From: Rheinheimera sediminis
Lineage (GTDB): Bacteria > Pseudomonadota > Gammaproteobacteria > Enterobacterales > Alteromonadaceae
NCBI RefSeq assembly: GCF_004005375.1
Contig: NZ_RZUF01000025.1
Location: 1 to 37,657 of the forward strand
Direction: 5' to 3'
DNA length: 37,657 bases
Shown: positions 1-37,657 of the stretch, in pieces
Layout of the letters: each line of letters starts with the position of its first letter
Numbering within the stretch: position 1 is the stretch's first letter
Made by a program: the position numbers and the translations under genes
Notes under the pieces: model-generated
Database searches by the model: none
Seen by the model: only the letters and a program-made list of their open reading frames with translations
Told to the model about the DNA's origin: nothing

Positions 1-12
1 GGCATGGCGCGC

Positions 13-40
13 ATTATAGGGAGTTTTTGGCGGCGCGCAA
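13..40 (-). promoter_or_regulatory. rRNA-type P1 promoter reading leftward out of the window
   Basis: On the minus strand the -10 hexamer is a perfect TATAAT (13-18), followed by a GC-rich discriminator GCGCGCC (6-12). A TTGCGC -35 lies at 35-40 with a 16-bp spacer. The 16 bases ACTCCCTATAATGCGC match the core of E. coli rrnB P1 as I remember it, and the 16-bp spacer is typical of rrn P1 promoters. Upstream (41-61) is A/T-rich with an A-tract, like an UP element. Start of transcription would be near position 5. In E. coli murI sits directly upstream of rrnB, which agrees with murI at 739-1527 on the same strand. Inferred: a 16S-23S-5S operon begins just beyond the left edge and is under growth-rate/ppGpp control. 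Confidence 0.75.
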
Positions 41-145
41 TACCAAATCTTAGTTTTTTGAGGCTTTGGCGATCGTTTGCTGGTTAAACCGTCAATATGG
101 GCAAAATAGCTCCAAAAACAATATCAGTAGGTATGCATTTAATAG

Positions 146-219
146 TTGGCTGCTTAAGAACTAGTCGCTAATATGAAAGAGCTTTAAGTATTTATATGTA
201 TTTACTCTGACTCTTTCAT
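146..219 (+). promoter_or_regulatory. Putative promoter and inverted repeat upstream of the RRM gene
   Basis: A TTGGCT (146-151) and TAATAT (169-174) pair with 17-bp spacing gives a plausible sigma-70 promoter. A perfect 9-bp inverted repeat, ATGAAAGAG (173-181) and CTCTTTCAT (211-219), flanks an AT-rich 29-nt segment just before the ribosome binding site AGGA (231-234). It could be an operator overlapping the start of transcription or, if transcription starts further upstream, a leader stem-loop. Both readings are inference. Confidence 0.35.
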
Positions 220-241
220 CTTTATTACTTAGGAAATCTTT

Positions 242-733
242 ATGTTAGCTAATTTACAACGATCCTTACCTTTTACTCTGGCGTTAGCCATTATTGTTTA
301 TCTGGTTCTAATGTTTACCCCCGATATTGCTTTAAGCGCTTCTGTCTTAGTCACCGTTGGTGTGGTACTGGGTGGAGTATTGGTGCCTCTTCTTATAGAA
401 GTGAAGGGAGCGTCTCTGGATAGCACAGGCACTGCTGTAACGGCTAAAACAAATTACGAAGGTGAAACAGCTACTTTATATGTAGGTAACTTACCTTACC
501 GTGCAAATGAAGATGCAGTACGCGAGCTATTCCAGAAGTTTGGTGTAGTCGTCAATGTGCGTTTGATGAAAGATCGCCAAACAGGTCGTCGCCGTGGCTT
601 TGGTTTTGTTGAAGTGGCAGCGAAAGATGCCAATAAGATGATTCAGAAGTTAAACGACTTTGCGTTCCAAGAACGTACTTTGAAGGTACGTGAAGCCAAG
701 GAACGTCAGGACGGTGACGATAACGACGAATAA
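242..733 (+). CDS. Membrane-anchored RRM-domain RNA-binding protein
   Basis: Small 163-residue protein. Residues about 9-55 form two hydrophobic helices, so it is probably anchored in the inner membrane with the rest in the cytoplasm. Residues about 76-152 are a single RNA recognition motif: RNP2 is LYVGNLPY and RNP1 is RGFGFVEV, both with the aromatic residues used for RNA stacking. The tail is acidic (GDDNDE). AGGA lies 7 nt before the ATG. It converges on murI with 5 bp between the stop codons. Free small RRM proteins are known in bacteria as cold-induced or RNA-chaperone-like proteins; a membrane-tethered one is less described, and its RNA target is unknown. The gene lies between murI and an inferred rrn promoter, which may be coincidence. 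Confidence 0.85.
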   Translation: MLANLQRSLPFTLALAIIVYLVLMFTPDIALSASVLVTVGVVLGGVLVPLLIEVKGASLDSTGTAVTAKTNYEGETATLYVGNLPYRANEDAVRELFQKFGVVVNVRLMKDRQTGRRRGFGFVEVAAKDANKMIQKLNDFAFQERTLKVREAKERQDGDDNDE

Positions 734-738
734 CTGTA

Positions 739-1527
739 TTAGTCCTGATATAAATCTGGCCAGCAACTCTGCTGGCCAAATCCCATCTGTTTGACTCTTA
801 ACTTTTGCTGATCTGTCAGCTCCTGTGTCGCAATAAAACAATCCTGACTCTTCTGTTTATATAGAGGAACGATCCCTGCAGCTAAATGCTGCACTCTTCT
901 GGCTATCGCATCGGCGGTATCAAACAATTTTGGCGCATCCTCAAAAGCCAAACAGATCTCTTGAGCTAAAAAAGGAAAATGAGTGCAGCCCAGAATAATA
1001 GCTTTAGGTGCAAACTCATTTAAGCCGCTATCTTTGATCACTGTGGCTACTTCTGCTGTCACTTCAGCATCTGTCCAGACTTTTTGCTCAGCCAGCATCA
1101 CCAGCTCACTACTCCCGACTAATTGCACCTGACTCTCACCCGCATAGTTTGAGACCAGCTTCTGTATATAGTGGCCTTTGACTGTAGCTGGTGTGGCCAG
1201 CAACGCCATTTTTTCGCCAGCACAATAGAAAGCAGCAGGTTTTATCGCTGGTACTACGCCAACAAAAGGTAAATCAAACTGCTGACGTAACCATTCAACC
1301 GCCTGTGTGGTTGCTGTATTGCAAGCGATGACAATTAGATCGACCTGATGAGTCAGCAAATGTTCTGTCAGTTGCTTTAAACGCTGGCGGATAAATAACT
1401 CCGACTTAGTGCCATAAGGCAGGTATCTGTTGTCCATCAGATAGAAGTAGTTTGCAGGCACCAAAGCACGCACGGCCTCCAATATAGAAAGTCCACCCAC
1501 CCCACTGTCGATAAAACCTATACGCAT
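739..1527 (-). CDS. murI: Glutamate racemase
   Basis: Converts L-glutamate to D-glutamate for peptidoglycan precursors, in the cytoplasm. 262 residues, usual for the Asp/Glu racemase family. The N-terminal FIDSGVGG contains the conserved Asp-Ser pair (D7, S8); the two catalytic cysteines are visible as C69 in IACNTATT and C181 in GCTHFPFL. The ATG at 1527 is the first reasonable start. A 9-bp hairpin (757-765 with 770-778) falls in the last codons, so the 3' end may share a folding element with the convergent RRM gene. Position next to an rrn promoter agrees with murI-rrn order in enterobacteria. Confidence 0.95.
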   Translation of the reverse strand: MRIGFIDSGVGGLSILEAVRALVPANYFYLMDNRYLPYGTKSELFIRQRLKQLTEHLLTHQVDLIVIACNTATTQAVEWLRQQFDLPFVGVVPAIKPAAFYCAGEKMALLATPATVKGHYIQKLVSNYAGESQVQLVGSSELVMLAEQKVWTDAEVTAEVATVIKDSGLNEFAPKAIILGCTHFPFLAQEICLAFEDAPKLFDTADAIARRVQHLAAGIVPLYKQKSQDCFIATQELTDQQKLRVKQMGFGQQSCWPDLYQD

Positions 1528-1696
1528 GCCACTGTCTTCTGAAAAGTATCTTGTAAAAATTCAGACGCTATTTTGCCAGACATTCGCCCGCTAAGGCAGT
1601 TGCTCTGCTACTTTTATCTGCAGCTTGCTTTTGCTGATAGACATTCAGGCAAAAGCCCTTAGAATAGGCCGCTTTTTCGACAATAGGTGACAAGCA

Positions 1697-2791
1697 ATGG
1701 CTTTAGGGCAAGTATTTCCGGATTTATATGAAACTCAACTGGCAGAAAAGCAAGCTGGCGTGCAGCAGCTGTTTGCATCCTATGCCTTGCCAGATCTAGA
1801 GTTATTCCGCTCCGAGCCCAGCCATTACCGCCAGCGCGCTGAATTTAGGATCTGGCATGAAGGGGACGATTTGTTCCACATTATGTTTGACTCTGAAACC
1901 AAACAAAAACAGCGCATCGACTACTTCCCTGTTGCCTGCAAACAAATAGCTGACTTTATGCCTGTACTGCTGGAAGAGCTGAAGAAGCGTCCGGCACTAC
2001 GAAACAAGTTATACCAAATTGATTACCTGAGTGGTTTAAGTGGCGAGTTGTTGGTTTCTCTTGTTTATAAGAAGCCTTTAAGTGACGATTGGGCCGAACA
2101 AGCGGCTTTGTTAAAAGCCGACTTAGCGGAACAATGGCCACTGGATTTTATTGGCCGTTCGCGTAAGCAAAAAGTCTTGGTGCATCGCGACCATATTATT
2201 GAAAAGCTAAAGGTGAAAGATCGCACTTTAAGTTACCAGCAAATTGAAAATAGCTTTACCCAGCCAAATGCTAAAGTGAATCAGCAAATGCTGGAGTGGG
2301 CTTGTGACATATCAAGTCAACTCAAAGGCGACTTGCTGGAACTCTATTGTGGTAATGGCAATTTCTCACTGGCCCTGACGCCTTATTTCCGTCAGGTGGT
2401 CGCTACAGAAATTGCTCGTAGCTCGATTAAATCTGCACAGCTGAATATTGAAATGAACCAGGTGACGAATTTGCAGGTACTGCAAATGTCAGCTGAGGAT
2501 GTCAGCGCGGCCATGGCCACAGGTAAACAGTTAAAGACATTGGATTTATCAGAGTTACAGCTGGATACTATTCTGGTTGACCCACCACGGGCAGGCTTAG
2601 ATCCAGCCACAGAGGCTTTTGTCAGTCAGTTTAACGATATTATTTATATCTCCTGTAATCCTGTCACTTTGGAACAGAACTTACAACAGCTGAGTAAAAC
2701 CCACGAAATCAAAGCTTTTGCTTTATTTGATCAATTCCCATACACCCACCATATTGAATCTGGTGTCTGGTTACGCAAACTTACTGCTTAG
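1697..2791 (+). CDS. trmA: tRNA (uracil-5-)-methyltransferase
   Basis: SAM-dependent enzyme that makes the T54 ribothymidine of the tRNA T-loop. 364 residues, as in E. coli TrmA (about 366). SAM-binding motif [13 protein letters not shown] is near residues 216-228, DPPRAGLDP near 295, the nucleophile C320 lies in YISCNPVTL, and the general base E354 lies in HHIESG. No TRAM domain or iron-sulfur cluster cysteines at the N-terminus, which separates it from RlmC/RlmD. AGGTG precedes the ATG. Its TAG stop overlaps the TAA stop of convergent fabR (2788-2791). The trmA-fabR-sthA grouping matches E. coli. Confidence 0.96.
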
Positions 2792-3405
2792 CTTTGCGAC
2801 AACAGGGTTTTGCGGCCATAACTAGCTGCTCCATGAGCCATCCAGCGCAACTGCATAATAGTGCGCTGGGTGATTTGTTTACGTTGCTCTGCCGTGGCAT
2901 CCAGCGCATCAGCACCAGCATGAAAGACTAAAATCACCATAGCTTCAGCTTGTATTTGCGCTCTCTCGGCCGGGCAATCTGTTTCTTTACGCAGATAATC
3001 CGCCAACTCAGCACCAAAATGATAAATTTCACGAGCTACAGCGCTACGAAAAGCCGCAGAAGTACCCGAACGTTCGCGCAGCAGTAAACGAAATACATTG
3101 CTGTGACCCGTGACAAATTCCATAAAGGTTTCAATGGAGGTACGGATCACACTACCATCGCTTTCAATACGATGTCTGGCTTGGCGTAATAACTGACGAA
3201 GCATCAGACCGGCTTCATCGACCAGAGTTAGCCCAAGTTCATCCATATCAGTAAAATGGCGATAAAACGAAGTTGGAGCTATACCAGCTTCGCGCGCTAC
3301 TTCACGCAAACTTAAACTTGAGTAGCCTTTATCAGCACTAAGCTGCTGAAAAGCTGCATCTATAATAGCGCGTCTGGTTTTTTCTTTTTGTTGGGCGCGG
3401 GTCAC
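2788..3405 (-). CDS. fabR: TetR-family unsaturated fatty acid repressor FabR
   Basis: Transcriptional repressor that senses the balance of saturated and unsaturated acyl chains. 205 residues. The N-terminal helix-turn-helix contains [20 protein letters not shown] (about residues 26-45), followed by a FabR-like stretch ([24 protein letters not shown]) and [22 protein letters not shown]; these match E. coli FabR closely from memory. The GTG start at 3405 has a strong AAGGAGTGA just upstream. It is divergent from a desaturase gene with a palindromic operator between them, the arrangement known for DesT and desCB in Pseudomonas. Its own promoter may be covered by the same operator, which would give autoregulation (inference). 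Confidence 0.93.
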
Positions 3406-3441
3406 GGCTCACTCCTTTTTGCTACTTCCCCATTTTAACGC

Positions 3442-3488
3442 TTGACCCTGCAACTTTGCACGGCTAAATTAGCTTACAGTTGTAAGCT
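3442..3488 (+). promoter_or_regulatory. Desaturase promoter with FabR/DesT-type operator
   Basis: Promoter: TTGACC (3442-3447), 17-bp spacer, TAAATT (3465-3470). Immediately downstream is a perfect 18-bp palindrome AGCTTACAGTTGTAAGCT (3471-3488; 8-bp arms around GT), which would cover the start of transcription. It resembles the E. coli FabR site (AGCGTACACGTGTTCGCT as I recall it), with conserved outer AGC/GCT and inner ACA/TGT. A repressor bound here would block the desaturase promoter. The operator sequence is seen; the binding protein is inferred from the divergent fabR gene. Confidence 0.75.
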
Positions 3489-3501
3489 TAAAGTTCCCAA
3501 A

Positions 3502-4620
3502 ATGAATAAACCACCCATTATCTGGACCAATGTGATTTTGTTTGCGTCCACTTTTCTCGCTGCTGCCATTCTGGTGCCATGGTACGCCATAGCTGTTGGT
3601 TTTACCTGGACAGAGATTATTGCCACTATTTTATGCTTGGGTTATTGCGGTATGTCGATCACCGCCGGTTACCATCGCCTTTGGGCACATAAAACTTATG
3701 ATGCTCACCCTGTACTGCAGTGGATTTACGCCATAGGCGGCGCTTTTGCTCTACAAAACAGCGCACTGCACTGGTCTTCTGATCACCGTGTGCATCATAA
3801 GTTTGTCGATCAAAATGACAAAGATCCCTACTCAGCTCAACGTGGTTTTTGGTTCAGTCATATTGGCTGGATGCTACGTGAATACCAAAGCAATACCTAT
3901 GCGGATTACAGCAATGCCCGCGACTTACAGAACAATAAAATAGTGATGTGGCAACACAAAAACTATCTGGCACTGACAGTAGCAACCAACTTTGGTATCC
4001 CACTGTTTTTAGGTTGGTTGACTGACAGCTATATCGGCATGTTATTAAGCGTTGGGGTGTTACGCTTAGTGCTCAGTCACCATTTTACGTTTTTTATTAA
4101 CTCTTTAGCTCACATCTGGGGTGACCAGCCTTACACCGATCAGAACAGTGCACGGGATAACGGCATACTGGCTTTCTTAACCTATGGTGAGGGTTACCAT
4201 AACTTCCACCATATTTTTGAATATGATTACCGCAATGGCATTAAATGGTGGCAATTTGACCCAACCAAATGGCTGATTAAAAGCTGTTCATGGCTAGGTT
4301 TAACCCGGAATTTACGAGTTTGCCCACAGGATCGGATCGAAAAAGCTAAGGTGCAGATGCAGCTGAAACGTGCGCAGGCTAAAGTCTCGCACCTGCCTGA
4401 TGCTGAGCTGGTGATGCAACGGCTGGAACATGAATACGAGTTACTGATCGAAAAAATGCATGCATACTACGATGTGAAGAAAGTCCTGCTGCAACAGAAA
4501 AAACAACAGTTGATGCAACAGTACAATGAATTTGATTTAAAACAGCAAATGGCGGAAGTAAGACGTAATCTGCAGCTGCAGCAAAGACGCTGGCAACAGC
4601 TAACTGCACAATTTGCCTGA
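3502..4620 (+). CDS. Membrane fatty acid (delta-9 type) desaturase
   Basis: Integral-membrane di-iron desaturase that introduces a cis double bond into acyl chains using oxygen. 372 residues from the ATG at 3502; the longer reading frame begins with a TTG inside the -35 box, so I reject that start. Histidine boxes: HRLWAH (58-63), HRVHH (95-99) and HNFHH (233-237), with hydrophobic segments at about 8-50 and 155-195. Residues about 280-372 are an unusual charged, Gln-rich helical tail, likely a coiled coil, after the last histidine box. Controlled by an adjacent FabR-type operator. Whether the substrate is acyl-CoA or phospholipid cannot be told from sequence. Confidence 0.92.
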   Translation: MNKPPIIWTNVILFASTFLAAAILVPWYAIAVGFTWTEIIATILCLGYCGMSITAGYHRLWAHKTYDAHPVLQWIYAIGGAFALQNSALHWSSDHRVHHKFVDQNDKDPYSAQRGFWFSHIGWMLREYQSNTYADYSNARDLQNNKIVMWQHKNYLALTVATNFGIPLFLGWLTDSYIGMLLSVGVLRLVLSHHFTFFINSLAHIWGDQPYTDQNSARDNGILAFLTYGEGYHNFHHIFEYDYRNGIKWWQFDPTKWLIKSCSWLGLTRNLRVCPQDRIEKAKVQMQLKRAQAKVSHLPDAELVMQRLEHEYELLIEKMHAYYDVKKVLLQQKKQQLMQQYNEFDLKQQMAEVRRNLQLQQRRWQQLTAQFA

Positions 4621-4679
4621 TAGCTTGAAGTCGTTGTAATAAGGTTCCCCTCCTGATACAACGCACAGGTCTTTGTGGA

Positions 4680-4719
4680 GGCGATAAAAAAGGTGGCTTA
4701 AGCCGCCTTTTTTATCGCC
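4680..4719. terminator. Long-stem intrinsic terminator after the desaturase
   Basis: An 18-bp stem (4680-4697 with 4702-4719, one G-T pair) closes a TTAA loop. The inner stem has AAAAAAGG on the left and CCTTTTTT on the right, so a GC-rich core is followed by a T-run on either strand. It should end the desaturase transcript and could work in both directions. It lies 58 bp upstream of sthA, so sthA needs its own promoter. Confidence 0.85.
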
Positions 4720-4776
4720 TTTCATTCAGGATTTCTGATTAAATAGAGTGAGAGCATTCAACGAAGGAAAAATCCT

Positions 4777-6192
4777 GTGGTCAAAGCAACTCAAAGCAAA
4801 GCATATGATTTTGATGCTATTATTATAGGCACAGGTCCTGGCGGCGAAGGCGCAGCTATGAATCTGGCGAAAAGCGGTAAGACTGTAGCAGTTATCGAAC
4901 GTCACCAGCAAGTTGGCGGCGGCTGTACCCACTGGGGTACTATCCCTTCAAAAGCCTTGCGTCACTCGGTCAGTCGTTATATCGAATACAAAGAAAACCC
5001 GTTGTTCCAGATGGAAGACCAGTCCTCCAACCTAACCTTCCCACAAATATTAAAACACGCTGCCGGTGTAATTCGTAAACAGGTACAGCTTCGCAGTAGT
5101 TTTTATGATCGCAATAGAGTAAAGGTACTGCAAGGCGACGCTTCTTTTGTCGACGCTCATCATATTCGTATTGCGCAAATTGGTTCACCAGATCAGATTA
5201 TTTCCGCCGAGCATATTATTCTGGCAACAGGCTCACGCCCTTACCGGCCGCAAAATGTCGACTTTACTCATAGTCGTATTTTCGACAGTGATACTATTTT
5301 GTCGTTAAAAGACGATCCGCGCCACATCATCATCTTCGGTGCAGGTGTAATTGGCTGTGAATATGCCTCGATTTTCCGTGGCTTGGGGGTACGTGTTGAT
5401 TTGGTCAACACCAGAGATCGTCTGTTATCCTTTATGGATACTGAAATATCAGATGCTTTGAGCTATCACTTCTGGAATTCAGGGGTAACTATTCGCCATG
5501 GCGAAGAGTTTGATCGAATCGAAGGTTGTGACGACGGTGTTATTTTACATCTGCAATCCGGCAAAAAAATGAAAGCAGACTGCATCCTATTTGCCAACGG
5601 ACGCACAGGCAATACCGACAAACTAGAGCTGAATGCTATTGGCTTAAAAGCGGACAGCCGCGGTCAATTAAAAGTGAATGATAATTATCAGACTGAAATC
5701 CCCAACATCTATGCAGTAGGGGATGTGATTGGCTATCCAAGCCTAGCCAGCGCAGCTTATGATCAAGGCCGCATTGCCGCAAACTCTATTATTCATGGTA
5801 ACTGCAGTACTTATCTGATCGATGATATCCCAGTGGGTATTTACACCATACCAGAAATGAGTTCAGTCGGTAAAAACGAGCAGGAGTTAACTGCAGCTCG
5901 TATTCCCTATGAAGTGGGTCGGGCCCAGTTTAAACATTTAGCCAGGGCTCAGATCGCCAACACCAGTGTAGGCAGCCTGAAGTTGTTGTTTCACCGTGAT
6001 ACCAAAGAGATTTTAGGGATCCATTGTTTTGGTGAAAGAGCTGCAGAGATAGTCCACATAGGCCAAGCTATTATGATGCAAAAGAATGGCGGTAATAACA
6101 TAGAGTACTTTGTTCATACGACCTTTAATTACCCTACTATGGCCGAAGCCTACAGGGTAGCGGCTATGAATGGCTTAAACCGCTTGTTTTAA
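4777..6192 (+). CDS. sthA: Soluble pyridine nucleotide transhydrogenase
   Basis: Cytoplasmic FAD flavoprotein that moves reducing equivalents between NADPH and NAD+. 471 residues, near E. coli SthA (466). The N-terminal FAD fold is [13 protein letters not shown] (about 14-26); [17 protein letters not shown] has the single cysteine typical of SthA in place of the redox CxxxxC pair of lipoamide dehydrogenases. A second nucleotide fold is [13 protein letters not shown], and the FAD motif [14 protein letters not shown] follows. Translation starts at GTG 4777 after an AAGGAAA ribosome binding site. Neighbouring fabR and trmA repeat E. coli order. Confidence 0.96.
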
Positions 6193-6206
6193 TACATCGT
6201 AGTCAA

Positions 6207-6243
6207 TAACTAGAGGCTAGCGCTCAAATCTAGCCTTTAGTTA
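6207..6243. terminator. Hairpin after sthA, possible terminator
   Basis: A 14-bp stem (6207-6220 with 6230-6243, one G-T pair) closes a 9-nt loop, starting 14 bp after the sthA stop. No T-run follows on the plus strand (AACAATAAAAAATAATAAA instead), so termination is plausible but not typical. The rest of the 157-bp gap is AT-rich and must hold the promoter of the next gene; I see no clear one. Confidence 0.45.
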
Positions 6244-6349
6244 ACAATAAAAAATAATAAATATACCATTTGTTTTCTTCTCCCCTTTGTTGTTACGATT
6301 AAATTTATATCAGGACAGTTAAACCTTACAGCGGCATCAAGGATGTGCG

Positions 6350-8272
6350 ATGAAAAACCACGTATTAATAACAATTATCTTCTTTCTATTGTATGCACAC
6401 AGCTGTTTTGCGCAGAATAATGCTCAGCTGTTTGGCAATTTAGCCATGGTCAGCGATGTTTCTGTGTCTCCGGATGGTTCTTCTATAGCTGCTAAAATGA
6501 TATATGAGGGCATGCCTACTGTGGTTACGGCTCCTTTTGGCAGCACAGAAATTGCATTTGCTGCAAAACTTAAAGATCCCGCAGACAGGATAGAAAGTAT
6601 TGATTGGGTAAACAAAAACAGGCTCTTTATCACAGCGAGCAGACCAGAGTTTATTAATGGTTTTTACGTACGCTTGAATACAGCCTATGCTGTAAATGCC
6701 GATGGTTCCGATCTGGTTGTGATTGAAAATAAAGCTGCATATAAAAAACAAGAGTCTGCTTTTGTGCGCAATAATCAGAGTATCGGCTTACTCAACGATC
6801 TCATCCATGATGATCAACACGTTCAGGTTTTGGCTTATGATCCGCGGGACTTAGGCTATTCAGTTTTTAAAGTAAATGTTTACACTAATTCCTTCGAAAA
6901 AATTGCTAGCGGCGCTGGAGACAGGACTGATTTCATAAGTGATATAAACGGAAATATTCTGTTTTCTACAATTACGAAAAAGAACCTCACTACTATTTAT
7001 TACAAAGCAATTGGCTCGGAGCAATGGGTCGATTTAAAAACTTTGGATATCACTGGCGACATTACTTTTCAGCCTGTATCAGTTTCTGACGACGGTAAAT
7101 CAATTTTAGTAAAAACTGATTTTGATAGTAATTTTGACTACATCGCTAAATTTGATATCGCAGAAAAAAGAATTGGAGACAAACTATTTTCCGTCGACGG
7201 TCATGACATTGACAATGTGATTATCAAAAATGGGCAGCTTGTTGGTTACGGTTATACCAAAGACTTTTATGAGCGTACTTTTATTTCCCCCCAACAAATC
7301 GAATACAACAACAAGGTTAAGGCTTTGTTTAAAAATAGGCATAGCTATATCACCAGCAGCAGTAAAGATGGGCAAAGAGTGGTTGTATATAGCGAGACAG
7401 ATCACAATCCAGGCAGATACTATACGATTGATTTCGCCACCAAAAAAGCCGACTTCTGGCTCAGTCAATATCCTCTTTTGGAACAACAACAACTAGCCCC
7501 TGTGCAGCCTATAGATGTAATAAGCAAAGATGGCCAACCAATGCGAGGCTACCTCACGCTACCAAAGAATAAGCCTGCGCCTCTGATTGTCTTTCCGCAC
7601 GGTGGTCCACATGCGCGCGACGCTATGGGGTTCGACCCTTTTGTTCAATTCTTTGCTGCTCAAGGCTACGCTGTGTTGCAAGTTAATTTTAGAGGGTCTT
7701 CAGGCTATGGTAATGACTTTCTGCAGCAAGGTTACAAACAGTGGGGTCTAAAAATGCAAGATGACCTTATGGATGCAGTAGATCAAGTTCGTAAGAATCC
7801 AGCCATAGACAAGAACAAAAGCTGTGTAGTTGGAGCAAGCTACGGTGGCTACAGCGCCTTAGTTGCGAGCTTTCAGCGTCCCCAGCAGTTTAACTGCTTT
7901 ATCAGTATTTCAGGAATATCTGATCTAGCTGCGATGGTAAAACGCGATACCGAATATAGTGAACAACTTGGGCTTTATATGAAAACAGCTGTAGGGGATT
8001 ACAACACCGAATCCGACAAGCTAAACGCTGTATCCGCGCTATATCAAATAGATAAAATTCAACAGCCTATTTTACTGGTTCATGGAGTTAAGGATACAAG
8101 GGTGTCTTTTAAACAATCTCTTGAACTGTACAACAAATTAAAATCAAACGATAAAGTAGTCGAATACTTAGAACTGGAAAATGGCACACATTTCTTCGAC
8201 GAAGAAGCCGACAGAAAACAAGCTTTCGCTGCCATGGAGCAGTTTTTGAATCGGTACTTACCAGTACATTGA
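6350..8272 (+). CDS. Secreted S9-family (prolyl oligopeptidase-like) serine peptidase
   Basis: 640 residues. A signal peptide (residues 1-22, ending SCFA) directs export. Residues about 25-385 look like the beta-propeller that gates access in this family; about 395-640 are the alpha/beta-hydrolase domain. The triad is visible: S497 in GASYGGYS, D582 in GVKDTRV, H614 in ENGTHFF; the oxyanion region is FPHGGPHARD. It resembles dipeptidyl aminopeptidase/acylaminoacyl peptidases and probably trims short peptides in the periplasm or outside the cell. AAGGA lies 6 nt before the ATG. The gene, mainly its first kilobase, looks AT-richer than its neighbours and separates sthA from hemE, so it may have been gained later. 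Exact specificity unknown. Confidence 0.9.
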   Translation: MKNHVLITIIFFLLYAHSCFAQNNAQLFGNLAMVSDVSVSPDGSSIAAKMIYEGMPTVVTAPFGSTEIAFAAKLKDPADRIESIDWVNKNRLFITASRPEFINGFYVRLNTAYAVNADGSDLVVIENKAAYKKQESAFVRNNQSIGLLNDLIHDDQHVQVLAYDPRDLGYSVFKVNVYTNSFEKIASGAGDRTDFISDINGNILFSTITKKNLTTIYYKAIGSEQWVDLKTLDITGDITFQPVSVSDDGKSILVKTDFDSNFDYIAKFDIAEKRIGDKLFSVDGHDIDNVIIKNGQLVGYGYTKDFYERTFISPQQIEYNNKVKALFKNRHSYITSSSKDGQRVVVYSETDHNPGRYYTIDFATKKADFWLSQYPLLEQQQLAPVQPIDVISKDGQPMRGYLTLPKNKPAPLIVFPHGGPHARDAMGFDPFVQFFAAQGYAVLQVNFRGSSGYGNDFLQQGYKQWGLKMQDDLMDAVDQVRKNPAIDKNKSCVVGASYGGYSALVASFQRPQQFNCFISISGISDLAAMVKRDTEYSEQLGLYMKTAVGDYNTESDKLNAVSALYQIDKIQQPILLVHGVKDTRVSFKQSLELYNKLKSNDKVVEYLELENGTHFFDEEADRKQAFAAMEQFLNRYLPVH

Positions 8273-8715
8273 CCAGCCTGAGCTCAGGATAACAGGTGTC
8301 GATCTTAGGCCATTTATGAATAAAACCAACGAAGCAATTTTTTATTTTAATCACCACGGCCTAAGTTGACTGGAGACACTGATTTTGTAGATCTCAAGGC
8401 TCTTCATCATACGCCATAGCAAGCTATGGCTATCAGGGGCACACCGACAGGTGCAAAAAGATGTTTATTCAGCAGCACTGGTTATATCAGGATCAGACAG
8501 ACGCTGTATTATTTCACGCCAGTATCCAGGTTATGTGTTGACCAAAAGCGAAGAAGAGTGAGCGGCTTTGAGAGAAAAGCTGGAGACGCAATTTGTTTTC
8601 GCCACTCAGAACAAGCAGTGGCAATAAAGAGAAAAACTCTATAGTAAAGCAAGCTCACTTCAGTGAAAAAGATGAAGTGAGCTGAGATTTTATGAGCAAC
8701 AGATTGAATAAAAAC
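8273..8715. other. 443-bp gene-free segment with several inverted repeats
   Basis: No convincing gene. Visible elements: a 12-bp perfect palindrome CCTGAGCTCAGG (8277-8288); an 8-bp inverted repeat CTTAGGCC (8304-8311) and GGCCTAAG (8358-8365), 46 bp apart; a perfect hairpin GCCATAGC (8413-8420) and GCTATGGC (8423-8430); and an 11-bp hairpin at 8652-8683. A short open frame at 8426-8644 has no recognisable motif or ribosome binding site. The stretch looks like decayed or regulatory DNA between an acquired gene and hemE; I cannot name a source element. Confidence 0.5.
8652..8683. terminator. Hairpin downstream of hemE, probable terminator
   Basis: A perfect 11-bp stem AGCTCACTTCA (8652-8662) with TGAAGTGAGCT (8673-8683) and a 10-nt A-rich loop. 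It lies 33 bp beyond the stop codon of leftward hemE. The T-rich tail is weak on both strands (GAGATTTTATG on plus, TGCTTTAC on minus), so strength is uncertain. Confidence 0.5.
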
Positions 8716-9807
8716 TCAATCGTCATCACTCAGATCAAGTTCTGTATTCATGTGATAAGTGCGACTGAATGAATGCACTGCATCAATAAACACGCCTGCC
8801 TTTTCCGGATCCACATCAGGGGTAATACCATGGCCCAGGTTAAAGACATGGCCTGAGCCCATACCGTAACCATCTAAAATGGCTTGTACTTCCTGACGTA
8901 TACGCTCAGGCGTACCTAGCAGGATAGAAGGGTCCATATTGCCCTGTAAGGCTACTTTATCTCCGATACGGGCGCGGGCGTGACGAATATCAATGGTCCA
9001 GTCTAAACCCACACCATCACAACCTGTGGCAGCAATTTCTTCCAGCCATAAACCACCGTTTTTGGTAAATAGAGTGACTGGGACAGGTCGGCCATCTGCA
9101 TGACGGGTCAAACCTGCCACTATCTGTTGCATATAGCTCAGTGAATATTCACGGTAATCGTGTGGTGTTAATACACCGCCCCAAGTGTCAAAAATCATCA
9201 CCGACTGAGCGCCAGCCGCAATTTGCGCGTTCAGATACAAAATGACACTTTGTGCTAGCTTGTCCAGCAGAATGTGCACCACCTCTGATTCTGTGTACAT
9301 CAGCTTTTTGATCTTTGAGAAGGTTTTGCTGCTACCACCTTCAAACATGTATGTAGCTAAAGTCCAAGGACTACCTGCGAAGCCGATTAAAGGCACATCA
9401 CCATTCAATTCGCGGCGAATAGTACGCACGGCATCCATAACATAACGCAATTCAACTTCAGGATCTGGCACTGGCAGCTGCATTACATCCATGAAGTCGG
9501 TTAGTTGTTTGGTAAAACGCGGACCTTCACCCTCGCCAAAATACAAGCCCATTCCCATCGCATCTGGTATGGTCAAAATATCACTGAATAAGATGGCAGC
9601 ATCCAAAGGATAACGTTTTAACGGTTGCAAAGTGACTTCACAAGCCAGCTCAGGATTCTTGCATAACGACATAAAATCGCCAGCAATAGCCCGCGTTGCT
9701 CTGTACTCAGGAAGATAACGTCCTGCCTGTCGCATCATCCATATTGGAGTGCGATCGACTGGTTGCTTCATTAGGGCCCTTAAGTAACGATCATTTTTTA
9801 GTTGCAT
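8716..9807 (-). CDS. hemE: Uroporphyrinogen decarboxylase
   Basis: Removes the four acetate carboxyls of uroporphyrinogen III to give coproporphyrinogen III in heme synthesis; cytoplasmic, cofactor-free. 363 residues (family about 355). The N-terminal signature [16 protein letters not shown] (about 21-36) holds the conserved arginines, [13 protein letters not shown] holds the catalytic Asp, and [14 protein letters not shown] is the conserved C-terminal motif. A short acidic tail (LDLSDDD) ends the protein. The ATG at 9807 has only a weak ribosome binding site. The rsd-nudC-hemE neighbourhood is the same as in E. coli, but here a 74-bp repeat array separates hemE from nudC. Confidence 0.97.
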
Positions 9808-9908
9808 CTATCATCTGCCATCTTTTGATTTATCATTAGTTTATCACTGATGTTTGATCCGTCACTATTTTTTACCAAAAGCTATTTATTATGTATAGAA
9901 AAAAGCTA

Positions 9909-10034
9909 TTGCTCTGTAAAAATACATCTGTTATAAACTACATGCGCTAGTAAAGAACAAGAATAAAGAAGCTCGTTAAAACGAGTCCTGGTAACTTTCG
10001 TTACACCTTATTTAAGCCACGTCAGTGGCTTTTT
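9909..10034 (+). ncRNA. Candidate small RNA with its own promoter and terminator
   Basis: A promoter-like pair TTGCTC (9909-9914) and TATAAA (9932-9937) with 17-bp spacing predicts a start near 9944. About 70 bp on is a strong intrinsic terminator: stem AAGCCAC (10014-10020), loop GTCA, stem GTGGCTT (10025-10031), then a T-run. Between them are two small stem-loops, CTCGT/ACGAG (9972-9985) and GTAAC/GTTAC (9991-10004). No open frame with a start and ribosome binding site is present and no plus-strand gene lies upstream, so a terminator here needs another explanation; a roughly 90-nt RNA is the simplest. The region also has to hold the hemE promoter on the other strand. Promoter -35 is poor. 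Confidence 0.35.
10014..10034 (+). terminator. Intrinsic terminator at the edge of the repeat array
   Basis: Seven-bp GC-rich stem AAGCCAC/GTGGCTT with tetraloop GTCA followed by TTT and then ATTTGC. It points rightward although no protein gene precedes it on the plus strand. Its tail (TTTTTATTTGC, 10030-10040) is also the first piece of the 74-bp repeat tract. Confidence 0.7.
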
Positions 10035-10724
10035 ATTTGCCTGCCATCCATGGCGCAAACCCTAAAGGGCCAGCTAAAGCTGTTAAAAATCTTTCCAGAA
10101 GATTTTTTATTTGCCTGCCATCCATGGCGCAAACCCTAAAGGGCCAGCTAAAGCTGTTAAAAATCTTTCCAGAAGATTTTTTATTTGCCTGCCATCCATG
10201 GCGCAAACCCTAAAGGGCCAGCTAAAGCTGTTAAAAATCTTTCCAGAAGATTTTTTATTTGCCTGCCATCCATGGCGCAAACCCTAAAGGGCCAGCTAAA
10301 GCTGTTAAAAATCTTTCCAGAAGATTTTTTATTTGCCTGCCATCCATGGCGCAAACCCTAAAGGGCCAGCTAAAGCTGTTAAAAATCTTTCCAGAAGATT
10401 TTTTATTTGCCTGCCATCCATGGCGCAAACCCTAAAGGGCCAGCTAAAGCTGTTAAAAATCTTTCCAGAAGATTTTTTATTTGCCTGCCATCCATGGCGC
10501 AAACCCTAAAGGGCCAGCTAAAGCTGTTAAAAATCTTTCCAGAAGATTTTTTATTTGCCTGCCATCCATGGCGCAAACCCTAAAGGGCCAGCTAAAGCTG
10601 TTAAAAATCTTTCCAGAAGATTTTTTATTTGCCTGCCATCCATGGCGCAAACCCTAAAGAGCCAGCTAAAGCTGTTAAAAATCTTTCCAGAAGATTTTTT
10701 ATTTGCCTGCCATCCATGGCGCAA
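10030..10724. repeat. Tandem array, 74-bp unit, about 9.4 copies
   Basis: Units begin with CTGCCATCCATGG at 10041, 10115, 10189, 10263, 10337, 10411, 10485, 10559 and 10633, and a partial tenth at 10707. Copies are identical by eye except one G-to-A change at 10660. Each unit is a chain of palindromes (coordinates from unit 1): GCCAT-CC-ATGGC (10043-10054), CCCT-AA-AGGG (10060-10069), CAGCT-AA-AGCTG (10071-10082) and a 9-bp hairpin AAAAATCTT-TCCAG-AAGATTTTT (10085-10107). The last is terminator-like, T-rich on both strands. 74 is not a multiple of 3 and one frame is closed, so it is not a coding repeat; there are no unique spacers, so it is not CRISPR. The array fills the gap between the 3' end of nudC and the hemE promoter region. 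Near-identity suggests recent expansion and likely copy-number variation between strains. Confidence 0.97.
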
Positions 10725-10732
10725 TGCTTCAT

Positions 10733-11533
10733 TTATCTTCCACCCTTAGCAATATACTGAATCACCTGACCTGATAAGGTTGCCACCATTGGTACTTCTG
10801 GAAGCTGATCCATATCAAACCAATGTGCTTCTTCTATCTCATCAGGCTGACACTGCAACTCGCCAGACTTATAGTCAGCAATAAAAGCTGTCATCAGAGA
10901 ATGAGGAAAAGGCCAGGGTTGACTGCCCATGTATCGTAAATTGTTGATATCAATACCAACTTCTTCTTTTACTTCCCGTACCGCGGCTTGTTCCAGGGTT
11001 TCTGCAGACTCAACAAAACCCGCTAAAATGGAGAAAAAACCTGTTTTATGCCGGGCAGAGCGAGCCAGTAATAATTGGTTTTTGTCATTGACGACGGCAA
11101 TCAGTACACAAGGATTAATTCGGGGATAACAACGATGACCACATTTGTGGCATAGCGCTGCCAGCTCCCAGTTCACCAGATGCATAGAGCTTCCGCATTG
11201 ACCGCAGTATCTATGGGTTTGCAAAAACAACGCGACCTGACAGGCTCTGGCGGCATGTTCAAAAATAGCTGCCGATTGCTCAAGCAAAGCTCGGGCTGAA
11301 TGCCACTGTTCTTCTGCTTCTGGCCTGTCGGTGTAATTCAGCAGATAACAGTTCACTCCATCAATGGCACCAAGCAAACACAGAGGTTCACTGCCATCTA
11401 AAAAATCAGGCAACTGGTCATAACGACACAGAGGTGGCGGCGCATCGACAGACGGTAGCCAGATTTTACCCTGACTGACAATAAACCAGTGACCATACAA
11501 GTCAGCTGTAGCAGGCACATTGTGCTTGATCAT
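10733..11533 (-). CDS. nudC: NADH pyrophosphatase / NAD-cap hydrolase
   Basis: Nudix enzyme that splits NAD(H) and removes NAD caps from RNA 5' ends. 266 residues from the ATG at 11533, which has GGTGGAG about 11 nt upstream; a longer frame to 11602 adds 23 atypical residues. Zinc ribbon cysteines are C110, C113, C128 and C131. The Nudix box, G172 to I194, contains REVKEEVGI, and SQPWPFPHS just after it is the NudC-specific motif. The array of 74-bp repeats begins 9 bp past the stop codon, so the message probably runs into or ends within it. Divergent from rsd. Confidence 0.95.
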   Translation of the reverse strand: MIKHNVPATADLYGHWFIVSQGKIWLPSVDAPPPLCRYDQLPDFLDGSEPLCLLGAIDGVNCYLLNYTDRPEAEEQWHSARALLEQSAAIFEHAARACQVALFLQTHRYCGQCGSSMHLVNWELAALCHKCGHRCYPRINPCVLIAVVNDKNQLLLARSARHKTGFFSILAGFVESAETLEQAAVREVKEEVGIDINNLRYMGSQPWPFPHSLMTAFIADYKSGELQCQPDEIEEAHWFDMDQLPEVPMVATLSGQVIQYIAKGGR

Positions 11534-11683
11534 TTTTTGTTTTACTCCACCACTTATTCGTATAAACAGGCGTATGATAGAGTGAAAGACTGAACCGACC
11601 AATAAAAAAGTAGTTGATCTTTATCCGAGAATTCTTTTAATTAGAGGTTCAGAGCAGTAAGTCACTTGAGTAAGGGGAAGTAT

Positions 11684-12169
11684 ATGTACACCCGTTTAGA
11701 GTCAGCACAGCAGAAATGGGGTGGCAGCCTGACAGCTATAGACAACTGGCTGGATGAAAGGCAGCGCCTTATTGTCCGGTATTGTGAGCTGGCCGCATTG
11801 CCTCCCTTTGACAAAAAGAGTGGTAATTCTCTGCCTGATTTGGCCGATACTCAGCACTTTTGCCAGTTGCTGATGGATTATTTATCTGCTGGTCATTTTG
11901 AGGTATATGAGCAAATTGTGTCGCAATGTGCAGTAAATGGCCATGATAGTCGTAAACTGGCAGATAGCTTGTATCCAAAAATAGCCAAATCTACCGATAT
12001 GGCTCTCGAGTTTAACGACAAGTACGCCGAAGCCGATGGACAAACTTTATCAAAGAACTTCGATCGTGATTTGTCTATTTTAGGCCAAGCTTTGGTTGAG
12101 CGTTTTGATTTTGAAGATGAGCTGATTCAGACCTTACATAACAAGCATTCCAGCGCTGTTTCTGCCTGA
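11684..12169 (+). CDS. rsd: Anti-sigma-70 factor of the Rsd/AlgQ family
   Basis: Binds region 4 of the housekeeping sigma factor and reduces its use, chiefly in stationary phase. 161 residues from the ATG at 11684 (E. coli Rsd 158), chosen over an upstream TTG because AAGGGGA lies correctly spaced before it. The N-terminal part RLESAQQKWGGSLTAIDNWL and ERQRLIVRYCELA are typical of the family, which is all-helical. Divergent neighbour nudC repeats the rsd-nudC-hemE order of E. coli. A strong terminator follows. Confidence 0.92.
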   Translation: MYTRLESAQQKWGGSLTAIDNWLDERQRLIVRYCELAALPPFDKKSGNSLPDLADTQHFCQLLMDYLSAGHFEVYEQIVSQCAVNGHDSRKLADSLYPKIAKSTDMALEFNDKYAEADGQTLSKNFDRDLSILGQALVERFDFEDELIQTLHNKHSSAVSA

Positions 12170-12190
12170 ATGAATTTATTTTTTGCCTAA

Positions 12191-12216
12191 AAAAAGCGAC
12201 CATCAGGTCGCTTTTT
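12191..12216. terminator. Bidirectional terminator between rsd and fkpA
   Basis: Stem AAAAAGCGAC (12191-12200) and GTCGCTTTTT (12207-12216) with loop CATCAG. A GC core with an A-run on one side and a T-run on the other serves the two convergent genes, 21 bp past the rsd stop and 21 bp past the fkpA stop. Confidence 0.9.
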
Positions 12217-12237
12217 GCTTTTGCTGCTGGCTAAGAA

Positions 12238-12999
12238 TTACTTAGTTTCAGCAGGAGCTTCTTCTGCTGCAGGGGCTTCTTCGCCAATGCCTAATAATTC
12301 GACATCAAATACTAAAACGCTGTTTGCAGGAATGGTACCCATATCACGCTCACCGTAGGCCAAATCGCTAGGGATAGTAAATTTGAATTTAGAACCCACG
12401 CTCATCAACTGCACACCTTCAGTCCAGCCTTTGATCACCTGATTTAATGGGAATTGAGCAGGACCACGTTCTTTTGAACTGTCGAATTCAGTACCGTCAA
12501 CCAAAGTACCAGTGTAATGTACGCGAACTACGTCGGTTGCAGCTGGTTTTGGACCATCAGCAGCCTGAACAACTTCATACTGCAAACCTGACTCAGTCAC
12601 TTTCACGCCTTCTTTTTTAGCGTTAGTTTCTAAAAATGCTTTACCAGCAGCCACGTTTTGTTCAGCCTGAGCTTTGGCAACTTCAATTTGTTTTTCACGG
12701 GCTGTTTGTTCCAGCGCCATCATCACTTTCTGAACTTCTTCTTCAGTCAATTGAGCTTTACCAGCTAACTGATCCTGAATACCACGTACTATAGTTTCTG
12801 AAACTAGAGGCAAGCCTAACTTCTCATGTTCTTGAATAGTAGTGTCGATAAAACGACCAGCAGATACACCTAAGCTATAAGACTGTTTTGCAGTATCAGT
12901 GTCTAAAACCAGAGGTTTTGGCTGCTCAGCTTCTTTATTACAAGCAGACAAAGTTAAAACGGTAGCCGCAATCAGCGACACCTTAGTGAATAAACGCAT
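12238..12999 (-). CDS. fkpA: FKBP-type peptidyl-prolyl isomerase, FkpA/Mip-like lipoprotein
   Basis: Folding helper with prolyl isomerase and chaperone activity in the envelope. 253 residues from ATG 12999, which has GGAGA upstream; the longer TTG-started frame would run through that ribosome binding site. The N-terminus carries a lipoprotein signal with lipobox LSAC and acceptor C20; the next residue is Asn, not Asp, which favours transport to the outer membrane. Residues about 30-135 are the dimerising helical FKBP_N region; about 140-237 are the FKBP fold (VHYTGTLVDGTEFDSS, GWTEGVQLM, AYGERD). An Ala/Glu-rich tail ends it. E. coli FkpA is a soluble periplasmic protein, so the lipobox makes this one more Mip-like. 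Sits near slyX as in E. coli. Confidence 0.93.
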   Translation of the reverse strand: MRLFTKVSLIAATVLTLSACNKEAEQPKPLVLDTDTAKQSYSLGVSAGRFIDTTIQEHEKLGLPLVSETIVRGIQDQLAGKAQLTEEEVQKVMMALEQTAREKQIEVAKAQAEQNVAAGKAFLETNAKKEGVKVTESGLQYEVVQAADGPKPAATDVVRVHYTGTLVDGTEFDSSKERGPAQFPLNQVIKGWTEGVQLMSVGSKFKFTIPSDLAYGERDMGTIPANSVLVFDVELLGIGEEAPAAEEAPAETK

Positions 13000-13089
13000 G
13001 TATTTCTCCAATAAATAAGCAGGTTTGGCTGCAAAATTGTGTTTTAATAAGTGTAAAGGTTTTATGCAACGTCCCTATACTAACGGTTT

Positions 13090-14079
13090 GTGCGAATGAC
13101 GTTAACCCATAGTGGTAAATATCTGATATTTTTTCTGGCACTTTGTCTCATTGCCTGCTCAGAAGTTCAACCAAAATCTGTGCGTCACATCCAACACAGT
13201 GAAACCCCCTCTTATGCTGCCGCTATTAATGACAATACGACCTTGGTTGCGATATCAGCTTTAGATGCAGGCGTCACTGTCTGGGACCTGCAAAAAGATA
13301 CAGCCTTGTATTCGTTGGGTCATCAGGAAAAAGCCAATAATCAGATTCTATCTTTATCGCTGAGCCCGGATGGTAATCATTTATTAACAGGTGACAGCAC
13401 AGACTTTGCCTTATGGCAAATGAGTGATGGCCGTAACATTGGTTTTTGGTCAGTCAAAGACGCTACTATCCGCGATTTAGCTGTGTCTGATTTTGGCCGT
13501 CATCTATTGGTTGGCCAAAGTGACGGCAAAGTGCAGCATATCACCCTAAGTTCAGGGCGCCGTATTGAGTTTTTAGGCCACACCGAAAATGTAAACTCAG
13601 TCGATATGTCAGCCAATGGTCGCTTTGCTTTGACAGGCTCTAACGATCATTATGCCTACTTATGGGATACAGAAACGGCACAGATTATCCATAGCTTTCC
13701 GCATCCAAACCGGGTGACTAAGGTAACGCTGGATCAACAAGGTCGCTTTGCCTTTAGTGCAGGCAGTGAATTACAAGGTTTTATCTGGGATCTAAAAACA
13801 GGTAAACAAATCAGCCAACTGCAACTATCCAGAGCACAAATTATTACCGCCGCACGCTTTAGCCGAAACGGCAAATGGCTGGTGACCGGCTCTCCATCCA
13901 GAGCATTAATTTTATGGGATGTAGCGACAGGGAAAAAAATACAACAGTGGCAAGTCAGGGCTATTCCCAATAGCAGGCCAGCCAGTGCTGTGATCCATGC
14001 AGTAGCATTTTTGAATGACAGCACTATTATTAGTGAAAGTTCCAGTGGCGTAGCCGAAGTATGGGAGATTAAGAAATGA
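13090..14079 (+). CDS. WD40-repeat lipoprotein
   Basis: 329 residues. The N-terminus has a hydrophobic stretch and a lipobox LIAC with acceptor C23, so it should be a lipid-anchored envelope protein. The rest reads as one beta-propeller of about seven WD40 blades; clear ones contain GHTENVNSVDMSANGRFALT with YLWD, FIWDLKTGK, and LILWDVATGKK. No catalytic domain is attached, so it is probably a scaffold or assembly protein; BamB is a known propeller lipoprotein, but this is not recognisably BamB. The frame starts with GTG 13090; ATG 13096 is an equally possible start. It is divergent from fkpA and its stop overlaps the slyX start by 4 nt (ATGA), so the two are translationally coupled. Partner unknown. 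Confidence 0.85.
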   Translation: MRMTLTHSGKYLIFFLALCLIACSEVQPKSVRHIQHSETPSYAAAINDNTTLVAISALDAGVTVWDLQKDTALYSLGHQEKANNQILSLSLSPDGNHLLTGDSTDFALWQMSDGRNIGFWSVKDATIRDLAVSDFGRHLLVGQSDGKVQHITLSSGRRIEFLGHTENVNSVDMSANGRFALTGSNDHYAYLWDTETAQIIHSFPHPNRVTKVTLDQQGRFAFSAGSELQGFIWDLKTGKQISQLQLSRAQIITAARFSRNGKWLVTGSPSRALILWDVATGKKIQQWQVRAIPNSRPASAVIHAVAFLNDSTIISESSSGVAEVWEIKK

Positions 14080-14300
14080 CAGAACAAGTTGTTGAATTAC
14101 AAAGACAACTGATTGATCTGGAGAGCAAGCTTGCTTTTCAGGAAGATGTGGTGAACACGCTGAATGACGAGTTACACGAACATCAGAAAAGCATCGAAAA
14201 ACTGCAACGGCAGGTCATGCTGCTTGCTGAAAAAATCAGTAAGGGCAATGACAGTGGCATTTTGCGCTTAGACGAAGAACCGCCACCGCCCCATTATTAG
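14076..14300 (+). CDS. slyX: SlyX protein
   Basis: 74-residue cytoplasmic protein of unknown biochemical role. Almost all of it is a heptad-patterned coiled coil (VELQRQLIDLESKLAFQEDVVNTL), ending in the family hallmark PPPPHY. It starts inside the stop of the WD40 lipoprotein gene. In E. coli slyX lies between slyD and fkpA; here fkpA is two genes away and slyD is absent. Its stop is 2 bp from that of convergent yheV. Confidence 0.93.
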   Translation: MTEQVVELQRQLIDLESKLAFQEDVVNTLNDELHEHQKSIEKLQRQVMLLAEKISKGNDSGILRLDEEPPPPHY

Positions 14301-14302
14301 TG

Positions 14303-14509
14303 TTATTCGGGTTTAAACACACCTATCACCTGTTCAGCAGCACGCGACGCTTTTGCCACCTGCTGTTCAGGTTGCGCCATATGATGGCCACACTCAACAC
14401 ATTCGACTTTTTCAACATTGTTCTCAACAAACAACATCAAGGTATCCATGGCTTTGCACTGAGGGCAAGTTGCACCAGCGATAAAACGTTTTTTCTTTCT
14501 TTCTGTCAT
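14303..14509 (-). CDS. yheV: YheV-family zinc-ribbon protein
   Basis: 68 residues from ATG 14509, with GGAGAG upstream; an upstream TTG would add five residues and is less likely. It begins MTERKKKRFIAGATCPQCKAMD and has a second pair in VECVECGH, forming a CxxC...CxxC zinc ribbon. The basic start and the RFIAGA-CPxCKAMD motif are typical of the E. coli YheV family, whose role is unknown. In E. coli yheV lies near slyX and kefB. The C-terminal 25 residues are less conserved-looking and of unknown use. Confidence 0.88.
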   Translation of the reverse strand: MTERKKKRFIAGATCPQCKAMDTLMLFVENNVEKVECVECGHHMAQPEQQVAKASRAAEQVIGVFKPE

Positions 14510-14619
14510 ATTTTTACTCTCCAAACCGGGCTTTTATCGCATCAATACCGCTTGCACTCTTGGTTTGTCGCCACTTTGCGATTAGAGTAGCAACCAATTT
14601 TCGTCTGGGCTTAAACACC

Positions 14620-16533
14620 ATGATCCAACTACAAAACGTCGAACTGCGACGCGGTATTAACTGCTTACTGCAACAAGCCGATCTTACCGTATTTCCAGGC
14701 CAAAAGGTCGGAATAATAGGCGCCAACGGCTGTGGTAAATCCAGTCTTTTTGCTTTGTTGCAACAAAAGCTGCAACCTGACGCTGGTTCTGTCTCTATTC
14801 CTGCCAGCTGGACTATCTCCACTGTAGCGCAGGAAACGCCAGCGCTGGATATGTCAGCCATGGATTATGTGCTGCAAGGCGATGAAAAACTTTACCCATT
14901 GCTACAACAGCTAAAAATTACCGATGGCAGTGTCGATTTAGCTGCAGTGCATCACCAGATTGATGCTTTAGACGGCTACAGAGCCGAAGCCAAAGCGGGT
15001 ATTTTATTGGATGGCTTGGGCTTTAGCGGTACAGCACAGCAACAAAGTGTAAAATCATTTTCGGGTGGCTGGCGTATGCGTTTAAACCTTGCCAAAGCTC
15101 TGATGCAACCAGCAGAACTGTTGCTGCTGGATGAACCTACCAACCACTTAGATTTAGACGCTGTGCTATGGCTAGAAAGATACCTGGCTTCTTTTACTGG
15201 CACTTTGCTATTGATCAGCCACGACCGCGATTTTCTTGATGCTGTGATTGATAATACGGTGCACATCGATAATCAGACTTTAACTTTATACAAAGGCAAT
15301 TACAGTCAGTTTGAACGGCAGCGCGCTGAGCATTTATCGCAACACCAATCGATGTTTGAAAAACAGCAACGTCAAGTGGCGCATCTGCAAAAGTATATTG
15401 ACCGATTCCGTGCTCAGGCCACCAAAGCCAAACAAGCGCAAAGCCGGATCAAAGCGCTGGAGCGCATGACCTTACTGGCGCCGGCCCATGCCGACTCGCC
15501 TTTTCAGTTTGAGTTTTTAGACCCACGTTCTTTGCCAAACCCACTGTTGAAGATGGAAAATGTCAAAGCAGGTTATGGCGATACCCCTATTTTGCAGCAG
15601 ATTAACTTTCAGCTATTGCCTGGCAGCCGTATCGGTTTGTTAGGGCGTAACGGTGCTGGTAAATCGACATTGATTAAAATGTTATCAGGGTCGATGAAAC
15701 CACAAGCCGGTGAAATCTGGTATGCCAATGGTGTCAGCATTGGTTATTTTGCTCAGCACCAGCTGGAAACCCTAAGACCGCAGGACTCGCCGTTACAACA
15801 TTTGGTACGTCTGGCACCTGACGCCACAGAGCAGCAGTTACGGGACTATATTGGTGGTTTTGGTTTCCACGGTGACAAAGCTTTATCTCCCTGCGCGCCC
15901 TTCTCAGGGGGCGAGAAAGCTCGTTTAGTCTTAGCTTTATTGGTGTATCAGCGTCCTAACCTGCTGCTGTTGGATGAGCCAACCAACCATTTGGATCTGG
16001 ATATGCGTGAAGCCATCGTCATGGCTTTACAAAGCTTTGAAGGCGCTATAGTTTTAGTCTCGCACGATCGGCATCTACTCAGCAGCACTACAGATGAGTT
16101 TTATCTGGTTGCCCACGGCAAAGTTGCTCCTTTTGCCGGAGATTTGGCAGACTACTATCAGTGGTTACAACAGGATCAACGTGCAGCCAATGCAGCATCA
16201 GCCGCAGACGAGACAGCTGTAGCCAATAGCGCCCAAAATCGTAAAGATCAAAAGCGCTTGGAAGCTGAGTTACGTACTTTACAGCGACCGTTAAAGCAAA
16301 AAATCGAGAAGCTGGAGCAGCAACAAGAAAAGCTGCACCAGCAACAGCAGCAGATTGAAACGACTTTGGCAGATGCAGGCATCTATGATGCGGTGCGTAA
16401 AGCTGAGCTGACCAAAACACTGGCCGATCAAACAAAAGTCCAAAAGGAATTATCTGAAGTGGAAGAACAATGGTTCGAAGCTCAGGAAGCCTGGGAGCAA
16501 CAAAATGCAGAATTCTGGCAAAAAAACTCTTAA
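14620..16533 (+). CDS. yheS: ABC-F family ATPase YheS
   Basis: Cytoplasmic tandem ATPase without membrane domains, of the class that acts on ribosomes. 637 residues from ATG 14620, the same length as E. coli YheS; the longer TTG-started frame adds 20 atypical residues. Two ATPase cassettes: Walker A GANGCGKSS (about 34-42) with signature FSGGWRMRLNLAKAL and LLLLDEPTNHLDLDAV, and Walker A GRNGAGKST (about 342-350) with FSGGEKARLVLALL and a second DEPTNHLD. The linker between them (about residues 235-300) is charged and helical, and the last 110 residues are a Gln/Glu-rich coiled coil. The next gene starts 29 nt inside its 3' end. Confidence 0.96.
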   Translation: MIQLQNVELRRGINCLLQQADLTVFPGQKVGIIGANGCGKSSLFALLQQKLQPDAGSVSIPASWTISTVAQETPALDMSAMDYVLQGDEKLYPLLQQLKITDGSVDLAAVHHQIDALDGYRAEAKAGILLDGLGFSGTAQQQSVKSFSGGWRMRLNLAKALMQPAELLLLDEPTNHLDLDAVLWLERYLASFTGTLLLISHDRDFLDAVIDNTVHIDNQTLTLYKGNYSQFERQRAEHLSQHQSMFEKQQRQVAHLQKYIDRFRAQATKAKQAQSRIKALERMTLLAPAHADSPFQFEFLDPRSLPNPLLKMENVKAGYGDTPILQQINFQLLPGSRIGLLGRNGAGKSTLIKMLSGSMKPQAGEIWYANGVSIGYFAQHQLETLRPQDSPLQHLVRLAPDATEQQLRDYIGGFGFHGDKALSPCAPFSGGEKARLVLALLVYQRPNLLLLDEPTNHLDLDMREAIVMALQSFEGAIVLVSHDRHLLSSTTDEFYLVAHGKVAPFAGDLADYYQWLQQDQRAANAASAADETAVANSAQNRKDQKRLEAELRTLQRPLKQKIEKLEQQQEKLHQQQQQIETTLADAGIYDAVRKAELTKTLADQTKVQKELSEVEEQWFEAQEAWEQQNAEFWQKNS

Positions 16534-17014
16534 TTCTGAGCAGTTCTGGCACTACAGCCTGAGCTTGTATCCGGTCATTAAAGATTTATGCCTACAATGG
16601 CAGGACAACTATGGTGTGAATATTAACCTGCTGCTGTTTTTACTTTATCTGGACAAACAGCAGCAAAGTGTAAGCGAAGCTCAACTGCTAAAGTTGGAAG
16701 ATTTACTGCAGCACTTCAGCACCGAAGTCACCCAGTCTATCCGCACCTTACGCCGCACCTTGCCTTCACCCTGGCTAGAATCTGATATGCAGCAGCCTCT
16801 GCGCCAGCAATTACTGAGCACTGAGCTTGCTGCAGAAAAACTGGAACAGCAGTTATTGGTGCAGCAGTTTAATCAGTTAAGTCTGAATGATGATCTGTTG
16901 CCTTACAGTCAGCTGCTGGATCACTATTTGGTGTTGATCCAAGCCCCTGTTGAACAGCTGGATGCTGAAATTCTTGATCTGTATCAACAAAGCCAGCAGT
17001 TGGAAGGCATCTAA
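16505..17014 (+). CDS. TIGR02444 family protein
   Basis: 169-residue cytoplasmic protein of a conserved gammaproteobacterial family (TIGR02444/DUF2390) with no assigned function. The recognisable part is FWHYSLSLYPVIKDLCLQWQDNYGVNINLLLFLLYLD (residues about 14-50); the remainder is helical and Gln/Leu-rich. The ATG lies 29 nt inside yheS and is preceded by GGGAG, so both are co-transcribed and probably coupled. This family commonly follows yheS-like ABC-F genes, which suggests a linked role (inference). Confidence 0.88.
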   Translation: MQNSGKKTLNSEQFWHYSLSLYPVIKDLCLQWQDNYGVNINLLLFLLYLDKQQQSVSEAQLLKLEDLLQHFSTEVTQSIRTLRRTLPSPWLESDMQQPLRQQLLSTELAAEKLEQQLLVQQFNQLSLNDDLLPYSQLLDHYLVLIQAPVEQLDAEILDLYQQSQQLEGI

Positions 17015-17096
17015 AGTCCAACTTTGATCTATATCAGGCTTTGCTTCTACTGATACTTCTAAACTAAAAGCATCAGTAAATAGCGAGGGTATGATC

Positions 17097-17225
17097 ATGA
17101 ATGTATGGCAAGAGTTTCTGAACGATCCGGTGATCTTTATCTCCTTTACCGGGCTGGCTTTAGTGATTGGCTTATGCCTGTTTTACGCTGGCTACTTCTT
17201 ATATAAAACGTCAAATGCCGAATAG
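17097..17225 (+). CDS. Small DUF3149-like membrane protein
   Basis: 42 residues: a short amphipathic start (MNVWQEFLNDP), one transmembrane helix (about residues 12-36) and a short tail KTSNAE. Length, the WQ-F-x-DPV start and the single helix fit the DUF3149 family of unknown function. GAGG (17085-17088) is better spaced for ATG 17097 than for ATG 17091, though both are in frame. It is preceded by an 82-bp gap after the TIGR02444 gene and followed within 14 bp by a strong terminator, so it is either the last gene of the yheS operon or its own small unit. Confidence 0.75.
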   Translation: MNVWQEFLNDPVIFISFTGLALVIGLCLFYAGYFLYKTSNAE

Positions 17226-17238
17226 CCTCAATTGTAAC

Positions 17239-17263
17239 AAGCGCAGTCATGCAGACTGCGCTT
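17239..17263 (+). terminator. Intrinsic terminator after the small membrane protein
   Basis: Perfect 10-bp stem AAGCGCAGTC (17239-17248) and GACTGCGCTT (17254-17263) with loop ATGCA, ending in a short T-run. On the other strand the same stem is followed by TGTTACAATT, and it lies just past the stop of the leftward GMC gene, so it may serve both. Confidence 0.85.
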
Positions 17264-17270
17264 TGGGCCT

Positions 17271-18845
17271 TTACTTTAAAGCCTTGACTAAAGCTGCCGT
17301 ATTTCGCAAGGTTAAAGCATAAATGGTTAACTGCGGATTAGCGCCTAAGCTTGAGGGCAATACCGAACCATCAAATACAGACAAGTTTTCCAGCTGATGA
17401 TGACGACCTTGCAGGTTGACTACCCCTTGGCCCGCATTGGCACTCATATTACAGCCGCCCATCACATGAGCTGATGCTAAGGTCGCACGGTATTTTTGTA
17501 AAGACAGCGATTTAATCGCCTCACGAGCCTGCTTCCAACTGGAGTAAAGCTGAGCATCCTGGTGAATGGGCAATACCGACCTGGCACCAGCTGCAAATTG
17601 CAACTCGGCCATAGCCAGATAAGCCTTTTGTACACCCTGCCACAGATAATCAGATAGAGGGTAATCCAGCATTGGCTCACCTTGGTCTGATAACACTACT
17701 GTGCCGCCCTGACTATCCGGATGAAAGCCATCCCTTAGCAAAGCAATAATAACCTGCAATTTATTAAACTGCTGCATTAAGGCTGCATGGGACTGCGCCA
17801 GGCCTGTTAATTTAGTGGCCATTAACACAGGGTGTAATGGCGGGACTTCCAGCTTAAAACCAATCTGTCCATCGCCGGGCCAGACAAACTGGTCTGAATA
17901 AATCGACTGCGGGGCACCGCTATGACCAGCTATCACCTCGTCAAACAAAGCACCGGAAATCGCACTGGGATGCAGGTAGGTATGCTTACCCAAACGCCCA
18001 CTGGGATCAGGCAATTTGGAACGCAGCAACAAAGCAGGTGACCCTATGGCGCCTGCTGCTACTATGTAATGCTTGGCTTTAAAGCTAAGTTTTATTTTGG
18101 AAGTGGGCTGGTAGTACTGATCAACAGGCACTGCGACTAAGGATTGCACCTGATCATTCTGCCATTTGAGTTCACGGGCTGAAACACGGCTAATCAATAT
18201 AGCACCAGCCTGCATAGCCGATGGAATAGTACTGACTAGCATAGATTGCTTGGCGTTGATAGGACAACCCATACCACAGTATCCCAGGTTAGCGCAGCCG
18301 CTGACGTTGCGGTTAATTACTGTGTACTGCCAGCCTAAAGTCTCACAACCTTGTTTCAGTTTATCGTTATTGGCATTAGGTGGCACTGGCCATGGATGAA
18401 TATTCAGCCGCTGTTCGGCCTGTTGAAAATAAGGCGCTAAATTATCTGAGGTAAAATCACAACCAAATTCAGCACGCCAATAATCCAGGGCTTTGTCGGG
18501 AGTACGAATTGATGTAGTCCAATTCACAGTGGTAGAACCACCTACAGTGCGGCCTTGCAGTATGCCTATACTTTGATCCAAAGTTTTACGGCCTGCCCCA
18601 TCCTGATACAAAGCCGGGTAAGCCCAGCGCTCTTGCTGCTGAAAGTCTTTGCCTTCATACAAAGCGCCCATTTCAAGGATGATCACTTTGAAGCCAGCCA
18701 AAGTTAACTGCTCAGCTGCCATAGCTCCACCAGCACCAGAACCTATAATTACTATGTCCGCTTCAAAATGCCGGTCCGTAGTTAAAGTAGAAGCATCCAG
18801 ATAAGACCAGCCAGAGGATACACCATCAGCAATCAGATTCTTCAT
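17271..18845 (-). CDS. GMC-family FAD-dependent oxidoreductase
   Basis: 524-residue flavoenzyme that probably oxidises an alcohol or sugar. The FAD-binding fold is DIVIIGSGAGGAMAAEQL (about 30-47) with the acidic residue in VIILEMG. The GMC signature GRTVGGSTTVNW follows near residue 102. The catalytic pair is likely the His in SAHVMGGCNMSA and the Asn in GANPQLTIYALTLRNTA near the C-terminus. No signal peptide of its own. The start ATG overlaps the stop of the upstream gene (ATGA), which encodes a Tat-exported small-subunit-like protein, as in gluconate 2-dehydrogenase and related membrane dehydrogenases; the large subunit would then be exported by hitchhiking. No cytochrome c subunit gene is present. 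Substrate unknown. Confidence 0.9.
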   Translation of the reverse strand: MKNLIADGVSSGWSYLDASTLTTDRHFEADIVIIGSGAGGAMAAEQLTLAGFKVIILEMGALYEGKDFQQQERWAYPALYQDGAGRKTLDQSIGILQGRTVGGSTTVNWTTSIRTPDKALDYWRAEFGCDFTSDNLAPYFQQAEQRLNIHPWPVPPNANNDKLKQGCETLGWQYTVINRNVSGCANLGYCGMGCPINAKQSMLVSTIPSAMQAGAILISRVSARELKWQNDQVQSLVAVPVDQYYQPTSKIKLSFKAKHYIVAAGAIGSPALLLRSKLPDPSGRLGKHTYLHPSAISGALFDEVIAGHSGAPQSIYSDQFVWPGDGQIGFKLEVPPLHPVLMATKLTGLAQSHAALMQQFNKLQVIIALLRDGFHPDSQGGTVVLSDQGEPMLDYPLSDYLWQGVQKAYLAMAELQFAAGARSVLPIHQDAQLYSSWKQAREAIKSLSLQKYRATLASAHVMGGCNMSANAGQGVVNLQGRHHQLENLSVFDGSVLPSSLGANPQLTIYALTLRNTAALVKALK

Positions 18846-19339
18846 GGGTTAAACTCCGGCGCACTATACCCCATCGCCTGCCAATGCTGCGGCTGACCGT
18901 AAAAGGCACCATAGATCAGTTCACGCAAACCGCTAAAGGCTTGCTGTAATAATGAGAAGTAACTGTCGCGCCAGCTTAGTAACAAACTCAAGCGCTGTGT
19001 CAGCGGCAAATCTGCTAGTTGCAACCATTGCCCTGTTAATGCCAGCCGGGCCAAATCCTGCTGTAGTAGTTGAAACAATTGGTGCAATTGTTGTTGCTGA
19101 CTTTGAGGTAAATAGGCCAAAAACTCCAGTACAGCATCCCGCGTCTGCTGCAGGGATAATTGTTGCGATCTTGCATCGGCAGGTAAGGCTCCCATCAATA
19201 CAGCAGGCAATAACGCATCCAATACCAGAACAGCCGCATTGTCAGTGCCTTGCAGACTTTGATACTGATATACTGCGTACCCAGTGCTGGCGGCTACTGT
19301 CAGCGCAAGAGAGCGGAAAATAAACTGGCGTCTGTTCAT
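18842..19339 (-). CDS. Tat-exported small subunit, gluconate 2-dehydrogenase subunit 3-like
   Basis: 165 residues from ATG 19339; a longer frame to 19402 would place 21 residues before the signal and is rejected. The start MNRRQFIFRSLALTVAAS is a twin-arginine signal with a hydrophobic core. The rest is helical (YLPQSQQQQLHQLFQLLQQDLA and SWRDSYFSLLQQAFSGLRELIYGAFYG), matching the subunit 3 pattern that ends in a YGAFYG-like motif and GYSAPEF. Its gene overlaps the GMC gene by 4 nt. Known members help mature and export their GMC partner. Divergent from yheT with 48 bp between starts, which must hold both promoters. Confidence 0.8.
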   Translation of the reverse strand: MNRRQFIFRSLALTVAASTGYAVYQYQSLQGTDNAAVLVLDALLPAVLMGALPADARSQQLSLQQTRDAVLEFLAYLPQSQQQQLHQLFQLLQQDLARLALTGQWLQLADLPLTQRLSLLLSWRDSYFSLLQQAFSGLRELIYGAFYGQPQHWQAMGYSAPEFNP

Positions 19340-19387
19340 TGTTGTTGTGGTCCGGCCAGAGAAAGTGACCTTGATTGTTAAGTAGGA

Positions 19388-20404
19388 TTGTTGATTTTGC
19401 AAGCCCCCGAAACTGTAAAACTTCCCCCAGCTTTTAAACCAGCCTGGTGGTTACGCAATTGCCATCTGCAAACCATAGCGGCCAAATATCTGGCAACTCG
19501 AAGATTTTTGCCAACAGAAGCAGAGATGCTGGCTTTGCCGGATGGCGATCGTATCCAGCTAAACTGGACAGAAAACCCAGAGCTGGCTGCAGCTAAGCCA
19601 ATAGTGGTGGTGTTGCATGGTCTGGAAGGTAATATCCATAGCCACTATGCAGCGGGTATGTTACGGGCTTTGCAACAACAGGGCTTTACTGCAGTGCTGA
19701 TGCATTTTCGCGGCTGCAACGGTGTCGCCAACCGCTTGCCACGCGCTTATCATTCAGGGGACACAGCTGACCTTGCCTATCTAGTAGCTCAGATCCAGCT
19801 GCGTTATCCGGGCCGTCAGCTGGCCGCTGTTGGTTTTTCTCTCGGCGGTAATGTGCTGGTGAAGTATTGTGGTGAACAAGGATCACAGTGCGTACTGAAA
19901 GCTGCGGTGGCTGTATCCGCCCCTCTGGCCTTGGCTCCCAGTGCACAGCGTATTAATCAAGGCGGTAGCAAAGTCTATCAGCAGTATTTATTGGGCCGTT
20001 TAAAAGCTACTATGCTGCGCAAACTGGAACGTCACAAAGATTTTCCTTTGCCCGTCAGCAAAGCGCAAATTCTGGCGTTAAAAACCATTCGTGATTTTGA
20101 CGACTTGCTAACAGCCCCCTTGCACGGTTTTCAAAATGCCGATGACTATTACCATAAATCCAGTGGTAAAGCCTTTTTAAAACAAGTGCGTGTGCCTTTG
20201 TTACTGGTACATGCCAAAGATGATCCGTTTTTATCACCCGCTGTATTACCAAAAACTGATGAAATGCCACCTAATGTGCAGTTGTTATTATCCCGACATG
20301 GCGGTCATGTTGGTTTTGTTACCGGCAATACGCCTTTTAAAGCAGAGTATTATCTGGAACAACAGCTACCGCCTTACCTTGCTCAATTTTTAGGAAAACA
20401 CTGA
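19388..20404 (+). CDS. yheT: YheT-family alpha/beta hydrolase
   Basis: 338-residue cytoplasmic esterase-like hydrolase, family UPF0017/AB hydrolase-4; natural substrate not established. N-terminal family motif WWLRNCHLQT; nucleophile S151 in GFSLGG; acid in AKDDPF (D278/D279); base H307 in RHGGHVGF. No ATG fits the N-terminus; the frame starts at TTG 19388 or the next codon TTG 19391, preceded by TAGGA. It ends in an ATGA-type overlap with yheU, as in the E. coli yheT-yheU pair. An oxidoreductase module has separated it from yheS. Confidence 0.93.
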   Translation: MLILQAPETVKLPPAFKPAWWLRNCHLQTIAAKYLATRRFLPTEAEMLALPDGDRIQLNWTENPELAAAKPIVVVLHGLEGNIHSHYAAGMLRALQQQGFTAVLMHFRGCNGVANRLPRAYHSGDTADLAYLVAQIQLRYPGRQLAAVGFSLGGNVLVKYCGEQGSQCVLKAAVAVSAPLALAPSAQRINQGGSKVYQQYLLGRLKATMLRKLERHKDFPLPVSKAQILALKTIRDFDDLLTAPLHGFQNADDYYHKSSGKAFLKQVRVPLLLVHAKDDPFLSPAVLPKTDEMPPNVQLLLSRHGGHVGFVTGNTPFKAEYYLEQQLPPYLAQFLGKH

Positions 20405-20661
20405 TGCTACTTATTCCATATGAGCAATTGTCTACAGATACGCTGGAAGGCCTGATCGAAGCTTTTGTATTACGCGAAGGCACTGAGTATGGTGAACAGG
20501 ACATTAGCCTGAGCGATAAAGTGGCTCAGGTGAAACATCAGCTTGAAGCCGACCAGCTCGTGATCTTGTATTCAGAATTACACGAAAGTGTAGATATCAT
20601 CACCAAACAGCAGTGGCGGCAACTGGTAAAGCAAGGCGAGCTGGAGAATGACACCTTCTGA
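20404..20661 (+). CDS. yheU: YheU family protein (UPF0270)
   Basis: 85 residues, function unknown. The hallmark stretch is LIPYEQLSTDTLEGLIEAFVLREGTEYGEQD at the N-terminus, with SELHESVDI later; both match E. coli YheU closely from memory. It shares one base with the yheT stop and is therefore coupled. It ends 2 bp before the stop of convergent cysQ. Confidence 0.95.
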   Translation: MLLIPYEQLSTDTLEGLIEAFVLREGTEYGEQDISLSDKVAQVKHQLEADQLVILYSELHESVDIITKQQWRQLVKQGELENDTF

Positions 20662-20663
20662 GA

Positions 20664-21491
20664 TCAGCCTAAAGTACGGGTTGCGCTATGGGCCCGAATT
20701 AGTTCGGTCCATGGCACCTCAGAGCGGCCTATCACCATAAAATCGGGATTGGATAGGGTTTCTCGCTGGTTGTAACTTAAAGGTGCAAACTGGCTATCCA
20801 AAATTTTGCCACCCGCTTCTTCGACTATCACATGTACTGCCGCAGTATCCCATTCGCCTGTTGGGCCTAAACGCAGGTAACAGTCTGCCCCCCCTTCAGC
20901 CACTAGACAGCTTTTTAAGGAGCAACTGCCCAGCGCTATAAATTCTGAGCTGGCGGGAGTAGTAAGCAACTGATGAATATGCTCAATGGGTTGACGACGG
21001 CTGACGGCTATTTTAAGCACATCACCAGGTTGATGCTGATTGACCTGAATTCGATTGATGAAATGGTGCTGCTGTTTAAAAGCGCCATTACCACGGGTAG
21101 CGTAATACCAGATTTGTTCTTTCGGCCAGTAAATGACCCCTAATACAGGCCAGCCATGTTCCACCAGCGCTATGCTGACGGCAAAATCTCCGCTGCGTGC
21201 AATAAACTCCTGAGTGCCATCCATAGGGTCAATCAGCCAATAGCGTGGCCAATCCTGGCGCTGGCGCAGCGGCAGTAAATGCATTTCTTCAGAGACTACT
21301 GGAATATCCGGAGCGAGTTCGGTTAAAGCATGCAAAATCAGTGCATTGGCAGCTAAATCTGCGCTAGTGACCGGGCTCTCATCCGCTTTATGTTTGGACT
21401 CAAAATCGCCACTCTGGTACATAGACCAGAGTGTATCCCCAGCTGCACGAGCAGCGTCTTTGACAGGTTCCAGTAACCTACTTAAAAACAT
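20664..21491 (-). CDS. cysQ: 3'(2'),5'-bisphosphate nucleotidase
   Basis: Hydrolyses 3'-phosphoadenosine 5'-phosphate, a by-product of sulfate assimilation, to AMP; magnesium-dependent, at the membrane or in the cytoplasm. 275 residues, inositol-monophosphatase fold. Metal-site motifs: VVSEE (about 65-69), DPMDGTQEF (88-96) and WDTAAVHVIVEEAGG near the C-terminus. About 30 residues longer than E. coli CysQ, mostly at the C-terminal end. The ATG lies 14 nt inside the end of nudE, so the two form an operon. Confidence 0.94.
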   Translation of the reverse strand: MFLSRLLEPVKDAARAAGDTLWSMYQSGDFESKHKADESPVTSADLAANALILHALTELAPDIPVVSEEMHLLPLRQRQDWPRYWLIDPMDGTQEFIARSGDFAVSIALVEHGWPVLGVIYWPKEQIWYYATRGNGAFKQQHHFINRIQVNQHQPGDVLKIAVSRRQPIEHIHQLLTTPASSEFIALGSCSLKSCLVAEGGADCYLRLGPTGEWDTAAVHVIVEEAGGKILDSQFAPLSYNQRETLSNPDFMVIGRSEVPWTELIRAHSATRTLG

Positions 21492-22056
21492 CCTGATGCT
21501 TATCCAGATAATCTCGGGCTAAAAACAAAGCCGCTACACTGCGGGCTTCAGTGAAATCACTTTGCGCTAACAGTTCAAACTGTTGTTGCCACTGCCAGCT
21601 CACCAGTTCCAGAGGTTCAGGCTCATCACCTGGCAAGCTTGAGGCTGTTAAATCTAACGCCAATATGATATGCATTGTAGCATTAAAGTAACCCGGAGCT
21701 AAGGCCACGGTTTTCAAAGGGATTAAACGTCCAGCCTTGAAACCTATTTCTTCCTGTAACTCTCGATTGGCCGCTTCTATTGCCGTTTCGCCTGAGTCGA
21801 TCAAACCTTTAGGAAAACCTAACTGATAATCATGGGTACCGGCACAATACTCACGGATCAAATAAAAACTACCAGGCTCTGGGCAAGCCACGACCATCAC
21901 AGCGCCACGGCCACTACCTTTCATTCGCTCGTAAGTTCGCTGTTCGCCGTTACTGAATTGCAAATCCAGTTGTTCAATTTTGAATAGCCGGCTTTGTGCG
22001 ACCAGTTTCTGCTCTAAAATCTGTGGTTTTTCTTTGTCGCTGTCGCGCTGCGCCAT
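21478..22056 (-). CDS. nudE: ADP compounds hydrolase NudE
   Basis: Nudix hydrolase acting on ADP-ribose, NADH and Ap3A. 192 residues (E. coli 186). The Nudix box runs from G84 to F106 (GLIDSGETAIEAANRELQEE then IGF), preceded by QLGFPKG. The start MAQRDSDKEKPQILEQK is at an ATG with AGAGG upstream. Overlaps cysQ by 14 nt and is divergent from yrfG with 61 bp between starts. The nudE-yrfG-hslRO-pckA set is the E. coli order, with the gsp operon inserted after yrfG here. Confidence 0.94.
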   Translation of the reverse strand: MAQRDSDKEKPQILEQKLVAQSRLFKIEQLDLQFSNGEQRTYERMKGSGRGAVMVVACPEPGSFYLIREYCAGTHDYQLGFPKGLIDSGETAIEAANRELQEEIGFKAGRLIPLKTVALAPGYFNATMHIILALDLTASSLPGDEPEPLELVSWQWQQQFELLAQSDFTEARSVAALFLARDYLDKHQDVFK

Positions 22057-22117
22057 AAAACTGCCTCTGCTACAATGGGCTATCGCCTTACTATAAATGG
22101 ATTAGCTGGAAAAACCT

Positions 22118-22819
22118 ATGCTGAACTGGAGACAAATTGATACCGTGTTACTGGATATGGACGGTACTTTGCTAGATTTACACTTTGATAACCACTTCTG
22201 GCTGGAGCATTTACCAAAACGCTGGGCGGAACTTAGCGGCATTAGTATGGTTGAGGCGAAAAAGCAGCTAGAGGCCCAATACCAGGAACTGAACGGTAAG
22301 ATTGAATGGTATTGTCTGGATTACTGGAGCCAAAGATTATCCTTGCCCATCACCGAGCTGAAGCGTGAAGTGATGGATAAAATTCAGATGCGTGCTGATA
22401 CACCGGCTTTCCTGACCGCATTAAAAAACTCGGGGCGTAAAGTCATATTGGTGACCAATGCCCACCCGGATTCATTGTCACTTAAAATAGAGCGCACTGA
22501 GCTTGCCAGCTATATAGATACACTGGTGTCGACTCATGAATTTGGTGTGACTAAAGAACAGCAGGAACTCTGGCAGCAGTTGCAACAACGTTTTGGTTTT
22601 GACCCCAAACGTACTTTATTTGTCGATGACAGCCTGCCTATTTTGCAATCAGCGCAACGCTTTGGTATAGCTCATTTGTTGGCAGTCGCCAACCCGGACA
22701 GCCAAAAACCCAGCAGAGCTATCACTGAGTTTCCGGCCGTAGAAGATTATTCGGTGTTACTGACGGAGATTCAGGCGACATCACCGAATGAATTGAAGTT
22801 GCAACGAGACGACCAGTGA
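22118..22819 (+). CDS. yrfG: GMP/IMP nucleotidase YrfG (HAD family)
   Basis: HAD-superfamily phosphatase that dephosphorylates purine 5'-nucleotides. 233 residues (E. coli 222). HAD motifs: DMDGTLLDL (residues about 14-22, nucleophile and general acid Asp), VILVTNA (motif II), the Lys of TKEQQELW (motif III) and LFVDDSLPIL (motif IV). GGAAAA precedes the ATG. The tail beyond residue 215 is short and not conserved-looking. Confidence 0.93.
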   Translation: MLNWRQIDTVLLDMDGTLLDLHFDNHFWLEHLPKRWAELSGISMVEAKKQLEAQYQELNGKIEWYCLDYWSQRLSLPITELKREVMDKIQMRADTPAFLTALKNSGRKVILVTNAHPDSLSLKIERTELASYIDTLVSTHEFGVTKEQQELWQQLQQRFGFDPKRTLFVDDSLPILQSAQRFGIAHLLAVANPDSQKPSRAITEFPAVEDYSVLLTEIQATSPNELKLQRDDQ

Positions 22820-22825
22820 ATGAGT

Positions 22826-22857
22826 CCCCATGAACATAGGCGACTATGTGATTGGGG
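22826..22857. repeat. Palindromic CCCCA/ACATAG hairpin between yrfG and gspN
   Basis: Outer arms CCCCA (22826-22830) and TGGGG (22853-22857), inner arms ACATAG (22834-22839) and CTATGT (22844-22849), loop GCGA. The same arms recur at 35621-35654. It lies between converging genes and may stop transcription from both sides although no T-run follows. The flanking 22858-22905 looks like further repeat sequence. From memory, similar sequences around CTATGTGATTGGGG are frequent between genes in related genomes; not verified. Confidence 0.65.
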
Positions 22858-22905
22858 CGAGAGAACACTGTCAACAAAGTTGCGCCTTCAAATAAGACTG
22901 GACTA

Positions 22906-23664
22906 TTAACGGCTCTGTAATTTCAGAGTAAAACGCCCTTCTGCGTCCGGTTGGCCAACGAACTGCATCGCCTGATGCACTTCTTTTGGCAAGCTGGCGT
23001 CTGGTTTCATAGTACCATTCAGTTGGTACTTGCCCTGTTCACCTATTAAAGCTGTGACATTCAGCGCCAGCGGATTGCCGGGTTCAGTCACCAATTGCAA
23101 CTGGCCTTGCTCACAACTTAAATTGACATCTATGGCTTTTAAATCGATCCAGCCCGATGGTGCCTGAAACTTCGCTTCCAGCCAGCTGGCTTTGCCCGAT
23201 AGTTGCTCACACCAGGGTTTACCCATGCTGAACTTCTGAATATTCAACAGCATGTTGCCACTGGCCGCCACCTGAAATGGCAAAGGTAATTTTAGTAAAG
23301 GGATTATAGGTTCTACAGGAAGCCTTAACTGGCTTGATTCCAGCTCAAAACCGGAAAAACCATAAGACAACTGAGCTTTGGCATAAGGCGAAGTGGTTTG
23401 CCGGATTTGACCTATATCCAGGTCCAATGCCACTTTTCCCATCAAGAAAGCCCAGGGCTTTAACTGCCAATTGACCTGCGGGAGCACATAGCCATTCAGC
23501 GACACAGCCTGCACCTGACCTTGCCATAAAGTGCCGGTCACAGGGCCCAATTGCACTTGTGCTGGTAAAGGTACTAACTTCAACCACCAGGCTGCAGGCG
23601 CCAGCACTACTAAAAACACCAGATAAAGACCAATTGCAGCAGGTATTATTTTTTTATAATTCAT
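22906..23664 (-). CDS. gspN: Type II secretion system protein N
   Basis: 252-residue bitopic inner-membrane protein of the T2SS, an accessory subunit absent from some systems. One transmembrane segment at about residues 6-30, followed by a periplasmic domain rich in beta strands with GPVTGTLWQGQVQAV near the start and FTLKLQS at the end, typical of GspN. It follows gspM with no gap and is the last gene of the leftward operon. Exact role unknown. Confidence 0.9.
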   Translation of the reverse strand: MNYKKIIPAAIGLYLVFLVVLAPAAWWLKLVPLPAQVQLGPVTGTLWQGQVQAVSLNGYVLPQVNWQLKPWAFLMGKVALDLDIGQIRQTTSPYAKAQLSYGFSGFELESSQLRLPVEPIIPLLKLPLPFQVAASGNMLLNIQKFSMGKPWCEQLSGKASWLEAKFQAPSGWIDLKAIDVNLSCEQGQLQLVTEPGNPLALNVTALIGEQGKYQLNGTMKPDASLPKEVHQAMQFVGQPDAEGRFTLKLQSR

Positions 23665-24120
23665 TTACGACTCAACTAATAAACGACGGACACGAACCAT
23701 GCCAGGGGCATCGGCCACAGCCAGATCCAGTTGCACTATGCTAACGTTATGCTGGTACTGCAAAGCATGCAGCCAGGTCAGCAGTTGATCAAAACTAATA
23801 TCGTTCAGCATAACCTGCATCTGATCATTTTGTGGTTGCATCCGACTGACCTGAATGTTGTGGGTGCGGGCACTGGAGCTGATTATATCGGTCAGGCTGC
23901 CCTGCACTTTGGTTTGCGTGGACACCACAGGAAAAGTACTGACTTGCAACAACTGCTGACTGACTTGTTGCAACTGCAGTTGTTGGCTCTGATAATTGAG
24001 ATGTAACGGCGCCCATAGCAGCCAATAAAAAGCTGCGACAGCCAGAGTGACACCAGCCCCCAACATCAACTGTTGTTCACGTTTTTGTAGCGATTGCCAC
24101 CAGCTTTGCAGTTGCTTCAC
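23665..24120 (-). CDS. gspM: Type II secretion system protein M
   Basis: 151-residue inner-membrane protein of the T2SS assembly platform that partners GspL. N-terminal cytoplasmic stub with REQQLML, one transmembrane helix (about 19-37), then a periplasmic ferredoxin-like domain; VSRMQPQNDQMQVMLNDISFDQLLTWLHAL is the conserved part. The GTG start at 24120 has GGAGG 7 nt upstream. A 24-codon ORF links it to gspL. Confidence 0.93.
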   Translation of the reverse strand: MKQLQSWWQSLQKREQQLMLGAGVTLAVAAFYWLLWAPLHLNYQSQQLQLQQVSQQLLQVSTFPVVSTQTKVQGSLTDIISSSARTHNIQVSRMQPQNDQMQVMLNDISFDQLLTWLHALQYQHNVSIVQLDLAVADAPGMVRVRRLLVES

Positions 24121-24191
24121 AATGCACCTCCATCTGCACCCTGAGCGGCAGCCTGCGGCTGTGAAAATTGTCTATCCGGCCAATTGTTCAT
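24117..24191 (-). CDS. 24-residue ORF bridging gspL and gspM
   Basis: An in-frame ATG-to-TGA reading frame of 25 codons fills the gap between gspL and gspM. Its ATG overlaps the gspL stop (ATGA, 24188-24191) and its TGA overlaps the GTG start of gspM (GTGA, 24117-24120). The peptide (starting MNNWPDRQFSQPQAAAQ) has no membrane segment or known motif. It may only carry ribosomes from gspL to gspM, or be a remnant of a longer gspM N-terminus. Product unproven. Confidence 0.35.
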   Translation of the reverse strand: MNNWPDRQFSQPQAAAQGADGGAL

Positions 24192-25381
24192 ACTTTCACC
24201 TTCATAGCCACAGTGCCCTGCACTTTGCCACCGTCGTTACTTAGCGCTCCTTGTTTCACTTCAAAACCTTTTTGTTCCAGTCGGGTTTTTAAGTAATCAA
24301 AGCGTTGGAAGCTGTCAGCTTCCGCCTGGAAACGTAATTCACTGTTTTTTTGATCGTAGCGTAAGTTATCTAAACGCACATTGGTAGTCACAGCCAATTC
24401 CTGCTGCAATTCATTCAATAAGCTGAATAAACTGGCGTCCTGACCACTGCCTGCGCCTTGTAACTTGCGGGCCAGCTGACGGGAAATATCCCGGGTTGAT
24501 TCAGCGGGGAAGCGACTTTTATACAAAGTCACCAGTTCTGCTCTTTGTTGCTGCAGCAATTGCCCTTGTTGCCAGACTTGCACTGCTAAAGCCAGCAGAT
24601 ACAAAGCCAGACAGCCAGCGCCCAGAACTACAGAGCTTTGCCACAAGGACCAAACTTTATTCTTGGCTTTTTTTGGTGCATATTGGCCTTGCAACAGAGT
24701 AAAACGTTGCAGAGGTAGTTGCTGCGCTAACAACGCCAGCGGCAGCTCTGGTTCAGCCGCCTGAACGTTTTGCAGTATCTCGGTGGGCCACGGGCTGTAG
24801 CTGTGGATCAATTCGATATTGGCCAGACTTAAAAAATCCGGCCACCAGTTCGGTTCAATACTCGACGCCTGCCATGGGCCTTGGCGCAATAACCACTGAC
24901 CAGACAACTCAATAGCTGAAGCACCGTCCTGATGTTCTGGTAATAACAAGGCATCTGGCAATAACTGCATTGGTTGAAAACCAGCGACAACCAATGAGTC
25001 GACCCATTGTTCCAATTGAGTTTTTTTACACAAAGCCACTTGCTGCCAGTATTCTTTACCCCGTTGCTGACATAGACCCAAAGCCAGATACAACTGCTCA
25101 ATATCCTCTGCATGCTCTTCTTCGAGCATATAAGGCAAAGCCTGTATAATTTGCCGGTTGGGTTTAGCAGGCAGCAACACTTCGCTTAACACCACATCAG
25201 CAGCAGGCACCAAAGCCACAACAGGGCGACGGCCTAAACGCTCTGATAGCGCAGCCAGCTCGTCGGCAGACGCCAACTGGCCGCTGGCGATAATCTCTTT
25301 ATTGATGGCGGACCATACCAACCAACTGATTGGCTGCTGTGGCTGACTGCCCAGTCTTATTATTAATTGTTCGTTCACCAC
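24188..25381 (-). CDS. gspL: Type II secretion system protein L
   Basis: 397-residue inner-membrane protein that anchors the GspE ATPase. Residues about 1-235 form the actin-like cytoplasmic domain (LVWSAINKEIIASGQL, VVLSEVLLPAKPNRQIIQALPYMLEEE), followed by one transmembrane helix (about 250-268) and a periplasmic ferredoxin-like domain (LDNLRYDQKNSELRFQAEADSF). Starts 7 nt inside gspK. Its stop overlaps the small bridging ORF. Confidence 0.95.
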   Translation of the reverse strand: MVNEQLIIRLGSQPQQPISWLVWSAINKEIIASGQLASADELAALSERLGRRPVVALVPAADVVLSEVLLPAKPNRQIIQALPYMLEEEHAEDIEQLYLALGLCQQRGKEYWQQVALCKKTQLEQWVDSLVVAGFQPMQLLPDALLLPEHQDGASAIELSGQWLLRQGPWQASSIEPNWWPDFLSLANIELIHSYSPWPTEILQNVQAAEPELPLALLAQQLPLQRFTLLQGQYAPKKAKNKVWSLWQSSVVLGAGCLALYLLALAVQVWQQGQLLQQQRAELVTLYKSRFPAESTRDISRQLARKLQGAGSGQDASLFSLLNELQQELAVTTNVRLDNLRYDQKNSELRFQAEADSFQRFDYLKTRLEQKGFEVKQGALSNDGGKVQGTVAMKVKV

Positions 25382-26355
25382 TGGCCTCCAAACCGCCGCG
25401 CTATCACTTTTACTTTTTGTTGCTCGTCAATCACCAATACAGAAGCCAAATTAAAGATGGTGTCCATATAAGTTACAGTGGTTTCGAGCACAAAATAATT
25501 CGAATTTATTGTCATCATGGCTTTGACCTCATCTGTGACTGTGATACTCGCCAATTGAGGACTGGCCCATACTTCATCCAGAGTGACAAAACCTTCTTCT
25601 GGTCTGCTACCTATTAAATCTGACGCCGCCCCTTCATCCAGTTCAGGAATATAGGCTGCTAGTAAAGCCGAATTCTCTACCGTAATAGTATTAAGGTTTA
25701 ACTTACTGGTACTGTTTTTTGGGATCACACAGACCCAGGGCCGCACCAGCTCATAATCAGCCGGAGTTAAATCCAGCATCACCCGCAATTCTGAAGTCGA
25801 GCCCATTAAACTATTGGCGGTATAAAATGGCATTTGCAAACCTGCATAGTCATCCTGTTCTGCGCCACCTGCAGTTTGCAATAAACTGTCTGCATCCAGC
25901 CAGTCGCTGATCCGGGCAGTTAAGTACTCAGCCGGCATCGATAAATCTGTCGCTTTTAACTCCAACAAACGCTGAAAGGCTTTTTGATTGGTCGTCTGAC
26001 CAGTCCCTACCTGCTGTTGATCGACAGGTCGTTGTAAATTATTTAAGTTAAAACAACTTTGTAAATCAATCAGCTTACCGGTAATACTGCCATTATCGAC
26101 CGGAAAGGTTGCGCCCAACTTCGCCCAATCCTGTGAAAGATTGACAGTTTCTTTACCCGCTACTGTACTTTTGAGTAACTGAATACTGGCTTGTTCTGCC
26201 GCTATACCATACCAGTAGGCTTGTTGTTGTTGCTGTAGATTCAGTTGACGTTGCAATTGCAATTGCAAACGACCACTCATGCCCACAGCAATCACCACCA
26301 CAAAAGCGACAATCATCATCACAACAACTAAGGCTACGCCTGCTTGACGACGCAT
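25375..26355 (-). CDS. gspK: Type II secretion minor pseudopilin K
   Basis: 326-residue tip pseudopilin. Short leader MRRQAG, processed before VALVVVMMIVAF; as usual for GspK the mature residue 5 is not Glu, which fits its place at the pilus tip. The large periplasmic part carries the helix-hairpin-type region (SWAE-free; YLTARISDWLDADS, then SELRVMLDLTPADYELVRPWVCV). Overlaps gspJ by 1 nt and gspL by 7 nt. Needs a prepilin peptidase encoded elsewhere. Confidence 0.94.
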   Translation of the reverse strand: MRRQAGVALVVVMMIVAFVVVIAVGMSGRLQLQLQRQLNLQQQQQAYWYGIAAEQASIQLLKSTVAGKETVNLSQDWAKLGATFPVDNGSITGKLIDLQSCFNLNNLQRPVDQQQVGTGQTTNQKAFQRLLELKATDLSMPAEYLTARISDWLDADSLLQTAGGAEQDDYAGLQMPFYTANSLMGSTSELRVMLDLTPADYELVRPWVCVIPKNSTSKLNLNTITVENSALLAAYIPELDEGAASDLIGSRPEEGFVTLDEVWASPQLASITVTDEVKAMMTINSNYFVLETTVTYMDTIFNLASVLVIDEQQKVKVIARRFGGQW

Positions 26356-26966
26356 CAGGTCAACCCATTCATCAATGTATAAAAGCGCTGCATTTCACCC
26401 AGTTGCTCGTGGCTGATGGTTAAACGAATGGCTTTAGGTAACCTTTCTTCGTTCCAGTTTTCCTGCCACTGCTCATCTTTTAAAAACTCAACTTTAAAGC
26501 CAGTCACTCTGTCCAGCAAAGGCTGTACTTTGGGTTCACTGCCCGTTACAGCATCAGGGAATAAGCTAAAAAGCCGCTCAATTTTGCCTTCACGTAAACG
26601 ATAAGCTACCGCCTGAATTTCACTGCGCGGCAGAACCATACCGGGGTTACGCCAGCCACTGTGCACAAAAGCAAAACCGCCTTCATCGCTTTCCAGCATC
26701 AGTTTTTCACCAACTAAAGGAGTGCGTACCGGGTCTTCACCTTCAACACGAATTTGCCGTGCACTGATTTGAGCTAAATCGCGCTCTAAAATCAGAAAAA
26801 AGCGCTGTATCTGTGCCAGCCGTTCAGCGGCTTTTTGTGAGGCTGCATCAGATTCAGTCACACTGGATAATACGCTGGCAGAAGCTAAACCTACTAAGGC
26901 AAAAATTGCCATAGCCAGTAACATTTCAATAAAGGTAAAACCACGGTTTCTGCTAGCGTTCAGCAT
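26355..26966 (-). CDS. gspJ: Type II secretion minor pseudopilin J
   Basis: Minor pseudopilin that forms the tip complex with GspI and GspK. 203 residues from ATG 26966, giving a leader MLNASRNRG followed by mature FTFIEMLLAMAIF with Glu at +5; a TTG five codons upstream is less likely. The start lies 14 nt inside gspI. GFAFVHSGWRNP and VAYRLREGKIERL are typical GspJ segments. Confidence 0.94.
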   Translation of the reverse strand: MLNASRNRGFTFIEMLLAMAIFALVGLASASVLSSVTESDAASQKAAERLAQIQRFFLILERDLAQISARQIRVEGEDPVRTPLVGEKLMLESDEGGFAFVHSGWRNPGMVLPRSEIQAVAYRLREGKIERLFSLFPDAVTGSEPKVQPLLDRVTGFKVEFLKDEQWQENWNEERLPKAIRLTISHEQLGEMQRFYTLMNGLT

Positions 26967-27324
26967 CAGGTTTACCCACAAAGGTTTGCAACTGATACAC
27001 CACTTTTTCCGGATTATCAGCCAGACTGACCTTGACCACTACAGCACTAAAATTCGCGTCAGGTGTTTTGTTTATTTGCTGCTGCCATAACCAGCTGCGG
27101 TTAGCAAACTCGACCGTTTTCTGTTCGTTTTTTAATGGCCAGGTTTTCTCCAGAAACACAGCATTTAGCTGGTTTTCTGCCACGTAAGAAGCAAAGGTCA
27201 AATTTTCCAAGTGAGAGATAGAATTCATATGCTCAGATGCTGTTTTCATCACAGCAGCGCCAGCTGTGGCAAATACCGCCATTGCAATCAACAACTCTAT
27301 CAGAGTAAAGCCTTTGCTTCTCAT
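26953..27324 (-). CDS. gspI: Type II secretion minor pseudopilin I
   Basis: 123 residues, usual for GspI. Leader MRSKG, mature FTLIELLIAMAVFATAG with Glu at +5 and a hydrophobic helix. SYVAENQLNAVFLEKTWP is the conserved GspI segment (A-NQL). Believed to start assembly of the pseudopilus tip. Overlaps gspH by 4 nt and gspJ by 14 nt. Confidence 0.94.
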   Translation of the reverse strand: MRSKGFTLIELLIAMAVFATAGAAVMKTASEHMNSISHLENLTFASYVAENQLNAVFLEKTWPLKNEQKTVEFANRSWLWQQQINKTPDANFSAVVVKVSLADNPEKVVYQLQTFVGKPDAER

Positions 27325-27947
27325 GGTCTGCTGTTTTCCACTTCAGACTTGGTCAGCGGAATACTGTATTCGCCTATCAGTGTCTGATACCAAAAAGGAC
27401 GCTCAGTTTCATCCGCCAGCACCAACTGAAAAGGGCTGATGTCACCTGAGGATAAAATATAGACATTGGGCAACAATGGTTTTTCACGCGCCTTGGACGG
27501 ATCTTTGGCTTTGTCCTCATTGCTGTCTTCTGCTTCAGCTTCGGCCAGCTGTTCCTGCAATTCTTCCTGCAGTTTGCGGAATTCTTCCTGACCTAAAATA
27601 CTGTCCTCTGCCCAGCTTAAACCTTCCAGTTCCAGTTCGGCCTGCACTGTTTCTGGCCAGGGGTGGAACTGCATAAATTTAGGTTCCGCCACTTCCAACC
27701 ACTGCAATCCGTTGTGCACCAGAAACTGATAACCTTTATCATTCAGCACCAAACCAAAATCCTGCTGCTTTAAAATGGCCGTTTCGGACACCACCTGCAC
27801 CAGTTGCTGCAGGCGGTTGGTTTCTTTCTGAATCCGGGCAGTGCGCGATTCGCTGACAAAGTTCACCACCACGTAAGATGCCATTAAACCCAATAACAGC
27901 ATCACTAACATGATTTCAAGCAAGGTAAAACCGCGGTGGTGTTTCAT
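27321..27947 (-). CDS. gspH: Type II secretion minor pseudopilin H
   Basis: 208 residues. Leader MKHHRG, mature FTLLEIMLVMLLLGLMAS with Glu at +5. The globular domain has TNRLQQLVQVVSETAILKQQDFGL. Residues about 118-157 are a strongly charged, Glu/Lys-rich stretch (EELQEQLAEAEAEDSNEDKA) that looks like an insertion in a loop; typical GspH is about 150-190 residues. Otherwise intact and in the normal operon position between gspG and gspI. Confidence 0.93.
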   Translation of the reverse strand: MKHHRGFTLLEIMLVMLLLGLMASYVVVNFVSESRTARIQKETNRLQQLVQVVSETAILKQQDFGLVLNDKGYQFLVHNGLQWLEVAEPKFMQFHPWPETVQAELELEGLSWAEDSILGQEEFRKLQEELQEQLAEAEAEDSNEDKAKDPSKAREKPLLPNVYILSSGDISPFQLVLADETERPFWYQTLIGEYSIPLTKSEVENSRP

Positions 27948-27950
27948 GTT

Positions 27951-28388
27951 TTAGTTTTGCTGCGCGTCCGGCGCATCCAGGTTCCAGTTGCCGATGTCGT
28001 CGTCTGTCCCTGCAACACGGTCTGGTCCCATTGAATACACATCAATACGGCCCATCTCACCTGGACTGACTAACTGATATTCGTTATCCCATGGGTCTCT
28101 TTGCAAGCGTTTAATAAAGCCACCTTCAGGAAAAGAACGTGGCATAGGTTCAGAGGTAGGCTGAGTCACTAAAGCCTGCAAACCTTGTTCTGTGGTTGGA
28201 TAGAAGCCGTTGTCCAGCTTGTATAAATCCAGCGCGTTTTCCAGCTGCTGAATATCCACTACCACTTTTTGTCGTGCCGCTTTTTCCTGATTGCCCATTA
28301 AGTTAGGCACAACCATACTGGCGATAACGCCCAAAATAACAATAACCACCATCACTTCTAATAAGGTAAAACCTTTTTGTTGTTGCAT
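27951..28388 (-). CDS. gspG: Type II secretion major pseudopilin G
   Basis: Main subunit of the pseudopilus. 145 residues. Leader MQQQKG, mature FTLLEVMVVIVILGVIAS with Glu at +5. LDLYKLDNGFYPTTEQGLQALV is the highly conserved GspG segment, and the acidic loop DRVAGTDDDIGNW holds the calcium-binding aspartates. Three-bp gaps on both sides show tight operon packing. Confidence 0.97.
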   Translation of the reverse strand: MQQQKGFTLLEVMVVIVILGVIASMVVPNLMGNQEKAARQKVVVDIQQLENALDLYKLDNGFYPTTEQGLQALVTQPTSEPMPRSFPEGGFIKRLQRDPWDNEYQLVSPGEMGRIDVYSMGPDRVAGTDDDIGNWNLDAPDAQQN

Positions 28389-28391
28389 TTT

Positions 28392-29612
28392 TTAACCTCC
28401 GACTAAATTGTTTAATGCCAAAATAGGCTGCAGAATCGCCATTACAATAAATAAAACTATGCCAGCCATCACGGCAACTAAAACAGGTTCAAATACTTTT
28501 AATGAGACAGTCACCAGGGTTTCGAATTCCCTGTCCTGCGTATTGGCAGCGCGCTCTAACATGCCATCGAGTTGTCCACTTTTTTCGCCCGAAGCAATCA
28601 TATGCAGCATCATAGGTGGGAATAATTTGGTTTGCTCCAGCGCATTTTTTAATGAAGAACCTTCGCGCACTTTCAGTGTCGCTTCGGCAATGGACTGGCG
28701 CATATAGCTGTTATCCAGCACATCAGCGCTAATGCGCATAGCTTCGAGTAAGGGCACGGCGCTGGCGTTTAGAATACTTAAAGTGCGGGCAAAACGCGCT
28801 GTGTTTAAGCCGCGACTGACTTTGCCTATCAACCCCAGCTTTAATTGTCTGGTATCAATTTTTAGTTTAAAGGCCGGCTTATTCAGCGCTCGTTTGAAGG
28901 CGGCTACCGCAATAATAATAGCCAGCAGCACCAGCAAACCGTAGGAACGTAAAAACTCACTGGCGGCAATCAAAAACAAGGTAGAGCCGGGTAAACTTTG
29001 CCCCATATGTTCAAACTGGCCCACTATTTGTGGCACCACAGCGGCCAGTAAAATACTGATCACAGCCACAGCAAAAAAGGTCAGAATGGCAGGGTATAAC
29101 AGCGCCTGCATAATCTGGCTGCGCATATGCTGACGCTGTTCTGTGTAATCAGCCAAGCGGTTTAATACCGCATCTAAATGGCCGGATTTTTCGCCCGCGG
29201 CCACCATAGAAGTAAACAGATGGTCAAACACATAAGGAAATTCAGCCAGGCCTTCGGCCAGACTATAACCTTCTACAACTTTAGAGCGCACAGACATCAT
29301 CATGCTTTGCAAACGGGCTTTATCACATTGCTCAGACACCGCCAGCAAAGCACTTTCTATAGGTAAACCTGCTTCAATTAAGGTCGACATTTGGCGGGTG
29401 ATCAAGGCCAGTTCACTGGCACTGATGCCGGATTGAAACCACTTTTTACCAGACGCCAGTAGTTTTTCCTGCCGCGAAGCCAACTCTAAACTGAGCGGCG
29501 TCAGTTTTTGCTCACGCAATAATTGTCTGGCCTGACGGGCATTATCAGCTTCCAGTACCCCTTTACTGCGACGCCCTTTGGCGTCCATAGCCTGATATTC
29601 AAAAGCTGGCAC
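28392..29612 (-). CDS. gspF: Type II secretion inner-membrane protein F
   Basis: Polytopic platform protein. 406 residues with two repeated GspF domains; each carries the motif of LIEAGLPIESAL and VAAGEKSGHLDAVLNRLADY, repeated as LNASAVPLLEAM and IASGEKSGQLDGMLERAA. Three transmembrane segments at about residues 170-195, 220-245 and 375-398. Shares one base with the gspE stop. Confidence 0.96.
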   Translation of the reverse strand: MPAFEYQAMDAKGRRSKGVLEADNARQARQLLREQKLTPLSLELASRQEKLLASGKKWFQSGISASELALITRQMSTLIEAGLPIESALLAVSEQCDKARLQSMMMSVRSKVVEGYSLAEGLAEFPYVFDHLFTSMVAAGEKSGHLDAVLNRLADYTEQRQHMRSQIMQALLYPAILTFFAVAVISILLAAVVPQIVGQFEHMGQSLPGSTLFLIAASEFLRSYGLLVLLAIIIAVAAFKRALNKPAFKLKIDTRQLKLGLIGKVSRGLNTARFARTLSILNASAVPLLEAMRISADVLDNSYMRQSIAEATLKVREGSSLKNALEQTKLFPPMMLHMIASGEKSGQLDGMLERAANTQDREFETLVTVSLKVFEPVLVAVMAGIVLFIVMAILQPILALNNLVGG

Positions 29613-31120
29613 TACAGATCCTCTCGGGTCACGCGCAACACTTCTTCCAGTGTGGTTTCACCTGTTAACACTTTACTGAAACCGTCCTGGCGGATACTGG
29701 GGCTTTGAGTGCGGATATATTTTTCAATCGACTGCTCGCCCTTGCCGTTGTGAATCAATTCGCGGGTATGCTCATCCACCACCAGTAATTCATGAATACC
29801 GGTTCGGCCACGATAGCCCGTCTGGTTACAATGCTCACAACCTACAGCACGGTAAATAACTGATCCTTCTTTTTTTGCCACACCAAGCAAAGCCCGCTCT
29901 TCTTTGTCCGGCTCGTGCGCTTGTTTACAGTGCACGCATAAAGTTCGGACCAGACGCTGAGCTAAGACTCCTAATAAACTGGAGGATAATAAAAAGGGTT
30001 CAACCCCCATATCTTCCAGACGGGTAATAGCACCGGCGGCGGTATTAGTGTGCAACGTACTTAACACCAAGTGGCCTGTTAAACTGGCCTGTACTGCAAT
30101 TTGTGCTGTTTCTAAGTCACGGATTTCGCCCACCATCACCACATCAGGATCCTGACGCAAAATGGCGCGTAAACCTCGGGCAAAGGTCATATTAACCTTA
30201 GTGTTGACCTGCGTCTGGCCTATGCCCTCCAGCTCATATTCGATGGGGTCTTCTACCGTCAGAATATTGCGGTCTTTGGTGTTGATTTCGGTCAGTCCTG
30301 CATACAAGGTGGTACTTTTACCTGAACCTGTAGGGCCTGTAACCAGAATAATACCGTGCGGTTTTAAAATAAGTTGCGAAAACATCGTCTGCACAGCAGG
30401 CGTCATACCCAGCTTATTTAAGTCCAGATGCGAGTTATTTTTGTCGAGTAAACGCAACACCACCCGCTCGCCATGGCTGGATGGCATAGTCGAGACCCGC
30501 ACATCCACAGCACGGCCAGCGATACGCAGGCTGATACGGCCATCTTGTGGCACGCGTTTTTCTGCTATATCCAGTTTGGCCATCACTTTGATACGGGACA
30601 CCAACAAACTGGATAATTTACGGTTAGGTTTTAATACCTCACGTAATACGCCATCGACCCGAAAACGCACCACCAGATTTTTTTCGAAGGTCTCAACGTG
30701 AATATCCGAAGCGCCCAACTTGATAGCCTCGCCGAGCATGGCGTTGATCAGTTTAATGATTGGCGCATCGTCTTCGTTTTCTAACAAATCTTCAGTTTCA
30801 GGAATTTCATCCGCTAAAGAGGCTAAATCCACTTCATTGCCAATGTCCTGCATAATTTGCTGAGCTTCGGACGAATCACGCTGATAAGAAGCTTCTAATA
30901 GTGCATCAAATTCAGTCTGTTGCAGTTTCTGCACTTTAAAAGAAACCGACAATAAGCGCCGCACTTCCAATAAAGCAGCAGGTGGTGTCTGAGGATTAAC
31001 AACCAACAACCAGCCATCCGCCTGAGCCTGTAACAAGACACCAAAACGTTTGGCGAAACCAAAAGGCAAACGCACTTTAGCCGCAGCCGGCTGCATCTCG
31101 TTCAGATCAACAGCAGACAT
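29612..31120 (-). CDS. gspE: Type II secretion ATPase E
   Basis: Hexameric cytoplasmic ATPase that powers pseudopilus assembly. 502 residues. Walker [10 protein letters not shown] (262-270), Asp box around EDPIEYE (290-296), Walker B region [10 protein letters not shown] (326-335), His box TLHTNTA (355-361), and a four-cysteine zinc module C395, C398, C428, C431. The N-terminal domain (1-110) would bind GspL. Shares single bases with the ends of gspD and gspF. Confidence 0.97.
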
Positions 31121-33210
31121 TAGTTAGTCCCCTGCTCTGCAGGTTTCACAACCTCTTTATCCTGAGCCTGTTTTTTCTGCAGATACTCATCAAAAGTCGG
31201 TGGAATAATTAAGGTATCGTCAAATTCCGGCATAGCTGGTGTTTCAGCGCCCGGCATCAGGCTGATGCCTTTTTCGCCCTGAGCCAGTTGCTGCGCCCGA
31301 ACATAGTTGTATTTACGCTGGCTGACTTCGCTGAGCAAACCATCGTCACGCATAATAGTGGCTCGGATAAAGATCATCAGATTACGTTTACGTTTGCTGG
31401 AGGAGGTAGAGCGGAATAAGGCACCTACGACAGGAATATCGCCTAAAAGCGGTACTTTAGACTCGCTTTGTTGCACATCTTCATCAATTAAACCACCCAA
31501 AACCACGGTAGCGCCATTGTCAGCCAGTACTGTGGTTTTAATTTCCCTTTTGGCGATAATAGGGTTGCCTTCAATGTCACCGTTACGGCCAGACACTTCC
31601 TGCTCTATGGTCAGTTTAACTGCATTGCCTTCGTTAATCTGAGGCGTCACTTTTAACTTAATACCTACTTCAATCCGGTCTAAGGTGGTAAAAGGGTTGG
31701 TGCCACCTGAGCCTGGGCTGGTGGTAGTTTTCACCGGCACTTCTTCACCGACAATAAAAGAGGATTCCTGGTTATCCAGAGTGGTTAATGAAGGCGTGGC
31801 CAGAATATTGGAGTTACTGTCGGTGCTGACGGCCTGTAAAATAGCGCCCCAGTCGTTTTTCACCACCCCCAGCATCATGCCGGTTACACCGCCCAGAGCA
31901 TCGCCCAACAATTGGTAGTTGCCATCTTGATCAGGTGTTGTCTGCTCTGTCGTTGTACCTTCAGCATTTGTTGTTTTAGTTACACTGCCCGGCACAGTCC
32001 GGGCTGCAGCAGCCCCTGCAGCTATAGCGCTGACTGGCACTACACCATTATTAAACTGCTGCATACCGCCTGTCGCACTAATCCATTGCACCCCTAAATT
32101 AGCTCCGGCGTTATCGGCCACTTCGACAATAATGGCTTCAACCAATACCTGAGCACGACGAATATCCACCTGCCGAATCACATCTTCCAGTGAACGCATG
32201 ACGTCAGGCTGAGCGGTAATAACTAAGGAGTTACTTTCAGCATGAGCTTCAATACTGACATCACGGCCTTTGCCTCCGGCACGGGCACCCTGAGCCTGAG
32301 TGGCTGCGCCCTGAGTTTCAGCCACTATGCTGGCACTAACACCTTGCAGAACTTTAACTAAATCTTCAGCTTTGGCATATTTCAAGTAATACACCCTGGT
32401 ATTGCCCTGACTTTCCAGTTCAGCATCTAAGCGCTGCACTAAAGCCACAACACGTTCACGCGCCTGACGTTCACCACTAACAATGACGCTGTTGGTGCGC
32501 TCGTCGGCGACAATTTTTGGGATCAAAAACTCAGGTTGTTCGGCTTTTCCCTGATTTTTATAAATATTTTCCAGAATTCTCACTACTTCAGCCGACGAAG
32601 CGTAACTGAGTTTGATGATTTCTAAATCCTGATCGCCGGCTTTGTCGACGCGGGAAATAATGTCGACCAGACGGTTCACTGTCTCAGCCTGGCCCGTCAT
32701 CATAATGACGTTGGACGGATCGTAGTTGACCACACTGCCGCCGCCACTTTGATCAACAAACTGGCGTAACAAAGGTGCTAATTCACGTACTGATACGTTT
32801 TTTACCTGCACTACCCGGGTCACCATTTCATCACCAACGGCACCCGCATTGTCACTGACCACAGGAATGTTGGACGTTTTAGCATCTTTTTGCCGAACCA
32901 CTTTCAGCACGCCACTTTTCATTTCAACGACGGAGAAGTCATAGACTTCCAGTACGTTTAAGAAAAACTGGTAATACTGTTTTTCGTTCAGCATTTCATA
33001 GCTGCGCACGTTAATACGACCACGGACCTGTGGGTCAACAATGATAGTTTTGTTCAGATTTTTACCAACAATATTAATAAATTCGTTGATATCTGTGCCT
33101 TTAAAGTTTGGCTGGTATTCAGTTGCAGTTGCAAAAAAGCTCAGCAGCGCTAGAGCGCCCAAGCCAAACCAACGGGAAATGTGCAAACGAGAAGATGTCA
33201 CTGACTTCAT
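31120..33210 (-). CDS. gspD: Type II secretion secretin D
   Basis: Outer-membrane secretin channel. 696 residues with a signal peptide (about 1-29, ending FATA). N0 domain ([25 protein letters not shown]), then N1-N3 repeats ([34 protein letters not shown]), then the secretin domain with [13 protein letters not shown] and the conserved [16 protein letters not shown] (about 585-600). A flexible Ala/Gly-rich loop lies in the N3 region. The C-terminal tail could bind a pilotin, but no gspS is seen nearby. Confidence 0.96.
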
Positions 33211-33236
33211 TAGAGTTTAACCATCTTAATTAATTA

Positions 33237-34145
33237 TTATTGTGACAGACTAAAGACAATGTCTCTGGTCTGGCCGTCACGTTCAACTTTAATCGAAGCC
33301 TGAGTCGCTTCACGTAATTCATTCATGACCATCATGGCCTGCTGCATATCATTTAACGGCGTACCGTTAATTTCAACGGCTACATCATTGGCTTTCAAAC
33401 CCATGCGTTCAAACAGTGCCGGGTCTTTACCAGGCATCACACGGTAACCATAAAGCTGACCATTGCGGTATTGCGGTGAGGCTCGAATATAATCGAAAAA
33501 CTTCATCGGCTCCGACATCATTTCCTGACGCACATCCGCAAGTTGTTCCACAGGTGGCTGAGGCCCTTCCATCATTGGCTCAGGTTGTGGCCGGTAATCG
33601 ACTTCCTGCAAAGAACCATTATCAGCTGCCATTTGTTGGAATTCGAGACCATCGAGCATCAGAGTTTCAAAACGGGACGAGACTTTCAGCAGCACTCTGT
33701 CCTCAAATACCTGGCTTAAACTGGCACTGGTGCCTTCAATTTTTTCATCTACCCCATAGGTTTGCTCTGAACCCTGGCTTTCTATCACGGCCGAGCCTTT
33801 GTCAGGTTGGCCGGAAATAGCCACCACACCAGTCAGCTTGACATTCAAGGTCGTTTTAGGCGCGGTAGTGGGAACAGCAATAGGGGCAGCCTCTGCTTGT
33901 GCTGATGCTTTACCAAACAAGCTGGCGTCTAACAATGCTTTCAAATCCGGAGCAGTTTGTCCTGTTACAGCAACGACAGCAGTGATCGGCTGAGCATGAG
34001 GAACAGGCAGGAGCAACCAGCTCAACTTTGCCAACAACCAGCACAACAGCACAATACAAAAACCGGTCAGCCAGAAGTTCAGACGCTGTTGCGGCAGACG
34101 GTTCAGCCATTCAATGGCAGGTTGGGTGGAAGCGGACCATTTCAT
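33237..34145 (-). CDS. gspC: Type II secretion protein C
   Basis: Links the inner-membrane platform to the secretin. 302 residues. One transmembrane helix (about 22-47), then the homology region (LNVKLTGVVAISGQPDKGSAVIE, about 98-120) that contacts GspD, and a C-terminal PDZ domain (GYRVMPGKDPALFERMGLKANDVAVEINGTPLND, about 233-266). First gene of the leftward gsp operon; the 144-bp gap to divergent hslR must hold its promoter, which I cannot place. Confidence 0.95.
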   Translation of the reverse strand: MKWSASTQPAIEWLNRLPQQRLNFWLTGFCIVLLCWLLAKLSWLLLPVPHAQPITAVVAVTGQTAPDLKALLDASLFGKASAQAEAAPIAVPTTAPKTTLNVKLTGVVAISGQPDKGSAVIESQGSEQTYGVDEKIEGTSASLSQVFEDRVLLKVSSRFETLMLDGLEFQQMAADNGSLQEVDYRPQPEPMMEGPQPPVEQLADVRQEMMSEPMKFFDYIRASPQYRNGQLYGYRVMPGKDPALFERMGLKANDVAVEINGTPLNDMQQAMMVMNELREATQASIKVERDGQTRDIVFSLSQ

Positions 34146-34289
34146 TCTTTAATAATTCTGTTACATCACTCATTGCATCTTACCCAGTTGTTTTGTCCTC
34201 AACAAGCCTACATATCAGAATTCAGAACCCTTAGTCTGTTCAAAGGGTCTCAGACTATACTTAATACGCAACAGTAGCGGAGAACAGGC

Positions 34290-34700
34290 ATGGATAAATC
34301 GGTAAACCAGCCTAACACACTTATATTACGTTTAGATAAATGGCTGTGGGCTTGTCGCTTTTACAAAACCAGAGCTCTGGCGAAAGACATGATCGAAGGC
34401 GGAAAAGTTCATTATAATGGTCAGCGCTGCAAAGCCAGCAGAACTGTGGAAATAGGGGCGACTGTCAAACTGACACAAGGCACGGATGAAAGAACTGTAA
34501 TAGTTCAGGCCCTGTCCGACAAACGACTCGCAGCGCCATTGGCTCAAGCTTTGTATCAGGAAACTGAAGAAAGTCAGCAATTAAAGCAGGAACGAGCTGA
34601 GTTACGAAAAATGAATTTGCTATTCGCGCCTCATCCGGAAACCAAACCCGACAAAAAAATGCGTCGGCAGCTGCTGCTGATAAAGTCACAGCAATCTTAA
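34290..34700 (+). CDS. hslR: Heat shock protein 15 / ribosome-associated HslR
   Basis: S4-domain protein that binds free 50S subunits carrying a stalled peptidyl-tRNA after heat stress. 136 residues (E. coli 133). The S4 fold is LRLDKWLWACRFYKTRALAKDMIEGGKVHYNGQR (about 13-47), and the C-terminal half is basic, for RNA contact. Separated from hslO by 9 bp, so the two are co-transcribed as in E. coli. A TATACT -10-like element at 34254-34259 lies upstream, without a convincing -35. Confidence 0.95.
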   Translation: MDKSVNQPNTLILRLDKWLWACRFYKTRALAKDMIEGGKVHYNGQRCKASRTVEIGATVKLTQGTDERTVIVQALSDKRLAAPLAQALYQETEESQQLKQERAELRKMNLLFAPHPETKPDKKMRRQLLLIKSQQS

Positions 34701-34709
34701 GGTAATGTT

Positions 34710-35558
34710 ATGAATCAAGATGTTTTAGTACGATTTTTATTTAATCAGCGCGATACGCGTGGCGAAATCGCCTACGTCTCCAACAGCTTGCAGCAAATGC
34801 TGCAGAATCATGATTACCCCTATCCGGTGAAGCAGTTATTAGCCGAACTGGTGGTTGCGACCAGTTTATTAACAGCCACCTTAAAACTGGATGGTGATAT
34901 AGCTGTGCAACTACAAGGCGATGGCCCTGTGCGCTTTGCAGCGGTAAATGGTACTGCAGAGCAGGAATTCCGGGGCGTAGCAAGACTGCAGGCAGAAATT
35001 GGCGCCACAGGTTTTCGTGACTTGATTGGTGAAGGTTATATGCTGGTGACTATTACACCCAAGCAAGGCGAACGTTATCAGGGCATTATCCCTCTGACCG
35101 GCGACAGCCTGACCGATACCTTAGAAGCATATTTTGCGCAGTCAGAGCAACTACCCACCCGTTTGTATTTGTTTACCGACCTGACTGAAAATCAAAGCCG
35201 CGCTGCTGGTTTGTTGTTGCAGGTGTTGCCTGTTGATCCGGAAAAAGCCAAGCAGGATTTTAGTGATTTAGTGATAGTGACCGATACCATCACAGCCAAC
35301 GAATTACTGAATTTGCCTACAGAACAAATGCTGCACCGCTTGTACCATGACGAAGAAGTCGAAGTATTTCCGCATCAGGCTATACGTTTTGTTTGTGGCT
35401 GCACGCGCGAAAAATGTGAATCAGCCATCATCAGCCTGGGTAAAACAGCCATTGAAGAGCATATAGCGGAAGGTAAACTAGAGATCAGTTGTGACTACTG
35501 CAACAGTACCTTTCAGTTCGATAGTACCGATTTATCCTTATTATTGAATAAGTTCTGA
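34710..35558 (+). CDS. hslO: Redox-regulated chaperone Hsp33
   Basis: Holdase chaperone switched on by oxidative unfolding. 282 residues (E. coli about 292). The zinc-binding redox switch is intact: C229 and C231 (CGC), C261 and C264 (CDYC). N-terminal signature VRFLFNQRDTRGEIAYVSNSLQQML. A TAAGGTAATGTT leader gives a weak ribosome binding site and suggests coupling to hslR. A large hairpin 61 bp after the stop ends the operon. Confidence 0.96.
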   Translation: MNQDVLVRFLFNQRDTRGEIAYVSNSLQQMLQNHDYPYPVKQLLAELVVATSLLTATLKLDGDIAVQLQGDGPVRFAAVNGTAEQEFRGVARLQAEIGATGFRDLIGEGYMLVTITPKQGERYQGIIPLTGDSLTDTLEAYFAQSEQLPTRLYLFTDLTENQSRAAGLLLQVLPVDPEKAKQDFSDLVIVTDTITANELLNLPTEQMLHRLYHDEEVEVFPHQAIRFVCGCTREKCESAIISLGKTAIEEHIAEGKLEISCDYCNSTFQFDSTDLSLLLNKF

Positions 35559-35901
35559 TCAACCCTTCTCACTTGAAGCTGTAGCGTTATTAGCTCCCTG
35601 CGCTGACAGAAGAAAGTTAGCCCCAGTCACATAGCATCAGCTATGTGGCTGGGGTTTGCCTCACTTGTCGACTCACTGCAATTGTTTTAGGTAAAAATGC
35701 TGTCAAGCAGAGCCTACCTCTACCCGGATGTTGCCAATACATTTTTGTAACCCAGCCTGTAAGTTTTCATTTTTCATTGAAATTTCCGACAAAAGCCCGT
35801 ATTGCTGGATGTTTTAGCCATCTAAATGGAGTACAATCGAGCCGAAATCTACTAAAAACCATAAATTTACTGACCTACGTACCTCAAGGAGTCACCCTAC
35901 A
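35559..35901 (+). promoter_or_regulatory. 343-bp gap: hslO terminator, then pckA upstream region
   Basis: The first third holds the hslO hairpin (35619-35656). A short frame at 35645-35905 starts inside that hairpin, lacks motifs and overlaps pckA, so I treat it as chance. The rest is AT-rich and carries a TACAAT -10-like hexamer (35832-35837) without a good -35 at normal spacing, and the pckA ribosome binding site AAGGAG (35886-35891), 10 nt before its ATG. No other feature seen. Confidence 0.5.
35619..35656 (+). terminator. Large hairpin after hslO, second CCCCA/TGGGG copy
   Basis: A 16-bp stem (35619-35634 with 35641-35656, G-T pairs included) closes loop CATCAG and is followed by a short T-run and GCCTC. 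It should end the hslR-hslO transcript. Its arms CCCCA-N3-ACATAG and CTATGT-N3-TGGGG match the hairpin at 22826-22857, so it may be an inserted repeat used as a terminator. Confidence 0.7.
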
Positions 35902-37443
35902 ATGACCTCTACAATCACCCGTCACATGGATTTAACAGTGGCCGATTTAGTTGAACACGCTATTCGTCGCAACGAAGGTGTGTTAGCGGATAACGGCGCT
36001 TTGGTGGTTAAAACCGGTCACAGAACTGGTCGCTCACCTACAGATCGTTTTATCGTCAAAGAATCCAGCACAGAGCAGGATATTCAATGGGGCAACGTTA
36101 ACCGTCCTTTTGACCCTGTGCAGTTTTCTGCACTTTGGGCTCGTGTCAGCGATTTTATTGCGACTAAAGAACATTTTGTCTCGCACCTTGAAGTAGGTGC
36201 AGACCCGGAACACTACATTCCGATGACAGTGACCACTGAGACCGCATGGCAGCATATTTTTGCCAAAAACATGTTTATTACTCCGGCGCAGTGGAACGCA
36301 TCAGGCAAAGAAACCTGGCAAATTCTGAACGTACCTTCGTTTGAATGCGACCCAGAGCGTGACGGCACCAACAGTGACGGTACTGTGATGATCAACTTTG
36401 CCGAGCGCAAAGTGTTATTAGCGGGCATGCGTTATGCCGGTGAAATGAAAAAAGCTATGTTCTCAGTACAAAACTTCCTGTTGCCAGCCAAAGGCGTATT
36501 GCCAATGCACTGTTCGGCCAATGTCGGCGAAGCAGGCGACACCTCCTTATTCTTTGGTTTGTCAGGCACTGGCAAAACGACCTTGTCTGCTGACCCTAAA
36601 CGTTTCCTGATTGGTGATGACGAGCACGGCTGGGCGCCTAATTCAGTGTTTAATATTGAAGGCGGTTGCTACGCTAAATGTATCGACTTGTCGCAGAAAA
36701 ACGAGCCTGTGATTTGGGATGCGATCCGCTTCGGTACTATTCTGGAAAATGTGGTGTTAGATGCCAACCGTACTCCGGATTACAAAGACGCCAGCCTGAC
36801 TCAAAACAGCCGCGCCGCTTATCCGTTAGCCCATGTGGAAAAACGTGTACTGGAAAACCGTGCCGGTGAACCTAAAGCTGTTGTTTTCCTGACTTGTGAT
36901 GTCAGTGGTGTTTTACCACCTGTCTCTATACTGTCAGAAGAAGCTGCTGCTTATCACTTCTTAAGTGGTTACACCGCCAAAGTAGGCTCGACCGAGATTG
37001 GTTCAACGTCTGCTATTGAATCCACTTTCTCTACTTGTTTTGGTGCGCCGTTTTTCCCGCGCCCAGCTGGTGTCTACGCAGAACTGCTGATCAAACGTGT
37101 CCGTGAGTTCGGTAGCAAAGTGTATTTAGTCAACACAGGCTGGACTGGTGGTCCACATGGTGTGGGTACACGTTTTGATATCCCAACCACCCGCGGCATT
37201 ATCGACGCCATCGTTTCCGGCGAATTAGCCACTGCTGAAACTGTACACTTGCCAGAGTTAAATCTGAATGTGCCGTTGAAAGTAACAGGCGTGGACAGCA
37301 ACTTGCTGAACCCAAGAGACACCTGGGCTGATAAAGCGGCTTATGATGAATATGCCACTAAACTGGCTACTGAGTTTGCCAACAACTTTAAGAAATACGA
37401 TGTATCTGATGCAATTCGCAACGCAGGTCCAAAAGTAGCTTAA
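35902..37443 (+). CDS. pckA: Phosphoenolpyruvate carboxykinase (ATP)
   Basis: Converts oxaloacetate and ATP to phosphoenolpyruvate, CO2 and ADP in gluconeogenesis; cytoplasmic. 513 residues, within the usual range for the ATP-type enzyme. The nucleotide loop is GLSGTGKTT (219-227), preceded by the PEPCK region HCSANVG, and followed by LIGDDEHGW with metal-binding aspartates. RSPTDRF near residue 39 binds oxaloacetate. AAGGAG precedes the ATG. The hslO-pckA order is as in E. coli. Ends at a strong terminator. Confidence 0.97.
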
Positions 37444-37471
37444 TGATTTGATTAAAAAGGCTCTGCATTAG

Positions 37472-37512
37472 AATAATGCCAGTCAGTTAAACTGACTGGC
37501 ATTATTTTTTTG
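37472..37512 (+). terminator. Strong intrinsic terminator after pckA
   Basis: Perfect 15-bp stem (37472-37486 with 37492-37506), loop TTAAA, followed by an unbroken T-run. Classic Rho-independent form, 29 bp past the pckA stop. The remaining 37513-37657 holds no gene I can support; a weak ACTTTTTT/AAAAAAGT inverted repeat lies at 37548-37575. Confidence 0.95.
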
Positions 37513-37657
37513 GAAAAGAATGGCTATCCCCTCAACAGCACGAATAGACTTTTTTGGACTGAGCCTGAAAAAAGTGACCACCCAAAGCGAGGAAAGGCAA
37601 AGCACTAAGCAGCCTCTGTGAGAGTAAGCCGACCAACAGGCTTCGCTGCCCCCTAAG

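Follow-up and report, generated by a model that had tools for sequence, protein, structure and literature searches.

A 74-bp tandem array between nudC and hemE of Rheinheimera sediminis as a probable local amplification of a small four-hairpin element

Background

REP sequences and the BIMEs that they form are described as short non-coding palindromic repeats which lie mostly behind genes, singly, inverted or in tandem, and for which a non-autonomous mobility on single-stranded DNA has been proposed (PMC8266576, PMC3733652). Group IIC introns are described as adjoining Rho-independent terminator stem-loops or attC sites (PMC7923331).

The repeat analysed here fills the gap between nudC and hemE in Rheinheimera sediminis and lies in a 37,657-nucleotide stretch of contig NZ_RZUF01000025.1 (assembly GCF_004005375.1), referred to as the window. 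Like REP/BIME with its RAYT (TnpA-REP), the element is a small palindromic repeat grouped behind genes; unlike REP/BIME, it has four ordered hairpins and no GTAG tag, and in Rheinheimera it often lies exactly at terminator T-runs. It resembles the group IIC introns in standing next to a terminator stem-loop, at 13/29 and 18/20 of the Rheinheimera loci described below, but at about 72 bases it is too short for a ribozyme or a reverse transcriptase and it has no Rfam match.

MITEs of DDE transposons are small, non-coding, dispersed and structured, and the element is all of these; it differs from them in that the junctions read show no duplication of the target site. CsrB/RsmY-type decoy RNAs carry a series of hairpins whose loops hold GGA. 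The element shares this motif and no more, and it departs from such decoys in that its GGA strand would not be consistently transcribed, in that copies lie within a transposase gene, and in having no Rfam match. We file it as a variant among the small palindromic mobile elements, REP/BIME-like in its working and without the GTAG tag. Our reading of the array, to which we give a probability of about 0.7, is that a small non-autonomous mobile element inserted beside a terminator hairpin and was then expanded locally.

A homogeneous array of four-hairpin units

TRF reported a sole tandem array in the window, at 10030-10724 on the + strand, with a period of 74, 9.4 copies and 99% matches, and a BLAST search of the unit returned eight units at 100%, a ninth at 99% and, at 10696-10724, a final match over 29 of the 74 bases. 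These results bear out the original prediction, made from the letters of the window, of nine full units and a partial tenth differing only by a G-to-A change at 10660 (+ strand), and also its placing of that substitution in the CCCT/AGGG dyad, as 10660 falls in the AGGG half. A covariance model put the first copy of the element (model R1 positions 1-72) at 10035-10107 on the + strand with 70.1 bits and the starts of the further copies at 10109, 10183, 10257, 10331, 10405, 10479, 10553 and 10627, the ninth copy scoring 62.5 bits. The partial tenth copy (10701-10724, + strand) consists of hairpin A only and is seen by BLAST and as a weak model match (15.3 bits, E 0.15).

All four dyads that had been described for each unit are present. 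In the first copy, on the + strand, they are hairpin A at 10043-10054 (GCCAT-CC-ATGGC, whose loop reads GGA on the - strand), the CCCT/AGGG hairpin at 10060-10069, hairpin B at 10071-10082 (CAGCT-AA-AGCTG) and hairpin C at 10085-10108 (AAAAATCTT/AAGATTTTT, loop TCC), the T's of which continue into the next copy. Each is supported by the sequence and by folding, hairpin A also by covariation of its stem in other genomes, hairpin B also by covariation and hairpin C also by the alignments. When folded, one unit gives four hairpins on both strands and does slightly better than shuffled sequences (z -2.13 on +, -1.42 on -).

Both neighbours are encoded on the - strand: hemE (uroporphyrinogen decarboxylase; 8716-9807, PF01208, E 1e-143) and nudC (NADH pyrophosphatase, NUDIX; 10733-11602, PF00293 and PF09297), whose stop codon is 8 bases from the array end. 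An mRNA reading through from nudC would include the array's GGA strand. A coding repeat was considered and rejected, 74 not being a multiple of three and the frames inside the array running to 62 and 64 codons. The unit had no plasmid or phage match (blastn, E 1e-5), the core pattern of the element had no exact match in viral_contigs, and positions 9800-10760 had no Rfam match at E<=1.

The assembly is a draft of 100 contigs and the exact copy number may thus be off. A larger error, in which assembly inflated a short repeat, could be imagined from the draft state, the identity of the units and the N letters within the arrays at loci L012 and L013. We regard such an artefact as extremely improbable, given that full units stand in the same gap of five other genomes and are tandem in three of them, that arrays occur at other loci of the single-contig genomes G015 and G021, and that one substitution is private to the ninth unit.

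A dispersed family in Rheinheimera and across Gammaproteobacteria

A search of the unit against its own genome and relatives, which the original prediction had proposed, revealed a dispersed family and not a single locus. By BLAST the unit matches more than 12 other places in its own genome, and its 12-base core, GCCATCCATGGC, occurs 39 times there versus 0 times for the same letters reversed. The covariance model, built from 70 copies (alignment A1), found 94 matches in the own genome at E<=0.1, which is a lower bound because 150 of 1328 first-look candidates were scored. Model matches at E<=0.001 are present in 20/22 Rheinheimera genomes, several of which also supplied rows to the model. Across the class Gammaproteobacteria, matches at E<=1e-6 were found in 70/369 sampled genomes and 66/272 genera, own included, again a lower bound with 13 candidates scored per genome under strict filters. 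A core-pattern scan of named genomes gave at least 112 stretches, and among the matches listed the core and the same downstream pattern occur in Shewanella, Pseudoalteromonas, Psychromonas and Idiomarina/Aliidiomarina as well as in Paraglaciecola, Microbulbifer, Rhodanobacter, Luteimonas and others; a few core matches (e.g., L096, L113 and L159) look like chance. Most copies are about 70-82 bases long.

Other arrays in the own genome have periods of 72 to 226 bases, some with an inverted copy or a GTAG-type palindrome. Direct and inverted copies of the element are mixed in the arrays at L009, L013 and L019, which have periods of 145 to 226 bases, and L009 holds another array (3735-4354) without the four-hairpin element. 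At L012 (2817-3390) and L018 (2747-3605), GTAG-type palindromes are tandemly amplified beside or with the element, and amplification is therefore not confined to the four-hairpin element. Gaps at the orthologous sites described below also contain a second repeat, roughly 60-125 bases by eye and starting about CGTACTTG(A/C)AGC(C/T)GCA, which was seen in L183, L184, L191, L192, L193, L210, L211, L212 and L215.

Covarying stems and fixed loops

Alignment A1 comprises the window unit and 69 of 107 parsed copies, the other 38 having been left out by eye as near-duplicate, incomplete or non-element (some of them look like chance coding matches). In A1, 95.0% of cells are paired (81.4% in helix B and 97.3% in helix C) and covariation is 0.459, versus 0.135 for shuffled and at most 0.095 for slid alignments, though two of five measures are not clearly above shuffles (double-changed pairs 22/500; pair types 208/500). 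Helix A is invariant in A1 because the search pattern fixed it. Alignment A2, with 39 distinct copies from other families, is 91.4% paired with covariation of 0.528 versus 0.138 shuffled, and all five measures beat every shuffle; A2 was aligned to the model and is hence biased towards the model structure, and as one of its rows shares a contig with A1 (L244 and L125) it is not wholly independent. Double changes appear in all four helices of A2. Helix A, 79.4% paired, has them in 9/9 pairs, and the CCC/GGG helix shows a change in one cell only.

The loops behave otherwise. The TCC of loop C is present in 69/70 rows of A1 and 41/41 class rows, i.e., 110/111 together, and loop A reads CATCCNTG in 27/41 class rows, with all four bases occurring at N. 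In the aligned copies, then, compensating substitutions alter the stems, and the triplets in the loops (TCC, read as GGA on the opposite strand) remain constant. Fixed loops together with freely covarying stems point to recognition of shape by a yet-to-be-found protein.

A fixed GGA in a hairpin loop also brings the CsrA/RsmA proteins to mind. The motif reported for RsmE is A/U-CANGGANG-U/A (PMC5864733), and CANGGANG does lie in a hairpin loop of the element, on the complement strand only. The array could then be a decoy: with CANGGATG in hairpin A and GGA in the hairpin C loops of the - strand, a nudC read-through RNA would present about 19 GGA hairpins, which might sequester CsrA. The retention of CATCCNTG, the complement of CANGGATG, in the class copies and of TCC in loop C agrees with a decoy, as does the distance of 8 bases from the nudC stop codon with GGA in the sense of nudC. 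However, at the 13 own-genome loci that abut a terminator, the TCC strand is the terminator sense strand, and the neighbours downstream, defined by longest open frame and not by gene annotation, do not share one orientation. For these two reasons the GGA strand would not be consistently transcribed, and we consider a decoy role very unlikely.

Placement behind terminators

The left edge of the array is the T-run of a host intrinsic terminator, AAGCCACGTCAGTGGCTTTTT (10014-10034, + strand), which was identified by scan and folding with a score of 18 and folds at -10.7 kcal/mol (z -5.23). This terminator closes a putative sRNA-like block (9943-10034, + strand, its start being provisional) that has three hairpins in addition and was recognised by conservation, the aligned stretch 9925-10034 having 97% mean column identity in 12 Rheinheimera genomes. 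The block had no Rfam match, and in 197 sampled genomes of the order it had two weak partial matches beyond its own, both in the same family. A promoter-like TTGCTC-17-TATAAA at 9910-9938 was picked out by eye and is absent from the promoter scan output.

Across the own genome, the first copy is directly behind a hairpin and T-run in 13/29 loci (score >=18), versus 0.43% of 3000 random control positions. The 16/29 loci below 18 include L010 and L016, which abut a terminator by eye, two loci that score 17 and one that scores 15. The own loci unmatched to a terminator all have at most 60.8 bits, and two of them (L011 and L019) are arrays. In four other genomes, 18/20 strong loci score >=16 versus 61/3000 control positions (2%); these 20 loci were picked from the strongest model matches and are all Rheinheimera, L280 among the 18 is doubtful by eye, and the scoring script was widened between the own-genome and other-genome counts. 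Both counts cover the upstream side on the same strand, in Rheinheimera. A T-rich 3' end is found in 26/26 aligned Rheinheimera copies versus 2/44 elsewhere, where one of the two (L134) is from a MAG and where the label Rheinheimera was assigned in this analysis for L072 (a MAG), L075, L077, L078 and L079.

With copies so placed, one may ask whether the array itself terminates transcription. The original prediction had taken the 9-bp hairpin of each unit as terminator-like on both strands. The hairpin exists, but its terminator-like character was overstated: the stem is near-pure A/T, the energies are -5.5 (+) and -5.1 (-) kcal/mol, and when the whole stem is paired most of the T's fall inside it. 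Hairpin C does not combine a GC-rich stem with a T-run in the manner of intrinsic terminators. Its folding energy at six loci is -2.0 to -9.4 kcal/mol versus -10.2 to -16.3 for the host terminator. A scan of 9700-10900 for terminators with at least three G-C pairs gave two sites versus 1.4 expected, namely the pre-existing terminator (10014-10031) and one on the - strand within the sRNA-like block, and none inside the array.

Copies could nonetheless persist for their ability, as a series of hairpins with T's, to halt read-through out of nudC or the sRNA-like gene. On either strand, every unit does carry an A/T hairpin with T's at its end, and the T-rich ends of the Rheinheimera copies and their placement behind terminators would suit such a function. 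We nevertheless judge a functional terminator array unlikely: hairpin C is weak beside the host terminator here (-5.5 vs -10.7 kcal/mol) and at the six loci, the scan detects none within the array, 42/44 copies outside the Rheinheimera set are without the T-rich end, and the unit-free genomes G012, G014 and G008 still have the host terminator. The weakness of the hairpins and those 42 copies likewise tell against the idea of nine serial terminators insulating hemE, which is not supported in that form.

Filled and empty orthologous sites

The flank of the nudC gap was matched in 12/22 genus genomes. Full units number nine in the own genome, five in G016, two each in G001 and G021, and one each in G005 and G007; G003 and G015 have a partial copy, a contig end interrupts G010, and in this gap G012, G014 and G008 have no recognisable copy, though the host terminator is retained. 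At a second site (site 2, L014), the terminator is readable in 12/22 genomes, the regex having failed on the other ten, with 9, 5, 3, 2, 1, 1 and 1 units and five empty sites. Site 1 (L017) has a readable terminator in 20/22 genomes (the regex failed on G003 and G020); G000, G005, G008 and G015 are filled, the G005 copy having been missed by the regex and read directly, and the rest are without an abutting copy. In G009 a copy lies about 50 bases beyond, and G003 has a short remnant.

The junctions are exact, and the one at site 1 can be read in both states: the T-run is followed by GCCTTCGTACTTGC when empty (G014, G021) and by ATTCGC...CAATTTTTTGACCTTCGTACTTGC when filled (G000). No target duplication is visible at site 1 or at the transposase-gene junctions described below, with at most a T shared in either case. 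The patchy occupancy could partly be loss.

Growth of the array

The original prediction had taken near-identity to mean recent expansion or active homogenisation, and the comparison among arrays agrees. Units of the nudC array are 0.997 identical (99.7% mean within-array identity), versus means of 0.70-0.79 (69.6-79.4%) and a maximum of 0.838 to four other own arrays, and unit counts differ among species. Orthologous units are closer in G005 (best 0.865) and G001 (0.851), or 96% and 94% in BLAST, the global identities being lowered by a script that cut the orthologous units a few bases short; those in G007, G016 and G021 are not closer (0.718 to 0.811). With near units in two of these genomes and more distant ones in the other three, the nudC locus shows a history of its own in which unit types have turned over.

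Three more own arrays are homogeneous (0.965-0.993). The C12 array, with a mean of 0.863, goes as low as 0.722, the between-locus level, which suggests repeated insertion or exchange at that site. In 4/5 arrays compared, copies are far more alike within a site than between sites.

Copies inside a RAYT-like transposase gene

A distant RAYT-like transposase gene contains nine copies of 71-73 bases, in four genera, between TTY/TTA and TGGG/TAGG/TGGT, and its homologues L286 and L287 read TTT-TGGG uninterrupted, without the element. Against the NCBIfam RAYT model the gene falls below the cut-off (8.7e-5 and 0.014), and against Pfam Y1_Tnp it has 0.018. The element is at one same spot in L087 (5231-5302), L074, L076, L081, L101, L118, L127, L130 and L145, and in L087 the gene is open on both sides of it. 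L114 and L145 have several elements in one RAYT-like transposase gene, and the transposase genes of L074, L109 and L145 have apparent extra palindromic inserts of about 18-20 bases, by eye. An in-frame, tolerated insert was tried as an explanation and rejected, since inserts are 71, 72 or 73 bases and 8/9 hold an in-frame stop.

No transposase was found travelling with the element, the PF01797 count and copy number giving a positive but non-significant Spearman coefficient of 0.40 (p 0.064) in 22 genomes. PF01797, a model that is not RAYT-specific, matches in 19/22 genus genomes; G009, G019 and G002 hold copies without a PF01797 match, and G006 and G020 have PF01797 and no copies.

These observations bear on the possibility of a REP/BIME family proper, in which a RAYT would mobilise an ordinary REP family and the palindromes might be binding sites for gyrase or IHF. 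The repeats are indeed short and palindromic, lie behind genes and form tandem and inverted groupings as in BIMEs, with grouped copies in direct or inverted orientation. However, GTAG or CTAC occurs in just 5/70 and 6/41 rows, there are four hairpins over about 72 positions where a REP has a single palindrome of 20-50 nt, the 22 genomes searched with PF01797 do not consistently show a Y1 transposase, and by eye the GTAG-type palindromes of L012 and L018 are separate, beside the element. CGTC/GACG, the alternative REP tag, is present in 22/70 and 25/41 copies, counted anywhere in the copy and at no fixed place, which makes this a weaker test than that for GTAG. We hold an ordinary REP family to be quite improbable.

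Proposed mechanism and significance

The preferred reading, a locally amplified non-autonomous hairpin element, would work as follows. The element comprises four consecutive hairpins (A, CCC/GGG, B and C), with a fixed TCC in loops A and C (GGA on the other strand). An enzyme would recognise the folded single strand and insert it next to another hairpin with T's. In Rheinheimera the element's own end is itself a hairpin followed by T's, and every insertion would therefore recreate the type of target that it used. New copies behind old ones may come from re-insertion; the commoner route would be slippage, or unequal recombination among copies that are identical. At the present locus, an element would have settled behind the terminator of the sRNA-like gene upstream of hemE, and one unit type would then have been amplified to nine. 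We infer this mobility from occupancy, junctions and the comparison of copies, all of them sequence data.

Because the hairpins are weak and the GGA strand is not arranged for transcription at other loci, we hold the element to be mainly selfish. Any function at the nudC-hemE locus is putative, and the consequences for nudC or hemE, if any, are probably minor by-products.

A bolder proposal, which we make tentatively and think somewhat unlikely, is that the four-hairpin element represents a separate class of mobile DNA, Gammaproteobacteria-wide, inserted as a folded single strand via its fixed TCC/GGA loops by a putative enzyme, with one lineage that became terminator-specialised, target-regenerating and array-building. 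If true, recognition would be via loops and not via stem sequence or end tags. We found no description of the element in the open-licence literature searched.

As it stands, roughly one in five of the class genomes sampled (70/369) contain a miniature element conserved in structure, and in Rheinheimera many genes have it at their 3' ends. There, its copies form natural filled/empty terminator pairs in sister species, which makes both the effect on termination and the insertion rule directly testable.
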